From NCBI RefSeq assembly GCF_026239655.1, contig NZ_JAPIVO010000006.1, forward strand, positions 1-64,000: a stretch of 64,000 nt of DNA, read 5' to 3'. Below the pieces are notes generated by a model. That model was given only the letters and a program-made list of their open reading frames with translations. It made no database searches and was not told the origin of the DNA. The position numbers were made by a program, and so were the translations under genes. Shown one piece after another: positions 1 through 64,000 of the stretch. This stretch comes from Pedobacter sp. MR2016-24 (GTDB taxonomy: Bacteria > Bacteroidota > Bacteroidia > Sphingobacteriales > Sphingobacteriaceae). Every line of letters begins with the position of its first letter. Position 1 is the stretch's first letter.

Positions 1-6
1 TACATG

Positions 7-72
7 ATTTATCATTAACACCTGTTGCATTAAGGCTGTATATATTTGTCATTAACACCTTTTGCATTAAGG
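7..72. repeat. Two direct copies of a 29-base sequence, period 37
   Basis: Bases 7-35 and 44-72 match at 27 of 29 positions; the common core reads CATTAACACCT then one variable base, then TTGCATTAAGG. The copies are 8 bases apart. The array could continue left of the window. No gene lies in 1-145; apart from the repeats there is only a loose A/T-rich inverted repeat around 120-150 that could end transcription of the macro-domain gene. Confidence 0.8.
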
Positions 73-145
73 ACTAAGTTGGATTCTTAGCCAGGTGAAA
101 CCTATATTGAAGATGAAACGAAATGAAGCGCTATAAGTGCTTATT

Positions 146-736
146 TCATTTATCTGATTGCTCTTGTTGAAATAGATCTTTAGATGGCCTGGAGAGTAGC
201 CGCTGTAAGTTCTCCTGGTCTTCCAGCTTCTTTAGTCTCAGTCTGTAGATATAATAGTTTTCACTATCGAAACACACAAAAGTCACCTTCTTAACCGTGC
301 TGCTTGTTTTTAGAAACTGCTGCACAGTATCAATAGCAATTTCTGCAGCTCTATCTTTAGGGAATCTATAAATACCGGTACTGATGTTTGGAAAGGCAAT
401 ACTCTCTATCCCATTTTGTTGTGCAAGGTTGAGACTGTTCGTATAGGCCGTAGCAAGTAATATTTCTTCATTGCTCTTACCACCATTCCATACTGGCCCG
501 ACCGTGTGAATGACATATCCTGCGGGAAGGTTACCAGCAGTGGTAATTACAGCTTCGCCAACTTTGCAGCCACCTTGACTATTTCTTATTTTCTGGCAGG
601 CTTCCAGTACTGCTGAACCACCAATTCTATGGATCGCTCCATCTACACCGCCCCCGCCGAGTAAGGAGGTATTCGCAGCATTTACAATCGCATCTGCATG
701 TATTTTAGTGATGTCTCCTAATTGTATTTCAATCAT
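146..736 (-). CDS. Macro-domain protein, ADP-ribosyl hydrolase / O-acetyl-ADP-ribose deacetylase type
   Basis: A single macro domain fills about residues 1-165. Visible signatures are GDI near the N terminus, NAAN at about 19-22, the glycine-rich loop [10 protein letters not shown] at about 27-36, and [12 protein letters not shown] at about 115-126; these make up the ADP-ribose pocket of MacroD/YmdB-type enzymes, which remove ADP-ribose from proteins or deacetylate O-acetyl-ADP-ribose. The protein is 196 residues, slightly long for the family because of a charged C-terminal tail of about 30 residues. No signal peptide is present, so it should be cytosolic. It lies 47 bases downstream of the Lrp-type regulator on the same strand and may be co-transcribed. 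The physiological substrate cannot be read from sequence. Confidence 0.9.
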
Positions 737-783
737 TTGTTATTAAATGGCTAATTTTAATTCTTATTCAAATATCCGGGAAA

Positions 784-1260
784 TTATCCTAATTCAATTT
801 GTCTTCTGATGCTTTCTTCTAATGAAATAAGTGTTTCCGTGCGCTGGATACCTTCTACTGCCTGGATTTCTTCATTCAGTACATGACGTAGGTGATTCGT
901 ATCACGGCAAATGATTTTTGCAAACATACTATAGGCACCAGTAGTATAATGCAACTCTACTACTTCTTTGATTTTACTCAATTGTGCTACGGCATCTTTA
1001 TATTGAATTCCCTTTTCCAGGTAAATTCCTAAGAATGCGCAAATATCATATCCCGCTTTTTGCGGATCAATTATTAAATGTGAACCTTTAATGATACCCA
1101 TTTCCTGGAGTTTCTTCATTCTCACGTGTATGGTACCACCAGAAACAATCAAATCTTTCGCTATTTCTGTATATGGTTTGGTAGCATCCTGCATCAGCTG
1201 CTTCAAAATGTCAATATCGAGGTTGTCAATTTCTAAATTTTGGCTTTCTTTTTTAAGCAT
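784..1260 (-). CDS. Lrp/AsnC family transcriptional regulator
   Basis: This 158-residue protein has the usual Lrp layout: an N-terminal winged helix-turn-helix (about residues 12-65, with the motif IDILKQLMQDATKPYTEIA) followed by a RAM ligand-binding domain (about 75-150). Family members are octameric or dimeric DNA-binding proteins that sense amino acids or related metabolites. Several Bacteroidota homologues have this length and sequence style. The gene is divergent from the tRNA-like RNA unit beginning near 1370, so the A/T-rich region 1261-1334 may hold its own promoter and autoregulatory sites. Effector and targets are unknown. Confidence 0.93.
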   Translation of the reverse strand: MLKKESQNLEIDNLDIDILKQLMQDATKPYTEIAKDLIVSGGTIHVRMKKLQEMGIIKGSHLIIDPQKAGYDICAFLGIYLEKGIQYKDAVAQLSKIKEVVELHYTTGAYSMFAKIICRDTNHLRHVLNEEIQAVEGIQRTETLISLEESIRRQIELG

Positions 1261-1334
1261 GATTTTGATATATGTTAATGAATGTCTAATATAATTATAA
1301 ATATCATAATAATAAAATTAAAGCATTAAAATAT

Positions 1335-1365
1335 TTGCAACGTATGTAGGTTCTTGTTACATTTG
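1335..1365 (+). promoter_or_regulatory. Bacteroidota-type promoter for the tRNA-like RNA unit
   Basis: TTG at 1335-1337, a 20-base spacer and TACATTTG at 1358-1365 fit the TTG/TAnnTTTG consensus of the primary sigma factor in this phylum. Transcription would start near 1371, about 40 bases before the first tRNA-like element. No open reading frame begins in the right place, which supports a non-coding product. Confidence 0.65.
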
Positions 1366-1412
1366 TATCAAGCAAGTAAGCCAAAATAGTTCTTTAACAC
1401 TTGTTTATATTC

Positions 1413-1520
1413 TGTAGGGTGGCGAAATTGGCAGACGCACCTCCTTGTCTCGGTGGTGGAGAATTTGGGAAACCTGAAAAGGCTAACCACTCCTTGAAGG
1501 TTCGACTCCTTCTCCTACAG
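1413..1520 (+). ncRNA. tRNA-like RNA 1 with extended variable arm
   Basis: A class II tRNA fold can be drawn. Acceptor strands TGTAGGG (1413-1419) and TCCTACA (1513-1519) pair, with G1520 as discriminator. The D arm 1422-1438 (GCG/CGC, loop with TTGG) looks like tRNA-Leu. The anticodon arm is 1440-1456 with a T-T mismatch and a seven-base loop TTGTCTC, formally anticodon GTC. The variable region (1458-1495) is 38 bases and has a GGAG/CTCC base stem. The T arm is GAAGG, TTCGACT, CCTTC (1496-1512). No CCA is encoded. A GTC anticodon would be Asp, but the body is Leu/Ser-like and position 37 is a pyrimidine, so a normal decoding role is doubtful. A real tRNA-Asp(GTC) gene lies at 50992. A degenerate tRNA is the main alternative. 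Confidence 0.75.
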
Positions 1521-1546
1521 CTAAAGAAATGATGTTCTTTATTTAA

Positions 1547-1690
1547 TGTTGGGTGGTGAAATTGGCAGACACACCTTCTTGTCTCGGTGGTGGGGATTAT
1601 GGGATAAACACAGTTTACGGGTTGACCACAAATTAATTTTGAACTGAGGCTAACTTCCCCTTGAAGGTTCGACTCCTTCCCCAACAGCCA
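1547..1690 (+). ncRNA. tRNA-like RNA 2 with very long variable arm and encoded CCA
   Basis: This element repeats the fold of the one 26 bases upstream. Acceptor TGTTGGG (1547-1553) pairs with CCCAACA (1680-1686), followed by G1687 and an encoded CCA (1688-1690). The D arm is GTG/CAC (1556-1572), and the anticodon loop TTGTCTC (1579-1585) is identical to copy 1. The variable region spans 1592-1662, 71 bases, with base stem GGGGA/TCCCC and a possible inner stem GTTGACC (1621-1627) with GGCTAAC (1648-1654). The T arm 1663-1679 is identical to copy 1. Relative to copy 1, acceptor pair 4, the middle D-stem pair and a variable-stem pair change on both sides, preserving pairing. This is the pattern of a selected RNA structure. 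Confidence 0.75.
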
Positions 1691-1719
1691 GTTTTTTTGT
1701 AATAATGAGTTAGTTAATT

Positions 1720-1755
1720 AGGGTGATCTGGAGGCGGATCACCCTTTTTGTTTTT
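1720..1755 (+). terminator. Intrinsic terminator after the tRNA-like unit
   Basis: GGGTGATC (1721-1728) pairs with GATCACCC (1737-1744), extended by A1720-T1745, and is followed by T5-G-T5 (1745-1755). It closes the transcript that starts near 1371. It overlaps the stop of the convergent amidohydrolase gene and may also serve that strand. Confidence 0.85.
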
Positions 1756-3061
1756 AGTTGGCAGCCTTCATGCCATATTTTTCACTAAACTTCTTGTCTA
1801 ATTGTTTGTGCAGATTATCCAGATTGATATCACGACCCTGTATAAAAGCTTTTTCCACATGGTTTGTCTTCATATCTAAGGCATCACCACTGGAAATGAA
1901 TAGGGTAGCATCTTTACCCGCTTCCAAACTTCCTGCTGTTTTTGAGATACCAAGAACTTTTGCCGTATTGAGCGTAATGGTAGATAATGCTTTTTCTTTA
2001 TCCAGTCCCCATGCTGAAACAGTACCTGCCATGAAAGGCAGATTTCTTTGCTGCCAGTAGCCTTCTATACTTACCACAACAGTTACACCGGCATTAGCCA
2101 GAACTGCTGCATTCTTATAAGGCATATTGACATCATCATCAGTAGAATTAGGTAATGCATGTGGTTGTTTAACTATAACCGAAACATTATTCTCCTTGAG
2201 GAAGTCCATAATCAGATAGGCTTCATCTCCGCCAATAATTACAGGTGTAAGCTTGTATTTTTTAGCGAAGTTAACTGCTGCGACGATATCTTTTTGTGAA
2301 TCTGCAGTGATGAACAAACGCTGACTCCCATCGAATAAATGCTTCATCGCTGCAAGGCGTGGATTTACTGCTGCTGGTTTAGTAAGATCTGCATATCCTT
2401 TAGCTTCTGAAAAGATCTGTTCAAGCTCATTGATCGCCAGCTGTCTGCGTTCCTGCAGAATTTCTGCTGAAACAACAGGTGCTCTTCCAAAACCTCTTGA
2501 TCTGGGTATAACCGGCCAGGTTACATGCATCGCATCATCAATCTTTATGGCTGCATCTTCCCAATTCCAAGCATCGAGTTGCACAACGGAAGAGCTTCCT
2601 GCAATAGTTCCCCCTTCTGGCGTAATCTGTGCCATCAGGATACCGTTGCTTCTCAATGTTGCAGGTACTTTTGAATCTGTATTATAAGCAACAATAGAAC
2701 GGATATGCGGATTCATATTCCCGATTTCACTATAATCCAGGGTAGCTTTAACGGACTCAAATTCTGCAAGTCCGAGATTGGTATTTGGCGATATGAAACC
2801 CGGATAGACATGTTTCCCATTGGCATTGATCACAAGAACATCGTCTTGTGGCGCTTGTCCACCGGCGGCTACTGAGATAATTTTTCCTCCGTTAAAAAGG
2901 ATCGTCCCGTTTTCTACTATGCTGCCATTACCGATATGAATTGTTGCACCAGTAATCGCAATCAGTTTGGTCTGTTTAGGCGCCGGTGAAATATTGGCCT
3001 GGGTGTAACCTTTTAGCGTTACTGCCGTTGTCATTAATAGTGTTATGATATATTTATTCAT
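1754..3061 (-). CDS. Secreted amidohydrolase-family protein lacking the first metal motif
   Basis: The 435-residue product has an N-terminal signal peptide (about 1-20) and an imidazolonepropionase-like amidohydrolase fold: the small beta domain with GKHVYPGFI at about 80-90, and the C-terminal motifs TLNTAKVLGI and GSLEAGKDATLFI at about 360-390. The catalytic HxH that normally follows PG(F/L)ID is replaced by SPNTN, and the later metal-binding His/Asp positions are not evident, so it may be catalytically inactive or use another chemistry. Its start overlaps the stop of the upstream 1003-residue paralogue by 8 bases, indicating translational coupling and perhaps a heteromeric periplasmic complex. 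The substrate is unknown. Confidence 0.85.
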   Translation of the reverse strand: MNKYIITLLMTTAVTLKGYTQANISPAPKQTKLIAITGATIHIGNGSIVENGTILFNGGKIISVAAGGQAPQDDVLVINANGKHVYPGFISPNTNLGLAEFESVKATLDYSEIGNMNPHIRSIVAYNTDSKVPATLRSNGILMAQITPEGGTIAGSSSVVQLDAWNWEDAAIKIDDAMHVTWPVIPRSRGFGRAPVVSAEILQERRQLAINELEQIFSEAKGYADLTKPAAVNPRLAAMKHLFDGSQRLFITADSQKDIVAAVNFAKKYKLTPVIIGGDEAYLIMDFLKENNVSVIVKQPHALPNSTDDDVNMPYKNAAVLANAGVTVVVSIEGYWQQRNLPFMAGTVSAWGLDKEKALSTITLNTAKVLGISKTAGSLEAGKDATLFISSGDALDMKTNHVEKAFIQGRDINLDNLHKQLDKKFSEKYGMKAAN

Positions 3062-6000
3062 GGTTATGAGCTCCTTCCTTATCGTTTAATTCTGCACTAT
3101 AATCTTCTGCTGATTCACAATTGTATAAACGCGGGGATTCGGCTAGCGGACGCTGTGTTTTGCTGCCACCGGCTTTACTTTCCAGCATTTTTTGTATAAT
3201 CCTTGCTTTTTCGGTCTGTTGCTGGGCACGTAGTTGTGCATCTTTATCTATATCCCAGTAAGGGATTCCGTCAACAAACGTTTTTTCAGCTCTTGCATAA
3301 ATTGATAAAGGATGAGCTGACCATATCACTACGTCTGCATCTTTACCCGCTTTCAAACTACCTACACGATTATCTATGTGCATCATTTTTGCAGGATTAA
3401 GTGATACAAATTTCAATGCATCTTCTTCTGGTACATTACCATATAATACGGCCTTTCCTGCTTCCTGATTCAATCTTCTGGCCATTTCAGCATCATCGGA
3501 GTTAAATGCAGTAGTAATACCAATATTGTGCATGATCTTACCATTATAAGGGATAGCTTCTGCTACCTCCATTTTATAAGCCCACCAATCGGAGAAAGTT
3601 GAAGCATTGATTCCATGCGCTTTCATTTTGTCGGCCACTTTGTAACCTTCTAATATGTGGGTAAATGTATTGATTTTGAAACCTAAACTGTCGGCTACAT
3701 GGATCAGCATATTAATTTCCGATTGTACATAAGAATGGCAGGTGATGAAGCGCTTATTGTCCAGTATTTCAACAATAGCATCTAATTCCAGATCTCTTCT
3801 GACTGTATTTCCTTTTTGTGCAAGAGCTGCTTTGTATTCTTTTGCGCGGGTGAAATCATCCACATAGGTTTGTTCTACACCCATCCTTGTAACAGGAAAC
3901 CTTGCGCCTGTTCCAAAGTTACTTTGCTTCACATTTTCACCGAGGGCAAATTTGATGAAACCATCATTAGCCCCAAATTTCAATTCTTCCGGCAATTTCC
4001 CCCAACGTAGTTTGATCAGTTGCGCCTGACCGCCAATAGGGTTCGCTGAACCATGTAATAAGTGCGAAGTAGTCACACCACCTGCAAGTTGTCTGTAGAT
4101 ATTTACATCTTCAGAATTCACGACATCTGCAATTCTCACTTCTGCTGATGAGGACTGTGAACCTTCATTTACTCCTCCGGCAATTGCAATATGGGAATGC
4201 TCATCGATTAAACCAGCGGTGATATGTTTGCCTGTAGCGTCAATAACCTTAGCATTACCAGCTGATAAGCCTTTTCCTACAGCTTTTATCTTTCCATTTT
4301 CCAGCAATACGTCCGCATTAAGCAGGATGCCTTCTTTTTCGTTTGTCCATACGGTAGCATTTTTTAGAAGTACAGCCTCCTGTTTTGGAGCAGCCTCTTC
4401 TCCAAAGGCAACAAATGGATAGATGAGTGCGCCTGCAGGGGATGTCGCTTTTGGTTTATCTTTTTTAGGAGCTTCTGTATTTGCGCTTTTGAACACAGCC
4501 GACCATTTGCCTGTATTTCCTGATCCCACAACAGCTTCTCCTCTTATCATCACAGGTGCTTCAGATGTAAGATATCCGCTGAGTCTGACCTCAGTAACGG
4601 GATTCTTTTTCAGATTGAAGCCGATGCTGATCCAGTCACCACTACGGTTAAAGGTAGCAGCAGTTTTAAGACTATCCGTGCCTGTTCTTTCGATTGCAGC
4701 CGTTGTACCGTTTATTTTCAGCGTTAAAGCACCGATACCGTCTACATTAAGGTTATAAATGCCCGTTAAATCGTTTACATTCATTTTGCTGACCACGAAA
4801 CGTTTGCCCTGGATCCAGTTTTCAAATACAATACTTCCGTTTTTAAACAAGGGCTCTGAGGTAATCAGAAAGTTAGCCAGTTTACCTTTTTCGAGCGTTC
4901 CCACCTTATCTCCAATACCGATCATGGATGCCGGAATCTCTGTAACTGCTAAAAGGGCCTGTTTCTCTGTCAAACCGTTTTCAATCGCAATGCGGATATT
5001 GGTCCAGAAATCTTTCACATTATCAAGTCCGTTTGTCGTCAGTGAAAACCGGATACCTGCTTTTTCAAGTGCAGCTGCATTTGACGGAGCCATTTCCCAG
5101 CCTTTCATTTGTGCCAGGGTGATGTTGCGGGCTTCAGCGGGATCTTCAACCTCATAAGGTTTAACAAAATTTAAAGGAATAATCAGACTTGCACCTGTTG
5201 CCTTTACTGCAGCTATACGCTGATATTCATCGCCTGTAGATTTGATGATGTACTGTTTTCCGAATTCTTTGGCGATTTTATCTGCTCTCAGAATATTCTG
5301 CCATCCATCTGCTTCAAATATCTGCGGCAGGTTTTGCTGTTTGTTAAACTCCTCGAGCGAGATATTATACTCTTCTTTCTGCTTACCATACCATTGCGCA
5401 TCATAATAGGTTTGTCGCAATAAAGCTATAGCTCCCATCAATGAAGTTGGGTAGTCATTCTGCGACGTCCCTTTATTGAAAGAATAGTTGGCGGCCGACT
5501 GGCTGTTGAGCATCGTTGTGTTTTCGCGTTCGTCGCTTAATGTAACTGCTGCTGAAGTTCCGCGGGCAACGCCATCACGGTTGATTACATTCACACTACC
5601 AAAACCCGCTCTGCGCATTTCTTCTGCTTTTTTAGTGTCGATAGCAAATAAGGTACGTGCTTCCGTTTCCGGTCTGATAGCTTCATTCCAGTCGTAAGAA
5701 CCTTTTTTGGTGGAGACAAAAATAGACTGTCGACCTCCGAAACCTGTTGTGCTTCTTGCAGGTTCTGTGAGTCCATAAGAGGTAAAGGGATCAATCAGGG
5801 AAGGATAGATGTATTTGCCTTTCAGGTCAATGATTACATATCCCTTTGGAATAGTGCTTCCTTGTCCCACGGACTGAATTGTTTGACCTTTGATCAGTAA
5901 TGTTCCATTGCTGATGGTTTGGTTGGCATTGACTACAATTGTGGCATTTGTAAATGCAAATAGTCCCGGTCTGGTGTCAAAAGATCCGTTTACGGGATAA

Positions 6001-6065
6001 GTTTGCTGTCCAAAAAGGAATGTAGCCGAAAATACCAACGCGAGCGTAAGTAAAGATTTCATCAT
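3054..6065 (-). CDS. Secreted double amidohydrolase-family protein
   Basis: This 1003-residue protein has a signal peptide (about 1-19) and two amidohydrolase modules joined by a beta-rich linker of roughly 430-570. The first module (about 30-425) has GKYIYPSLIDP followed by FTSYG instead of HxH and looks non-catalytic. The second (about 605-960) keeps the metal signatures: DEHSH at about 619-623, ITCHSY and FTHILEG for the histidines, and FNSDDAEM for the catalytic aspartate. It is therefore probably a periplasmic metal-dependent hydrolase of the imidazolonepropionase/prolidase-like group. The C terminus ends in an HNHE tail. It is the first gene of the pair with the 435-residue pseudo-enzyme. 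Substrate unknown; peptides or cyclic amides are possible. Confidence 0.88.
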   Translation of the reverse strand: MMKSLLTLALVFSATFLFGQQTYPVNGSFDTRPGLFAFTNATIVVNANQTISNGTLLIKGQTIQSVGQGSTIPKGYVIIDLKGKYIYPSLIDPFTSYGLTEPARSTTGFGGRQSIFVSTKKGSYDWNEAIRPETEARTLFAIDTKKAEEMRRAGFGSVNVINRDGVARGTSAAVTLSDERENTTMLNSQSAANYSFNKGTSQNDYPTSLMGAIALLRQTYYDAQWYGKQKEEYNISLEEFNKQQNLPQIFEADGWQNILRADKIAKEFGKQYIIKSTGDEYQRIAAVKATGASLIIPLNFVKPYEVEDPAEARNITLAQMKGWEMAPSNAAALEKAGIRFSLTTNGLDNVKDFWTNIRIAIENGLTEKQALLAVTEIPASMIGIGDKVGTLEKGKLANFLITSEPLFKNGSIVFENWIQGKRFVVSKMNVNDLTGIYNLNVDGIGALTLKINGTTAAIERTGTDSLKTAATFNRSGDWISIGFNLKKNPVTEVRLSGYLTSEAPVMIRGEAVVGSGNTGKWSAVFKSANTEAPKKDKPKATSPAGALIYPFVAFGEEAAPKQEAVLLKNATVWTNEKEGILLNADVLLENGKIKAVGKGLSAGNAKVIDATGKHITAGLIDEHSHIAIAGGVNEGSQSSSAEVRIADVVNSEDVNIYRQLAGGVTTSHLLHGSANPIGGQAQLIKLRWGKLPEELKFGANDGFIKFALGENVKQSNFGTGARFPVTRMGVEQTYVDDFTRAKEYKAALAQKGNTVRRDLELDAIVEILDNKRFITCHSYVQSEINMLIHVADSLGFKINTFTHILEGYKVADKMKAHGINASTFSDWWAYKMEVAEAIPYNGKIMHNIGITTAFNSDDAEMARRLNQEAGKAVLYGNVPEEDALKFVSLNPAKMMHIDNRVGSLKAGKDADVVIWSAHPLSIYARAEKTFVDGIPYWDIDKDAQLRAQQQTEKARIIQKMLESKAGGSKTQRPLAESPRLYNCESAEDYSAELNDKEGAHNHE

Positions 6066-6216
6066 GAAGTATAAGTAATAGTTATTAGCTAAATCTATGT
6101 AAAAAAAGGGATTGCTTATTTTTATATCAATTTTTTTACCTTGTTAATGAAATCCTTAGGGAAAATGCCCGTTTGCATTTATAATGATTCTAAATTCTAT
6201 TTTTAGAAAATCCTTT

Positions 6217-6248
6217 TTGAGTTAAAAGGAGCTATTTCGTTAGTTTTG
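6217..6248 (+). promoter_or_regulatory. Probable promoter of the four-helix membrane protein
   Basis: TTG at 6217-6219 and TAGTTTTG at 6241-6248 are separated by 21 bases, slightly longer than the usual 19. Transcription would start just before the ATG at 6263. The rest of the 6066-6262 gap is A/T-rich with no other recognisable element. Confidence 0.45.
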
Positions 6249-6262
6249 AAAGAAAAAGAATT

Positions 6263-6709
6263 ATGAGTATTTCTGAAATCTTGAATAAAGCACATTCTGG
6301 ATGGCGTTATGTGGTGATCATCTTATTATTGGTTGCTTTTACTAATGCATTAATGGGCTTTTTAGGTAAAAAACCTTATACTGAAGGTAACCGTAAATTA
6401 AATGTATTTGCGCTGATCAGTGCACACATTCAGCTACTGATGGGCTTAGCATTATATTTTATAATGGGGGTTTATAAATACGATAGTTCTACTGCCATAG
6501 CACGTTACTGGAAAATGGAGCATATCAGTATGATGATCATTGCAATTGTGCTGATTACTGTCGGTAATTCACGCTCAAAGAAGGTGGATAGCGCATTGAT
6601 GAAACACAAAACTATATTTATCTATTTTGGTTTTGCATTGGTATTGATTACTGCGGCAATTTTAATGATGGTTAAAGCAGACGGAAGTCGCCACTTATTT
6701 GGCATGTAA
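6263..6709 (+). CDS. Small four-helix membrane protein with one histidine per helix
   Basis: The 148-residue product has four predicted membrane segments (about 16-34, 48-70, 86-102 and 116-137) and no signal peptide. Histidines lie at or near the ends of the helices (H11, H55, H87, H115), and the N-terminal HSGWRYVV stretch is conserved among Bacteroidota homologues as I recall them. The arrangement resembles small b-type cytochromes, and some homologues are named cytochrome B, but haem binding is inference. It stands alone between the amidohydrolase genes (divergent) and the trp leader, with its own likely promoter. Confidence 0.75.
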   Translation: MSISEILNKAHSGWRYVVIILLLVAFTNALMGFLGKKPYTEGNRKLNVFALISAHIQLLMGLALYFIMGVYKYDSSTAIARYWKMEHISMMIIAIVLITVGNSRSKKVDSALMKHKTIFIYFGFALVLITAAILMMVKADGSRHLFGM

Positions 6710-6728
6710 TTATTTTTACGATTTTATT

Positions 6729-6757
6729 TTGGTTTATTAGATTTATTTATATTTTTG
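6729..6757 (+). promoter_or_regulatory. trp operon promoter
   Basis: TTG at 6729-6731, an 18-base spacer and TATTTTTG at 6750-6757 match the Bacteroidota primary promoter closely. Initiation about 6-7 bases downstream would fall at or next to the ATG of the leader peptide (6764), so the leader mRNA would be essentially leaderless. Confidence 0.75.
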
Positions 6758-6763
6758 CTAAAC

Positions 6764-6841
6764 ATGATTAACAATACACATACTTGGCAATGGCGTGGTA
6801 ATTCTGAAAAGAGTTTCGTCGCAGCCTTGTGTACCTTATAG
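6764..6841 (+). CDS. trpL: Trp operon leader peptide, Trp-x-Trp type
   Basis: The reading frame encodes 25 residues beginning MINNTHTWQWRGN and ending CTL before TAG at 6839-6841. Two TGG codons lie at 6785-6787 and 6791-6793, separated by one Gln codon; Trp is otherwise rare, so this density is telling. It starts directly after a strong promoter and is followed by a terminator hairpin ahead of trpE, the classic layout for ribosome-mediated attenuation. Downstream segments CGTCG (6817-6821) and TGTGT (6828-6832) can pair with CGACG inside the terminator stem (6877-6881) and ACACA (6863-6867), giving a candidate antiterminator that a ribosome stalled on the Trp codons would leave free. Function is inferred from layout; no protein evidence exists. 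Confidence 0.75.
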   Translation: MINNTHTWQWRGNSEKSFVAALCTL

Positions 6842-6871
6842 TTTATCAACCTAAACCAAACCACACATACT

Positions 6872-6902
6872 AAACCCGACGTACAACACGTCGGGTTTTT
6901 TT
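6872..6902 (+). terminator. trp attenuator terminator hairpin
   Basis: AAACCCGACGT (6872-6882) and ACGTCGGGTTT (6888-6898) form a perfect 11-bp stem with loop ACAAC, followed by a T run to 6902. It sits between the leader peptide and the trpE ATG at 6916, so it must be read through for trp expression, as expected of an attenuator. Confidence 0.85.
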
Positions 6903-6915
6903 GTTTTATCAGCAC

Positions 6916-8328
6916 ATGAAGAAGATCAATATCAATACATTTTATAAGAAAAGACTAGCAGATACGACTACTCCTGTGAGCATTTATCTGCGTTTGAGGG
7001 ATGTTTTCCCAAATACGCTTTTACTGGAAAGTTCGGATTACCATAGCAGGGAAAACTCTGTAAGTTATGTCTGTGCAGACCCTGTAGCGGGAATTATCCT
7101 GCAGAACGGCAAACTATCTACTTATTTCCCTGACGGTACAAAGGAGGAGAAAGAAGAGTTTATACTTGCAGACGAGATTGAAAGCTTTAAAGCGAACTTT
7201 GATGTTCAGCCGATTGAAGAGCAACGGTATATTTCTACTGGTCTGTTTGGTTATTTTACCTGGAATACGGTTCAGTATTTTGAAGATATCAAGTTTGGGG
7301 CTATTACTGCAAAAGACGAAGAAATTCCGCTGATGCAATACCACGTTTACCGTTATATTATAGCGATAGACCATTTCAAGAATGAGGTAACGTTATTTAA
7401 AAATGATTTTGACCACCTAGAAAAAGGTGATCTCGGAAAAATAGAATACCTGATCCAGAACAAGAATTTTCCTGAATACAGTTTCGATACTGTAGGAGCA
7501 GAGTCATCCAACCTGACCGATGACGGTTTTAAGGCTATTGTGGAGAAAATGAAAACACATATTCTGCGAGGGGACGTTTTTCAGATTGTTCCTTCAAGGG
7601 CGTTTAATCAGGGTTTTTCTGGTGATGAATTTAATGTTTACCGTTGCCTGAGATCCATTAACCCTTCCCCTTATCTGTTTTATTTCGATTACGGGAGCTT
7701 TAAACTTTTTGGCTCTTCTCCTGAAGCTCAGATCACGATCAAGAAAAATGTAGCTAATATCTTCCCGATTGCAGGTACATTCAAACGTACTGGAAATGAC
7801 GAGGAGGATGCTGAACTGGCCAGACAACTGGAGCAGGATCCTAAGGAAAGTGCGGAGCATGTAATGCTGGTTGACCTGGCCAGAAATGACCTGAGCAGAC
7901 ATTGCAGAAATGTGCAGGTAAAATCTTTTAAAGAAGTACAGTATTATTCTCATTTGATACACCTGGTTTCTAAGGTGAGTGGTAATCTCCAGGAAGGAGT
8001 CTCTGCTTTTAAAGTTGTTGCAGATACCTATCCGGCAGGAACTTTAAGCGGCGCGCCAAAGTATAAAGCAATGCAGCTGATTGACGAATATGAGGGGCTG
8101 GCGCGTAATTTTTATGCCGGTGCTCTGGGCTATATGGGCTTTGGTGGTGAGTTTAATCATGCCATTATGATCAGGACATTTATGAGCAAAAATAACCAGC
8201 TGCATTACAGGGCGGGTGCAGGTATCGTGGCTGATTCTATAGCGGAAAATGAATTGAACGAAGTAAATAATAAGATTGCAGCCCTGCGTAAAGCAATTGA
8301 GATGGCTAAAGAAATTAATCATATTTAA
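6916..8328 (+). CDS. trpE: Anthranilate synthase component I
   Basis: TrpE converts chorismate and ammonia or glutamine-derived ammonia to anthranilate, the first committed step of tryptophan synthesis. The 470-residue product has the N-terminal regulatory region with LLLES at about 35-39, the site that binds feedback tryptophan in known TrpE proteins, and the PVSIYLRLRD stretch before it. The chorismate-binding domain carries FQIVPSR, SPEA, IAGTFKRTG, DLARNDLSRHC and TLSGAPK motifs. I take the ATG at 6916 rather than the in-frame TTG at 6901 because the TTG lies in the terminator T run. trpG follows 9 bases later. Expression is probably controlled by the upstream attenuator as well as by feedback inhibition. 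Confidence 0.97.
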   Translation: MKKININTFYKKRLADTTTPVSIYLRLRDVFPNTLLLESSDYHSRENSVSYVCADPVAGIILQNGKLSTYFPDGTKEEKEEFILADEIESFKANFDVQPIEEQRYISTGLFGYFTWNTVQYFEDIKFGAITAKDEEIPLMQYHVYRYIIAIDHFKNEVTLFKNDFDHLEKGDLGKIEYLIQNKNFPEYSFDTVGAESSNLTDDGFKAIVEKMKTHILRGDVFQIVPSRAFNQGFSGDEFNVYRCLRSINPSPYLFYFDYGSFKLFGSSPEAQITIKKNVANIFPIAGTFKRTGNDEEDAELARQLEQDPKESAEHVMLVDLARNDLSRHCRNVQVKSFKEVQYYSHLIHLVSKVSGNLQEGVSAFKVVADTYPAGTLSGAPKYKAMQLIDEYEGLARNFYAGALGYMGFGGEFNHAIMIRTFMSKNNQLHYRAGAGIVADSIAENELNEVNNKIAALRKAIEMAKEINHI

Positions 8329-8337
8329 ATTAAGGAC

Positions 8338-8910
8338 ATGCAGAAGAAAGTATTGGTTATAGATAACTATGATTCGTTCACCTATAACCTGGTGCATTTA
8401 ATAAATGAATTGGGCAGAGAAGCCGAAGTATGGAGGAACGATAAGTTTACGCTGGATCAGGTAGATCAGTTTGATAAAATATTATTGTCACCCGGACCGG
8501 GAGTGCCTCATGAAGCAGGCTTATTGCTGGATGTGATCAGGACTTATGCCCCAAAGAAAAGTATACTAGGTGTATGTCTGGGTCAGCAAGCCATTGCTGA
8601 AGCTTTCGGGGGAACATTGTTCAATCTTGGCAGACCCATGCATGGAATTGCGACTCCTATCGCCGTACTGGATAAAGAGGAGCTGCTTTTTAGAAACTGC
8701 CCCGAAAGTATTAATGTAGGCAGATATCATTCCTGGGTAGTTAATCAACAGGATTTACCTTCTTGTTTAAAAATAACGGCAACTGATGTAAAGTCTGAGA
8801 TCATGGCATTGAGGCATGAGACTTATGATGTGCGCGGGGTGCAGTTTCATCCGGAAAGTGTGCTGACAGAATTCGGAAAACAGATGATGCAAAATTGGTT
8901 AGAAAATTAA
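8338..8910 (+). CDS. trpG: Anthranilate synthase component II, glutamine amidotransferase
   Basis: A 190-residue class I glutamine amidotransferase. The oxyanion and nucleophile region is SPGPG at about 51-55 and GVCLGQQ with Cys80; the other triad members are His171 and Glu173 in HPES. It supplies ammonia from glutamine to TrpE. PabA-type proteins are nearly identical in sequence, and a single amphibolic subunit may serve folate synthesis as well. It is directly between trpE and trpC; the next start is 3 bases after the stop, so no trpD gene intervenes as it would in the common trpEGDC order. Confidence 0.95.
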   Translation: MQKKVLVIDNYDSFTYNLVHLINELGREAEVWRNDKFTLDQVDQFDKILLSPGPGVPHEAGLLLDVIRTYAPKKSILGVCLGQQAIAEAFGGTLFNLGRPMHGIATPIAVLDKEELLFRNCPESINVGRYHSWVVNQQDLPSCLKITATDVKSEIMALRHETYDVRGVQFHPESVLTEFGKQMMQNWLEN

Positions 8911-8913
8911 CAG

Positions 8914-9705
8914 ATGAATATATTAGATAAAATTGTAATACGGAAAAAGGAAGAAGTAGCGCTGGCTAAAACATTAGTTTCTATTGCTGAACTGGAGAAG
9001 GGACTTCATTTTAACCGTACACCCTATTCTTTCAGAGAATTTTTGCTGGCTGAAGACAGGAACGGTATTATTGCAGAATTTAAGCGGCGTTCTCCCTCTA
9101 AAGGTATCATCAATGCGAATTCTACGGTTACTGCAGTGACAACAGGTTATGCCGCTGCTGGCGCATCTGCTATCTCAGTGCTAACGGATGCTGATTTTTT
9201 TGGCGGTCATTCCAATGATCTGCTTGAAGCGAGAGCTGCTAATCAGGTTCCTCTGTTGCGTAAGGATTTTATGATTGATGAGTATCAGATCCTGGAAGCA
9301 AAAGCTTTAGGGGCAGATATTATTTTATTAATTGCTGCTATTCTGACACCTGCTGAAATTGCCGGTTTCGCCGGTTTGGCGAAGCGTCTGGGCTTAAATG
9401 TACTGCTGGAAGTGCATAATCTGGAAGAACTTCAACGGAGTATCCATCCTGATGTAGATGCTATTGGAGTGAATAACCGCAATCTGGCCGATTTTTCTGT
9501 AGATATTCAGACTTCCTTTAAGCTGGCTGAGGAGATACCTGCTGAATTTTTAAAGATATCAGAAAGTGCCATTAGTGACGTAAAGACGATCAAACAATTA
9601 AAAGGTGCTGGTTTCAATGGATTCCTGATTGGTGAAAACTTTATGAAGACCTCAAATCCTGCTGCCGCAATGCAGGCTTTTGCAAAGGAGTTGATCTCGG
9701 TATAA
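8914..9705 (+). CDS. trpC: Indole-3-glycerol-phosphate synthase
   Basis: TrpC closes the indole ring of carboxyphenylamino-deoxyribulose phosphate to indole-3-glycerol phosphate. The 263-residue monofunctional TIM barrel shows the signatures IIAEFKRRSPSKG (about 49-61), LRKDFMIDEYQ with the catalytic Lys, LLEVHN, and IGVNNRNL, and ends with SESA and LIGENFM phosphate-binding motifs. It is not fused to TrpF. It is the last gene of the local trp cluster: the next gene, hflX, has its own promoter starting inside the end of trpC. The substrate-forming enzymes TrpD and TrpF must be encoded elsewhere. Confidence 0.96.
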   Translation: MNILDKIVIRKKEEVALAKTLVSIAELEKGLHFNRTPYSFREFLLAEDRNGIIAEFKRRSPSKGIINANSTVTAVTTGYAAAGASAISVLTDADFFGGHSNDLLEARAANQVPLLRKDFMIDEYQILEAKALGADIILLIAAILTPAEIAGFAGLAKRLGLNVLLEVHNLEELQRSIHPDVDAIGVNNRNLADFSVDIQTSFKLAEEIPAEFLKISESAISDVKTIKQLKGAGFNGFLIGENFMKTSNPAAAMQAFAKELISV

Positions 9706-9719
9706 CTTTTGTATCTTTG
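9691..9719 (+). promoter_or_regulatory. hflX promoter
   Basis: TTG at 9691-9693 and TATCTTTG at 9712-9719 are 18 bases apart. The first element lies within the last codons of trpC. Transcription would begin only a few bases before the hflX ATG at 9728, so translation may be almost leaderless. Confidence 0.7.
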
Positions 9720-9727
9720 TACTTTAC

Positions 9728-10921
9728 ATGGGAAAAGCGAAAACTTATGATACCGCGCTTAAACAGGAACGGGCTGTCCTTGTTGGCGTAATCAGGCCGG
9801 GAGAAAAACCGGAAGAAACTAAAGAATATCTTGATGAACTTGCCTTTCTGGTAGATACTGCCGGTGGGGTAGTGGAAACTAGTTTCACACAAAAAATGCT
9901 CCGTCCTGAACGGTCAACTTTTGTAGGAACAGGAAAGCTGGAAGAGATAAGAGCCTACGTGAAGTCGGAGGAGATAGATATGGTTGTTTTTGACGACGAA
10001 CTATCCCCATCACAACTGCGTAATATTGAAAAAGAACTGGAAGTGAAAATTCTGGACAGGAGTAATCTGATCCTTGACATTTTTGCAGGAAGGGCACAAA
10101 CTGCACAGGCAAAAACACAAGTAGAACTTGCACAGCTGCAATATTTATTGCCACGGCTTACACGCCTCTGGACTCACCTTGAGCGTCAGAAGGGTGGTAT
10201 TGGTATGCGTGGTCCGGGGGAAACCCAGATTGAGAGTGACAGAAGGATGATTTTGGAAAAGATCTCTTTACTGAAAGGCAGACTGAAGCTGATTGATAAG
10301 CAAAACGAAACACAGCGTAAAAACCGTGTTCAGCTGATCAGGGTAGCATTGGTAGGTTATACCAACGTAGGTAAATCTACGATTATGAACATGGTTTCAA
10401 AATCTGAGGTATTTGCAGAAAACAAACTGTTTGCTACGCTGGATACCACAGTGAGGAAAGTGGTGATTGACAATTTGCCCTTTTTACTTTCTGACACAGT
10501 TGGATTTATCAGAAAACTTCCCCATCACCTGGTAGAATGTTTTAAATCAACACTGGATGAGGTACGGGAGGCAGATGTGCTGATTCACGTAGTTGATGTG
10601 TCTCATCCCAATTTTGAGGATCAGATCAATGTGGTGAATGAAACTTTAAAAGAACTCGGTGCAAGGGATAAAGCAACTATTATGGTATTCAATAAAATTG
10701 ATGCCTACGTAAGTCCGGAGGCCCCTGAATCACATGAAGAGGAAAAGGTAACACTGACACTTGAAGATTTTAAACGCAGCTGGATGGCACAAAACAATGC
10801 GCCTGCGATATTCATTTCTGCTTTGCATAAAGAGAATCTGGATGAGTTTAAACAAATGTTGTATGATCAGATAGTTGCCCTGCATACTGAGCGGTATCCG
10901 TTCGACAAATTATTATACTAA
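9728..10921 (+). CDS. hflX: GTPase HflX
   Basis: HflX is a ribosome-associated GTPase that splits stalled or heat-damaged 70S ribosomes in other bacteria. The 397-residue product has the N-terminal HflX domain (about 25-115), the coiled region with GGIGMRGPGETQIESDRR at about 157-174, and the G domain with GYTNVGKST at about 213-221, DTVGFIRKLPHHLV (G3, about 258-271) and NKID (G4). Length is normal for the family. It begins a run of closely spaced genes with rbfA, both ribosome-related. Confidence 0.96.
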   Translation: MGKAKTYDTALKQERAVLVGVIRPGEKPEETKEYLDELAFLVDTAGGVVETSFTQKMLRPERSTFVGTGKLEEIRAYVKSEEIDMVVFDDELSPSQLRNIEKELEVKILDRSNLILDIFAGRAQTAQAKTQVELAQLQYLLPRLTRLWTHLERQKGGIGMRGPGETQIESDRRMILEKISLLKGRLKLIDKQNETQRKNRVQLIRVALVGYTNVGKSTIMNMVSKSEVFAENKLFATLDTTVRKVVIDNLPFLLSDTVGFIRKLPHHLVECFKSTLDEVREADVLIHVVDVSHPNFEDQINVVNETLKELGARDKATIMVFNKIDAYVSPEAPESHEEEKVTLTLEDFKRSWMAQNNAPAIFISALHKENLDEFKQMLYDQIVALHTERYPFDKLLY

Positions 10922-10940
10922 TACTAAGCGCAAAAATATC

Positions 10941-11324
10941 ATGGAAAGTAAACGTCAACAGAAATTTGCCGGTATACTACAAGAAGAATTAGCTGCAATT
11001 TTCCAAAGGGAGGGTGCAGAATACTTACCGAATACATTAGTTACCATTACTAAGGTCCGTGTTTCTCCGGATCTGGCAGTAGCTAAAGTTTATCTGAGTT
11101 TCTTAAGTACAAACAATACAGCACTATCAATCTCTACAGTGAATTCACATGCCGGAGAAATCAGGTATAAGTTAGGTGCACGTATTCGTCATCAGGCAAG
11201 GGTGGTACCTACGCTTACGTTTTTTGTAGACGATACAAATACTTATGTAGAGCATATGGATAAGATCTTCGAAAAGATTTCAAAAGAACGTACCTCAAGC
11301 GAAGAAGAGACTACTGAAGACTAA
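10941..11324 (+). CDS. rbfA: Ribosome-binding factor A
   Basis: RbfA is a small KH-like protein needed for late 30S maturation and 16S 5'-end processing. The 127-residue product starts MESKRQQKFAGILQEELA and has the family motifs ITKVRVSPDLAVAKVYLSF and IRYKLGARIRHQARVVPTL, with FFVDDT before a charged tail. I use the ATG at 10941; a longer in-frame start at 10875 would overlap hflX and add a non-conserved extension. It follows hflX by 19 bases and precedes the M23 peptidase gene by one base. Confidence 0.96.
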   Translation: MESKRQQKFAGILQEELAAIFQREGAEYLPNTLVTITKVRVSPDLAVAKVYLSFLSTNNTALSISTVNSHAGEIRYKLGARIRHQARVVPTLTFFVDDTNTYVEHMDKIFEKISKERTSSEEETTED

Positions 11325-11325
11325 T

Positions 11326-12030
11326 ATGGATGCGCTGGAAAGGCTGAAGACCTGGTCGGAAAGTGAAAGCAGGATCAGCAAAGTTGTTGATTTTGTGCCT
11401 GGATCTGACCAGTTGCTGCCGCTTGATTTCACTGAACGGAATCATGAGCTTAGGGCTGATATTATTAATGATACTGCTACATTTTCTGCCTGGGTAGATA
11501 ATCAGCTGCATACAAACCACTGTCTGTATGGAATTGGTGGTTACGATGAACACCGTACAATCTATACCAGAAGTGCCCATTTTGATACTGAAGAGGAACC
11601 AAGAAGGCTCCATCTGGGCGTAGATATCTGGGCTAAGGCTGGTACGAATGTGTATAGCTTTTATGATGCAGAGGTGCATAGTTTTAAAAACAATGCAGGC
11701 TTTGGGGATTATGGGGCGACCATCATACTTAAATATAATCTGGACGGCTTAACACTTTTTGCCTTATACGGACATCTGAGTCTGGCATCTTTAAACGGAC
11801 TGGCAGAAGGGCAGCAGATTGCTTCGGGAGTGGCTTTTGCAACATTTGGAATTCCTGCTGAAAACGGTAATTGGCCTCCGCACCTGCATTTTCAGCTCAT
11901 GTTCAATATCCAGGGTTTAAAAGGAGACTATCCGGGGGTCTGCCAGTATTCAAAACGCGATATTTATCTGAAGAACTGTCCTGACCCAAACATCATACTG
12001 CAACATACGTTTAGCCCTATTCCGGGTTAA
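11326..12030 (+). CDS. M23-family metallopeptidase-like protein without signal peptide
   Basis: The 234-residue protein carries a LytM/M23 domain in its second half: HLGVDIW (about 92-98; HxxxD zinc ligands), GDYGATIILKY, YGHLSLASL and HLHFQL (HxH). M23 enzymes cut peptidoglycan peptide cross-links. The N-terminal 80 residues are unlike known domains, and no signal peptide or lipobox is visible, which is odd for a cell-wall hydrolase. Translation begins one base after the rbfA stop, so it belongs to the hflX-rbfA operon. The true location or substrate cannot be settled from sequence. Confidence 0.85.
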   Translation: MDALERLKTWSESESRISKVVDFVPGSDQLLPLDFTERNHELRADIINDTATFSAWVDNQLHTNHCLYGIGGYDEHRTIYTRSAHFDTEEEPRRLHLGVDIWAKAGTNVYSFYDAEVHSFKNNAGFGDYGATIILKYNLDGLTLFALYGHLSLASLNGLAEGQQIASGVAFATFGIPAENGNWPPHLHFQLMFNIQGLKGDYPGVCQYSKRDIYLKNCPDPNIILQHTFSPIPG

Positions 12031-12047
12031 TTTTTGTAAATTAGGAT

Positions 12048-12698
12048 ATGAAAAGAGTACTTGCTGCAATTTTGTTACTATTTGGATTATCTGTGCAGGC
12101 ACAGCCCACTTTAAAAGGAGGGCTGGAAGCTTTTATCAATTCAAATATTATTTATCCTGCTTATTCATGGCAGAACTGCATCCAGGGAAAAATTCAGATT
12201 AGCTTTAAACTCAACAGCAATGGAGAGGTCTACGCTTCAAAAGTAAGCAACGGACTTGGAATTGATCTGGACAGGGAGGCATTGCGACTCATCCGAATGA
12301 GCAGCGGGAGATGGAAAGTGCCTGCGGATTATGATACTACTTATGTATTAATCGTTCCTGTAAACTTTACCCTTTCTGGCGCGGATTGTTCAGGCAAGGG
12401 ACCACTGGAAAGAGAGCGTGCTATTGCTGCCTATAAGGCAAATGAAGGCTTAACGGATGCAATTACTAACTTCTACCGTAATAAGTACAACGGGAATTAC
12501 AATGCAGCTGAAGAGCCTAAAATAACTGCTCTGAAAAAAGAACTGGGTTATGACGATGCTTACCTGGAATCTGTGATTAAAGAGGGACAAAAAAAATTGC
12601 GTCAGAAAGATAAGGAGGGAGCCTGTGAAGATTTTCTTTTTGTAAAACACATGGGATCCAGTCTGGCAGATGCGCTGCTGGCCCGTTATTGTAACTAA
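12048..12698 (+). CDS. Secreted TonB C-terminal domain protein
   Basis: The 216-residue product has a clear signal peptide (about 1-18, ending VQA) followed by a TonB C-terminal-like domain (about 25-105) with IQISFKLNSNGEVYASKVSNG, DREALRLI and a W(K)VPA motif. Such domains normally contact TonB-dependent receptors. There is no proline-rich linker or ExbB-binding transmembrane helix, so it is not a complete TonB protein; many Bacteroidota encode such secreted relatives of unknown role. The C-terminal 100 residues include a charged helix and a CEDF motif. It lies in the rbfA cluster, 17 bases after the peptidase. Confidence 0.8.
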   Translation: MKRVLAAILLLFGLSVQAQPTLKGGLEAFINSNIIYPAYSWQNCIQGKIQISFKLNSNGEVYASKVSNGLGIDLDREALRLIRMSSGRWKVPADYDTTYVLIVPVNFTLSGADCSGKGPLERERAIAAYKANEGLTDAITNFYRNKYNGNYNAAEEPKITALKKELGYDDAYLESVIKEGQKKLRQKDKEGACEDFLFVKHMGSSLADALLARYCN

Positions 12699-12701
12699 TT
12701 T

Positions 12702-13106
12702 ATGCGTATTTTATTAAAAGTATTTGCCCTGCTGGATATCATTAGTATTCTCTTTATGGTTCCTCAGATCTGGCAGATAGTGAATCATTTTGATGCTATT
12801 CCACACGAAACCTTATCTGTTTTGAGAGTAGTTTTTACGCTGCTGATTTTCATTTCTCTGTTCGCTTCAGCTACAGGACTGTTTCGCTTCAAAAAGTACG
12901 GTATTGTGGTTTATTATAGTCAGTTTCCATTCCGTTTAGTATTGTGGGTCTTTTCAATCGGCTTTATCACATTTTTACCAGAACTGCTGCACCAGGAAAA
13001 TCAGTGGTTTGGTATTTTATTCAGACTTTGTATTATTGCTGAATTCTTCCGGGCTTATTACACCCTGCAAGCACATAGAAGTTATTTCAGGGTTATTAAA
13101 CAATAA
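12702..13106 (+). CDS. Uncharacterised membrane protein
   Basis: A 134-residue hydrophobic protein with about four membrane segments (approximately 5-25, 43-63, 73-95 and 104-122). No family motif was recognised. It starts 3 bases after the preceding TonB-domain gene, so it is probably the last cistron of that operon. Its 3' end overlaps the convergent lipid kinase gene by 11 bases. Confidence 0.75.
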   Translation: MRILLKVFALLDIISILFMVPQIWQIVNHFDAIPHETLSVLRVVFTLLIFISLFASATGLFRFKKYGIVVYYSQFPFRLVLWVFSIGFITFLPELLHQENQWFGILFRLCIIAEFFRAYYTLQAHRSYFRVIKQ

Positions 13107-13971
13107 TAGAAATTGCTGCCGGGATGATCCTGGCATTTACCTGGTTTACTTTTCCCATATATTCACCGTCAACCTGGAAATGGACTTTATGTTTTGTCTT
13201 GATCTGAAGGTTTTTTGTAGCAAATATTTCGATCTTCTCCGGGTTAAACGGCAGGTTAGTGAGGCGGATTTTAATAATCTCCATCACAGAATACTTCTTA
13301 ACAAGAATTACCTCAAAAACATCATCGTCTAATTTACCTTCAGGATTAATTTTCACGCCGGTTCCATACATCGTTGCGTTGGCAATAACTACCATTGCAG
13401 CCTGTGAGCGAATAGTTTCTCCTGCTATTTCAAACTCTACCTCCATGAGATGATGGCTCCATAAGGCTTTCCAGGTGGCCTTCGCATAACCCCACATTCC
13501 TCTTTGGGGTAAGTCGTCAAATTTCTTAATGATATAAGCATTAAAGCCAATGTCTGATAAATGAATGCATAATTCATCATTGACCATGACTGCATGAATT
13601 TCTTTAGGCTTGCCCCTGATAATCAGTTCCAGTGCTTCATTAATATTTATGGGGATGCCAAGCTCTTTTGCCATGCCATTTGCTGAACCTGCAGGAATGA
13701 TCCCGATAGGCGTCGTGGTTCCTTTTAAGCATTCGGCTACAAGTTTCAGTGTGCCATCTCCACCAACGGCAATTACACGGTCTGCCCCGGCTTTTTTTAT
13801 CGCAGTGCTGATCTGGTCAGTACTGCATTTATCCGGCAATTCATAAATTTCAATCTGATGGTTCAACGGAAGAAAAAAATCGCTGATAACCGTTTTGAAA
13901 TCAGTATCATCGCTGCCTGAGCCCGGGTTAACAATGAAGAGTAGTTTAAGCTCAGGAGTTACTGTTTCCAT
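13096..13971 (-). CDS. Diacylglycerol/lipid kinase family protein, YegS/BmrU-like
   Basis: A 291-residue member of the DAG-kinase catalytic family, which phosphorylates lipid hydroxyls with ATP at the membrane. Motifs include FIVNPGSGSDD near residue 12-22, the nucleotide loop GGDGTLKLVAECL at about 69-81, and PAGSANGMAKELGI at about 93-106. The C-terminal beta domain has a DDDVFEVILV stretch. No transmembrane segment is predicted. It ends against the membrane-protein gene with no terminator between. The lipid substrate is unknown. Confidence 0.92.
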   Translation of the reverse strand: METVTPELKLLFIVNPGSGSDDTDFKTVISDFFLPLNHQIEIYELPDKCSTDQISTAIKKAGADRVIAVGGDGTLKLVAECLKGTTTPIGIIPAGSANGMAKELGIPININEALELIIRGKPKEIHAVMVNDELCIHLSDIGFNAYIIKKFDDLPQRGMWGYAKATWKALWSHHLMEVEFEIAGETIRSQAAMVVIANATMYGTGVKINPEGKLDDDVFEVILVKKYSVMEIIKIRLTNLPFNPEKIEIFATKNLQIKTKHKVHFQVDGEYMGKVNQVNARIIPAAISIIV

Positions 13972-14023
13972 TTAGTATTGTTTACTAACCAAACAACTAC
14001 AGTCATACTCTGTTTTATTTATA

Positions 14024-15010
14024 ATGAATAATTCTGTCAGTGTAAAAGTATATCATGGCTATGGCCACAAGCATAATCTTGTGGTGTACGGGCATGCGTT
14101 TAAATTTAAGTCTGACACCAGGCAGAATTACAGCAATAATATTTTTGTAAACATCGCCTACCTCTTTAAACTGTTTATTCTTAAACCCTATCCATTTGTA
14201 AAACTGAGACTATCATTCCGTGAGCAGACAGTTCATCAGACTGCTGAATATGATGGTTTCTTTAAATTTGAATGGAAGGCAGAGGACGACCTGACAGCCG
14301 GATGGCATGAGGTAAAAGTAGAGGTGCTCGGCGAAAATGATGAAACGCTCGCAGTGAATACGGGAGAGGTATATGTGCCTCATATTACCCAGTATGCTTT
14401 TATCTCGGATATCGATGATACCGTTATGGTTTCCCATTCAGCCACCATTGGTCGCAGGTTAAGGGAACTCTTTATTAAAAATCCCAGAACGCGGAAGACA
14501 TTTCCGGAAGTAGCCGTACATTATAGCCTGCTGGCCAAATCGCATACAGATGCTGAACATCCTAATCCTTTTTTTTATGTATCCAGTAGTGAATGGAATT
14601 TGTATGACTATCTCGTAGAAACTTTCAGATTTAATAAATTGCCGGACGGGGCTTTTTTGCTCAATCAGATTAAGCGCTGGAAGGATTTAGTCAGGACCGG
14701 CAAAACTGGCCATGAAGGTAAATTAATCAGGGTAATGCGTATTCTGGACGCTTTTCCTAACCAGAAATTTGTTTTTTTTGGTGATAATTCGCAGCAGGAT
14801 CCAACGATTTATTCTACGATTGCTATAAAGTATCCAAAGAATATAGAGGCTATCTATATCAGGAACGTGCGGCAGTCAAAAGAAAACGAAGCGATAGCAT
14901 TACTGGATAAAGCAGCAGCGCATGGCGTGCATACCTGTCTTTTTCTGACTAGTCAGGAAGCCATACAACATTCACAGCAGATCGGATTGATCGGTTTAAA
15001 TAAAGTCTAA
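14024..15010 (+). CDS. App1-like phosphatidate phosphatase, DUF2183 family
   Basis: The 328-residue protein has the App1/DUF2183 catalytic domain with the HAD-like FISDIDDTVMVSHS motif at about 127-140 (DxDxT nucleophile) and FVFFGDNSQQDPTIY at about 250-264 for the metal-binding aspartates. Yeast App1 is a Mg-dependent phosphatidate phosphatase. The N-terminal 120 residues form a beta-rich domain. It is divergent from the YegS-like lipid kinase, with 52 bases between, so the pair may act in opposite directions on phosphatidate-type lipids; that link is inference. Its end overlaps the DUF1501 gene tail-to-tail by 15 bases. Confidence 0.88.
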   Translation: MNNSVSVKVYHGYGHKHNLVVYGHAFKFKSDTRQNYSNNIFVNIAYLFKLFILKPYPFVKLRLSFREQTVHQTAEYDGFFKFEWKAEDDLTAGWHEVKVEVLGENDETLAVNTGEVYVPHITQYAFISDIDDTVMVSHSATIGRRLRELFIKNPRTRKTFPEVAVHYSLLAKSHTDAEHPNPFFYVSSSEWNLYDYLVETFRFNKLPDGAFLLNQIKRWKDLVRTGKTGHEGKLIRVMRILDAFPNQKFVFFGDNSQQDPTIYSTIAIKYPKNIEAIYIRNVRQSKENEAIALLDKAAAHGVHTCLFLTSQEAIQHSQQIGLIGLNKV

Positions 15011-16195
15011 TGTGTTGAATTTTTTATTCAGAATATGACTGTTATTTACATCCAGCCATTTATCGAGTATAGTACCGTAAACTTCACGGAAATCAATCTG
15101 GTATTTCAGATCGCCATTGTCGAGATCAGCAAGATCAGGAGCCGCATTATAAATACCCAGTTTCTTTAACTTCCCTCCAAATAAGAACATATTATTTGCT
15201 GTTCCATGATCTGTACCATTGCTTGCATTTTGTGCTACACGCCTGCCAAATTCTGAAAACGTAACCACTAAAGTGTCCTCCAGCTTGTTGTTCTGCTGCA
15301 GATCTTTAATAAAGGTATTTATGCCCTCGGCATATTGTTTTAATAACCTGCTTTGTTGCTGAACCTGATTCGCATGTGTGTCAAACCCGCTTAAAGACAC
15401 ATAATAAACCCGGGTTTTCAATCCGGAACAAATGAACTTTGATACCGTCTTAAGCTGATTAGAAAAACTTGTAGCAGGATAGACAGCATCAGACTTATAT
15501 AATTTGGAGGTATTTTGTATGTAATTGGCGGAGGATGAGGTTTCGATCATCGTTTTGTATAAATAACCCAGGTTATCTTCATCAAGATGCGCCTTATCTC
15601 CGTTGATCATTTCTTTGAACAGTGCTTCATTTGTGTTGCGGAATAAAGCAGCGGGATCCTTTAATGCAATCCCCTTTTTTTTACTGCCCTTCAGGGCCAG
15701 AGAGAGGCTGTCATCAACCTCTATAGCAGTATAGGGAGATTTGCAGGTATCGCAGTCGGCATCCAAATAACGACCAATCCAGCCAGTGGAAAGGTACTGA
15801 TTGGCATCACTCCCTGTTTGCCAGATATCCATGGAACGGAAATGGGAACGGTCCGGGTTAGGGTAGCCTACATCATTGATCACTGACATCCAGCCCTGAT
15901 CGTATAATTCCTGCAAGGGGGCAAGATTTGGATTCAGGCCCTGCATATCATTTAACCTGATCACCTGATCAGCTTTTATGGCAATACCTTTTCTCATTTG
16001 ATAGTAGATATCATTACCAAAGGGCACTACTGTATTTAATCCGTCATTGCCACCAGACAGCTGCACCACGACCAAGTTTTTGTATAAACTCAGCTCATCC
16101 AGTGCCAGTGCTTCGAAAGGTTTCATAAAAGCAGGAATCATAATTGCTCCTGCTGCTGCCAATGCCGATTTCCTGATAAAGTCTCTTCTTTCCAT
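14996..16195 (-). CDS. DUF1501 family protein with Tat-type signal
   Basis: The 399-residue product starts MERRDFIRKSALAAAGA, a twin-arginine-like signal. The body belongs to DUF1501, an alkaline-phosphatase/sulfatase-like superfamily fold, with LVVVQLSGGNDGLNTVVPF at about 41-59, DRSHFRSMDIWQTG, and a C-terminal GTDHGTANNMFLFGG motif (about 332-346) that includes likely metal ligands. Family function is unknown. The gene follows the DUF1800 gene by 21 bases on the same strand, the usual partner arrangement, so the two are probably co-expressed and the products may interact outside the cytoplasm. Confidence 0.9.
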   Translation of the reverse strand: MERRDFIRKSALAAAGAIMIPAFMKPFEALALDELSLYKNLVVVQLSGGNDGLNTVVPFGNDIYYQMRKGIAIKADQVIRLNDMQGLNPNLAPLQELYDQGWMSVINDVGYPNPDRSHFRSMDIWQTGSDANQYLSTGWIGRYLDADCDTCKSPYTAIEVDDSLSLALKGSKKKGIALKDPAALFRNTNEALFKEMINGDKAHLDEDNLGYLYKTMIETSSSANYIQNTSKLYKSDAVYPATSFSNQLKTVSKFICSGLKTRVYYVSLSGFDTHANQVQQQSRLLKQYAEGINTFIKDLQQNNKLEDTLVVTFSEFGRRVAQNASNGTDHGTANNMFLFGGKLKKLGIYNAAPDLADLDNGDLKYQIDFREVYGTILDKWLDVNNSHILNKKFNTLDFI

Positions 16196-16216
16196 GGTGT
16201 TAACTATTAGGCCAGA

Positions 16217-17644
16217 TTAGCATAACTGATATTCGGGCATACTCGTCACTGCAATTGCAGTGTTTTTAGGATGGGTATTCTGAACAATAATCTCTTTGAT
16301 CTTGGTACTTACAGCTGGGGAGAGCAAAAATTCAGCAAGCTGTTCCGGCTTTTGATCTTTTGGCAGGGTGCTGATAAACTTTGGCCAGTCTGCCTTTGCA
16401 TTGATATATGATTTTGGAGGATTGGATTTTACTTTCTTGTTTAGTGCAATTAAAGCTTCATCTTCCGGATCTGCTTTTCCATTAAAATCCAGGATACCAT
16501 CGTTCAAAACCATGGAAGGGATTTTTAATCTCAGCATCAGAGAAGAACTGTCAATCCAGCTTCTTCCGCCAGGCCAGCCTGCCACATTTGGTGGGTTAAA
16601 CAGATACTGGCCTAAGCTGGTTTCTAATTGTATGATCACTTGAGGTTTATTATAGGTGACAAAAAACTGCCTGCTCAGACCCACTAAAAATTCTGCCGGC
16701 GACTTAATTTTGGTGCCTATATTTTCCCTGCGGTAGAACCAGTCGGAATTGAACATTTTTCTCATCACTGCAGCGATATCATATTTGTGTGTATAAAAAT
16801 GACTCGCCAGTTCCTGAATACAAATTTCATCAGGTGTATCATTCACAAAAAACAGATAGAGCTTCCGGCAAATAAATGTTGCGGTTTCTGGCTTCTCTAA
16901 AATTATGTCTATAATCGCTTCTCCATCAAAAGTACCTGTACGACCAAAAAAGGTTTTCTCTTTTTCGTCGTGAACTTTCTGGTTGAACTCAAATTCGCCT
17001 TCTTTATTGTAAATCCATCCGGTGAAAGAACGGGCAGATTCTTTAATATCCTGCTCTGTATAATGACCGCGACCAAGCGTAAAAAGTTCCATCAGTTCCC
17101 GTGCAAAGTTCTCATTAGGCCGGCCTTTTCGATTTTGCTGGTTATTTAAATATTGAAGCATAGCGGGAGATTGTGAAACCTCTATTAACAGCTCTTTAAA
17201 ATTGCCCAGTGCATTTTTCCGTTGAATATTGTTGAGCTGCTGCGAGAAATAAGGATTGTTTGTGCGGCAGGCAAAATGCCCATGCCAGAACAGGGTCATC
17301 TTCTCCAGTAAAGGATTTTCTGTATGAATCATTCTTTGCATCCAGTCCAGATTCAGTGCTCTGCTTTTCTGATTCTGCATCCTGGTGATTTCCTGACGCT
17401 GCAGCTTTTCTTCAGGAGTATAATCTTTTTTAGCTCCCAAAGCAGTCAGCAACAGTCTTTGCTGATCATATTCTTCTCTGGTAACTGTAGTTAAATCAGC
17501 AGCGGCTGATAACTGTTCGAATAACTGATCGACGGGGCTGCCGATTTTCCTTTTACTCAGCTGATGCAAAGCGTTATAAGATATGCCAAACCCGGCGCGG
17601 TTATAGAGATGCTTTATTTTTGAAGAGTGATCATTTCTATCCAT
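16217..17644 (-). CDS. DUF1800 family protein
   Basis: A 475-residue DUF1800 protein. Recognisable segments are HLYNRAGFGISYN near the N terminus, LFWHGHFACR at about 118-127, ENFARELMELFTLG at about 178-191, and FNPPNVAGWPGGRSWIDS at about 350-367. These proteins are always or nearly always found next to DUF1501 genes in Bacteroidota and Planctomycetota, as here. No obvious signal peptide is visible, unlike the Tat-bearing partner, so export may depend on the partner. Function unknown. Confidence 0.9.
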   Translation of the reverse strand: MDRNDHSSKIKHLYNRAGFGISYNALHQLSKRKIGSPVDQLFEQLSAAADLTTVTREEYDQQRLLLTALGAKKDYTPEEKLQRQEITRMQNQKSRALNLDWMQRMIHTENPLLEKMTLFWHGHFACRTNNPYFSQQLNNIQRKNALGNFKELLIEVSQSPAMLQYLNNQQNRKGRPNENFARELMELFTLGRGHYTEQDIKESARSFTGWIYNKEGEFEFNQKVHDEKEKTFFGRTGTFDGEAIIDIILEKPETATFICRKLYLFFVNDTPDEICIQELASHFYTHKYDIAAVMRKMFNSDWFYRRENIGTKIKSPAEFLVGLSRQFFVTYNKPQVIIQLETSLGQYLFNPPNVAGWPGGRSWIDSSSLMLRLKIPSMVLNDGILDFNGKADPEDEALIALNKKVKSNPPKSYINAKADWPKFISTLPKDQKPEQLAEFLLSPAVSTKIKEIIVQNTHPKNTAIAVTSMPEYQLC

Positions 17645-17710
17645 GATGTTTGTATGCTATACTTATGACTATGATATAACGTATAGGTTTAAATATTCAT
17701 ACTTTTGTTT

Positions 17711-18346
17711 ATGATCTTTCAGTTACCTGAGCAGGAGCTCATCTTTCCGGATCCATCACTTGCCGAACCAGATGGATTGCTTGCCATTGGTGGCGACCTG
17801 AGTCGCGATCGTTTGATACTGGCGTATCAGCATGGTATTTTCCCCTGGTTTAGTGAGGGAGATCCGATCTGCTGGTTTTCTCCGCACGAGCGTTGCGTAA
17901 TTTACCCTAACCAGGTAAAAGTGAGTAAAAGCATGAAAAAAGTACTGAAAGATGAAATTTTCACCGTTACTATGGATACGGCATTTGAAGAGGTAATCGC
18001 CAGTTGTGCACAGACGCCGAGAAGAGATCAGGATGGTACCTGGATTACTACAGCCATGCAGGATGCTTATATAGATTTACATCAAAACGGATGGGCGCAT
18101 AGTGTGGAAGTCTGGTATGATGACCAGCTTGCAGGCGGATTATATGGTATGCATATCAATAATGTCTTTTGTGGGGAGAGCATGTTCAGTTTAATGAGTA
18201 ATGCTTCAAAAACTGCATTGATCTGGTTGTGCCAGACAAATAAGTTTAGCCTGATTGATTGCCAGGTGCCTAATGATCATTTATTAAGTTTGGGTGCAGA
18301 AATGATCTCAAGAGAAACATATACGGCAATTCTGCAAACAAAGTAA
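17711..18346 (+). CDS. aat: Leucyl/phenylalanyl-tRNA--protein transferase
   Basis: Aat adds Leu or Phe from charged tRNA to N-terminal Arg or Lys of proteins, making them ClpS/ClpAP degrons. The 211-residue protein shows FPDPSLAEPDGLLAIGGDL, YQHGIFPWFSEGDPICWFSP (split motif), WITTAMQDAY, HSVEVW, GGLYG and GESMFS motifs, all typical. I use ATG 17711; an upstream TTG at 17705 is part of a TACTTTTG promoter-like element at 17700-17707. That element is only 3 bases from the start, so the transcript may be leaderless or the match fortuitous. Confidence 0.95.
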   Translation: MIFQLPEQELIFPDPSLAEPDGLLAIGGDLSRDRLILAYQHGIFPWFSEGDPICWFSPHERCVIYPNQVKVSKSMKKVLKDEIFTVTMDTAFEEVIASCAQTPRRDQDGTWITTAMQDAYIDLHQNGWAHSVEVWYDDQLAGGLYGMHINNVFCGESMFSLMSNASKTALIWLCQTNKFSLIDCQVPNDHLLSLGAEMISRETYTAILQTK

Positions 18347-18425
18347 TGATATTAACGCAGGATCTGTAAAAGGTACAATCGATAAATCTTGTACAGGCTT
18401 TATGCGCCGGATCAGGGGGTATGAT

Positions 18426-21323
18426 TTACTCCAGTATTTCCCTGATATCTTCTTTACTCAATGATTTAAAAAAGCTTTCTTCTGTGGTAATCAATGAACT
18501 GGCCAGCCTTTTCTTACGGTTTTGCAAGGCCAGTATTTTTTCTTCTACAGTGTCTTTAGCGATAAACTTATAAATGAATACTTTTTTCTCCTGTCCGATA
18601 CGATGCGACCTGTCTATTGCCTGTTGTTCTACCGCAGGATTCCACCATGGATCTAAAATGAAAACATAGTCTGCCTGCGTTAGGTTTAGTCCCACTCCAC
18701 CGGCTTTAATTGAAATCAGGAATACTTTCAAGTCTGTATTTTCCTGGAACTCAGATACAATTTCTCCCCTGTTTTTAGTAGAGCCATCCAGGTAAGCAAA
18801 AGGAATACTTTCCCTCTCAAAATAAGCCTTAAATATGCTCAGGTGCTTTACAAACTGAGAGAAGATCAATACTTTATGGCCCCCTTTCAGCACATTATCG
18901 AGCGTATGTATAACGTTTTCAAACTTTCCGGAGTCGGACAGGTATTCCTGGTCGATCATCTGCGGGTGGTTTGCTAATTGTCTTAAGGCTGTTAAGCCTT
19001 GTAAAAGTTGTACCTGTTTTTTTGCATAGGTACCGTCGTCCATACTGCTTAAAAGGTCATTTCTATACGCAGATTTTGTCTTCTCATAATAAGTAGCCTG
19101 ATCTTCGCTCATGTCGCAATAAATAACCTGCTCTGTTTTTGCAGGAAGCTCTTCTGCAACCTGTTCTTTGGTTCGTCGCAGAACAAAAGGTTTGATAATG
19201 GCCTGGAGTTTTCTTGCTTTATCTTCATCCTTCCTCTTCTCAATGGCCTGTACATATTCTTCATTGAAGAACGATTGTGTTCCCAATAAACCGGGATTCA
19301 GGAAGGTGAGCTGCGTCCATAGGTCGCCCACAGAATTTTCTACAGGCGTACCGCTCAGAATCAGCCGGTGCCTTGACTTGAGGAGCCTGACAGATTTAAA
19401 AGATTTCGAAGAAGGGTTTTTGATATTCTGGCTTTCGTCCAGAATGATGTAATTAAAATAAAATTCCTGCAGTACATCAATGTCTACCCTTGTGATGCCA
19501 TAGGTAGTGATCACTACATCATATTTTATAAAATGACTTACATTTTTGTTTCTGCTTCCTCCGGTATGTGCCAGGATTTTAAGCTTTGGTGTAAATTTTT
19601 TAGCTTCACTGAGCCAGTTGTAAATCAGTGAGGTAGGCATGATGATCAGCGAAGTGCTGTGCGTATTTTTCTGCTCATCTTCTTCCTTTAATTTTTGCAG
19701 CATCGCCAGGGTCTGGATGGTTTTACCCAAACCCATGTCATCCGCGAGACAGCCACCGAAATTATATTCTCTCAGAAAACTGAACCAGTTATAACCTGCT
19801 TTCTGATAGCTGCGCAATTCTCCCTTGAAATGAACCGGCATTTGCATGTCTGCTATATTCTCAAAATCGTTGAGTCTTTGTAATTTACGTTGCAGTGTTA
19901 CATTGGCTATACCATCTTCCGCCAGGTCGGTAATCAGGCCGATATGATGTTTTTTCAGCTTTAATGATCTGCTGCCGTCAGCCAGGCTAAACAGGCTGCC
20001 GTATTGCGAAAACCACTTCTCAGGAATAATCGCAATTTCCCCGTCAGGCAATAAAAATTCCCGACGCTTATGTAGAATATGTTGTTTTAAAGCAATAAAA
20101 GGAACAGGATGGATGCCGAAGTAGACGATCGCATTGATATCAAACCAGTCATTGTCTTCTTTAATTTCAAAATCGATTTTGCTGGAGGCAAATAAGAAAC
20201 GCTTGTTACCCGTTGATTGTGCAATAGAAAAACCTTTACCCTTTAACAGTTCAATATGTTCGTTTACCCAGTTCAGCACACCATACGACTGATCTTCGGC
20301 TGCACTGGCATGGCTCAGTTCAAGATTATAGAAGAGCGGACTTACTTTTCTCAGTCCTAATTTTGTGAGCTCAGTAAATTTACTCTTTTCCCATACCGTA
20401 TCCCGTTTTACTCTTGTGAAGACGTAATTAGTATCTTCCCTGGAAAGATGTACGGTTACTTTTTTTTCATTGCCCAGTGCGAATGCGTGATCTCCATATT
20501 GGAAATATAACTGCAACTGGGAAATGCCATTCTCTACATAAATAACTTTGATGACGGCCGAAGGCTCGTGTTTTTCCGTTCTGATGTCAAAACCCTCTGC
20601 ATATACATGATACTTCTCAATTAGTGGGGTAACAAATTTCTCAAAGTAGGTCTCCTCTTTTGCAGTAGGAATGGAAATATATCTTTTATTTAAAAACGGG
20701 GAGAGTTTCTTGCCTTCAAAATCCTGTTCAAAAAAATAAAGCACATCATTTAATAAGAGCCATGCAGGCTGATTACTAACTACCTGTGCTTCTTTAAACA
20801 TAAAATCTATACGCAGCCCTTCATATTTGATAGTTGGAAAATAACGCGTTTCCACTTCACTTCTTCTGAAATGGAATAATATGGTAGCAGGCTCAGTTGC
20901 CAGTTCAATTTTTCTTTCAGCTGGCCAGCCGTCCTTATCCATCAGGTAAAGGGCATCCCTGTCTTTTATGATTTCCAGAACTTCCGTTAATTTCTTTTCA
21001 ATTTTTGGTCGTACTGCCTCGTAAAACTTCTCATCATAAAACTTAGTGAAAAACTCGAAAGGGCGGATTGCTTTTTTATGGTACTTCTTAATTACATGGT
21101 CCTGTTCTGTCTCGTCAAGAATCTTAATAATTTTTAAGTCTGATTCTGAAAGGTGTTTGGTGAATTCTTTAGCCGTATGACTAAAAAGGCGTTGATATGT
21201 TAGTGAAAAATCACCCTGTGGATTCAGCTGAACTATATGTGGTTCAATCAAATATCCTAAATATTCATGTTTACACAGTGAATATACAATTTTGCAGGGT
21301 TTAGAACTATCGACGCGTAACAT
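18426..21323 (-). CDS. SNF2-family DEAD/DEAH helicase-like ATPase
   Basis: A 965-residue Swi2/Snf2 ATPase of the bacterial RapA-like/HepA type. An N-terminal half of about 500 residues lacks recognised motifs. The ATPase core begins with GGCLADDMGLGKTIQT (Walker A, about 523-538), LDESQNIKNPSS (Walker B, DESQ, about 628) and LSGTPVENS, followed by helicase C with FSQFVKHL, SIKAGGVGLNLTQAD and IDRSHRIGQ. Such enzymes translocate on duplex DNA and remodel protein-DNA complexes, often RNA polymerase. It stands alone; no methylase or restriction partner is nearby, so a DISARM-type defence role has no local support. Confidence 0.92.
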   Translation of the reverse strand: MLRVDSSKPCKIVYSLCKHEYLGYLIEPHIVQLNPQGDFSLTYQRLFSHTAKEFTKHLSESDLKIIKILDETEQDHVIKKYHKKAIRPFEFFTKFYDEKFYEAVRPKIEKKLTEVLEIIKDRDALYLMDKDGWPAERKIELATEPATILFHFRRSEVETRYFPTIKYEGLRIDFMFKEAQVVSNQPAWLLLNDVLYFFEQDFEGKKLSPFLNKRYISIPTAKEETYFEKFVTPLIEKYHVYAEGFDIRTEKHEPSAVIKVIYVENGISQLQLYFQYGDHAFALGNEKKVTVHLSREDTNYVFTRVKRDTVWEKSKFTELTKLGLRKVSPLFYNLELSHASAAEDQSYGVLNWVNEHIELLKGKGFSIAQSTGNKRFLFASSKIDFEIKEDNDWFDINAIVYFGIHPVPFIALKQHILHKRREFLLPDGEIAIIPEKWFSQYGSLFSLADGSRSLKLKKHHIGLITDLAEDGIANVTLQRKLQRLNDFENIADMQMPVHFKGELRSYQKAGYNWFSFLREYNFGGCLADDMGLGKTIQTLAMLQKLKEEDEQKNTHSTSLIIMPTSLIYNWLSEAKKFTPKLKILAHTGGSRNKNVSHFIKYDVVITTYGITRVDIDVLQEFYFNYIILDESQNIKNPSSKSFKSVRLLKSRHRLILSGTPVENSVGDLWTQLTFLNPGLLGTQSFFNEEYVQAIEKRKDEDKARKLQAIIKPFVLRRTKEQVAEELPAKTEQVIYCDMSEDQATYYEKTKSAYRNDLLSSMDDGTYAKKQVQLLQGLTALRQLANHPQMIDQEYLSDSGKFENVIHTLDNVLKGGHKVLIFSQFVKHLSIFKAYFERESIPFAYLDGSTKNRGEIVSEFQENTDLKVFLISIKAGGVGLNLTQADYVFILDPWWNPAVEQQAIDRSHRIGQEKKVFIYKFIAKDTVEEKILALQNRKKRLASSLITTEESFFKSLSKEDIREILE

Positions 21324-21435
21324 GAGCTAAAAAATTGGAAAAGAAGGGAGTTTAGGCTTGTAAAATCTTTAAACATACATTAAAAATGAGTTGCTGTCAA
21401 ATTAGATTGGCAGAAACCTGATTTTTTTATAAGCG

Positions 21436-21492
21436 TTGGTCGAAAAATTACAGGGGTTGGTCGGCCAGAATTACAGCCTGGTATAATTACAG
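21436..21492. repeat. Three phased repeats, TTGGTCG type, 21-bp period
   Basis: TTGGTCG occurs at 21436-21442 and 21457-21463, and the diverged CTGGTAT at 21478-21484, each 21 bp apart. Each is followed by ATTACAG (21447, 21470, 21486). The spacing of two helical turns is typical of direct-repeat sites bound on one DNA face, as for LytTR-type regulators; the regulator is an inference. The site lies 113 bases before the SNF2 gene start on the other strand. Confidence 0.65.
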
Positions 21493-21602
21493 GATGGCTG
21501 CTGAAACGTTTAAAGCAGATTGACGTCTTATATGCAAACTATTTAAAAATAGATGGTTATACAAATTAAAAGCTTAAAAACATGGAAATAGCAGTAATAT
21601 CC

Positions 21603-21684
21603 CGACCAAAGGCCGCATCCGAAATACCAAAATTTTTTCAAATAAAACAGGGTCATTTGGTCGAAGAATTTGGCGGGTTCGTCG
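21603..21684. promoter_or_regulatory. Second group of 21-bp-phased TTGGTCG-like sites, both orientations
   Basis: TTGGTCG (21657-21663) and TTCGTCG (21678-21684) are 21 bp apart on the plus strand. In the opposite orientation CGACCAA (21603-21609) and ATACCAA (21624-21630) are also 21 bp apart. They lie 130-200 bases upstream of the secreted-protein gene at 21811. The remaining sequence in 21324-21810 is A/T-rich; no convincing TAnnTTTG element was found, consistent with an activator-dependent promoter. Confidence 0.6.
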
Positions 21685-21810
21685 AATCTAAAAGCACTAT
21701 GGTATAAAAGCCACCCAATTGCTGCAACGTTCCTTAGGACATTGCGTCTTATCAACAAACTAACAAATTACAAACAACAGGTTATAAAAAACCTACAAAC
21801 TCAAAAAAAT

Positions 21811-22425
21811 ATGAAAACTTTATTCAACAAAGTACTAAAATCAAGTTCAATCGCTATTATTCTATTAGCCTCGGTATTTAGTCTTACTGCATCAGCGGCC
21901 ACGGTTACAGTAGACCTGGGAACTGTTAACCCGGAGATTAAGAAGGTGATAGTGACGGGTAACACGAAAGTGGTACTTGTTCAAAGTTATAAAGAATATA
22001 TAACAATGGATGAGTTGTATCTGGACAAGGTTTCACTGAAACAAGTTGGTAACACGTTAACCATTAGTTCTTCTGAAACTACTCCAGTAACTGTAACTGT
22101 TTACGTGAAAGATATTTATCGTATTGATGCTGCTGATAAAGCAAATGTTAAGACTGCCGGTAAATTCAATTTGAAATATCTTCAGGTCATGTTGAAAGGA
22201 GATGCATGTGCACGTGTTAAAGCACATACTGAAAGTTTATATACAATGATAAATGAGCGTGCAAGCTTAGAACTAATTGGCACTTCTGGCAGCCATGTAT
22301 CAAGACTTGCTGGTGTAGCAAAAATGAATACAGAGAAATTTGCAGCTTTAAAAACTGAACATATTACAAATGCTGACGAGGCTGTTGCCTATAATAGGAA
22401 TAAAAAAGAAGCTGTTAAAAACTAG
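21811..22425 (+). CDS. Secreted GIN/DUF2807-like adhesin-type protein
   Basis: I place the start at ATG 21811, which opens a good signal peptide (about 1-27, ending ASA); an upstream in-frame ATG at 21670 would bury it. The 204-residue product then forms a short beta-rich chain (TVTVDLGTVNPEIKKVIVTG, then segments with TLTISSSETTPVTVTVYVKD) resembling the putative auto-transporter adhesin head (GIN, DUF2807) family, although shorter. Its C-terminal tail is charged. The phased repeats upstream suggest specific regulation. Function unknown; surface or periplasmic location is likely. Confidence 0.75.
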   Translation: MKTLFNKVLKSSSIAIILLASVFSLTASAATVTVDLGTVNPEIKKVIVTGNTKVVLVQSYKEYITMDELYLDKVSLKQVGNTLTISSSETTPVTVTVYVKDIYRIDAADKANVKTAGKFNLKYLQVMLKGDACARVKAHTESLYTMINERASLELIGTSGSHVSRLAGVAKMNTEKFAALKTEHITNADEAVAYNRNKKEAVKN

Positions 22426-22472
22426 TCGCGGGTATCTTTTGATACCTGAAAATGCCTCCAGACTTTTTTAAC

Positions 22473-22532
22473 AACAATGCCGGCTTGTACAACCCTGAAT
22501 ATGCTTTAGGTTATGTACATGCCGGCATTGTT
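22473..22532. terminator. Bidirectional terminator between convergent genes
   Basis: AACAATGCCGGC (22473-22484) and GCCGGCATTGTT (22521-22532) pair perfectly, and the loop can extend the stem with TGTACA/TGTACA and ACC/GGT. A smaller hairpin, GGTATC-TTTT-GATACC, lies at 22431-22446. Both sit between the stop of the secreted protein and the stop of the aldehyde dehydrogenase. Confidence 0.75.
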
Positions 22533-22545
22533 TATTTAAGAGGAT

Positions 22546-24090
22546 TTATGACCCGAGATCAAACTTAATACCTTGTGCAAGGGGCAGTGTTGCTGCATAA
22601 TTAATCGTGTTGGTTTGTCTGCGCATATAACCTTTCCAGGCATCTGAGCCGCTTTCACGACCACCACCAGTTTCTTTCTCACCACCGAATGCACCACCAA
22701 TTTCTGCACCTGAAGTTCCTATATTGACGTTTGCTATACCGCAATCAGATCCAGCAGCAGAAAGGAATAGCTCTGCCTCTCTAAGGTTCAGCGTCATGAT
22801 AGCAGATGATAAACCCTGCGGAACACCATTCTGTAAGGCGATGGCTTCCTCCAGGCTTTTGTATTTGATCAGATATAGAATTGGTGCAAAGGTTTCTTCC
22901 TGAACAATTTCATAATGGTTTTCAACTTCTGCTACACATGGTTTAACATAACAGCCAGATGTGTATGGGTCACCCGTTAACACTCCGCCCTCAACAACAA
23001 AAGCTGCGCCTTCGCTTTTACCTTTTTCGATGGCCTGACTATACATTTCTACAGCACCTTTGTCGATCAGCGGACCAACATGGTTATGCTGATCTAAAGG
23101 ATCACCAATTCTTAGCTGTCCATATGCCTTAACCAGTTTATTTTTGAAATCTTCATAAATATCTTCGTGAATGATCAGTCTTCTGGTCGATGTACATCTT
23201 TGTCCCGCTGTACCAACAGCACCGAATACTGCCCCGATTATCGACATGTCCAGATCTGCATCTTTAGAAATGATAATCGCGTTATTCCCGCCCAGTTCAA
23301 GTATACTTTTTCCAAAACGCGAAGCTACAGCTGCCGAAACAATTCTTCCTATGCGTGTAGATCCTGTGAAAGAAACAAGCGGTATACGTTTATCATTATT
23401 GATCAGATCGCCCGCTCCATTACCAATTACGAGCGAGCTGATGCCTTCAGGCATGTCATTTGTCGTCAATACATTGGCCAGGATATGCTGACATGCGATT
23501 GCGCAAAGCGGGGTTTTTGAAGAGGGTTTCCATACACATACATTTCCGCAGATCAAAGCAAGTGCTGTATTCCAGCTCCATACCGCAACCGGGAAATTAA
23601 ATGCGGAGATAATACCTACAATACCCAGCGGATGCCATTGCTCGTACATTCTGTGATGAGGACGTTCGGAGTGCATGGTTAATCCGTAAAGCTGTCGCGA
23701 AAGACCTACGGCAAAATCGCAGATATCGATCATTTCCTGTACTTCTCCCAATCCTTCCTGCAGGCTTTTACCCATCTCATAAGAAACCAATGTACCCAGA
23801 TCATTCTTATGTGTACGCAGTGCATCACCCAGCTGACGGACAATGTCGCCTCTTTTAGGAGCGGGTAAACTGCGCCAAAATGAAAAGGCTTTTTGTGCCT
23901 GTTCAATCACTGCTTCATAATTTTCTTTGCTGGCAGTTTTAATCCCCGCAATTTTAAGTCCGTCTGCAGGGGAGTAACTTTCTATTACCGGCGCATTATC
24001 CTCGCCACCCCAAACGTTTCCTGTACTATAAGCTGGGTTTAATTCCAGAATCCCTAAGTTTTTTAAAACAGAACTGATATTATTTTGCAT
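22546..24090 (-). CDS. Aldehyde dehydrogenase, ALDH7/antiquitin type (probable aminoadipate-semialdehyde dehydrogenase)
   Basis: The 514-residue protein is close to the ALDH7A1/AmaB group, which oxidises L-aminoadipate semialdehyde (in equilibrium with piperideine-6-carboxylate) with NAD+ in lysine catabolism. Characteristic features are the N-terminal LNPAYSTGNVWGG, WHPLGIVGIISAFNFPVAVW, KPSSKTPL, SFTGSTRIG, the catalytic glutamate in ELGGNN (about 268-273) and the nucleophile in GTAGQRCTSTRRL (about 297-309). Length fits the family. No lysine-degradation genes flank it, so the pathway assignment rests on family only. Confidence 0.88.
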   Translation of the reverse strand: MQNNISSVLKNLGILELNPAYSTGNVWGGEDNAPVIESYSPADGLKIAGIKTASKENYEAVIEQAQKAFSFWRSLPAPKRGDIVRQLGDALRTHKNDLGTLVSYEMGKSLQEGLGEVQEMIDICDFAVGLSRQLYGLTMHSERPHHRMYEQWHPLGIVGIISAFNFPVAVWSWNTALALICGNVCVWKPSSKTPLCAIACQHILANVLTTNDMPEGISSLVIGNGAGDLINNDKRIPLVSFTGSTRIGRIVSAAVASRFGKSILELGGNNAIIISKDADLDMSIIGAVFGAVGTAGQRCTSTRRLIIHEDIYEDFKNKLVKAYGQLRIGDPLDQHNHVGPLIDKGAVEMYSQAIEKGKSEGAAFVVEGGVLTGDPYTSGCYVKPCVAEVENHYEIVQEETFAPILYLIKYKSLEEAIALQNGVPQGLSSAIMTLNLREAELFLSAAGSDCGIANVNIGTSGAEIGGAFGGEKETGGGRESGSDAWKGYMRRQTNTINYAATLPLAQGIKFDLGS

Positions 24091-24407
24091 AATTAACGGC
24101 TATTGGTTTATACAAATCAACAAAAAAATACCGAAGGGGCGAAAAAGGTGCGGAGAATTCCTGACTTGCTGATTACAGGAGATCAGATAAAATTGAGTTA
24201 CTTTGTATATAATTCAGGAAAACCCCGATTGCAGCAAAATGCTGATCACAAGACGCCGGATAATTTTTTAGCTAATATTAATGTTATCAACTAATTACAG
24301 CTTCAGTTGTTTGAATGTTGAAAATTAATTCGGTCAAAAGCTATATAATAGTGTAAACTTATACTGTATTTTAGGAAAAGGGAGCTGTTCTTTAATTATT
24401 TGATACG
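24091..24407. other. Divergent intergenic region without recognised gene
   Basis: 317 bases separate the aldehyde dehydrogenase start (minus) from the TPR gene start (plus). A 63-codon frame at 24103-24294 has no recognisable protein features. I see no clear TTG/TAnnTTTG pair and no strong hairpin; the promoters of both genes must lie here but cannot be placed. Confidence 0.6.
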
Positions 24408-25811
24408 ATGGAAGAGGAATTTTACTTTGATTTTGGAGATGATGCGCAACGTTCGGTAGAGCGTTACGAAGAGATGATAAGGAACGAGGATCAGTATTTT
24501 TTTGATGCCCAGGCTTTTGAAAACATCATCGATTACTATATTGAAAAAAGTGACCCGGTAAAGGCACTTCAGGTGATAGAATATGCGCTGAATCAGCATC
24601 CGTATGCTGCGGTATTTCTAATCAAACAAGCACAGCTGTTTTTTATTACAGACCAGATCGACAAGGCATTTTTCGCCCTGCAAAAGGCAGAACTGCTGGA
24701 AGCGTCGGAAGCTGAAATATATATCCTGCGTGGTAATATATATAACAGTCTGGAGCGTTACGGAGAGGCACTTGATAATTTTCAGAAGGCATTAGGTCTT
24801 GCTGAGACTACTGATGAGATCCTTTTGCAGATTGCCTATGTTTATCAGAATATGCTGGATTACGAAAAAGCAATCAAGTATATTAAACTGAGTCTTGAGC
24901 AGAATATGGAAAATAAGGACGGCTTATATGAGCTGGCTTTTTGTTATGATATTTTAGATAAACAGGAGGAAAGTATCCAGTTTTATATGGAATACATAGA
25001 TAACGATCCTTATTCTTATGCCGCATGGTATAACCTGGCAAACTCTTACCATAAACTTGATCTTTTTGAAAAGGCGATTGATGCCTATGACTATGCCATA
25101 CTGATTAAAGATAATTTTGCATCTGCATATTATAATAAAGGTAATGCCCTGGTACAGCTGGACCGTTATGCGGAAGCCATAGAGGTTTATAAGCAGACCT
25201 GGGAATATGAACAGCCAAATGCTGATACTTATTGCGCAATAGGGGAGTGTTATGAAAAACTGGAGCAGATGGATGAAGCCAGGGCTTATTATAAAAAATC
25301 TGTAAAGATGGACAATAAGCTGGCTGATGCCTGGTTTGGGATTGGTGTAACGCTTAATTTTGAAGAACGTTATTTTGAATCGCTGCATTTTTATAAAAAA
25401 GCAATAGAGCTGGATGAAGAAAACCCTGATTTCTGGTTTGCTATGGCAGATGCCTATTATAAACTTGGTCAGATTGAACAATCCGTAGAGGCTTATTATA
25501 AGGTGTTGGATTACAATCCGCTCGATATTGAGGCATGGCTGGACTTCTCTACAGTGCTCTATGAGCAGAACAGGTTACAAGAAGCTGCGGAAACGATTTC
25601 TGATGGGATTAAAAATAATCCTGATGCCGCTGAATTGTATTATAGAATGGTTGCTTACCTGTTTGCACTTGGTCAGAATAATGAGGCTATTGCCTATCTG
25701 GAGACTGCTTTAGTGACCGATCCGGAGAAACATTATATATTATTTGAATATTTGCCGCAGTTACAAGATAACAGTGCGATTATCAACGTCATCAACAGAT
25801 ACATTAAATAA
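24408..25811 (+). CDS. Tetratricopeptide repeat protein
   Basis: The 467-residue product is built almost wholly of about eleven TPR units from residue 35 to the end, with repeated patterns such as GNIYNSLERYGEALDNFQKA, YNLANSYHKLDLFEKAIDAY and YNKGNALVQLDRYAEAIEVY. There is no signal peptide or membrane segment; the N terminus is very acidic. TPR arrays are protein-interaction scaffolds, and this one resembles conserved cytosolic Bacteroidota proteins of unknown function. It is monocistronic, followed by its own terminator. Confidence 0.9.
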   Translation: MEEEFYFDFGDDAQRSVERYEEMIRNEDQYFFDAQAFENIIDYYIEKSDPVKALQVIEYALNQHPYAAVFLIKQAQLFFITDQIDKAFFALQKAELLEASEAEIYILRGNIYNSLERYGEALDNFQKALGLAETTDEILLQIAYVYQNMLDYEKAIKYIKLSLEQNMENKDGLYELAFCYDILDKQEESIQFYMEYIDNDPYSYAAWYNLANSYHKLDLFEKAIDAYDYAILIKDNFASAYYNKGNALVQLDRYAEAIEVYKQTWEYEQPNADTYCAIGECYEKLEQMDEARAYYKKSVKMDNKLADAWFGIGVTLNFEERYFESLHFYKKAIELDEENPDFWFAMADAYYKLGQIEQSVEAYYKVLDYNPLDIEAWLDFSTVLYEQNRLQEAAETISDGIKNNPDAAELYYRMVAYLFALGQNNEAIAYLETALVTDPEKHYILFEYLPQLQDNSAIINVINRYIK

Positions 25812-25822
25812 ATAGGTTTATT

Positions 25823-25855
25823 CTAATTTTTTAGAAAATTAGGCTTATTTTTTTT
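25823..25855 (+). terminator. Terminator of the TPR gene
   Basis: CTAATTTT (25823-25830) and AAAATTAG (25835-25842) form an A/T-rich stem with a TTAG loop, followed by GC and a long T run (25845-25855). Confidence 0.75.
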
Positions 25856-25871
25856 CACCTTTGCAGCAGAT

Positions 25872-26639
25872 ATGAATTACCCATTAAATAATATTCCGGA
25901 ACGTCCAGTTAAACCACGCCAGAGCGGCATAACAATGGTGATGGACAAAGGCCTCAGTTTGAGACAGACAGAAGATTTTATAGATGTTGCAGGTGTCCAT
26001 TCGGACATTGTAAAATTAGGTTGGGCCACTTCTTTTGTCACGCCTAAATTAAAAGAAAAACTGGCTATCTATCGCAGTGCAGGTATTCCTACTTATTTTG
26101 GTGGTACACTTTTCGAAGCTTTTATTATCCGTAACCAGTTTGAGGACTACATTCGTGTACTGGAACAATTTGGTATGGAATACTGTGAAGTTTCAGATGG
26201 ATCCATTGAAATAGAGCATGATTTAAAATGTGAATACATTCATAAATTGGCTAAACATGTTACCGTAATTTCTGAAGTGGGTTCTAAGGATGCCACTAAG
26301 ATCTTTGCTCCTTATAAGTGGATTAAACTGATGAATGCAGAAATAGAAGCTGGTTCATGGAAGGTAATTGCAGAAGCAAGAGAAGGTGGTAATGTAGGTA
26401 TTTACAGAGGATCCGGTGAAGTTAGAGAAGGTCTTGTAGATGAGATCCTTACACAGATCCCACAGGAAACTATCATCTGGGAAGCGCCGCAAAAGGAACA
26501 GCAAGTATGGTTTATTAAATTAATCGGTACGAATGTAAACCTTGGAAATATCGCTCCGGCAGAAGTGATTCCATTGGAAACTATCCGTTTAGGTTTAAGA
26601 GGTGATACCTTTGATTACTTTCTTAATTCAGGTAAATAA
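25872..26639 (+). CDS. ComA-family protein, phosphosulfolactate synthase-like
   Basis: The 255-residue protein matches the ComA TIM-barrel family, which adds sulfite to phosphoenolpyruvate to give phosphosulfolactate, the first step of coenzyme M synthesis in methanogens. Family-like segments are TMVMDKGLSL at about 21-30, VKLGWATSF, GTLFEAF, CEVSDGSIEI, VISEVGSKD, EAREGGNVGIYRGSGEVRE and IWEAPQKEQQVWFI. Coenzyme M is not expected here; Bacteroidota homologues might feed sulfolactate or the cysteate used for sulfonolipids, but that is inference. The gene directly precedes aroE, with 66 bases between. Confidence 0.85.
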   Translation: MNYPLNNIPERPVKPRQSGITMVMDKGLSLRQTEDFIDVAGVHSDIVKLGWATSFVTPKLKEKLAIYRSAGIPTYFGGTLFEAFIIRNQFEDYIRVLEQFGMEYCEVSDGSIEIEHDLKCEYIHKLAKHVTVISEVGSKDATKIFAPYKWIKLMNAEIEAGSWKVIAEAREGGNVGIYRGSGEVREGLVDEILTQIPQETIIWEAPQKEQQVWFIKLIGTNVNLGNIAPAEVIPLETIRLGLRGDTFDYFLNSGK

Positions 26640-26705
26640 TTTCACAATACTGATTGCCTCCCGGATTACAGCCTGTTGGTAATCAGTGTTCGTAACTATC
26701 ATAAA

Positions 26706-27449
26706 ATGAGAACATTTGGGTTGATTGGATATCCTTTGGCGCACTCTTTTTCAAAAAAATACTTTACTGAACAATTTGAGAGAGAGCAGGAGGATAATTG
26801 TCGCTATGAACTTTTTCCTTTGGAACATGTGGATGAGATTACCAGTTTAATTCTCTCTGATCAGTCTTTGCGTGGTCTTAATGTTACCATTCCTCATAAA
26901 GTCAGCGTACTTCCATACCTAAATGAAATGGATGATGCCGCAGAAAAAATAGGTGCAGTTAACTGTATTGCTGTCACCAGAAATGGTGCTGAAATTAGTC
27001 TCAAAGGTTATAATACAGATGCGTACGGATTTGAAGAATCATTAAAACCTTTTTTGAAGGATTACCATACCAAAGCACTGGTGCTGGGTGATGGCGGTGC
27101 GGCCAGAGCTGTAAAATACGTGCTTAATAAACTGGGCATTTGTTACCAGTCGGTTGTAAGAACACCGATAGCAGGTGCTATATTATATGATGATCTTACA
27201 GAAGAAATGGTGAGAACGCACAAAGTCATCATTAACACAACTCCGCTGGGAACCTTTCCTCAGGTTGATGCCTCACCAGCTATTCCATATCAATACTTAA
27301 CAGGTCAGCATCTTGCCTACGATCTTGTATATAATCCCGAAGAGACGCAGTTTTTACAAAAGGCAAAAACACAAGGTGCAATGGTCAAAAACGGGTTGGA
27401 AATGTTACATCTTCAGGCAGACAGATCCTGGCACATCTGGAATTCCTGA
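26706..27449 (+). CDS. aroE: Shikimate dehydrogenase
   Basis: AroE reduces 3-dehydroshikimate to shikimate with NADPH, in the pathway that supplies chorismate for trpE and mqn genes in this window. The 247-residue product has IGYPLAHSFSKKYF at the N terminus, the shikimate-site NVTIPHKV (about 60-67, catalytic Lys), GAVNCI, NTDAYGF, and the nucleotide loop VLGDGGAARAVKYVL at about 124-138, and ends with KNGLEMLHLQ. The start is ATG 26706, placing IGYPLAHS at the usual distance; an in-frame TTG at 26676 would add a non-conserved extension. Confidence 0.95.
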   Translation: MRTFGLIGYPLAHSFSKKYFTEQFEREQEDNCRYELFPLEHVDEITSLILSDQSLRGLNVTIPHKVSVLPYLNEMDDAAEKIGAVNCIAVTRNGAEISLKGYNTDAYGFEESLKPFLKDYHTKALVLGDGGAARAVKYVLNKLGICYQSVVRTPIAGAILYDDLTEEMVRTHKVIINTTPLGTFPQVDASPAIPYQYLTGQHLAYDLVYNPEETQFLQKAKTQGAMVKNGLEMLHLQADRSWHIWNS

Positions 27450-27450
27450 T

Positions 27451-28041
27451 ATGAAAGGCCTTTATTTCAGCTGTTTCAGTTTTCTGCTGCTCTTATGTGC
27501 CGCATGTACCAGTAGTCCCGATTATTCACCAAAGCCTAAAGGCTATTTTAATATTAAATTTCCTGAAAAAGAGTATCAGCATTATGATACGGGATGTCCA
27601 TTCACTTTCGACTACCCAAAATATGCCCATATTGAGGCAGATCAGGAGAAAGATGCTGGTGATTGCTGGAATAATATGAGTTTCCCCCAGTTCAATGCAA
27701 GGCTTCATCTCACTTATTATGGGGTGATTTCCAATAAAGAATATGCCGGACTGGTGGAAGATGCCAGAACGCTGGCATTTAAACATACCGTAAAAGCAAA
27801 TGCTATTGATCAGAAACTGATCAATTACCCGGAAAAGAAGGTATATGGTGTATACTATGCTATTGAAGGAAATACCGCTTCATCTGTACAATTCTTTTTA
27901 ACCGATAGTGCCAAACATTATTTCAGAGGCGCGTTATATTTTAACGAGCGACCGCAATACGATTCTATTGCGCCCGTTGTCAGTTTTATAAAAAAAGATA
28001 TTGATCGTATGATTGACTCTTTCAAGTGGAAAAACAACTAA
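27451..28041 (+). CDS. gldD: Gliding-motility/T9SS-associated lipoprotein GldD
   Basis: The 196-residue product has a lipoprotein signal ending LLCAACTSS (lipid-attachment Cys about residue 16). It then shows YSPKPKGYFNIKFPEKEY, PFTFDYPKYA, CWNNMSFPQFNARLHLTYYG and a C-terminal LYFNERPQYDSIAPVVSFIK, all matching the GldD family. GldD is required for gliding in Flavobacterium and is linked to type IX secretion, although its exact role is unresolved, and homologues occur in non-gliding members. ATG 27451 begins one base after the aroE stop, so the two genes are co-transcribed. Confidence 0.88.
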   Translation: MKGLYFSCFSFLLLLCAACTSSPDYSPKPKGYFNIKFPEKEYQHYDTGCPFTFDYPKYAHIEADQEKDAGDCWNNMSFPQFNARLHLTYYGVISNKEYAGLVEDARTLAFKHTVKANAIDQKLINYPEKKVYGVYYAIEGNTASSVQFFLTDSAKHYFRGALYFNERPQYDSIAPVVSFIKKDIDRMIDSFKWKNN

Positions 28042-28051
28042 TAAGATTGCT

Positions 28052-28690
28052 ATGATAACAATTCAACAGTTTACTTTTAATCCTTACCAGGAAAATACCT
28101 ATGTTTTATCCGATGAGTCGGGCGCATGTGTGATCATAGATCCTGGAATGTATGATGGGCAAGAACAAAATGCCTTCGTGAACAAAATCAAGGAGGCAGG
28201 TTTAAAGCCTGTGTTGCTGTTAAATACCCATTGTCATATTGACCATGTTTTTGGGAATAAGTTTGTATTTGATAACTGGGGATTGAAGCCGCAATTTCAT
28301 AAAGGTGAACTTTTTGTCTTGCAGTCGGTTCCTGGTTATGCCCCGCAAATGGGTCTGAATTATGAAATGTCTCCTGAGCCTGAAGTTTATCTGGAGGAGA
28401 CAGGCACCGTTACTTTTGGGAATAGCACACTGGAGCTGATTTTTGCACCCGGACATTCACCTGCTCATTTATGTTTTTATGCTAAAGAAGATGGTTTCCT
28501 GATTGGGGGAGATGTTTTGTTCCGCAACAGTATTGGCCGTACAGACCTGCCGGGTGGAAATCATCAGCAGTTATTAAACAATATCAGGGAGAAATTATTT
28601 GTGCTGCCCGCAGATGTAGTTGTGTATCCGGGTCATGGCCCATCTACAACTATCGGTTTTGAAAAGCAAAACAATCCTTTTTTAAATTAG
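28052..28690 (+). CDS. Metallo-beta-lactamase fold hydrolase, glyoxalase II-like
   Basis: A 212-residue MBL-fold hydrolase. Metal ligands are visible in NTHCHIDHVFGN (THxHxDH, about 63-74), in FAPGHSPAHLCFY (His, about 131) and in LIGGDVLF (Asp, about 153), with a last His in VYPGHGPST. The family includes hydroxyacylglutathione hydrolases and related thioesterases; Bacteroidota use other thiols, so the true substrate is open. ATG 28052 is chosen over ATG 28013, which overlaps gldD. It is part of the aroE-gldD string. Confidence 0.9.
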   Translation: MITIQQFTFNPYQENTYVLSDESGACVIIDPGMYDGQEQNAFVNKIKEAGLKPVLLLNTHCHIDHVFGNKFVFDNWGLKPQFHKGELFVLQSVPGYAPQMGLNYEMSPEPEVYLEETGTVTFGNSTLELIFAPGHSPAHLCFYAKEDGFLIGGDVLFRNSIGRTDLPGGNHQQLLNNIREKLFVLPADVVVYPGHGPSTTIGFEKQNNPFLN

Positions 28691-28721
28691 TACCTGTATA
28701 TTTGAAAAAACCACCAAGCTT

Positions 28722-29954
28722 TTGAACACAGCCCTATATATTGCACGCAGGTATCTTTTTGCTAAAAAGTCTACCAATGCCATCAACATCATTTCTACCA
28801 TTTCGGTACTTGGCGTATTTGTAGGCAGTGCCGCATTGATTATCATTTTATCAGTTTTCAATGGTTTCGAGGAGGTTGTGCTCAAAATGTTTAATACCAT
28901 TACACCGCATCTGATCATCGCTCCTGTAAAGGGGAAAACATTTGCTCCGAATACGGTTCAGTTCAGGCAGCTCAAAAATGACAGTGCGATCTATTCTTAT
29001 ACAGAGGTCTTATCAGAAAATGCGCTCTTAAGGTATAATGACAAGCAGTCGGTTGGATTGGTGAAAGGTGTAAGCAAATCCTATCTTAAAAACAAGAGTC
29101 TGGACAGCATTACGATACAAGGTAAATTTGTCATTGAGAACAGCAGCGGTGCAAATGCAGTAATCGGTTCGGCATTGCAGAGTTATCTGATGGTCAATAC
29201 CAATGATCCTTTTACACAGCTGCAGGTTTTTTCTCCAAAAAAGGGAATTACTTCGACATCTGTTAATCCTGCGGATGATTTCATGGATTTATATATTCCT
29301 GTGTCAGGCGTTTTTGAGGTGCAGCAGGATTTTGATAATATTGCTATTGTGCCACTCAGTTTTGCCAGGAAGCTTTTACAAGAAGAGGAGAAGATCTCCT
29401 CCATAGAGATTAACCTTCAGAAAGCTACAGATCCGGAAGCTTTTAAGGAGAAGGTGGAAAAATTGCTGGGAACAAATTTCTTAGTGAAGGACAGGATTGA
29501 ACAGAACAAGGCTTTGTACAATATATTGGGGACAGAGAAATGGGCAGTATATATCATTTTAACTTTTATACTGATCATTGCTATATTTAATATCATCGGT
29601 TCCCTGACCATGCTGGTAATTGATAAGTTAAAAGATATTGCCATTCTGACCAGCCTTGGTGCCGGTAAAAAACTGATCAGGAGGATTTTCCTGTTTGAAG
29701 GGATGATGATCACCATGACAGGCTGTATTGCCGGTCTTTTTGTCGGATTTCTCTTCTGCCTCGCGCAGCAGAAAATGGGACTGGTAAAGATGTCACAAGA
29801 GAATCTTTTAATGAGCAATGCCTATCCAATTGGGTTTAAATGGAGCGATTTTGTGTTAGTATTCATTACCGTCAGTATTTTCTCTTTTATGGCATCAGCT
29901 TTGTCATCTAATTTAAGCGTCAAGAACATTAATAATTTAAATCAAGATCTATAA
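28722..29954 (+). CDS. ABC transporter permease, LolC/LolE-like (FtsX family)
   Basis: The 410-residue protein has the LolC/E layout: one N-terminal membrane helix (about 22-45), a large periplasmic domain (about 46-270), and three C-terminal helices (about 275-300, 320-345 and 375-398). The start ALYIARRYLFAKKSTNAINI is typical. LolCDE extracts lipoproteins from the inner membrane for outer-membrane sorting. Translation seems to begin at a TTG (28722), because no ATG or GTG lies nearer the conserved start and a stop lies upstream. No LolD ATPase gene is adjacent. Confidence 0.9.
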   Translation: MNTALYIARRYLFAKKSTNAINIISTISVLGVFVGSAALIIILSVFNGFEEVVLKMFNTITPHLIIAPVKGKTFAPNTVQFRQLKNDSAIYSYTEVLSENALLRYNDKQSVGLVKGVSKSYLKNKSLDSITIQGKFVIENSSGANAVIGSALQSYLMVNTNDPFTQLQVFSPKKGITSTSVNPADDFMDLYIPVSGVFEVQQDFDNIAIVPLSFARKLLQEEEKISSIEINLQKATDPEAFKEKVEKLLGTNFLVKDRIEQNKALYNILGTEKWAVYIILTFILIIAIFNIIGSLTMLVIDKLKDIAILTSLGAGKKLIRRIFLFEGMMITMTGCIAGLFVGFLFCLAQQKMGLVKMSQENLLMSNAYPIGFKWSDFVLVFITVSIFSFMASALSSNLSVKNINNLNQDL

Positions 29955-29955
29955 C

Positions 29956-30336
29956 ATGAGTTCCTTTAAGCATACAACTTTATTTCTATTTGTACTTTCA
30001 GTTCTTTTTGTTGCCTGCAAAGGTAAATCTGCAGATGATCAAAAAAATAGCACGAAAGTTATCAAAGGATTATATAGTTACGGCCCGGAGATTAAATCCT
30101 TTACAGATTGTGAAGAAGGCAGGGAATACTGGGTTGCAGACAGTGCTAAAACTCTGGAACTTGCCTATAGCAAATTCAATTTTGAGAAACCATACGAGCC
30201 TGTTTATATTGAAGCTGAATGCCATCTCATTAAATCTGACAGCCTGAGCGTGTCGGCCGAATTTGACTCGACACTGGTGGTTACAAAATTGATTAAGATC
30301 ACTAAAGAAATTCCGGACGGGCCTTGTAATCAGTAG
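29956..30336 (+). CDS. Uncharacterised lipoprotein, NlpE-like fold possible
   Basis: A 126-residue product with a lipoprotein signal ending LFVACKGK (Cys about 21). The mature part contains KGLYSYGPEIKSFTDCEEGREYWVAD (here split across segments), which recalls the copper-resistance/NlpE-like beta domain with a conserved Cys, and YEPVYIEAECHL. It starts one base after the permease stop, so it is probably translated with it; it could be a cargo or accessory protein, but there is no direct evidence. It ends 6 bases before the convergent mqnD. Confidence 0.75.
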   Translation: MSSFKHTTLFLFVLSVLFVACKGKSADDQKNSTKVIKGLYSYGPEIKSFTDCEEGREYWVADSAKTLELAYSKFNFEKPYEPVYIEAECHLIKSDSLSVSAEFDSTLVVTKLIKITKEIPDGPCNQ

Positions 30337-30342
30337 CTTTAT

Positions 30343-31194
30343 TTATTTTGTGACGTAAAGATCTTTGGTTAATGCAGGGATAATTCCTTTTTCCTGAGCC
30401 ATTTCAAAGAGTATATCTATTGCTTTTCTTCCTTCAGTTCCCAGGTTAACAGAATATTTATTCACGTACAATTCTATGTGTTTGTACATGACCGCCTCTT
30501 CCATTTCCTGTGCGTGACCGGAAATGAAATCTATCCCTGATTTTGGATTTTCGAAGGCAAATTCAACCGATTTCCTGATCAGTCTGTTCACTTTCAGCTG
30601 AATATCATGATCAAGATTTCTGTTGATCACAATTCCTCCCAATGGGATGGCACAGCCTGTCAGTTCTTCCCAATAGCTGCCAAGATCTACAATTTTGTGT
30701 AAGCCTTTATCCTGATAGGTGAACCTGTTTTCATGAATAATCAGTCCCAGATCTATGCTTTCATTAAGCAGCTCATCTTGGATTGCTGAGAAAACCATTA
30801 CCTCTTTCTGCTGTAAATTGGGAAAAGCAATACCCAGTAAAAAATTTGCAGTAGTTAATTCCCCGGGAATGGCCACCCTGAGCGAGGAACTTTCTGCTTT
30901 CAATTGGGGACTATTGACTAATTCTTCGTTCTTACAAATCAATAATGGTCCAACACCAAAGCCCAATGCACTCCCGGCATCCAGTAGCGCATACTGGTCG
31001 GCCACATGTGCAAATGCATGAAAACTAAGCTTGGTAATATCCAGCTCTCCTCTGAGTGCTTTTTGATTTAATGTTTCCACATCATCAAAGAAGACGTCAA
31101 ATTCTAATCCTTCAGTATCGATTTTATGGTGAATAAGGGCATCAAAAATAAAAGTATCATTAGGGCAGGGAGAAAAGCCAAGAGAAAGTTTCAT
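30343..31194 (-). CDS. mqnD: 1,4-dihydroxy-6-naphthoate synthase (futalosine pathway)
   Basis: MqnD converts cyclic dehypoxanthine futalosine to 1,4-dihydroxy-6-naphthoate in menaquinone synthesis. The 283-residue protein has the periplasmic-binding-protein-like fold with SLGFSPCPNDTFIFDALIH at about 4-22, DVETLNQKAL, KLSFHAF, AIPGELTTANFLL, and GLIIHENRFTY (His), all family marks. It lies downstream of mqnB on the same strand with a 34-base gap, forming an mqnB-mqnD operon. Confidence 0.95.
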   Translation of the reverse strand: MKLSLGFSPCPNDTFIFDALIHHKIDTEGLEFDVFFDDVETLNQKALRGELDITKLSFHAFAHVADQYALLDAGSALGFGVGPLLICKNEELVNSPQLKAESSSLRVAIPGELTTANFLLGIAFPNLQQKEVMVFSAIQDELLNESIDLGLIIHENRFTYQDKGLHKIVDLGSYWEELTGCAIPLGGIVINRNLDHDIQLKVNRLIRKSVEFAFENPKSGIDFISGHAQEMEEAVMYKHIELYVNKYSVNLGTEGRKAIDILFEMAQEKGIIPALTKDLYVTK

Positions 31195-31228
31195 AAAGTA
31201 AATGTAAGCAGATAGAAAAAGGGATTGG

Positions 31229-31861
31229 TTAACTGTTTGTCAAAAATTCAATTGCCCAGTCGTTCAGATTTTTGAGGGCTAGGCCGATCTTCCAGCTGTC
31301 GCGGTTCCGTTCTTCTACATAATTGGAAATGCTGCGTACCTGTAAACAGTCAGTTCCGGTATGCGCACAGGCATAAAATACTGCTGCGCCTTCCATGCTT
31401 TCTGTGACAGGATGGAGACGGGCGACTATGCTCCGGATGCTTTGTTTGTTTCCGTGGACTTTATTGACAGTGATACCGTCTACTTTTCTTAAAGCCTGGA
31501 GCGATTCATCTGCGACTGAATTTATCGCCCTGTAAGTACTTTTTCCGAAACCTAGTGTTTCAATGGGGATAAACTCATCTTTGTCTTCTGCCCCTAATTC
31601 AGAAAACTGGTCGTTTGTAATCTGAAGTAATGTACCCAGAGGAACAGAATAGTCATAACAGCCTGCTATTCCAAAATTTACAACCAGCCGGTAGTTGTCA
31701 CTTAAATAACGGCCCAAGGCAAAAGCCGTCGCTGTCATGCCCACACCGGTAATTAATATATCAAACCGCTCCGTTTGTACAAAATCTTCTTCAGGAAGAC
31801 CGAAATAAGTATAGATTCCGGTTAACTCTGCTCTTGTTGCGGCTACAACCAATATCTTCAT
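31229..31861 (-). CDS. mqnB: Futalosine hydrolase
   Basis: MqnB releases hypoxanthine from futalosine to give dehypoxanthine futalosine. The 210-residue phosphorylase-superfamily protein has ITGVGMTATAFALGR at about 35-49, VNFGIAGCYDYSVPLG, and a conserved SMEGAAVFYACAHTG (about 154-168), with QVRSISNYVEERN near the end. The combination of this protein with MqnD makes the assignment firm. Other steps (mqnA, mqnC, mqnE) are not in the window. Confidence 0.93.
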   Translation of the reverse strand: MKILVVAATRAELTGIYTYFGLPEEDFVQTERFDILITGVGMTATAFALGRYLSDNYRLVVNFGIAGCYDYSVPLGTLLQITNDQFSELGAEDKDEFIPIETLGFGKSTYRAINSVADESLQALRKVDGITVNKVHGNKQSIRSIVARLHPVTESMEGAAVFYACAHTGTDCLQVRSISNYVEERNRDSWKIGLALKNLNDWAIEFLTNS

Positions 31862-31924
31862 CTAACGAAGTTAAACTTTCTACTTTAACCTTTCTGCGTA
31901 TATTTGTAATCTATATAATACAAT

Positions 31925-32335
31925 ATGATTTATATCACCCGTAAAGAATCTTTCAACGCTGCGCACAAACTGGCGCGTCCTGACTGGTCAGAGGATCATA
32001 ACCTTGAGGTTTATGGCAAATGCGCTAACCCTAACTGGCATGGTCATAATTATCAGCTGTTTGTTACCGTAAAAGGAGAAATCAACCCGGAGACAGGGTT
32101 TTTGGTCGACCTTAAATGGTTGAAGCACATCATCAATATACATATCATTGATAAGTTAGACCATAGAAACCTTAACCTTGATGTGGACTTTATGAAGGAT
32201 AAGCTGGCTTCCACAGAAAACCTGGCTGTGGCGGTATGGGAGCAACTGGTTCCTCATATCACTGCTGGTGGTGCAATTTTGCACAGCATTAAAATTTACG
32301 AAACCGAAAATAATTTTGTAGAATATTTCGGTTAA
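31925..32335 (+). CDS. 6-pyruvoyl-tetrahydropterin synthase family protein (PTPS/QueD)
   Basis: The 136-residue enzyme has the zinc histidines AAHKLA (His14) and WHGHNY (His39, His41), the catalytic cysteine in GKCANPN (about 32), DHRNLN and YETENN near the end. Spacing between Cys and HGH (CxxxxxHGH) and the GKC(A/N)NPN pattern resemble the eukaryotic PTPS used for tetrahydrobiopterin rather than the shorter QueD loop CxxxHGH. It acts on dihydroneopterin triphosphate, the product of FolE encoded 12 bases downstream. A TATATTTG box at 31899-31906 may be its promoter. The final product, biopterin or preQ0 precursor, is not settled. Confidence 0.88.
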   Translation: MIYITRKESFNAAHKLARPDWSEDHNLEVYGKCANPNWHGHNYQLFVTVKGEINPETGFLVDLKWLKHIINIHIIDKLDHRNLNLDVDFMKDKLASTENLAVAVWEQLVPHITAGGAILHSIKIYETENNFVEYFG

Positions 32336-32347
32336 TAAACGCTATAA

Positions 32348-32983
32348 ATGGATAATCATACACAAGATTCCTTTGAGGAGGAGAACGAAGGGTACCTTAA
32401 GATAGACCGGTACAACACGGTAAAAACAGATTTAATTTCAAGCCATTATGCAGATATATTAGGTCAGCTTGGCGAAGATCCTTCCCGTGAGGGTTTACTG
32501 AAAACTCCGGAACGCGTAGCAAAGTCATTACAGTATCTTACCCATGGTTATGATTTAAAGCCAGCGGAGATATTGAAGTCTGCCATGTTTAAAGAAGATT
32601 ATAGTCAGATGGTGGTGGTGAAGGACATTGAAGTGTATTCTATGTGCGAACACCATATGCTGCCATTTTTTGGGAAGGCACATATTGCCTACATCCCTAA
32701 TGGCCATATTGTGGGCTTAAGTAAGATTCCGCGCGTAGTGGATGCTTTTGCAAGAAGGCTACAAGTGCAGGAGCGCCTGACCAATGAAATACGCGATTGT
32801 ATCCAGGAAACATTAAACCCTGCCGGAGTTGCGGTAGTGATTGAGTGCCAGCATTTATGTATGGCTATGCGTGGCATCCAGAAGCAGAATTCTGTTACTA
32901 CAACATCTGCTTTTACAGGAGAATTTGCAAATGACAAAACAAGGGCAGAGTTTTTGCGATTAATTACTGCCAAACTACACTAG
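32348..32983 (+). CDS. folE: GTP cyclohydrolase I
   Basis: FolE turns GTP into 7,8-dihydroneopterin triphosphate, the entry to folate, biopterin and queuosine synthesis. The 211-residue product contains [11 protein letters not shown], the zinc site [19 protein letters not shown] (Cys about 100, His about 103), [20 protein letters not shown], and [17 protein letters not shown] with the second Cys. It is transcribed with the PTPS homologue, matching their sequential reactions. The N-terminal 30 residues are acidic and non-conserved. Confidence 0.96.
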
Positions 32984-33007
32984 ATTAAGAACAACAGATA
33001 TTTATAA

Positions 33008-33892
33008 ATGAAAGCATATTTATTTCCAGGACAAGGCGCGCAATTTTCAGGTATGGGCAAAGAGCTGTACGAAAACGAGATAGCTAAAGAATTATTTGAA
33101 AAAGCAAACGATATCATCGGCTTCCGTATCAGCGACATTATGTTTTCCGGAACAGATGAAGAGTTGAAACAGACTAAAGTAACTCAACCGGCTATCTTCC
33201 TTCATTCCGTGATCCTGGCAAAAACATTGGGTGCAGATTTTAAGCCGGATATGGTAGCAGGACATTCTTTAGGAGAATTTTCTGCATTAGTGGCTGCTTC
33301 AGCCATCTCATTTGAGGATGGTTTGAAACTGGTTATTGCACGTGCAAATGCGATGCAGAAAGCGTGTGAGCTGCAGCCTTCAACTATGGCGGCGATTCTT
33401 GGATTAGCAGATGAAGTGGTGGAAAATATTTGCGAAAGCATTGATGAAGTGGTGGTTGCTGCAAATTATAACTGTCCGGGTCAGTTGGTGATTTCCGGAA
33501 GTATAGCAGGTATAGATATCGCGTGTCAGCAATTGACAGAGGCAGGAGCTAAAAGAGCCCTGAAACTGAATGTAGGTGGTGCATTTCACTCGCCATTGAT
33601 GGAGCCTGCAAGACTGGAGCTGAAAGAAGCTATAGAAAATACGACAATATTACCTCCGGTATGTCCGATTTATCAGAATGTTGATCCGGTAGCGGAGACA
33701 GATCCTGAAAAAATTAAATTTAACCTGATTACGCAGTTAACTGGTGCGGTAAAATGGACGCAAACTGTAGCGCATATGCTTGCAGATGGTGCAGATGAGT
33801 TTGTTGAAGTAGGACCTGGAAATGTATTACAGGGACTTGTTAAAAAGGTTAACAGAGCTGTGCAGACAAGTTCTGCAGCTGTTCCTGTTTAA
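33008..33892 (+). CDS. fabD: Malonyl-CoA--ACP S-malonyltransferase
   Basis: FabD moves malonyl from CoA to acyl carrier protein to start fatty-acid elongation. The 294-residue enzyme shows FPGQGAQFSGMGKELY at the N terminus, QPAIFLHS, the nucleophile Ser87 in GHSLGEFSAL, His about 194 in GGAFHSPLM, and VEVGPGNVLQGLVKK near the C terminus. It follows folE by 24 bases. Length is close to the usual 300 residues. The neighbouring genes are not other fab genes. Confidence 0.96.
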   Translation: MKAYLFPGQGAQFSGMGKELYENEIAKELFEKANDIIGFRISDIMFSGTDEELKQTKVTQPAIFLHSVILAKTLGADFKPDMVAGHSLGEFSALVAASAISFEDGLKLVIARANAMQKACELQPSTMAAILGLADEVVENICESIDEVVVAANYNCPGQLVISGSIAGIDIACQQLTEAGAKRALKLNVGGAFHSPLMEPARLELKEAIENTTILPPVCPIYQNVDPVAETDPEKIKFNLITQLTGAVKWTQTVAHMLADGADEFVEVGPGNVLQGLVKKVNRAVQTSSAAVPV

Positions 33893-33910
33893 TAATAAAT
33901 AAAGACCGGC

Positions 33911-36900
33911 GTGAATATAGGAGGTAAAATTAGATTTCTTTTATTGATTCTTGGGGTATGCTGCATTGCTACCGCTATCTCTTTAAAACATTCTATTACA
34001 AAAAAAGACCTCCTGAAATACGAGGCAGGCAGACTTCAGGAAAACCTTGCGGCAAATGAAAGAATTGTTTACAGAATTCTTTCCAATGAGGAGCAGGTAG
34101 AAAATGTCAGGAAATTTTCGGACAATGAAGGGCTTGCTTTAAACTTTATTTCTACGTACCGGTCACAAGGTATCAATTTGCTGACTTATGAGGGCTCGGA
34201 ATTAAAGTTCTGGAGCTCTTATAAGTCAGTTCCCCCTAATCCGGACACGATAAAGGAAGGATCCTCCTTTATCCAGTTTTCCAATGGCTGGTACGAAGTC
34301 ATTAAAAAAACGCACGGTGCTTTCGTCATGATCTTTATGATTGACGTTAAAAAGCAGTTCAGCATTCAGAACCGGTTTCTTAAAAATGGAATAGTTGCGG
34401 GATTATCTTCCTCAAATGCCCTCGCCCTTGCATCTTTTATGGATGAGGAGGTTTCAGGAATCAAAAACCTGGATGGGAAGTTACTTTTTGAGGTGAAGCT
34501 GAAGCCAGATTATACCCAGGGCGTATATGCCACAATACAGATATGGTTATGGGTAATCGGCCTGTTTTGTTTTTGCCTCTTTATCAACTCATTTTGTTCC
34601 TGGCTGGCAAAGAAGGGAAGCCTGGTATTAGGGACAGCAATATTGATTTCGTTTTTTCTGGGTGTCCGCATTACCGATCTTGAATTCGGGTGGTTTAACC
34701 ATCAGTTCAATATTCAGCTGTTTAATCCCTCCGTTTATGCAGAAAGCTTTTTTCTGCCTTCATTGGGCGACTTTTTGCTGAATGTGCTGGCTATTACCTG
34801 GATTGTACTATTTGTTTATACTTACCGGGATAAGTACAAGCTTCCCCGTTGGATTTCCGGTAATAAAGTTATCGGAATTATTATTCACGGAGCTTTGTTA
34901 CTCGTCTTCGGATGGATGGCATTCCTGATGAATGAAGTTTTCTTCGGGGTGATTTACAATTCCAAAATCAATTTTGATATTACCAATATCATTAACCTGA
35001 GCTGGATGAGCTGGGTTTGTATTGTCATTCTGTGTCTGGTCTGGTTTAATGCCTATCTTGTTGTCAGCATATTTATAGAATTGACTAAACAGTTACGCGT
35101 TAAACATAAAGAGCGTCTGATTGTATTTTGCAGCCTTTTCGTGATGTATTTTATATACATGTTATGCACTGATTTTACGGTTTTCTTTATCGCCTATGCC
35201 CTGTTTATTTTCACAGTGGCTTACAATATCTATCTGCAGCAGAATAAGTTTTCAATTGGTATTTTCGCTGCAATTTTCTTTTGCCTTGCATTTATATCAT
35301 CCATTAAATACCTCAAGTTTAATGATATAAAAGAACGGAATAACAGGTTTGTAATGGCACAGAAGCTTTTTTCTTCGGATGACCCTAAAGTGGTAAATTC
35401 CATAGAAAGTCTGGGTACTGGTATTTCTAATGACCTCTTTATCACGGATTACTTTAGAAGTCCGGGTGTAAACAGACAACTTGCCTTACAGAATTATATT
35501 ACGAAGACCTTTCTGGATGGGTATCTATCCCAGTTCGAATATAATTTTTACGAGTTTAATATCAATGATATCTCTAAAACCACCAGGGATAATGTTTCGC
35601 TAAAGCATTACCAGAATCTTGTCAGATCCGGATCTGTTAAAATTTCCAATTTTTTTTATAAGCTGAATGACACCTTTGGCTATCAGAATTATTTTGGTAT
35701 TATTCCGATTTTCGATGATAACCATCTGCTGGGTAGCATGGTGATAGAACTGAAATCTCAGCAGTATAATTATAACAGCCAGTTTCCGGAGATTCTTATT
35801 GATGGAAAGATGGGTAGTGATGAAGATTACAGTAACTATTCTTTTGCGTTTTATAACAATAGCAAGCTGGTCAAACAAGCTGGAAAATATACTTACAAAC
35901 TGGCTAATACTGAGTTCAAGGGTAAACTAGGCGAAAGCGTGATCAAAAATGAGCCAAAGATTGGGTATAGCCATCTGATTTATATGGCGACCAATTCCAA
36001 GGTGATCGTGATCAGTAAAGAGAAGGTCACTTATATTGTCAGGTTAGCGGCTTTATCTTTCTTCTTTCTGGTATTTATTATTTTCTCTGCGGCCTTATAC
36101 ATGCTGATCTGGTTGCTTAAAAATATTGATGACAGCTGGAATGGCTGGTTTAATATCAACAGATCTTTAATGATCAATGCCAATAAAATCCTTTACAAAA
36201 CGCGGATACAGCTCTCTATCGTTCTCTCTGTAGTGGCCACGCTGGTCATTGTAGGCTGGTCTACTTTTTTCTATATCAGGGACGAATACAGAAAGCAGCA
36301 GGAAGACTTTATCCGGGAAAAGATCAGGAAAGTACAGCTGTCTTATGAGAAACAGGTTTACGCTGCTGGTATACCAGAACCTACGGATCAGGCAATCCTT
36401 AATTTTAATCAGTTTGCTGACATCAATTCGGCCTACCTGAACCTGTTTGACGTCAATGGAGACCTGCTGTTCACCTCTCTGCCTAAAATGTATGATTATG
36501 GTATCATCAGCAAGAAAATGGGACCAAAGGCCTATATTTATCTTAAACAGCTGCAAAGATCTGAGTATTCCAACCCGGTAGAGATGATAGGTGAATTCAC
36601 CTATTCTTCAGCCTATGCGCCTATCCGTGATTCGCAAAACCGGACAGTTGCCTATATAGGACTGCCTTATTATGGTAATGAAGCAGATTATCATGCTAAA
36701 ATCAGCTTATTTATCAATACGCTGATTAATATTTACGCGTTGGTCTTTGTAGCAATTGGAATCCTGGCTGTTTTTCTTGCCAATCAGATTACCAGTCCGC
36801 TCACATTTATCCAGGAAAGTATCAAAAAAACTAAACTGGGGCAGAAAAATCAGCCTATTTTATGGTCCAGACATGATGAGATCGGATCCTTAATTAAGGA

Positions 36901-37630
36901 ATATAACAAGATGATTTCTGCCTTAGAGGAGAGCGCGACCAAACTGGCTAAATCCGAAAGGGAGAGTGCCTGGCGTGAAATGGCTAAACAGGTTGCCCAT
37001 GAGATCAAAAATCCACTCACACCATTAAAACTTGGTGTGCAGCTGCTGGAAAAATCATGGAAAGAGAACGATCCTAATTTTGCACTTAAATTTGAACGCT
37101 TCTACAAATCTTTTGTAGAGCAGATTGATAGTCTGGCGACGATTGCATCAGAATTTTCAAATTTTGCTAAAATGCCTGATACCAAGCTGGAGGAACTATT
37201 GCTTATTCCAATTATTGAACAGAGCAGGAATGTCTTTACCAACACTAAAAATGCAGAGATCTACATCTCCAATCTGACCAATAGGGAGATCCGTGTAAAT
37301 GGCGATAAAGATCAGTTGCTGCGTTCTTTCAATAACCTGATGAAGAATGCGATTGAGGCGGCCAGCGGTGCAGAAAAATGTCTTATCTACATTAAGATCA
37401 CGAACGATTCTGATTACGCCTGGATTGAGATTGATGACAATGGAAAGGGCATAGATCCGGAGCTTCAGGATAAAATCTTCGTACCTAATTTTACCACAAA
37501 ATCTTCTGGTACAGGATTAGGCCTCGCCTTTGTGAAACAGGCGATAGAGAATGCAGGCGGTACAATAGATTTCAAGTCAGTTACCGATGCCGGCACTACT
37601 TTCTATCTTAGTTTTCCCCTGGTTTCATAA
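33911..37630 (+). CDS. Large membrane sensor histidine kinase, NtrY-like
   Basis: The 1239-residue kinase starts with GTG at 33911. An N-terminal membrane helix (about 8-25) and a sensor loop precede a multi-pass block (about 210-460, some eight helices). A second extracytoplasmic region (about 480-700), a helix (about 715-740), another helix (about 770-790) with a third sensor loop, and a helix (about 940-960) lead into a HAMP segment. The catalytic part has the H box VAHEIKNPLTPLKLG with His about 1030, NLMKNAIEAASG (N box), DDNGKGIDPE (G1) and GTGLGLAFVKQAIENAGG (G2). No response regulator is encoded next to it. It autophosphorylates on ATP in known homologues; the signal is unknown. Confidence 0.92.
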   Translation: MNIGGKIRFLLLILGVCCIATAISLKHSITKKDLLKYEAGRLQENLAANERIVYRILSNEEQVENVRKFSDNEGLALNFISTYRSQGINLLTYEGSELKFWSSYKSVPPNPDTIKEGSSFIQFSNGWYEVIKKTHGAFVMIFMIDVKKQFSIQNRFLKNGIVAGLSSSNALALASFMDEEVSGIKNLDGKLLFEVKLKPDYTQGVYATIQIWLWVIGLFCFCLFINSFCSWLAKKGSLVLGTAILISFFLGVRITDLEFGWFNHQFNIQLFNPSVYAESFFLPSLGDFLLNVLAITWIVLFVYTYRDKYKLPRWISGNKVIGIIIHGALLLVFGWMAFLMNEVFFGVIYNSKINFDITNIINLSWMSWVCIVILCLVWFNAYLVVSIFIELTKQLRVKHKERLIVFCSLFVMYFIYMLCTDFTVFFIAYALFIFTVAYNIYLQQNKFSIGIFAAIFFCLAFISSIKYLKFNDIKERNNRFVMAQKLFSSDDPKVVNSIESLGTGISNDLFITDYFRSPGVNRQLALQNYITKTFLDGYLSQFEYNFYEFNINDISKTTRDNVSLKHYQNLVRSGSVKISNFFYKLNDTFGYQNYFGIIPIFDDNHLLGSMVIELKSQQYNYNSQFPEILIDGKMGSDEDYSNYSFAFYNNSKLVKQAGKYTYKLANTEFKGKLGESVIKNEPKIGYSHLIYMATNSKVIVISKEKVTYIVRLAALSFFFLVFIIFSAALYMLIWLLKNIDDSWNGWFNINRSLMINANKILYKTRIQLSIVLSVVATLVIVGWSTFFYIRDEYRKQQEDFIREKIRKVQLSYEKQVYAAGIPEPTDQAILNFNQFADINSAYLNLFDVNGDLLFTSLPKMYDYGIISKKMGPKAYIYLKQLQRSEYSNPVEMIGEFTYSSAYAPIRDSQNRTVAYIGLPYYGNEADYHAKISLFINTLINIYALVFVAIGILAVFLANQITSPLTFIQESIKKTKLGQKNQPILWSRHDEIGSLIKEYNKMISALEESATKLAKSERESAWREMAKQVAHEIKNPLTPLKLGVQLLEKSWKENDPNFALKFERFYKSFVEQIDSLATIASEFSNFAKMPDTKLEELLLIPIIEQSRNVFTNTKNAEIYISNLTNREIRVNGDKDQLLRSFNNLMKNAIEAASGAEKCLIYIKITNDSDYAWIEIDDNGKGIDPELQDKIFVPNFTTKSSGTGLGLAFVKQAIENAGGTIDFKSVTDAGTTFYLSFPLVS

Positions 37631-37637
37631 CAGTCGG

Positions 37638-38600
37638 TTATTTAAGTAAGACGGCAGCTTTTCCCATGGTAAAACCATTGGCGTAAAGAATGATGGAATA
37701 GGTACCTTTAATAAACGGTTTTGGGTTTACCCAATCCATTTTGTATGCTGTATCATCATTGTTATAGGAGATGGTGATCATTTCACTGTATTGCATCTCC
37801 TGTCCGTCTGCTTCAAACATATTGTTTTCATTTGCAATCAGGTTACCTGTAGGATCAAACACGCGTAAATAGATTTTATGATAATCTTTACTGGCCAGTT
37901 CGTTAGGTATGATATTAAAGTTCGCAGTTAGCTTTTGTGCAGCAGAGGCCTTGCTCACTTCAATATTTTTTCCACTGCTTTTCACTTTATAGGCGTTCAA
38001 CTGAACATTAAAGGCTTTTAAAGCACTGCTGATTTTTACTTTCTCACTAAGTTCAGAATTCCTTTTCTCCAGTACGGAGGCTTTCGCATTAACCGAACTT
38101 ACAGATTTAACCAGGCTGTCCCGTTCAGACTTAAGAAAGGTATTCTCTTTCTCCAGGCGGGAAAGGTCCTCCTTATAATTACCGATAAATATCCTGAGTT
38201 CTTTTAATTCATTCTGTGCCGCAACAAGCTGGCCCTGTGTTAACTGGGATTTCTGCAGTGCATTTTTTAATTCTGCTATTTTCGCCCTGGCAAGTAACTG
38301 CTCATTCTGGAGCTTTTCGGTAAGCGTTACATTCATCGCATTTACCTTGTCAAATTCTACTTCAATCTTCTCTACTTCAAGCTTTAACCTGTCTTTTTCT
38401 GTATTTGTGGTAACAAAACGCTCTTTTTCGTGTTTATCTTTAAGGAACAAAAAACCATTAGTACCTAATAATGCAGCAATTACTACGATCAGAAAATATA
38501 TCTTATTACGGTCACCTTTGTTTACGGGATCTTTAGTATCTAGCATTTGAAATCTAAAAGTTGTGTTCTCTGTGGAATTTTTTTCAGTTATGGTATTCAT
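37638..38600 (-). CDS. Membrane-anchored coiled-coil protein, unknown function
   Basis: The 320-residue protein has a short cytoplasmic start, one membrane helix at about 34-54, a long coiled coil at about 60-195 (heptad-rich KLEVEKIEVEFDKVNAMNV and similar) and a C-terminal beta-rich domain (about 205-320). No enzymatic motif was found. Similar proteins in Bacteroidota are annotated as hypothetical. It is convergent to the kinase gene, 7 bases apart, with no terminator visible between them. Confidence 0.8.
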   Translation of the reverse strand: MNTITEKNSTENTTFRFQMLDTKDPVNKGDRNKIYFLIVVIAALLGTNGFLFLKDKHEKERFVTTNTEKDRLKLEVEKIEVEFDKVNAMNVTLTEKLQNEQLLARAKIAELKNALQKSQLTQGQLVAAQNELKELRIFIGNYKEDLSRLEKENTFLKSERDSLVKSVSSVNAKASVLEKRNSELSEKVKISSALKAFNVQLNAYKVKSSGKNIEVSKASAAQKLTANFNIIPNELASKDYHKIYLRVFDPTGNLIANENNMFEADGQEMQYSEMITISYNNDDTAYKMDWVNPKPFIKGTYSIILYANGFTMGKAAVLLK

Positions 38601-38763
38601 AAAAAAAAACGAACATAGGATAAATAATATAAATTATGGTAAAAAAAGCGATGAAATTGTATGAGAGTCTAAATAAAATCGTTTAATTGCTAAATTGCGG
38701 CCAAATTAGATACCCGTGATTCTCACGCTGATATAAACTTTACACGAATAAAAACAACAAATA

Positions 38764-40296
38764 ATGCTGAAAAAGATTGTTCTTACAATTTTCATTACCT
38801 CCATTTGCCTACCACAAATATTTGCACAAAACACAGCAAAAATTGCTCCAAAAAGAGAGTTCAGAGGTGTGTGGGTTGCCACCGTCGAAAATATCGATTG
38901 GCCTTCCAGAGCAGGGCTAAGTCAGGATCAACAGAAACAGGAGCTGATCGGAATATTGGAACAGCATAAAAAGAATGGTATGAATGCTATATTGCTGCAG
39001 GTGAGACCTGCTGCGGATGCATTCTACAGTAAATCAAGGGAACCCTGGAGCAAATGGCTTATGGGGAAACAGGGGGTGGCACCATCCCCGGGTTATGACC
39101 CACTGGAGTTTGCCATTAAAGAGGCGCACTCAAGAGGTATGGAATTACATGCATGGTTTAACCCATATCGGGCAACGATGAGTGCAAATAGTTTCATCAG
39201 TGAAGACCACATGACCAGAAAAAGGCCGGACCTCTTTTTTAACTACGGTGGCAAAAAACAGTTTGATCCGGGATTGCCGGAAGTGAGGGAATACATTGTG
39301 CAGGTTATTCTTGACGTTGTTAAAGGATATGATGTAGATGGTATTCATTTTGATGATTATTTCTATCCTTATCCTATTGCTGGTCAGCGTATCAATGATG
39401 CGGAAACTTTCAGTAAATATCCTAATGGTATTACTAACATTAACGACTGGAGAAGGAATAATGTGGATATGCTGATCAAGGAGCTCAATGACAGTATTCA
39501 TCATTATAAAAACTACGTGAAATTTGGTATCAGTCCTTTTGGCATCTGGAAAAATAAAAGAGAAGATCCTCTGGGTTCTGAAAGCAGCGGCCTTTCCAAT
39601 TACCATGAGTTATATGCCGATTCGCGGAAGTGGATTAAGGAGGGATGGGTAGACTATATTAATCCTCAGATCTATTTCAGTTTTACCAGAAGAGCAGCGC
39701 CGTTCGGCACATTGGTGGACTGGTGGAGTGATAATACTTATGGCAGACATTTGTACATTGGTCAGGCTGCCTATCTGGTGAACCAGAAAATGGAAGCGGC
39801 CTGGAGAGTGCCTAATGAAATTCCCAATCAAATCAGGTACATGCGGGCAAATAACCGCGTGCAGGGCAGCGTTTTCTTTAGTTCCAAATCGTTTTCTACT
39901 GTAGCCAGAGGTACCGCAGATTCCCTGAGAAGAGATTTATATAAATATCCGTCGCTTCCTCCCCAAATGCCATGGCTGGATGAAATTGTGCCTAATCAGC
40001 CCAGAGACCTGAGTGCAGAAGCTGTTGCTGTTGGTGTACAACTCAAATGGGCTGCTCCGCTGAAAGCTTCAGATGGGGAAACGGCGTCTGGTTATGTGAT
40101 TTACAGATTTGAAGAAGGTGAAAAAATCAATGTACTTGATCCCAGGAATATTTTGAGGATCAGCTTTGAAGATTTTACGTTCTTCCTGGATACATCTATT
40201 GAAAAAGGAAAAAGATACAATTACCTGGTTACGGCGCTGGACCGTTTAAAGAACGAGAGTGAGCCCAGCGGGCCGGTAGGCGTAGAGGCCAGATAA
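38764..40296 (+). CDS. Secreted GH10-like glycosidase (GHL10/DUF187 type) with fibronectin-III-like tail
   Basis: The 510-residue protein has a signal peptide (about 1-21) and a glycosyl-hydrolase-like TIM barrel (about 30-390) with EFRGVWVATVENIDWPSR, LLQVRPAADAFYSKSREPWS, ELHAWFNPYRA, DGIHFDDYFYPYP, FGISPFGIWKN and DYINPQIYFSF. This is the GHL10/DUF187 family related to YngK. A fibronectin-III-like domain (about 410-510) follows. Substrate is unknown; peptidoglycan or cell-wall glycans have been suggested for relatives. The gene is monocistronic and its stop is within a strong terminator. Confidence 0.88.
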   Translation: MLKKIVLTIFITSICLPQIFAQNTAKIAPKREFRGVWVATVENIDWPSRAGLSQDQQKQELIGILEQHKKNGMNAILLQVRPAADAFYSKSREPWSKWLMGKQGVAPSPGYDPLEFAIKEAHSRGMELHAWFNPYRATMSANSFISEDHMTRKRPDLFFNYGGKKQFDPGLPEVREYIVQVILDVVKGYDVDGIHFDDYFYPYPIAGQRINDAETFSKYPNGITNINDWRRNNVDMLIKELNDSIHHYKNYVKFGISPFGIWKNKREDPLGSESSGLSNYHELYADSRKWIKEGWVDYINPQIYFSFTRRAAPFGTLVDWWSDNTYGRHLYIGQAAYLVNQKMEAAWRVPNEIPNQIRYMRANNRVQGSVFFSSKSFSTVARGTADSLRRDLYKYPSLPPQMPWLDEIVPNQPRDLSAEAVAVGVQLKWAAPLKASDGETASGYVIYRFEEGEKINVLDPRNILRISFEDFTFFLDTSIEKGKRYNYLVTALDRLKNESEPSGPVGVEAR

Positions 40297-40335
40297 AAAA
40301 ACGGGGATGATCAGTTAGATCATCCCCGTTTTTTT
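40295..40335. terminator. Strong bidirectional terminator
   Basis: Seven A, CGGGGATGATC, loop AGTTA, GATCATCCCCG and seven T form an 18-bp perfect stem overlapping the stop of the GH10-like gene. The A and T tracts on both sides let it stop transcription from either direction, including the convergent M16 peptidase. Confidence 0.92.
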
Positions 40336-40348
40336 ATTAATTAAAGAA

Positions 40349-43201
40349 TTATTTTTGAGGAACTAACACCAGACGTATGTAGTTGTTCTCATCAAGATAC
40401 TTTTGCGCAGTAGCTTTCGAGGTCGCTACACTAACCGCATCAACTCTTTGTTTATCGCCTAATAGCTGATCCAGTTTGTCACCATATTTCAGTCTGTTAG
40501 TCAGATAACCCATCCAGTATCCATTGTCACGTACACTCAATTCCATCTGACGGTGTTCTTCAGATTTGAATTTTGCGATATCTTCATCGGTAGCACCACT
40601 GGTTTTTATGCTTTTTACTTCTTCCAGTGCAGCAGCGATTAATTTATCAACGTTAGCTGTTGCACAATTGAAAGAGATAGTGAAATAATAATGTGCATAA
40701 GGTAATTTACTCACGCTAAGACCTACCTGCGGACTGTATACGCCACTTTCTTTCTCACGCAATCTTTCCAGTATTTTATTCTCGAGGGCACTTTTCAATG
40801 CGCCTAACTGCACATTATTTTCTGCTGTATAGTCATAATCGCCGTGCAGGTATAGTTGTACACTCGCTTTATCTTCTAGACCTTTATAAACAGTTTTGCT
40901 TACTATCCCTTTTGGCGGACGTGCACCCAGGTCTTTATATTCCTGTGTTTTTTTAAGAGTTGGTAATGAGGCAATATAAGTCTCTATAAGCGGCTTAATT
41001 GTATTGGGCTCAAAATTACCTACGAAAACAAATGTCTGCTCACCAAGGTCAGCAAAACGCTCTTTATAAAAAGCAAATGCCTTATCTAAAGATACCTTAT
41101 CTAAATCTGCCAGCGTATTGGGCATGCTTCTTTTATTGTAAGAAGATAACACTGCCTGAACGGTATCTGCAAAAACGCTTGATGGATTGGCATCTTTATT
41201 TTCCATCATGATTTTTGTGTCACTGATGTTCTTATTGAAGATTTCAGCATCTTTACGAGGTGTCAGCGCATAGGCATTAACCATTTTAAATGCAGTTTCC
41301 AGATCTTTAGGTGTAGCACCTCCGCTAAAACCCTGGAACAATTCGCCAATATAAGCGCTTGCCCTTCCTGTATTGCCGGCAAGTAGTTTTCCTAATTGCA
41401 AAGGATTAAATTCGCCCACTCCGCTCTGCGGGATTAATCCGGAGAAATCTGCAGACTGGTAGTCGTTCGGATCAGCTAAGGAAGTTCCTCCTTTAGAGAA
41501 AGAAGAGAATGCAATCTCATCATTTTTGAAGTCAGTTGGTTTCAGGATTACCTTAATGCCGTTGCTTAAGGTCCATTCCGTTACACCGATATCTTCATAT
41601 TTTTTCTCTGCAATAACTTTTCCTGCTACTGGTTTTATCGCCAGTAATGGTTTGTTCACTGTATTGTCTGCATAAGGTTTCAAATTTTTACCTGCATTAG
41701 TTAACGAAGCCAGTAAAGCAGCTTCTGTTGGCAGATTTGCTTTTTCTTTTTCAGGGGCCTGAACAATCAGAATTTTGTTGTCGTTGGTAATCAGTGTTTT
41801 TGCAAGTGCATTTACTTCTGCCAGGGTGATAGACGCAACGTTCTTTTTTGTTTCAGCATAGTTGAATTTTATAGAGCCTATTGCTGCCCCTTTAAGGAAA
41901 TTGTCCAGGTATTCCTGTACAAAAGATGCCGAAGTTGTTTTATTTTCCTCTTTAATACCACTTTCATTAGCAGCTGTTATGCTTTTTTTGATCACGTCAA
42001 GTTCAGACTGAACAAAACCAAACTTAACTGCTCTTTCGCTTTCTGCTACCGCTGCAGTAAAGGCAGACTCCAGGTCTTTACCAGATTTGGCTGCGGCAAC
42101 AGTTTGAAAAGCGTAAACTCCGTCAACCAAACCACCCTGATACGGGCCATAAGCACTTTGAGCAAATAAGAAGGGTGCATTTCCTTTCTGCATAATTTCC
42201 TGATAACGTGAAGATAGCATGCTGTTAATCATACTGTACATCATGTCCTTTTTCATATCAGCTGTAGTTTTGGTGATATGTCCGCGTTGTTTCCATATGG
42301 CCATAGCTACATTATATTGCTGTTCGGGATCGGTAATGATTTTGGTCATCGTTTCTTTGTGATCCGGCAAGCCATACTGTTCTCTTTTCTTTTCATTCGC
42401 AGGATTTTTCAGGTCAGAGAAATTGGCGATAATCAGTTTTTCAACCTCATTTACATCGAAATCGCCTACAGCAATTACTGCCTGCAGATCTGGTCTGTAC
42501 CAATCCGCGTAGAAGTTTTTGATTTTATCATGCGTGAAATTGAGCAGCAGATCGGTTTTTCCGATTGGAATCCGGTTCGCGTATCTCGAATCTTTTAACA
42601 GCAAAGGAAGCAATTGTTTGCTCATCCTGTCCTGCGCATTTTTACCACGCTGACGCTCTTCTTCAATGATTACGCCCCGTTCTTTATCAATCTCTTCTCC
42701 ATCCATCAGCATTTTGCCTGCCCAGTTCGATAGAATTTTAAAACCTGTTTTAAATACCTCCACACTGTCTGTAGGAATTGGCAACTGGTAAACTGTTTGG
42801 TCAAATCCGGTATAGGCATTCAGGTCGGCCCCGAAACGGATCCCTGCCTTTTGCAGGTAGTTGATCATTTCGTTTTTAGGGAAGTCTTTAGTTCCATTGA
42901 AAGCCATATGCTCAGTAAAGTGAGCCAGACCTTGTTGCTCGTCGTTTTCCATCAGCGACCCGATTTTGTTAGCCAGGTATAACTCAGCTCTTTTTTTAGG
43001 TTCAACGTTTTTTCTGATATAGTAGGTAAGACCATTTGGCAGTTTTCCTATTTTAACCGCAGGGTCAATCGGAATTGCTGTGCCTGAGGTAACGGGAGCG
43101 CTCTGTCTCGTTTTGATTGGTTTTTTTTGTGCGGATACCGGGCTGCTGAAGGCGATCATAGCAGTTAGTCCCAATACAAGACAATTGGATTTGTGATTCA
43201 T
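40349..43201 (-). CDS. Secreted M16-family zinc peptidase (pitrilysin-like)
   Basis: The 950-residue protein has a signal peptide (about 1-24) and two homologous M16 halves of the pitrilysin fold. The N-terminal half carries the inverted zinc motif HFTEHMAFNGT (about 93-103) with the distal glutamate in EEERQRGK region (about 180). The C-terminal half (about 540-930) lacks HxxEH, as usual for the inactive lobe, and includes VFVGNFEPNTIKPLIETYI. These enzymes degrade peptides in the periplasm. It is transcribed alone. Length is normal for Bacteroidota M16 proteins. Confidence 0.92.
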   Translation of the reverse strand: MNHKSNCLVLGLTAMIAFSSPVSAQKKPIKTRQSAPVTSGTAIPIDPAVKIGKLPNGLTYYIRKNVEPKKRAELYLANKIGSLMENDEQQGLAHFTEHMAFNGTKDFPKNEMINYLQKAGIRFGADLNAYTGFDQTVYQLPIPTDSVEVFKTGFKILSNWAGKMLMDGEEIDKERGVIIEEERQRGKNAQDRMSKQLLPLLLKDSRYANRIPIGKTDLLLNFTHDKIKNFYADWYRPDLQAVIAVGDFDVNEVEKLIIANFSDLKNPANEKKREQYGLPDHKETMTKIITDPEQQYNVAMAIWKQRGHITKTTADMKKDMMYSMINSMLSSRYQEIMQKGNAPFLFAQSAYGPYQGGLVDGVYAFQTVAAAKSGKDLESAFTAAVAESERAVKFGFVQSELDVIKKSITAANESGIKEENKTTSASFVQEYLDNFLKGAAIGSIKFNYAETKKNVASITLAEVNALAKTLITNDNKILIVQAPEKEKANLPTEAALLASLTNAGKNLKPYADNTVNKPLLAIKPVAGKVIAEKKYEDIGVTEWTLSNGIKVILKPTDFKNDEIAFSSFSKGGTSLADPNDYQSADFSGLIPQSGVGEFNPLQLGKLLAGNTGRASAYIGELFQGFSGGATPKDLETAFKMVNAYALTPRKDAEIFNKNISDTKIMMENKDANPSSVFADTVQAVLSSYNKRSMPNTLADLDKVSLDKAFAFYKERFADLGEQTFVFVGNFEPNTIKPLIETYIASLPTLKKTQEYKDLGARPPKGIVSKTVYKGLEDKASVQLYLHGDYDYTAENNVQLGALKSALENKILERLREKESGVYSPQVGLSVSKLPYAHYYFTISFNCATANVDKLIAAALEEVKSIKTSGATDEDIAKFKSEEHRQMELSVRDNGYWMGYLTNRLKYGDKLDQLLGDKQRVDAVSVATSKATAQKYLDENNYIRLVLVPQK

Positions 43202-43354
43202 GTTTTTTTGTTAATTGTATTAATGTTTGGTATTAGAGTTCAAATGAGGAATTATGTTAGGGTTACGGGGATATTTTTAAACATCAGGGGGAAAGATCGC
43301 GGTCAGTTAAAGCTTTTAGTTTACTTTGTCTTTCTCCCGGAATTTATCAGCATA

Positions 43355-43389
43355 ATTCCGGAGGGTCATCATTCAGACTCCTCCGGAAT
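43355..43389. terminator. Hairpin downstream of the NagB/PIG-L gene
   Basis: ATTCCGGAGG (43355-43364) and CCTCCGGAAT (43380-43389) form a 10-bp stem with a 15-base loop, starting 10 bases after the stop of the minus-strand gene. No long T run follows, so it may act as a Rho-aided or processing signal. Confidence 0.6.
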
Positions 43390-43398
43390 ATGTATTAT

Positions 43399-45318
43399 TT
43401 AAAATTTCCAGCGTACAAAAGCTTCCATTGCTTCGTACTCTGCCAGCCCTAAGTCGTCATAAGCTTTTGCTGTTTCTTTGTTTCTGTCTTCTGCGCGTTC
43501 CCAGAACTCCCTGGAATCATCACCCGGAAATACCGCCCTGTCTTTTTGGGACTGGTGCTTGAAAATCGCATACTTCTTTTTCAGAAGTTCCTGTGGACTT
43601 AACGGAACGGCCATCTCGATTTCATGCGTATCAAATTCATGCCATGCGCCACGATACATCCATAACCAGCAATCCTGTGCCCAGGCCTCAGTTTCTCTGA
43701 GTACTTTCATGGCTTCGAGAATGATATTAAAACAAACGATATGCGTGCCATGCGGGTCTTCAAAATCACCAGCGGCAAAAATCTGTTCCGGTTTAATTTT
43801 TTGCAATAATTCTATAGTAAGGTCTATATCCAGGTGGGATACAGGGTTCTTTTGGTTTTTTCCGGTCTCATAAAACGGGAGTGCCATAAAATGTATATGG
43901 TCATCTTCCAGTCCGCAGTAACGAGCACCCGCAATAGCTTCACCCTTTCTGATCAATCCTTTTACAGATTGAATTTCGGGAGTATCTACCTGGTTAGGTA
44001 TTTTCTGCTCAATAAAAGTACGCATGTTCTGATAGATCCCTTTCAGCTCCTGCTGGCCGAGACCCATCTTTTCTGCGAAGTCGATACTGAACTCTACAAA
44101 ACGCAAGGCATCATCATCCCATACCGCTGTATTTCCTGAAGTCTGATAAGCCACATGTACATCGTGATGCTGATCTACCAGACGGATAAAAGTTCCGCCC
44201 ATAGAAATTACATCATCATCAGGGTGCGGAGAAAATATAACTACACGTTTTTTTGCCGGTTCAGCACGTTCAGGCCTTTGTGAGTCATCCGCATTTGGCT
44301 TTCCTCCCGGCCATCCTGTAATCGTATGCTGTAGTTTATTGAAGATATGGATATTGATATTATATACTGGTCCTTTCTCAATTGCCAGCTGCGCCATACC
44401 GTGGTTATTAAAATCATCCTCCGTAAGCTTTAATATAGGTTTGCTGAGCGTATTTGCCAGCCATATTACTGCTTTTCTGGTTAATTTTTCATCCCAGACA
44501 CAGTCCTTAACCAGCCATGGGGTATCAAAGCGGGTAAGTAATGAAGCCGCATCTTTATCCAGGATAAACTCTACATGCTGGGATAGCTGGAGATAAGTAG
44601 CAGGAACTTCACTTGAAATTTCACCTTCAACTGCTTTTTTGATGATGGAAGCTTTCTTTTGGTTCCAGGCCATCAAAATAATTTCGCGTGCTTTGAAAAT
44701 GGTTCCGATACCCATTGTAATTGCTTTGGTAGGCACGAAAGACTTGCCTCCGAAGTCCCTCGCCGCATCCCGTCTTGTCAGGTCATCCAGCGTAACCAGT
44801 CTTGTGCCAGAGTTAGGCGCAGATCCAGGCTCATTAAATCCGATGTGACCTGTACGACCGATACCAAGGATTTGCATATCCAGACCACCCAGGTCACCAA
44901 TCTTATGTTCATAATTCAGGCAGAAAGCAGGTATTTCTTCCAGTGCCAGTGTTCCGTCCGGAATGTTGATGTTTTCTTTAGGGATATCGATATGATCAAA
45001 TAGATTTTCGTTCATAAACGTTACGTAACTCTGTGCGGCATTGGGCTGCATCGGATAGTATTCGTCCAGATTAAAAGTGATCACATTTTTGAAGCTTAAG
45101 TCTTCTTCTTGGTGTAAACGAACCAATTCTGCATAAACTGCAATTGGTGTTGCTCCTGTTGCCAGGCCTAAAACTGCATTTTGTTGTAGTGCCTGCTTCT
45201 CTCTGATGATTTTAGCGATGCGTTGTGCGACGCTGATAGAAGCTGATTTAGGGTTGTCAAATACTGAAACAGGCAGTTTTTCAAAGCGCGTTTCTTCCAA
45301 AAGATTTAATCTTGCCAT
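43399..45318 (-). CDS. nagB: Glucosamine-6-phosphate deaminase-like / PIG-L deacetylase-like fusion
   Basis: The 639-residue protein joins two domains. Residues about 15-270 are NagB-like: GLATGATPIAVYAEL, FNLDEYYPM, GIGRTGHIGFNEPGS and GIGTIFKAREIILMAWN, which convert glucosamine-6-phosphate to fructose-6-phosphate and ammonia. Residues about 355-580 are LmbE/PIG-L-like, with the metal motif SPHPDDDVISMGG at about 359-371 and DPHGTH later (about 507). PIG-L enzymes remove N-acetyl groups from GlcNAc derivatives. The fusion suggests deacetylation and deamination of an amino sugar in one protein, but the true activity is untested. The arrangement is known in Bacteroidota. Confidence 0.9.
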   Translation of the reverse strand: MARLNLLEETRFEKLPVSVFDNPKSASISVAQRIAKIIREKQALQQNAVLGLATGATPIAVYAELVRLHQEEDLSFKNVITFNLDEYYPMQPNAAQSYVTFMNENLFDHIDIPKENINIPDGTLALEEIPAFCLNYEHKIGDLGGLDMQILGIGRTGHIGFNEPGSAPNSGTRLVTLDDLTRRDAARDFGGKSFVPTKAITMGIGTIFKAREIILMAWNQKKASIIKKAVEGEISSEVPATYLQLSQHVEFILDKDAASLLTRFDTPWLVKDCVWDEKLTRKAVIWLANTLSKPILKLTEDDFNNHGMAQLAIEKGPVYNINIHIFNKLQHTITGWPGGKPNADDSQRPERAEPAKKRVVIFSPHPDDDVISMGGTFIRLVDQHHDVHVAYQTSGNTAVWDDDALRFVEFSIDFAEKMGLGQQELKGIYQNMRTFIEQKIPNQVDTPEIQSVKGLIRKGEAIAGARYCGLEDDHIHFMALPFYETGKNQKNPVSHLDIDLTIELLQKIKPEQIFAAGDFEDPHGTHIVCFNIILEAMKVLRETEAWAQDCWLWMYRGAWHEFDTHEIEMAVPLSPQELLKKKYAIFKHQSQKDRAVFPGDDSREFWERAEDRNKETAKAYDDLGLAEYEAMEAFVRWKF

Positions 45319-45443
45319 TATAAACGGGTGTTTTTTAGGATTTAAGGAAGCGGTAAATATAAAAAAGTATTTTAGAATAGCGCTTAATTTCTATTGCTTA
45401 AGAACTGCTGTTTTTTTTATATTTTTGTGGCAAACAATAAATT

Positions 45444-45659
45444 ATGGCAAGCTTTACACTAACTACCGAAACTGCGCAGAGAGTAAAAATAAAGGTTTTG
45501 AGAAAATACAGAGACTTAGCTAAAGAGAACTTAGCATTTACTCCCGGTCATGAAGATGAACTGGTAAATCAGCTTACACAATTACTGAAAAGAGATGTAA
45601 AATATGTGGAGTTTACCATCAACAAAGCATTGGCTGATCCTGACGGCAACAGATTGTAA
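45444..45659 (+). CDS. Small conserved protein of unknown function
   Basis: A 71-residue, lysine-rich soluble protein (MASFTLTTETAQRVKIKV start) with predicted helix, beginning after a TATTTTTG box at 45420-45427 that fits a promoter. A terminator is absent, and the protease gene starts 29 bases downstream, so they may share a transcript. No family was recognised. Coding status rests on its own promoter, ATG start and codon use like its neighbours. Confidence 0.7.
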   Translation: MASFTLTTETAQRVKIKVLRKYRDLAKENLAFTPGHEDELVNQLTQLLKRDVKYVEFTINKALADPDGNRL

Positions 45660-45688
45660 AGGGTATACGAAAATATAAAGCAAAGACC

Positions 45689-47383
45689 ATGAAAAAGACC
45701 AAGTACGCACTTTTTGTTGTTCTTCTTGCATTTGCAGCCTTAACATGGTCATTTAAAGAAGATTTGTTCCTTGTTTCCAAAAACCTGGATATTTTCGCCG
45801 CTTTATATAAAGAAGTCAGCATAAATTATGTTGACGAAACGGATCCCGGGAGTATGATGAAAACCGGTATAGACGCTATGCTGGATGAACTCGATCCTTA
45901 TACGTCATATATTCCTGAATCCGAGATCGAAGATTACAAACTCAAATATGTGAGCACCCAGTTTGGGGGGATAGGAGCAAGCACCGTTTTTATTGACGGG
46001 AAATTATTTGTCAATGAAGTAAGTGATGGCTATCCTGCATTTAAACAGGGGATAAAGCCGGGCGATCAGTTGCTCAAAATTAACGATGTTGACATAAAAG
46101 GTAAAGACCGCAATGCGGTGAGCCAGTTGCTACGCGGACCGAAGGGTTCTGCTTTAAAATTGCTTATTGTGAGAGAAGGTACGCTGGTCAATAAAGAGCT
46201 GATTCGCGATGAGATTAAACAACCCAACGTTTCTTACGCTGCAATGGTGGACGGCATTGCCTATATCAGGCTGGATAAGTTTCTTGAAAATTCTGCTCAG
46301 GAGGTAAGAGATGCGGCATTGGAACTCAATAAGCAGCATCCCAGGGGAATGATTCTGGACTTGCGTTATAATGGCGGAGGTATTTTACAGGAAGCTGTAA
46401 AAATTGTAAATCTCTTTGTCAACAGAGATGTACTCGTGGTGACCCAAAGGGGCAGAAATCCAGAGAAAACAATAAACTATAGGACCAACAGCATGCCGAT
46501 GCTGCCCGACCTGCCTTTAACAGTTTTGATAGGGGGGGCTTCTGCTTCTGCATCAGAAATTGTGGCTGGCGCATTGCAGGACCTGGACAGGGCTATTATT
46601 ATTGGTCAGCGTAGTTATGGAAAGGGACTTGTTCAGCAAACCTTTAACCTGCCCTACAATAGTCTTGTTAAGGTGACAGTAGCCAAATACTTCACCCCTT
46701 CCGGCAGATGTATCCAGGCAATTGATTATTCTCATAAAAATTCAAGCGGTAAAAATGACCGCTTTGCGGATTCGCTGATTAATAAATACAATACCAGTAC
46801 AGGCAGGAACGTATACGATGGTAATGGGATTTATCCCGATATTGCCGTGGCAACAGTAAAACTGAGCCCCATAACCATGTCCCTCATTACCAAGAGTATG
46901 TTTTTTGATTATGCAAATGCTTACTGGAAAAGTCATCCCGCTATCGCACCAGCTGCAGGTTTTAAAATATCAGATAGCGACTATGCTGCTTTTATGAATA
47001 GCCTCGATGGTAAAGATTACAGCTATACCTCCAGTACTGAGCGGTTATTGTCAGACTTACGCGGGGAAGCCGAAAAAGAACATAAATTAGATGCCGTTAA
47101 AGCAGAGCTGGAAAATTTGAAGGCCAAGATGCTGGTAGCGAAGAAGACTGATCTGATGACCCATCAGGCAGAGATAAAACGGGCTTTGGAAACACAGATT
47201 GTTAGCCGTTATTATTTTGAGAAAGGTAAAATAGTGCAAGCATTCCAGTATGATCAGGAATTGGAAGCTGCAAAATCAGTGCTTGGCAATTCCACTAAAA
47301 TGCTTGCAATATTGAAAGGTGAAGGCGCTTATAAAGTAATTGGTGATCCTGCGAAAACCGGTTTAGCTGCCGACGATAATTAG
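45689..47383 (+). CDS. S41-family C-terminal processing peptidase
   Basis: The 564-residue CtpA/Prc-like protease has an N-terminal membrane anchor or signal (about 4-22), a PDZ domain at about 85-165 (FGGIGA, VSDGYPAFKQGIKPGDQLLKI in pieces), and a catalytic S41 domain: RLDKFLENSAQEV, LDLRYNGGGIL, and GGASASASEIVAGAL with the Ser about 289, and QRSYGKGLVQQTF with the Lys about 314. It cuts proteins from their C termini in the periplasm. The C-terminal 130 residues are helical. It follows the 71-residue gene. Confidence 0.92.
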   Translation: MKKTKYALFVVLLAFAALTWSFKEDLFLVSKNLDIFAALYKEVSINYVDETDPGSMMKTGIDAMLDELDPYTSYIPESEIEDYKLKYVSTQFGGIGASTVFIDGKLFVNEVSDGYPAFKQGIKPGDQLLKINDVDIKGKDRNAVSQLLRGPKGSALKLLIVREGTLVNKELIRDEIKQPNVSYAAMVDGIAYIRLDKFLENSAQEVRDAALELNKQHPRGMILDLRYNGGGILQEAVKIVNLFVNRDVLVVTQRGRNPEKTINYRTNSMPMLPDLPLTVLIGGASASASEIVAGALQDLDRAIIIGQRSYGKGLVQQTFNLPYNSLVKVTVAKYFTPSGRCIQAIDYSHKNSSGKNDRFADSLINKYNTSTGRNVYDGNGIYPDIAVATVKLSPITMSLITKSMFFDYANAYWKSHPAIAPAAGFKISDSDYAAFMNSLDGKDYSYTSSTERLLSDLRGEAEKEHKLDAVKAELENLKAKMLVAKKTDLMTHQAEIKRALETQIVSRYYFEKGKIVQAFQYDQELEAAKSVLGNSTKMLAILKGEGAYKVIGDPAKTGLAADDN

Positions 47384-47385
47384 AA

Positions 47386-47712
47386 CTAAGTTCCGTGTAA
47401 TTTAACCGTTAAGCCATCCATCTCATGATTAAGCTGCAGCTGGCAGGCCAGTCTGGAGTTCGGTAAAAGATCAGGTAAGGTATCCAGCATGGCATATTCG
47501 TCATCAGACATTTCCCTTAATTTCTCTTCCCCCTCTAAAACATCCACACAGCAGGTGGCACATAAAGCCATCCCGCCGCAGGTGGCAAGAATATCATATT
47601 CACAGGCTTTAAGGAACTCCATTAAGCTTAATCCCATATCTACGGGAGCTTCAAGAGCGGTTAATGTACCATCAGGATTTTGTACGTTTACGGTAATGTT
47701 ATTTTCTTCCAT
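47386..47712 (-). CDS. 2Fe-2S ferredoxin
   Basis: A 108-residue ferredoxin of the plant/adrenodoxin type. Four cysteines for a 2Fe-2S cluster lie in ATCGGMALCATCCV (about 40-53) and LACQLQL (about 90-96). The ferredoxin-reductase-like gene ends 2 bases upstream on the same strand, so the two form an electron-transfer operon. It is convergent with the protease gene, 2 bases apart. The acceptor protein is unknown. Confidence 0.93.
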   Translation of the reverse strand: MEENNITVNVQNPDGTLTALEAPVDMGLSLMEFLKACEYDILATCGGMALCATCCVDVLEGEEKLREMSDDEYAMLDTLPDLLPNSRLACQLQLNHEMDGLTVKLHGT

Positions 47713-47714
47713 TA

Positions 47715-48725
47715 TTAAAATTCAGCTACTCCGTTAACAGTAGTATATTTCATTGTGTATTTTACTCCCGGATTCATGTACTGGTAAGCACTATGACTCA
47801 TTAAAGCTGCCTCATGGAAACCGCAAAGAATCAGTTTTAGTTTGTTTGTATAGGTATTGATATCGCCAATTGCATAAATACCAGGGATGTTGGTAGAATA
47901 ATCATCAGTATTTACTTCAATAGCACTTTTGTTGATATTAAGGTTCCACTGCTCAATAGGGCCTAATTTAGGGCTCAATCCAAAAAGAGGGATCAGGTGA
48001 TCTGAAGCAACAATCGTTTTTTCCAGTGTTTTGTTATGTACAATCTCCACGTTTTCCAGTTTACCTGTTCCCGTTACGGCACTAAGGTTACTGTTCAAGA
48101 CAAGATTGATCTTTCCGCTTTCTGCCAGCTGCATTACTTTGGCTACAGAATCTGGTGCGCCACGGAAGCTTTCGCTGCGGTGAACCAGGGTTAATTCTTC
48201 CACGATATCTGCCAGGAAGATGGTCCAGTCCAGCGCCGAATCACCACCACCCGCAATTACCATCTTTTGTCCGCGGTACTGCTCAGGATCAAGGATCATA
48301 TAGTTTACACCACGTCCGTTCTCAAATTGCTCTAAACCAGCTACAACAGGCTTACGAGGTTCAAAACAACCCAGTCCACCGGCAATAACAACAACTTTAG
48401 CTTCAATTATAGTACCCATGTTGGTCGTCAGTACAAAATCAGCTTCGCCTCGTTTTTCCAGTCCTTCAATACGTTCCCCTAAAGTAAATCCAGGATGGAA
48501 AGGTTTGCCCTGTTCCATCAGGTTGTCAACCAGTTCCTGTGCAAGAACTGAAGGGTAACCAGGAATATCATAGATTGGTTTTTTAGGATATATTTCAGAA
48601 AGCTGACCACCTACCTGTGGCAGATAATCGATTAAATGACAGCGCATTTTAAGTAAACCTGCTTCAAAAATAGCGAATAAACCTACGGGTCCGGCGCCAA
48701 TGATGGCTATATCAGTAGAAATCAT
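47715..48725 (-). CDS. FAD-dependent NAD(P)H:ferredoxin oxidoreductase, TrxR-like
   Basis: The 336-residue flavoprotein has two nucleotide folds: IAIIGAGPVGLFAIFEAG near the start for FAD, and MVIAGGGDSALDWTIFL at about 155-171 for NAD(P)H. There is no CxxC redox pair of thioredoxin reductase; the C-terminal GIYAIGDINTYTNKLKLIL is typical of YumC-type ferredoxin--NADP+ reductases. I start at the CAT-complement ATG ending 48725, since the longer frame adds a non-conserved leader. A minus-strand TATTTTTG box at 48750-48757 may be its promoter. It reduces the neighbouring ferredoxin, most likely. Confidence 0.9.
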   Translation of the reverse strand: MISTDIAIIGAGPVGLFAIFEAGLLKMRCHLIDYLPQVGGQLSEIYPKKPIYDIPGYPSVLAQELVDNLMEQGKPFHPGFTLGERIEGLEKRGEADFVLTTNMGTIIEAKVVVIAGGLGCFEPRKPVVAGLEQFENGRGVNYMILDPEQYRGQKMVIAGGGDSALDWTIFLADIVEELTLVHRSESFRGAPDSVAKVMQLAESGKINLVLNSNLSAVTGTGKLENVEIVHNKTLEKTIVASDHLIPLFGLSPKLGPIEQWNLNINKSAIEVNTDDYSTNIPGIYAIGDINTYTNKLKLILCGFHEAALMSHSAYQYMNPGVKYTMKYTTVNGVAEF

Positions 48726-48924
48726 GTGTTTAAATTTGCTGCGAAAATACAAAAATAGTTTGTAATGGTTCTGAATTAGATGCAATTGGTTCAAATTTTA
48801 AGTAAAACTGACAAAGTTGACCGATCTGCTAGTCTTTCGGGGATCCTGACCTACTGAGTCTCACTATAGTTAATTTGAATTTATCACGATAATTTAGAAT
48901 CAGGTTAATATCTTTGGTGTATCA

Positions 48925-49680
48925 ATGACAAAGAACATTTATTTTGCATCTGACTTTCACCTGGGTTCCCCTAACCATGCCGAAAGCCGTATTCGTGAAG
49001 ACAGGATTGTACGCTGGTTAACTTCTATTGAAGATAAGTGTTCAGAACTTTTTTTAATGGGGGATATTTTCGACTTCTGGTTTGAGTATCGTAAGGTTGT
49101 CCCTAAAGGATATATCCGTTTGCAGGGTAAACTTGCCAATATGTCTGACGCAGGTGTAAAAATCTACTTTTTTAAAGGTAACCATGATATGTGGGTGGAA
49201 GATTACTTTACCAAAGAAATGGGGATACAGATTGTGAGCGATGAACTGGTAATTAACAGAGGCGGAAAAAGCTTTTATTTACATCATGGCGATGGATTAG
49301 GTCCCGGTGATGCCAACTACAGAATTTTAAGGAAAGTTTTCAGAAATCCAGTCTGTCGCTGGTTGTTCTCCATCCTTCCGCCTGTTATAGGTCTGGGAAT
49401 TGCCACAGGCTGGTCTAAAGAAAGCCGTATTGTAAACACCAGGGTAGAAGAAGTATTTCTGGGCGAGGATAAGGAATGGCTGGCCGTTTATTCCCGTGAA
49501 GTACTGGAAAAACAGCATTACGATTACTTTATCTATGGTCACCGACACCTGCCTATGATCATTGAACTCGGAAATAACAGTCAGTATTATAATATAGGAG
49601 AATGGTTCGGGTTTAACTCTTATGCAGTATTTGACGGAGAAGAGTTAAGACTGGAGTACTTCGAAAAAGAGGCCAGTTAA
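48925..49680 (+). CDS. lpxH: UDP-2,3-diacylglucosamine diphosphatase-like metallophosphoesterase
   Basis: The 251-residue protein has the calcineurin-like fold with the LpxH-type motifs FASDFHLGSP (about 7-16), MGDIFDFWFEY (about 45-55), FKGNHDMWVED (about 81-91), HHGDGLGPGD (about 116-125) and GHRHLPM (about 207-213). LpxH removes UMP from UDP-2,3-diacylglucosamine in lipid A synthesis. It may also represent the LpxI-independent Bacteroidota variant, so the symbol is tentative. A TATCTTTG box lies at 48909-48916, just before the ATG. The 48726-48924 gap holds the divergent promoters only. Confidence 0.88.
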   Translation: MTKNIYFASDFHLGSPNHAESRIREDRIVRWLTSIEDKCSELFLMGDIFDFWFEYRKVVPKGYIRLQGKLANMSDAGVKIYFFKGNHDMWVEDYFTKEMGIQIVSDELVINRGGKSFYLHHGDGLGPGDANYRILRKVFRNPVCRWLFSILPPVIGLGIATGWSKESRIVNTRVEEVFLGEDKEWLAVYSREVLEKQHYDYFIYGHRHLPMIIELGNNSQYYNIGEWFGFNSYAVFDGEELRLEYFEKEAS

Positions 49681-49829
49681 GCCTTTTGCAGCACGCCCAA
49701 TAAATTATTAGCGGTATTAGCTGAAATTACTTATTTTTGTAATCCTATAATTACCAATTGCTTCAGGTGATGTTATGAATATACATTTTAATACCGGAGC
49801 AATACATTACGGTTCTGAATAAAAATATT

Positions 49830-50903
49830 ATGTTAGAAAAATTAGAAGCAATAAAACTTCGCTGGGAAGATGTTGAAGAACAGTTAAGCAATCCTGATAC
49901 CATGCAGGACATGAAGCGTTTTGCACAATTGAATAAAGAGTATAAAGACCTCACCAAGATTGTAGATGAATACAAAATCTATAAAAATGTGATGAGTAAT
50001 ATTGATGCGAACAAGGAAATCTTAAGTACAGAAAAAGATGCAGAGATGCGTGAGATGGCTAAAGAAGAGCTTGATGAGCTATTGAAGCAACAGGAAGAAC
50101 TGGAAGAAAAAGTCAGGCTGATGCTGATTCCTGTAGATCCTGAAGATGCTAAAAATGCAGTATTCGAGATCAGAGGTGGTACCGGAGGTGATGAAGCGGC
50201 CTTATTTGCAGGTGATTTGTTCCGTATGTACAGCCGTTTCTTTGAGCAAAAGCGCTGGAAAGTTGAAGTTGTGGATGTAACTGAAGGTACCGCAGGCGGA
50301 TACAAAGAGGTGATCTTAAAGGTTTCGGGTGAAGACGTATATGGTCAGTTGAAATATGAGTCGGGCGTACACCGCGTACAGCGTGTGCCTGATACAGAAA
50401 CTCAGGGCAGGGTACATACATCTGCAGCATCTGTTGCTGTATTGCCAGAGGCGGAGGAAATAGATTTTTACCTGAATCCGGCTGATATCGACTTGCAGAC
50501 TTCCCGTTCGGGTGGTGCTGGTGGACAGAATGTGAACAAGGTAGAGACCAAAGTGCAGCTTACGCACAGACCCTCAGGATTAGTAGTGGTTTGTCAGCAG
50601 GAACGTTCGCAATTGGGTAACAGAGAGATTGCGATGGAGATGTTGCGTAGTAAGTTATATGATATTGAAGTTCAGAAAAAGAATGGTGATATCGCAGCCA
50701 GACGTAAGACTATGGTTTCGACGGGTGACCGTTCTGCAAAGATCAGAACTTACAATTATCCGCAGGGAAGGGTGACCGATCACCGTATCGGATTAACCTT
50801 ATATAACCTTAATGGTGTAATGGATGGTGGTGTTCAGGAGCTGATTGACGCATTACAGTTCGCTGAGAATGCAGAAAAGATGAAAGAGGGCTCTGTAGCT
50901 TAA
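49830..50903 (+). CDS. prfA: Peptide chain release factor 1
   Basis: RF1 ends translation at UAG and UAA. The 357-residue product shows the recognition loop [14 protein letters not shown] (PxT type, about 185-198) that separates RF1 from RF2's SPF, the catalytic GGQ in [12 protein letters not shown] (about 227-238), and the helical N-terminal domain. No programmed frameshift site is needed, unlike RF2. A TATTTTTG box lies at 49732-49739. The downstream gene is tRNA-Asp with its own promoter. Confidence 0.97.
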
Positions 50904-50942
50904 GGAGTTACATTTTAGTTGAAATTATTTGATATTTTAATT

Positions 50943-50971
50943 TTGTAATGCGATTATAGTTCCTATATTTG
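50943..50971 (+). promoter_or_regulatory. Promoter of tRNA-Asp
   Basis: TTG at 50943-50945, 18 bases, then TATATTTG at 50964-50971 fit the Bacteroidota consensus, ending 20 bases before the tRNA 5' end. Confidence 0.8.
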
Positions 50972-50991
50972 CATTCCCGAAAGGGAGAAAC

Positions 50992-51065
50992 GGACCGGTA
51001 GTTCAGCTGGTTAGAATGCCGCCCTGTCACGGCGGAGGTCGCGGGTTCGAGTCCCGTCCGGTCCG
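50992..51065 (+). tRNA. tRNA-Asp (GTC)
   Basis: A 74-base cloverleaf: acceptor GGACCGG (50992-50998) with CCGGTCC (51058-51064) and discriminator G51065; anticodon loop CTGTCAC with GTC at 51026-51028; T arm GCGGG, TTCGAGT, CCCGT. CCA is not encoded (CAT follows). It is the normal GAC/GAU decoder and gives a reference for the tRNA-like RNAs near 1.5 kb, which have a formally identical anticodon on a different body. Confidence 0.97.
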
Positions 51066-51068
51066 CAT

Positions 51069-51103
51069 AAAAAGCCTTAACTTGAAAAAGTTGAGGCTTT
51101 TTT
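51069..51103 (+). terminator. Terminator of tRNA-Asp
   Basis: AAAAAGCCTTAACTT and AAGTTGAGGCTTTTTT pair with one G-T wobble around a short A-rich loop, ending in T6. Confidence 0.9.
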
Positions 51104-51120
51104 GCGTAATAAGGAATTTT

Positions 51121-52074
51121 TTATGCCTGGTTAATCTCTTCGATTAACTTATCACAGGCGGCAAAAGCAGTATACAGAAACTTGTTTCGGTGTTTCTCTC
51201 CCTGGCCGCTAAAGGCTACGGACTTTCTGATGAGTCCCTGCATCCAGTCTTTAGTTTGCGCGCAATAAAACTGATCCTCAGTTTTAAGGTAATTGAAAGT
51301 ATTGAATCTGTTATAACACAGCATACTTTCCTTAAATTCAATTAAATAAGCAAGACTACCCAGTACATCACAATTATACCAGTTGAAGGAATGCTGCGGA
51401 TCAATTGTTTTTTTTGCGCTGAGTGCATACATATTCATGTCGGTGAGGCAGTACCTTATCTGTTCTACAATCTTTTCTGCAAGTGCCTTATCGTTGATAT
51501 GCCCTGCTTCAAAGGCGTAACGAACCTGGTCGATACTTCCATGGACAGCATCTTTTGCCCATATTTCAGTGCTGGGCATTTGAAGATAAATCTGGTTCAA
51601 TTCCTGGGCAATCGCTACAATCTCTTCGTTGATCGCTGTCTGATCAAACTTAAAATTCTGGCTGTCGGCCCAGAAAAACAATTTGAAACAGGTCAGTTCA
51701 GGATATTTAAAAAAGTGAAAAATGGGGATATCATTTGTAGTGATCATGATATGTTTGTCTTTATGCTGCTGAATGAATTTCAGGTTTTGGAGCAAGTCTT
51801 TAAGATAAGCCAGCATATTCGGCGTTTCGCGGTTAATATACAGGTAACTAAAATTAACTGAGGGCAGTTGGTTGGGCTGGTAAGAAAAAGGAGTTCCGAA
51901 AGTGTCAGCTAAGGTAATGAGCTGCGGTAAACTTAGATTACTGGTACCCCTGATTTTTTTATAAGCTTCATTGGTGCTGATCCCTAATGCATCTGCTATG
52001 CTTTGAGCCAGATTCTGATAGTCAGGTAGAGCCAGATTGATGGCCTCGAAAAACTTTACTTGTTGAGTATTCAT
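51121..52074 (-). CDS. Helix-turn-helix transcriptional regulator with long C-terminal domain
   Basis: The 317-residue protein has an N-terminal helix-turn-helix of about residues 15-65 (YQNLAQSIADALGISTNEAY, then LSLPQLITLADTFG), similar to BetR-type regulators, and a C-terminal all-helical region without known motifs (about 75-317). The sensor or effector is unknown. Its promoter must lie in the 52075-52271 gap, where it faces the surface-repeat gene. An expanded set of such HTH proteins is common in Sphingobacteriaceae. Confidence 0.8.
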   Translation of the reverse strand: MNTQQVKFFEAINLALPDYQNLAQSIADALGISTNEAYKKIRGTSNLSLPQLITLADTFGTPFSYQPNQLPSVNFSYLYINRETPNMLAYLKDLLQNLKFIQQHKDKHIMITTNDIPIFHFFKYPELTCFKLFFWADSQNFKFDQTAINEEIVAIAQELNQIYLQMPSTEIWAKDAVHGSIDQVRYAFEAGHINDKALAEKIVEQIRYCLTDMNMYALSAKKTIDPQHSFNWYNCDVLGSLAYLIEFKESMLCYNRFNTFNYLKTEDQFYCAQTKDWMQGLIRKSVAFSGQGEKHRNKFLYTAFAACDKLIEEINQA

Positions 52075-52271
52075 AATAGAAATAATAATCTTAAAGATGA
52101 ACGGCAGCGATTTGATTGGAGTTAAAACTCTAAAGAAGTCTATTATTAATCTTTAAAGATATGAATATAGGTAAATTTTTCAGCGAGGGAACTATAAAGT
52201 TAAGTATTTGTAATCTAGCTTCTTCTGAGGATAATTCGTCATTTTTTGCTTGTATACATTTGGTAAATAAA

Positions 52272-52928
52272 ATGAAAACTATGAAACTTAAACTGATATT
52301 ACTATTGCTCATTGGCAGCACCACCGCTGTGCTTGCTCAATCGCCAAAAAGAAAAAATCGTTATCCGGTTGGAACTTTTCATCAAAAAAATCAAAACATT
52401 ACAGGTATTTCCGTTGGACTGTACTCTGGCTTTGATGATAATGAAGATAGAAACGTGCACACCAATGGCATTCGGTTAGAGCCTATTGGTATGGGGATAG
52501 CTGTTCCACTTATTCCAAGTAGCCCTATTTCAGAAACTGAGGGGCAATTCAAGGCAACAATGGCTGCTCCACCATCAGAGGTAATTAATGGTTTTAATCT
52601 ATCTCCTGCCGGTACGGTATGTGATTGCATCACAAACGGCGTAAGTGCTGGTTTAATCGGTCAGATTAACAAACAGGTGAATGGAATTTCTGCAAGCCTG
52701 ATGATGAACTTTTCGGAAAGTACAAACGGAATTCAGCTGGCCATGTTCAATGAAAGTTATGCAATGAATGGATTACAAATAGGAATAAGTAATACCGGGC
52801 GGAGCGCAAGAGGGCTGCAGATCGGTCTGGTTAACGAATCTGATAATTTAAAAGGTGTACAGATTGGATTGTGGAACGTTAACAAAAAAAGGAAGCTGCC
52901 AATTATTAACTGGAATTTCAAAGATTAA
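52272..52928 (+). CDS. Secreted surface-repeat protein (LA_2272-like)
   Basis: The ATG at 52272 is chosen since it opens a signal peptide (about 1-22, ending VLA) and lies 10 bases after a TACATTTG box (52255-52262); the longer frame from 52161 would mask it. The 218-residue product ends in tandem repeats of the NGLQIGISN/GLQIGLVN/GVQIGLWN type (about 155-205), the LA_2272 surface-repeat pattern. It probably forms a beta-solenoid on the cell surface or periplasm. Function unknown. Confidence 0.78.
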   Translation: MKTMKLKLILLLLIGSTTAVLAQSPKRKNRYPVGTFHQKNQNITGISVGLYSGFDDNEDRNVHTNGIRLEPIGMGIAVPLIPSSPISETEGQFKATMAAPPSEVINGFNLSPAGTVCDCITNGVSAGLIGQINKQVNGISASLMMNFSESTNGIQLAMFNESYAMNGLQIGISNTGRSARGLQIGLVNESDNLKGVQIGLWNVNKKRKLPIINWNFKD

Positions 52929-53073
52929 ATATTAATCTATAAGCCTTAATTTAGACCAGGAGCCATTGAGTAAGTGTCCATCAGGATACCAGATATCAGT
53001 TTAAAAAAAATAAGGGGCTATACAATATTCTGAATTTTAAAGCGTCTTTGTATATGAGAGCGTTAATTTAGAT

Positions 53074-53113
53074 AAGCGGAAATGGTCGGATTGATCATTT
53101 CCGCTTTCTTTTT
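53074..53113 (+). terminator. Terminator of the surface-repeat gene
   Basis: AAGCGGAAATG (53074-53084) and CATTTCCGCTT (53096-53106) pair perfectly, followed by a T-rich tail. The 52929-53203 gap holds this terminator and the next promoter, nothing else recognised. Confidence 0.88.
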
Positions 53114-53156
53114 ATAAGGGCATGCAATAAATAAACACTCATTTCAACTTTGCTAT

Positions 53157-53186
53157 TTGTATCAAGTCTAAATAGATGTATGTTTG
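53157..53186 (+). promoter_or_regulatory. Promoter of the TonB receptor gene
   Basis: TTG at 53157-53159, 19 bases, then TATGTTTG at 53179-53186, 17 bases before the ATG at 53204. No Fur-box-like palindrome was seen. Confidence 0.75.
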
Positions 53187-53203
53187 CGCATCAAATTTAA
53201 ATT

Positions 53204-55558
53204 ATGAAGCAGAGAATTTTACAATTATTTACTTTATCCCTGTTGCTATTTTTCCCATGGCGCTTATTGGCCCAGAATGGAAGTGGAATTATAAGCGGGA
53301 TGGTTACAGATTCATTAAACGAACACATTCCTTATTCAAATATCCAGCTCAAAAAGTTGGGATTACGTACAACTTCAGATAAAAATGGAAAGTTTATTTT
53401 CAGGAATGTACCTGCAGGTACTCACCTGATCAGCATTTCCATTACAGGATTTGAGAAACAACAGCAAGAGGTGTCGGTTGTAGCTAATCAGACTACTACT
53501 ACAACTATTGTGCTGCAGAACCAGCGTGCCGACCTTTCTGAGGTGATTGTTTCCGCCAGCAGAAGGGCAGAATCCTTGTCTCAAACACCATCGTCGGTAA
53601 CCGTACTGACAGCAAAAGATATCAATACGCAATCTACCATCAGTCCCAATCTGGCAAATATTCTTGCTTACAGCGTTCCGGGATTAGGGACATCGACCAA
53701 TCAGACAGGTAATTCCGGTCAGACATTGCGTGGAAGAAATGTATTGGTACTCATAGATGGTATTCCTCAGTCTACTCCTTTGAGAGCAGGAGGAAGGGAT
53801 ATCCGCAGTATTGATCCTTCGGTTATTGAGCGTATTGAGGTAATTAAAGGCGCAACAGCAATTTATGGTAATGGTGCTGAAGGTGGTTTAATTAATTATA
53901 TCACTAAAAAGGCAAATACTGGTAAACGTTTTGGTGGATACTCGCAGGCAGGTCTGACGGGCAATCTGAAAGGCGATAGCACAATCGGTTATCGTTTTTC
54001 TCAGCAGCTATTCGGCAAAGAAGGCAAGTTCGATTATATTGTAAGCGGGATGTATGAAAAGAGCGGAGTGTTCCGTGATGCTAAAGGTGTTACACTCTCT
54101 CCTGAATACGGACTCGGTGAAACAAAGTCCTATAATGGTTTTACTAAATTAGGATACGATATTTCCGACAAGCAAAGAATTGAACTGATGTACAATTATT
54201 TCAGTTCGAGACAAAAATCTGAATATATAACAAAAGAAGGTGTCTATGGACAGTCGCCCGCCATAGGTGTACAAGGTGTACGTCCCGGTGTGGAAGAAGG
54301 AACAAGATACAACCATAATGCAAACCTGCAGTACACAAACAGGAGCATTTTTGGGAATACAGACCTGACGGCTAATGTTTATTTTCAGGATTTCTACACG
54401 ATCTATTCCAACTCCGCCTCATTCTTTGGAAGTGGTCAGTCGGCCATTAAATCTACTAAAAAAGGCGCTCGTGTAAACTTAAATACCCCTTTTCAGTTAA
54501 CACCAAATGTACCCATGCAGGTGAACTACGGATTAGATCTGATGAATGACAAAACATCTCAGGACCTGGTTGATGGCCGTATCTGGGTGCCTGAAATGAA
54601 TATGGTCAATTTTGCACCTTATTTTCAGGCTACGGCCAATATTTTTACAGATCTGACTATCAAAGCCGGACTGAGGGCAGAGAATATCAATATTGACGTA
54701 GATGATTTCAATACCCTGGCTACCGGGGCAAATGGTGCAGGGAGTATTGCTGTACAAGGCGGAAAACTAAATTATAATGCTTTAGTTTTTAATGCCGGAG
54801 CTAGGTATTCTGCATTCAAAATCTTTAACCCTTTTATCAGCTATGCGCAGTCTTTTTCAGTCTTTGAACTGGGAAGGGTACTTCGGGCCGCTAAAGCAAA
54901 TACTTTGTCTCAGCTGGAAACGAAACCTATTATCGTAAACAATTATGAGGCTGGTTTCAGCAGTACTTTGGGCAAACTGAATTTGAGTGCTGCCTATTAT
55001 TACAGCACTTCTAAATTAGGTGCTAACCTGTTGGAAGTAAACGGTGTTTATATTTCACAGCGTATCCCGGAACGTGTTTATGGATTTGAAGTGCAGGCAG
55101 ATTATTCAATCTTTAACGATCTGATTATTGGCGGTAATTATGCACAGGTGGAAGGTAAAGGCGATGTAGACAATGACGGGAAATTTAATGGGGAGAAAGA
55201 CGTTTACCTGAACACCACACGTATCCCTCCATCAAAAGCAACTGTTTACCTGAAATATTCAGGTATCAGGAACCTGTCACTTGATCTTAACTGGATGCGT
55301 ATTGGCGACAGAAACAGATTCAGCCCGAATGCCACAACGGGTAAATACCTGATTGGTGAAGGACCGGTAAAGGCATATAACCTGTTCAATCTTGCGGCAT
55401 CTTACCAGGTGACAAAACCACTGAAAGTAAATCTTGGTGTTGAAAACGTACTCAATAAATTCTACTACCCTTCTATATCACAATTTTATGGAAGCAACAT
55501 AAACTATGTTGCGGGAAATGGCCGGAGATTCAACCTGTCAGTAGGTTACGGCTTTTAA
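53204..55558 (+). CDS. TonB-dependent receptor, siderophore type
   Basis: The 784-residue outer-membrane protein has a signal peptide (about 1-23, ending LLA), a carboxypeptidase-regulatory-like domain (about 28-110), a plug domain (about 120-230) with the DLSEVIVSASRR-type TonB box region and VLIDGIPQSTP, RIEVIKGATAIYGNGAEGG, and a 22-strand barrel to the C-terminal VGYGF. The plug and PGLGTSTNQTGNS style match ferric-siderophore receptors rather than SusC. The substrate is unproven. It is monocistronic, between its own promoter and a 36-bp palindromic terminator. Confidence 0.9.
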   Translation: MKQRILQLFTLSLLLFFPWRLLAQNGSGIISGMVTDSLNEHIPYSNIQLKKLGLRTTSDKNGKFIFRNVPAGTHLISISITGFEKQQQEVSVVANQTTTTTIVLQNQRADLSEVIVSASRRAESLSQTPSSVTVLTAKDINTQSTISPNLANILAYSVPGLGTSTNQTGNSGQTLRGRNVLVLIDGIPQSTPLRAGGRDIRSIDPSVIERIEVIKGATAIYGNGAEGGLINYITKKANTGKRFGGYSQAGLTGNLKGDSTIGYRFSQQLFGKEGKFDYIVSGMYEKSGVFRDAKGVTLSPEYGLGETKSYNGFTKLGYDISDKQRIELMYNYFSSRQKSEYITKEGVYGQSPAIGVQGVRPGVEEGTRYNHNANLQYTNRSIFGNTDLTANVYFQDFYTIYSNSASFFGSGQSAIKSTKKGARVNLNTPFQLTPNVPMQVNYGLDLMNDKTSQDLVDGRIWVPEMNMVNFAPYFQATANIFTDLTIKAGLRAENINIDVDDFNTLATGANGAGSIAVQGGKLNYNALVFNAGARYSAFKIFNPFISYAQSFSVFELGRVLRAAKANTLSQLETKPIIVNNYEAGFSSTLGKLNLSAAYYYSTSKLGANLLEVNGVYISQRIPERVYGFEVQADYSIFNDLIIGGNYAQVEGKGDVDNDGKFNGEKDVYLNTTRIPPSKATVYLKYSGIRNLSLDLNWMRIGDRNRFSPNATTGKYLIGEGPVKAYNLFNLAASYQVTKPLKVNLGVENVLNKFYYPSISQFYGSNINYVAGNGRRFNLSVGYGF

Positions 55559-55582
55559 AATAAATCTGATGTTGATCAGGAG

Positions 55583-55624
55583 AGCGGATAGATTGCGTTA
55601 TAACGCAATCTATCCGCTTTTTTT
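55583..55624 (+). terminator. Perfect 36-base palindromic terminator
   Basis: AGCGGATAGATTGCGTTA (55583-55600) is followed immediately by its exact reverse complement (55601-55618), then a T run to 55624. Confidence 0.92.
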
Positions 55625-55984
55625 ATGTGGTGGCTTTGTAGTCTTCGATTGTTCACTGAGGAGAAACTGAAATCTCTGGATCTTGTAAGTATGTATTCTA
55701 CTAACTAGGCCCCAATAGCCAGTCCATTTATTTGTTAGCAGAAGAGCACCGGAAACGGTGCTTTTTTTATGACTGAAAAATAATTACTTCTTAGTGTATG
55801 CTGATTGTTAGCTCATTTTTTATGATAATATCCTACAATTTTGCAATATCTTCAAAATCGTAACATTATTGTTAACATCCGGTATGTTTTGGTGAATTTT
55901 CTGGTACAAATGGAGATTTCTGTTAGATAGATTTAGAAATCTGATCCTTTCAGGTCAAACACAACTCAACTTAAAACCAATTTT
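55625..55984. other. Intergenic region with an orphan terminator
   Basis: This 360-base gap holds a second intrinsic terminator, GCACCG-GAAA-CGGTGC with T7 at 55745-55768, that no annotated gene explains. A short unannotated transcript or a degraded gene upstream of it is possible; no convincing promoter is visible in 55625-55744. Further on, AGATTTCT (55914-55921) and AGAAATCT (55935-55942) can pair in the SusC leader. Confidence 0.6.
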
Positions 55985-58900
55985 ATGAAACCAAAGCTTT
56001 TACTTAAAAAAATTATTTTTTGCTGTATTTGCGCTTTTGCTTTTTGCGGTAATGCCTTTGCTCAGGCCATTATTTTAAAAGGTAAAGTAACAGATATAAA
56101 GGGAATAGGTATCCCTGCAGTATCTGTTAAAATTAAAGGCACAGCAAAAGGGACGTCGACAGATGCCAGTGGATCCTTCTCTCTTAGTTATACTGGTCAG
56201 TCCATCCTGGTGGTTTCTGCAATCAGCTATACAACGAAAGAAGTAGCCATAAATACCCAGCAAACACTTACCATCACCTTGCAGGAAGATAACCAGAACC
56301 TGAATGAAGTTGTGGTCACTGCATTAGGTATCAAAAGGGAAAAAAGAATGCTGACCTATAGTTCACAGGAGATAAAGAGTGATGAACTGGTACAGGCAAA
56401 AGAGCCCAATCTTGTAAATGCACTGGCAGGTAAAGCTTCAAGTGTACAGGTAACAAGTTCGTCTGGTTCTCCGGGTAGCTCTGCAAGGATCGTGGTACGC
56501 GGTGGTTCTTCACTGTTTGGAAATAACCAGGCGCTGATGGTCATTGATGGTATCCCCGTGAACAATGAGGAGACAGGAAACCTGAATTCAGGGCCGGGAA
56601 CTAACCGCCTTGCAGATTTAGATCCGTCCATCGTAGAAAGTATGAATATCCTGAAAGGTACCGCAGCAACGGCTTTATACGGTTCTGCAGGTGCAAATGG
56701 GGTCATCATCATCACGACTAAAAATGGTCATGCGGCTACTGCACCGACTATCAATATTTCTTCCAGCTTTTCTTTTGAGAAACCACTCCTCCCTGAGATC
56801 CAGAGTAAATATTCATTGGGAACCAATGGTGAATATTATGATGGCGATACCAGAAAAACAAGTACTTCATGGGGGGCACTGATGGATACGTTAAAAATAA
56901 ACGGTCAGCCTGCTAAAACGTATAACCAATCGGATTTGTTCTTTAAAACAGGAACGACCTATAACAATACGGTGAATATCGGTGGCGGTGGCGAAAGTTC
57001 AAGTTACTTCTTATCTTATTCAAACTTTGATCAGAAAGGTAGTGTTCCCGGTACTTCATTTATCAGAAATTCGGTATTTGCGAAGTACAGTGCTAAAATC
57101 CTAAAGAATTTAAATACGACTTTCCAGCTGAACTATACCAATTCAGATAATACGAGACTGCCGGAGGGGTACGCGCTGGAAAGTCCGGTATGGACAATTT
57201 TTACAGCACCAGTTTCTTATAATCTGCAGCCCGCTACCAATGCAGATGGCACACAGCGTCTTTTCCGATATTCGAGGAATAACCCATACTGGGTACTGGA
57301 TAATATTTCTAATACCGCAAAGGTAAATCGTTTTTTACCAACGTTTACGGCTGATTATAAACCATTATCCTGGTTAACTATTACAGAACGTTTTGGTGCA
57401 GATGTGTACACTGAACAGGATAAATACCGTGAATCTGCAGAGTCGGTGTCCAATATCAACGGACGTTATGTGATCAGTAACACGATTTTCAGACAATTTA
57501 ACAATGACCTGATCGCGAGTGCTACGCACCAGTTCGGGAAATTTAATATTGATGCTATTTTAGGAAGTAATATTTATTCTACATACAACGAGAACTCTTA
57601 TGCAAACGGTTTGGGCCTAGGTATAGAAGGACTGGATAATATCAGTTCTGCTTCTAATATTTCCTACAGAGAGAACTTTTATGTGCAGCGTAAGGTTGGC
57701 TTTTACCTGCAATCTAATATAGAATACAATAGATTTTTGGTCTTATCATTAACAGGCCGTTATGATGGTAACTCTGTATTGTCGAAAGGCAATAACTTTT
57801 ATCCTTATGGCTCAGCTGCTACCAGCTTTATTTTTTCTGAATTTTTCTCCGATGGGCTGAAAAAGTCGATCAACTTTGCCAAGTTCCGGATCTCTTACGG
57901 AACAGTTGGAAACGATGGGAGTATTAGTCCCTATTCTCTGGCTACTCCGTACGAAAATCAGTCAGGAAACCAGATCATTAGAAATATCAACTTCCCATAC
58001 GGCGGACAGTCAGGATTTCTGTTAAGCCAGACACTGGCAAATGCGAACCTGAAAAGCGAGCGTGTAAATGAATTTGAAACAGGTCTTGAAATGGGCTTTT
58101 TGAATAACAGAATTTCATTCGAAACTGCTTATTTTGCGAAAAATACGGTAGACGGTATTATTCCGGGTGTTTCAATAGCACCATCAACGGGGTACAGCTA
58201 TACCAGTGTAAATTCCGCCCGACTGCAGATCAGGGGGGTGGAAGCAACACTAAATCTTATCCCGGTTAAAAGCACAGATTTCCAATGGAACGTAACTGCA
58301 AATTTCACCAGGACAAGAAGTAAAGTGAATTCTATTTACGAAGATCTTCCTCAGGTTGGTAACGGTTTTACCACTATTGTAAGGGGTGAATCTTATGGCA
58401 CTATTGTAGGCAGCAGATATGCACGAAATGCAGCCGGACAAATTCTCACAGATGATGCAGGCCTACCTTTTGCCGCAGATACTCAAGGGATCATTGGCGA
58501 TATCAATCCAGACTGGACAGGCGGTATAAACAATAATTTCAGATACAAACAATTCAATTTCAGCTTCTTCTTTGATATGAAAAAAGGAGGTGATATACAA
58601 AATAACGTAGATGGTTATGGTTATTTTTATGGTACACCTAAAGTGACGGAAGACAGAGGGATGAGGGTAGTGGAAGGTATCAATTCGACCACTGGTTTGC
58701 CAAATACGGTAGCCGTGAACGGTCAGGCCTATTACCAGCGTATCAATGGGGTAACTGAATCAGTGATCCAGGATGGTACTTATGTTAAATTGCGAAATGT
58801 GAGTCTGGGTTATACCATCAAGCCTGCTATGCTGAAGAAAAGCCCTTTTAAAGCGATCACTTTTGCCGTAACAGGACGCAATTTATGGATCTATGCACCT

Positions 58901-59023
58901 CATTTTACCGGTGGCGATCCTGAGGTAAGTTCTTTTGGCTCTTCAAATGGTTCACAGGGTATCTATTCCTTCTCGGTTCCAACTTCACGCTCTATTGATT
59001 TCAATTTAAAACTTACGCTTTAA
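55985..59023 (+). CDS. SusC/RagA-family TonB-linked outer-membrane protein
   Basis: A 1012-residue SusC-type transporter: signal peptide (about 1-27), carboxypeptidase-D regulatory domain with GKVTDIKGIGIPAVSVKI and a NEVVVTALGIKRE plug start (about 108-120), plug, and large beta barrel. SusC proteins form a lidded pair with SusD and import glycans, peptides or other oligomers, energised by TonB. The SusD gene follows 95 bases later. No sigma/anti-sigma pair or hybrid two-component sensor lies beside it, so regulation is not indicated. Confidence 0.93.
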   Translation: MKPKLLLKKIIFCCICAFAFCGNAFAQAIILKGKVTDIKGIGIPAVSVKIKGTAKGTSTDASGSFSLSYTGQSILVVSAISYTTKEVAINTQQTLTITLQEDNQNLNEVVVTALGIKREKRMLTYSSQEIKSDELVQAKEPNLVNALAGKASSVQVTSSSGSPGSSARIVVRGGSSLFGNNQALMVIDGIPVNNEETGNLNSGPGTNRLADLDPSIVESMNILKGTAATALYGSAGANGVIIITTKNGHAATAPTINISSSFSFEKPLLPEIQSKYSLGTNGEYYDGDTRKTSTSWGALMDTLKINGQPAKTYNQSDLFFKTGTTYNNTVNIGGGGESSSYFLSYSNFDQKGSVPGTSFIRNSVFAKYSAKILKNLNTTFQLNYTNSDNTRLPEGYALESPVWTIFTAPVSYNLQPATNADGTQRLFRYSRNNPYWVLDNISNTAKVNRFLPTFTADYKPLSWLTITERFGADVYTEQDKYRESAESVSNINGRYVISNTIFRQFNNDLIASATHQFGKFNIDAILGSNIYSTYNENSYANGLGLGIEGLDNISSASNISYRENFYVQRKVGFYLQSNIEYNRFLVLSLTGRYDGNSVLSKGNNFYPYGSAATSFIFSEFFSDGLKKSINFAKFRISYGTVGNDGSISPYSLATPYENQSGNQIIRNINFPYGGQSGFLLSQTLANANLKSERVNEFETGLEMGFLNNRISFETAYFAKNTVDGIIPGVSIAPSTGYSYTSVNSARLQIRGVEATLNLIPVKSTDFQWNVTANFTRTRSKVNSIYEDLPQVGNGFTTIVRGESYGTIVGSRYARNAAGQILTDDAGLPFAADTQGIIGDINPDWTGGINNNFRYKQFNFSFFFDMKKGGDIQNNVDGYGYFYGTPKVTEDRGMRVVEGINSTTGLPNTVAVNGQAYYQRINGVTESVIQDGTYVKLRNVSLGYTIKPAMLKKSPFKAITFAVTGRNLWIYAPHFTGGDPEVSSFGSSNGSQGIYSFSVPTSRSIDFNLKLTL

Positions 59024-59118
59024 TCTGTCATTATGAACCCGCATAAGCTTACCGCTGATAAAAAATGAATAAAGCTCTATGCAAGCTTCATGACCTATAA
59101 AACTCAAATTTAATACTT

Positions 59119-60507
59119 ATGAAAAAGATATATATTATTTTACTTGGCTGCGGCATGCTTGCCTTCGGCGGATGTAAAAAGTTCATTGACGTAAACGACA
59201 ATCCAAATCAGCCTACTACTGTAAAAGAAGAACTGATCCTGCCACCAGCAGAGACAGTGATCGGCTCCCTATTATACTCCGGCAATGTAAGCAATGTGGT
59301 ATTACAGTACATGCAGGTAATGGCACTCAATCAGGCCCCGCCAAACGTAGGTACCTATCTGATGTACAATGTAGATATGGACGGTGACTGGATAAATTTC
59401 TACTCAAGGGGACTCAACAGCCTTGTTACACTCAACAAACAGGCAGAAGCGAATGGTAATTTCAATTATGCTGGTATCGCAAAGATTCTTACCGCTTATA
59501 CTTTGGGTACGGCAACAGACCTTTGGGGTGATATTCCTTACTCGCAGGCATTTAATGGTGTAGATAACCTGAAGCCAACATATGATGCACAAAAAGATAT
59601 TTATGCACAGATACAAACATTGCTTGATGCTGGTATTGCTGATCTGGCAAAGAATGCAGGCAGGGTGCCTGGAAGTGATGATTTCTTCTATGGTGGAGAT
59701 AATGCAAAATGGACAAGATTAGCATATACCTTAAAGGCGCGTTATTATATGCACCTGACAAAGGCTCCGGGTTTTACAGCAACAGCACAGGCACAATTGG
59801 CCTTAACTGCACTGGATAAGGGAATGACGGGACAGGATGATAATTTCAGACTTCAGTATAATGGTGGTGCTGGTCTGGAGAATCCATGGCAGCAAAACTT
59901 TTTATCGGCCAGCACAATTATCCTGTCTTCTACAGTAGTAAATGGTTTCAAAACACGTAATGATCCGCGCCTGACGAAGATGATAGCACCTGCTGCGGAA
60001 ACGGGACTATATACCGGAAGGGTGATTGGAGAGGAGGGTATCGGCTCACTGGAATCTTATTCACGCCCTTCAGATTTCTATGCGGGTGCTGCGGCTAATA
60101 ATTATTTGCTCACTTATCCCGAAGCACTGTTCATCAAAGCAGAGGCTACGCTGATCGTTTCCGGAGTTGCTGCGGCTACACCGATTTACAGGGCTGCCGT
60201 GGTTTCACATATGACACAGTTAGGAGTAAATAGTACGGCTTATGATACTTACCTTGCTTCACGTACGCTGAACAGCACTAATGCACTACAGCTGATCATA
60301 GAAGAAAAAGGCATTGCTAACTTTCTTTCTATGGAAAGCTTTGTAGATTACAGACGCACGGGGTATCCGGCACTGACCAAAGTAATGAACGGTCTATCTG
60401 CAATTCCCCGTCGAGTACTTTATCCGCAGATAGAAATGAGCGGGAATGTACAGCCTCAGCAAAGTGCAAAGTTAACAGATCGTGTTTGGTGGGATACTGC
60501 CAATTAA
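59119..60507 (+). CDS. SusD/RagB-family lipoprotein
   Basis: A 462-residue surface lipoprotein of the SusD-like_2 group, with a lipobox in LAFGGCKKF (Cys about 19) and the conserved start FIDVNDNPNQPTTVKEELILP (in pieces). The protein forms the substrate-binding lid of the SusC channel. The mid-region shows the TPR-like helical SusD fold, and it ends with RVLYPQIEMSGN and DRVWWDT. Co-transcribed with the SusC-like gene. The substrate cannot be inferred from this family alone. Confidence 0.92.
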   Translation: MKKIYIILLGCGMLAFGGCKKFIDVNDNPNQPTTVKEELILPPAETVIGSLLYSGNVSNVVLQYMQVMALNQAPPNVGTYLMYNVDMDGDWINFYSRGLNSLVTLNKQAEANGNFNYAGIAKILTAYTLGTATDLWGDIPYSQAFNGVDNLKPTYDAQKDIYAQIQTLLDAGIADLAKNAGRVPGSDDFFYGGDNAKWTRLAYTLKARYYMHLTKAPGFTATAQAQLALTALDKGMTGQDDNFRLQYNGGAGLENPWQQNFLSASTIILSSTVVNGFKTRNDPRLTKMIAPAAETGLYTGRVIGEEGIGSLESYSRPSDFYAGAAANNYLLTYPEALFIKAEATLIVSGVAAATPIYRAAVVSHMTQLGVNSTAYDTYLASRTLNSTNALQLIIEEKGIANFLSMESFVDYRRTGYPALTKVMNGLSAIPRRVLYPQIEMSGNVQPQQSAKLTDRVWWDTAN

Positions 60508-60544
60508 GCTAAACAATCGAATTTCATAGTTAATTTCCTCCATG

Positions 60545-60582
60545 AACAAGCCTCTTTAATTTCAAAGGGGCTTGTTGCTTTT
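60545..60582 (+). terminator. Terminator of the SusCD operon
   Basis: AACAAGCCTCTTT (60545-60557) pairs with AAAGGGGCTTGTT (60564-60576), with one T-G wobble, followed by GCTTTT. Confidence 0.85.
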
Positions 60583-60685
60583 CAAGGGCTGGAGACGACT
60601 GAAAATAGGGAAAAGGCTAATAAATGGTTACTAAAAAACAATTTACGGGCTAAAACTTTAGCTAATTGCAGCTATTTTTACGATT

Positions 60686-62812
60686 ATGATAAATCATTTT
60701 AAAAAGGTTGCGGGTGTAATAGCGGTAATGCTATCTCCGTTTTTTATACTGGCACAAGGTACTTTGCAGGATTATCAGCGTGCTGAAGCACTAAATGGTC
60801 AGTTGGTAAATTCGGTTCATTATGCGCCTGACCTGATCCAATGGTTGCCTGGTCAGCATCAGTTCCTGTATCGTATGCAGACCCCGGAAGGGGAGAAACA
60901 CCTGTTAGTAGATGCAGATAAAAAAAGCAAAACATTTGATACACCAGCGTTTCAGCGCATGCAGGAACAGAATAAACTTGCTGCTGCGGGTTGGGATCAT
61001 GATGACCCCGAAGATGACAGTCCGCAAGGCAAAATGAAGTTATCTCCTGATGGCAAATGGCTGGCTTACATTAAAAATTACAATGTTTATATCCGCAGTT
61101 CGGCGAAAAATGAACCTGAATATGCTTTAAGTTTTGATGGTTCTGAGGGCGATTATTATTCTCCGCAAATTACCTGGTCTCCCGACAGTAAAAAATTGGC
61201 GACCAACAAAATCAGGGCTAATAAACCCCATATGGTTTACCTGATTGAATCTTCTCCGGCAGATCAGTTGCAGCCTAAACTGCAAAGCAGAAATTACCTG
61301 AAACCTGGTGATGCATTAGCACAAAAACAGCCCTCGGTGTTTTTAGTTGCTGAGAAAAAACAACTGCAGGTAGATTTATCTTTGATACCAGCTCAATACA
61401 ATCTGTCGTCGCCGGAATGGCGTAAGGATAGTCGCGCTGTCACATTTGAATACAATCAACGCGGACATCAGGAATACCAGGTAATGGAACTGGATGCCCT
61501 TTCCGGGAAAGTGAATACCCTAATTAAAGAAACCAGTAAAACCTTTATCAATTACAGCGGCAGAAATTACCGCTATGATCTCGCTGACGGTAAGGAAATC
61601 ATCTGGGCCTCAGAACGTGATGGCTGGAATCACCTCTATTTATATGATGGTGCTGGTAAACTTAAAAATCAGATTACCAAAGGAAATTGGGTAATGCGGA
61701 AGGTGATCAATGTAGATGAAAAAAACAGGCAGATCATTTTTGAAGCAAGCGGGCGCAATGCTGATCAGGATCCTTACTTTATCCAATATTACCGGATCAA
61801 CTTTAATGGTTCCGGATTGAAGGCCCTCACTAGTGAAAATGCAAACCATAAAGCGGTATTCTCGTCCGACTGGAAGTTCTTTACAGATACTTATTCCAGA
61901 ATTGACCTGCCGCCGGTTACAGTACTTAGAAATGCTGCTGATGGTAAAGTGGTAATGCCGCTTGAACGGGCAGATATTTCTCCTTTAATAAAAACAGGCT
62001 GGAAACTACCCGAAGTTTTTCATACGAAGGGGAGAGACGGGGAGACTGATATCTGGGGAATGATTATCCGTCCTACCAATTTTGATCCTGCAAAAAAATA
62101 TCCTGTGATAGAATATATTTATGCTGGTCCACAGGATTCATTTGTGCCGAAAAACTTTGTTACAGACTCCCGTGGTTCTCTGCATGAACTGGCAGAGCTT
62201 GGATTTATCGTGGTTCAGATAGACGGGATGGGGACAGCTAACCGCTCAAAAGCCTTTCATGATGTATGCTGGAAGAACCTGAAAGACGCGGGTTTCCCGG
62301 ATAGAATGATCTGGATCAAAGAAGCTGCAAAAAAATACGCTTATATGGATATCAGTAAGGTTGGGATTTTTGGTAACTCTGCAGGGGGACAAAATTCTGC
62401 AGGTGCTTTATTGTTTCATCCCGATTTTTATAAAGTAGCAGTATCATCTTCAGGATGCCACGATAACCGGATGGATAAAATCTGGTGGAACGAACAATGG
62501 ATGGGATATCCTATCGGACCACAATATGAAGCCTCTTCTAACGTAGCGAATGCCTATAAGCTGCAAGGGAAATTATTATTGATTCTTGGTGAACTGGATG
62601 AAAATGTTGATCCCTCATCTACCATACAGGTAATTAATGCATTAGTAAAAGCAAATAAGAATTTTGATTTTCTGGAGATTCCCGGAATGGGTCATTCTCT
62701 TGGGGGTGATTATGGAGAGCACAAGCGGAGGGACTTTTTTGTGAAACACCTGCTGGGGGTTGATCCGCCGGAATGGAACTGGAAACAAAGTATAACTGTA
62801 CCTAAGCCTTAG
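60686..62812 (+). CDS. Secreted S9-family prolyl oligopeptidase / DPP-IV-like peptidase
   Basis: The 708-residue enzyme has a signal peptide (about 1-23), a beta-propeller domain (about 45-440, with [30 protein letters not shown]) and an alpha/beta hydrolase domain. The catalytic serine is in [15 protein letters not shown] (about 568), the Asp near [12 protein letters not shown] (about 643), and the His in PGMGHSLGG (about 673). Such enzymes remove dipeptides or cleave after proline. It follows the SusCD terminator by about 100 bases and may process imported peptides; that is inference. Confidence 0.92.
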
Positions 62813-62860
62813 GCATCTGATACGGTTTCCACGAGATCAGAAAGATAATATTGTAAAGCA

Positions 62861-62921
62861 AAAGGCTGTCTTGATACAAACCAAAAATTTTAATTTTTTG
62901 GTTTGTATCAAGACAGCCTTT
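62861..62921. terminator. Perfect 27-bp inverted repeat between convergent genes
   Basis: Bases 62861-62887 and 62895-62921 are exact reverse complements with a seven-base loop. The hairpin lies between the S9 peptidase stop and the stop of the minus-strand gene at 62931, so it probably ends both transcripts. Its arm, starting AAAGGCTGTCTTGATAC, is long and GC-balanced enough to consider a relic mobile-element end, but no copy was found elsewhere in the window. Confidence 0.85.
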
Positions 62922-62930
62922 AAATTTTAG

Positions 62931-63278
62931 CTATTTGAATAACTCCTGCAAATCTCTGTCTGCAGTAGGTATTTTCTTTAGAAAATCATCAAATCCGCCG
63001 TTTTCCTGGGAGCTGTACATGCCGTAAGCATCCATGATATAGCCAATTTGTCCGTCTTTGTCTTCTAATAAATAGAGTACAGAATTATCGCCCGGATCAG
63101 AATCACCTTCAAAACGGTAGGTTTTTATGATAGATAAATCTTCAGGATTATAAATTTTGTTTATGCCGACTCCCTGCATTTTGCCGTGGTCAGTCATCTT
63201 TATTTCGTTATCTAAACCTTTTTGCCTTAATTTTTCTAAAATCTGGCTAAGTGTATTCATTTCTACTGGACGTTCCAT
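62931..63278 (-). CDS. Small conserved protein (misnamed phosphoribosylpyrophosphate synthetase family)
   Basis: A 115-residue cytosolic protein with FEGDSDPGDNSVLYLLEDKDG and YIMDAYGMYSS (in pieces), matching a short Bacteroidota family often labelled phosphoribosylpyrophosphate synthetase although it has none of the catalytic motifs of that enzyme. The start could be the ATG at 63278 or the in-frame ATG ending at 63260. Function unknown. It lies 66 bases downstream of the DUF6266 gene on the same strand. Confidence 0.78.
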   Translation of the reverse strand: MERPVEMNTLSQILEKLRQKGLDNEIKMTDHGKMQGVGINKIYNPEDLSIIKTYRFEGDSDPGDNSVLYLLEDKDGQIGYIMDAYGMYSSQENGGFDDFLKKIPTADRDLQELFK

Positions 63279-63344
63279 AATAAAGATTGTTTTTTACTAT
63301 AACAATGCCTTGAAGAAATGGTTTGGTTTATTGTATTTGAAACA

Positions 63345-63992
63345 TTAATGATCTGTTCCAAAATCCAGCTCACCCAGATACTCACTGTTGGAAATACTTT
63401 TCCGGTTATTGCTGATAAATGCAATATAGACGTGTGCCTTGGGGAGCCTTGCCTTCTCCATGAGCAGTAATTCCATGCCTTCAGCTCTTTTAGCCCCGGC
63501 TTTGAGAAAGATAATCCTATCCGATTTTCCCGGGAAATAAAGCATTATCATCACCTGATCATCCTTAAACATGGTTGTATCATCGCTCTCCGGATTCCAT
63601 GTAAAATGTACACCCTCAGGTCGGAGACTTACTGCTGCATCTTTAGCCATTGGTAATTTTCCTTCGGAAATGGCAGCTTTAGCGTAATCAAAGTATTGTG
63701 CCCCACGTTCTCCGCTTACTGCGGTAAGATTGCGACTCACTGCTTTATTATAAGCATTGCTCGTTGTACCTTTCGCCACTAATTCAAAACCAATTGGATA
63801 AACATCTTTAATTTCCTTTAGAAATTGATTTACGATGGTATATTTATTTTGATTAGCCAATTCACCTTGCGTATAAGGTTTATGCCTGTAGGGGGTACTT
63901 CGTGCGATGAACTGCCCATTGAGTTCATAAAATACAGTATTACCAACCTTTCCACTTACTTCATTAAGGTTACGTTTTTTTGAGATTGCCAT
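63345..63992 (-). CDS. DUF6266-family protein
   Basis: A 215-residue protein with the DUF6266 pattern: GKVGNTVFYELNGQ near residues 14-27, RSTPYRHKP, and a C-terminal KAHVYIAFISNNRKSISNSEYLGEL (in pieces). These proteins occur in many copies across Sphingobacteriaceae genomes, and their role is unknown. No signal peptide is visible. The start is 8 bases from the window end, so its promoter lies outside. Confidence 0.8.
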   Translation of the reverse strand: MAISKKRNLNEVSGKVGNTVFYELNGQFIARSTPYRHKPYTQGELANQNKYTIVNQFLKEIKDVYPIGFELVAKGTTSNAYNKAVSRNLTAVSGERGAQYFDYAKAAISEGKLPMAKDAAVSLRPEGVHFTWNPESDDTTMFKDDQVMIMLYFPGKSDRIIFLKAGAKRAEGMELLLMEKARLPKAHVYIAFISNNRKSISNSEYLGELDFGTDH

Positions 63993-64000
63993 AGTCGTAT

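Follow-up and report, generated by a model that had tools for sequence, protein, structure and literature searches.

The tryptophan operon trpE-trpG-trpC of Pedobacter sp. MR2016-24 is, with a probability of roughly 0.9, controlled by a ribosome-mediated attenuator whose leader peptide would be translated from the very start of the transcript. The locus lies in the window, i.e. the whole stretch of 64,000 nucleotides that was analysed (positions 1 to 64,000 of contig NZ_JAPIVO010000006.1, from a genome of 5.83 Mb); all window coordinates refer to its forward (+) strand. On comparative grounds we consider it very likely that the attenuator is real, the mechanism being most likely the classical one. 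This type of regulation is familiar in general and barely described in this bacterial group.

Leader locus and its conservation in the genus

The leader region fills the gap between a same-strand ORF (6263-6709) and the ATG of trpE at 6916. Three main parts could be identified. Firstly, a putative promoter spans 6729-6757, with a -33-like TTG (6729-6731) and the -7 element TATTTTTG (6750-6757) of the TAnnTTTG type; TTTG / TAnnTTTG is the -7 consensus of Bacteroidetes (PMC6847099). It was assigned from sequence, consensus and conservation, the Bacteroidetes -7/-33 promoter type lying outside the scope of the E. coli-type promoter scan. Secondly, a leader peptide gene runs from the ATG at 6764 to an in-frame TAG (6839-6841) and encodes MINNTHTWQWRGNSEKSFVAALCTL, with the codons for Trp8 and Trp10 at 6785-6787 and 6791-6793. 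Thirdly, an intrinsic terminator (6872-6898; AAACCCGACGT/ACAAC/ACGTCGGGTTT, a stem of 11 pairs closing a loop of 5 nt) with a T tract behind it lies between the leader ORF and the structural gene; the terminator scan returned one site, compared to 0.3 expected. A preliminary description of this DNA had already named the promoter end at 6757, the ATG, the stop at 6841 and the 11-bp terminator before trpE, and all of these are present in the sequence. The peptide itself is longer than had been given, since the 13 residues quoted there are the first ones of 25.

The operon downstream consists of trpE (anthranilate synthase component I, 6916-8328), trpG (8338-8910) and trpC (8914-9705). On the same strand, trpC is followed by two genes named from their translations, one for an hflX-like GTPase and one rbfA-like (9728-11324), which are possibly read-through targets of the attenuator.

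When the region 6710-6915 was shuffled by dinucleotides, a short ORF with WW or WxW appeared in 19 of 5000 shuffles, and such an ORF with a -7-like element 4-8 nt upstream in one of 5000. For the comparison within the genus, the window was combined with 80 related trpE loci of the Pedobacter group, found by sequence and nearly all from organisms named Pedobacter. In all 81 loci, TTTG is followed after 5-7 nt by a start codon, the ORF encodes a W-x-W peptide and a terminator is present, so that a short reading frame carrying regulatory Trp codons precedes the trp gene in each. The gap between TTTG and the start codon measures 5 nt in 2 loci, 6 nt in 56 and 7 nt in 23, and the start codon is ATG, swapped solely for GTG, in two loci. 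The pattern of leader and attenuator is thus far beyond chance across the genus. Loss of the Trp codons in close relatives had been put forward as one observation that would speak against the attenuator; an alignment of relatives, as had been suggested, shows them retained throughout the Pedobacter-group set (81/81).

The constraint can be followed at the codon level. Both TGG codons are invariant in the 59 aligned leaders of standard length (59/59), while codon 9 between them encodes Gln, Leu or His; at codon 11 Arg or Gln prevails, and in several codons the variation falls chiefly on the third position. In one clade the C-terminal half of the peptide differs by small indels among near relatives (KTDCAGCV vs NELRWLRMNKI), implying that it is the N-terminal half, containing the Trp codons, that is selected as a peptide.

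Predicted transcript start

In Flavobacterium johnsoniae the start site lies 4-5 nt past the -7 element (PMC6847099). Applied to our loci, this spacing puts the predicted transcription start of the window at 6762-6763, i.e. 1-2 nt ahead of the leader ATG, and gives predicted 5' UTRs of 0-3 nt over the 81 loci. Leaderless initiation at the trpE leader, taken as a start codon no more than about 0-5 nt from the RNA 5' end, is predicted on these grounds, and we regard it as quite probable.

An attenuator with a leadered peptide is the strongest competing explanation, although an improbable one: transcription would start further upstream, and TATTTTTG at 6750 would not be a promoter. Leaderless mRNAs are indeed a small minority in Bacteroidetes: they amount to 5.5% in F. 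psychrophilum (PMC9723704), and 5' UTRs shorter than 10 nt make up 3.7% in B. thetaiotaomicron (PMC7366714). Longer spacings also exist, as in flavobacterial-type leaders. In the Pedobacter locus L121 (genome G097) the W-x-W leader is kept and the nearest -7-like element, TAATTTTG, lies about 55 nt upstream of the ATG, and in three loci of other Bacteroidia (L156, L158, L162) 18 nt separate the -7-like element from the leader start. Leaderlessness is therefore not universal, and the L121 leader, which is probably leadered, offers a natural contrast to a leaderless start. A start further upstream is however difficult to reconcile with a -7 element being kept at 5-7 nt from the start codon in every one of the 81 loci. 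In addition, the conserved positions in the upstream alignment cluster in the -7 block, which is among the most conserved columns, and in a second block some 30 nt upstream of it.

Shine-Dalgarno sequences are hardly used in Bacteroidetes. A leader ORF at the very 5' end of the RNA would solve the timing, in that the ribosome could reach the short ORF fast enough for attenuation.

Alternative RNA structures and a second leader before trpD

Helices were counted on an alignment of 65 sequences (A1). The terminator (3:4) is paired in 97% of the cells, and four of its pairs show changes on both sides. The antiterminator (2:3, 6817-6881), formed by CGTCG at 6817-6821 with CGACG at 6877-6881, is paired in 85%; its covariation score is 0.234 compared to 0.142 in shuffles, none of the 500 shuffles reaches it and the slid controls are all lower. 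At one of its pairs (columns 62/142) 38 sequences have U-A and 23 have C-G, and at columns 63/141 a C-G or U-G pair becomes A-U in L080 and L081, counts that include shared ancestry and correspond to a few events, not 25 independent ones. In the same two loci, which represent one lineage, the 3' arm of the terminator is altered too (GCCCTGCG ... CGCAGGGC), which indicates that segments 2, 3 and 4 moved together. Antiterminator and terminator share segment 3 and are mutually exclusive; the covariation of both helices argues for this, with a weak signal in the window alone.

The preliminary description had overlooked the 1:2 hairpin (6793-6822), which is predicted by the minimum free energy (MFE) fold of the window. 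Segment 1 corresponds approximately to the second Trp and the Arg codons and segment 2 to the 5' half of the antiterminator, so that ribosome-free RNA would have segment 2 sequestered with segment 1. The upper helix is paired in 88% of the cells, with 15 cells changed on both sides versus 5.5 in shuffles. When the RNA that a ribosome stalled at Trp10 would leave accessible was folded, 5-14 pairs between segments 2 and 3 formed in every locus, and the antiterminator fold energies of the 27 tested loci had a mean z of -1.7 against shuffles. Since the window sequence by itself yields an antiterminator no better than expected by chance (p = 0.16 against shuffles), its support comes from the relatives. 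The two pairings proposed earlier are both complementary and fared differently: CGTCG/CGACG is the one that covaries, and the inner helix of TGTGT (6828-6832) with ACACA (6863-6867), seen in folds, is conserved loosely. Many relatives have just a four-base UGUG:CACA in another register, and a second clade has little there.

The element ATAGTTTATCAACCTAAACC is strongly conserved and contains a hairpin (GTTTA 6841-6845 / TAAAC 6852-6856) nested in the antiterminator, which is paired in 95% of the cells and whose covariation is not above shuffles. GTTTATCA within this element can alternatively pair with the transcript start. The MFE fold places this candidate long-range helix, which would form when no ribosome is on the RNA, between 6765-6776 (UGAUUAACAAUA) and 6837-6848 (UAUAGUUUAUCA); it is paired in 91% of the cells with no covariation, and for this reason we do not claim it. 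Both the hairpin and the 5' long-range helix are plausible but unproven. It is conceivable, if rather doubtful, that Sphingobacteriaceae, and probably many Bacteroidia, regulate their trp operons through leaderless leader peptides and that the AUG region at the 5' terminus also serves the RNA switch, base-pairing with the conserved GUUUAUCA before a ribosome starts; besides stalling at Trp codons, initiation at the 5' terminus would in that case act as another input. A loop of ATAGTTTATCAACCTAAACC, TCAACC (6846-6851), is conserved in both clades, in one of which it is not part of the ORF, and pairing explains only part of its conservation.

The trp pathway of this genome is split between trpE-trpG-trpC in the window and trpD-trpF/trpB-trpA on another contig (G000:C16). 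The latter operon, located via a pattern search, comprises trpD, a trpF-trpB fusion of 598 aa (L298, 2649-4445) and trpA. A second Trp leader, which the preliminary description had likewise missed, lies 5' of trpD at L298 1531-1656 (about 297530-297655 of G000:C16), with the layout TATTTG, 7 nt, ATG, MIQTNGLNNWWWHNAAA (containing WWW) and a terminator. When this genome was compared with 29 relatives, the script found the trpD leader 5-8 nt from TTTG in 29 of the 30 genus members, and the 30th encodes WWW too. Downstream of the Trp codons, GTAACCC pairs with GGGTTGC of the terminator at 7 of 7 pairs in all 30 members. In six of them C-G has changed to U-A, and a mismatched pair combination, which the search patterns permitted, occurs in none of the 30. 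As judged from these pairings, the trpD operon appears to have an attenuator of its own, built like that of trpE, and the pathway split over two operons would carry two attenuators.

For the trpE leader, the course of events that we infer from start to stalling and read-through is as follows. RNA polymerase would start at about 6762-6763, placing the AUG at 6764 at or near the RNA 5' end, where it would be used without a 5' leader. With ample charged tRNA-Trp, the ribosome would pass both Trp codons; segment 2 would be covered or, after the ribosome departs, be held in the 1:2 hairpin, and the 3:4 terminator would halt transcription before trpE. With scarce charged tRNA-Trp, the ribosome would stall on Trp8 or Trp10 and cover segment 1, allowing 6817-6821 to pair with 6877-6881, so that the terminator would be blocked and trpE transcribed. 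The preliminary description had read the locus in this ribosome-mediated way, and the Trp codons of the 81 loci together with the compensatory changes in the alternative stems argue for that reading.

The terminator could also be controlled by a factor other than the ribosome, such as an RNA-binding protein like TRAP or tRNA binding to a T-box, with the ORF being incidental. The high conservation of ATAGTTTATCAACCTAAACC outside the ORF in one clade, with a loop that pairing leaves partly unexplained, is what such a factor would have in its favour. The codon-level constraint with its invariant TGG codons, the placement of the 1:2, 2:3 and 3:4 segments and the independent WWW leader before trpD nevertheless make it very unlikely, and no Rfam match to a T-box or another known riboregulator was obtained at the locus, which counts against a T-box. 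That the terminator merely ends the upstream gene, whose same-strand ORF stops at 6709, while trpE has its own unregulated promoter, can practically be dismissed: promoter and leader ORF precede the terminator in every relative, and the 17 nt from the terminator stem to the trpE ATG in the window leave no room for another promoter.

Known systems and related leaders

Ribosome-mediated attenuation at the trpE locus can be compared with four described systems. Within Bacteroidetes, a trp leader RNA has already been described: Bacteroid-trp (RF01692), listed in 2010 as a cis-regulatory motif (Weinberg et al. 2010, PMC2864571), which the preliminary description, citing proteobacteria, had overlooked. 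It precedes the trp operon of F. psychrophilum and was noted to resemble the leader of E. coli (PMC6414381); in this species, hints of attenuation by leader peptides upstream of amino-acid operons were also reported (PMC9723704). Like our locus, Bacteroid-trp is the leader of a Bacteroidetes trp operon, and its trpE members over the cut-off encode a peptide and end in a terminator. These peptides have WWW, whereas the Pedobacter trpE leader has W-x-W, and in both of these members 18 nt separate the -7-like TTTG from the ATG, which by the same rule gives a 5' UTR of about 13 nt. RF01692 gave no match in window positions 6600-7050 up to E = 10 (cut-off 49 bits) and none across this genome at E <= 1; the trpD leader, scored directly, reached 22.3 bits. 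Over the class, the model exceeded its cut-off in 4 of 119 genomes, with several sub-threshold matches just 5' of trpE. The survey of trp leaders indicates that attenuation of trp genes in this group extends beyond what the Rfam model detects.

The E. coli/Salmonella trp attenuator (RF00513) shares the Trp leader peptide, the 1:2, 2:3 and 3:4 helices and the intrinsic terminator before trpE. It differs in having adjacent Trp codons, which in Pedobacter are separated, and the Pedobacter leader has no Shine-Dalgarno sequence and almost no 5' UTR. With this Trp_leader model, the trpE leader scored 16.9 bits and the trpD leader 30.3 bits (E 1.3e-4), both below the gathering score of 41. In Sinorhizobium meliloti, the transcript of trpL (rnTrpL) likewise has the ATG of its Trp leader peptide at the 5' end, with attenuation before trpE(G) (PMC7298713), but this is another phylum with no shared sequence shown, and trans functions of peptide and RNA are known there. 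Streptomyces lividans trpL1 encodes a leaderless WWW leader peptide with a terminator before trpE (PMC8079986); being actinobacterial, it is alike in design only. In the literature covered, mostly papers outside subscription, we found no description of a leaderless trp leader in Pedobacter. Attenuation of the E. coli type, Bacteroid-trp and the leaderless trpL of Sinorhizobium and Streptomyces are known; what our results strongly suggest as new is a leaderless Bacteroidota variant, its leaderlessness being predicted.

Within the genome, the conserved TTTATCAACCTAAACC has its only exact match at the trp site. Allowing two mismatches gave seven places versus three for the reversed control, and those of these places that were read held no leader. 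Pattern searches for leaderless Phe leaders in the same genome yielded counts at control level, and those for leaderless His leaders counts somewhat above it, with no plausible leader among the loci checked.

Among 59 other trpE loci of the family Sphingobacteriaceae, to which Pedobacter belongs, the script detected a WW or WxW leader ORF with a terminator in 51 and a start codon 4-10 nt past a -7-like element in 42. Beyond these 42, L205-L208 have a plain TTTG 5 nt before the start, and in several family loci missed by the script the Trp codons are visible by eye. Most Sphingobacteriaceae trpE genes have WW/WWW leaders in the same placement. In the wider class, the script found leaders in 21 of 31 loci, with mixed spacings. 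One genus (L137, L146, L184) has single, far-apart Trp codons (NNNW...GW) and no Trp cluster. In another Bacteroidia family, L165 and L166 have WRW leaders upstream of trpE; separated Trp codons are therefore not unique to Pedobacter.
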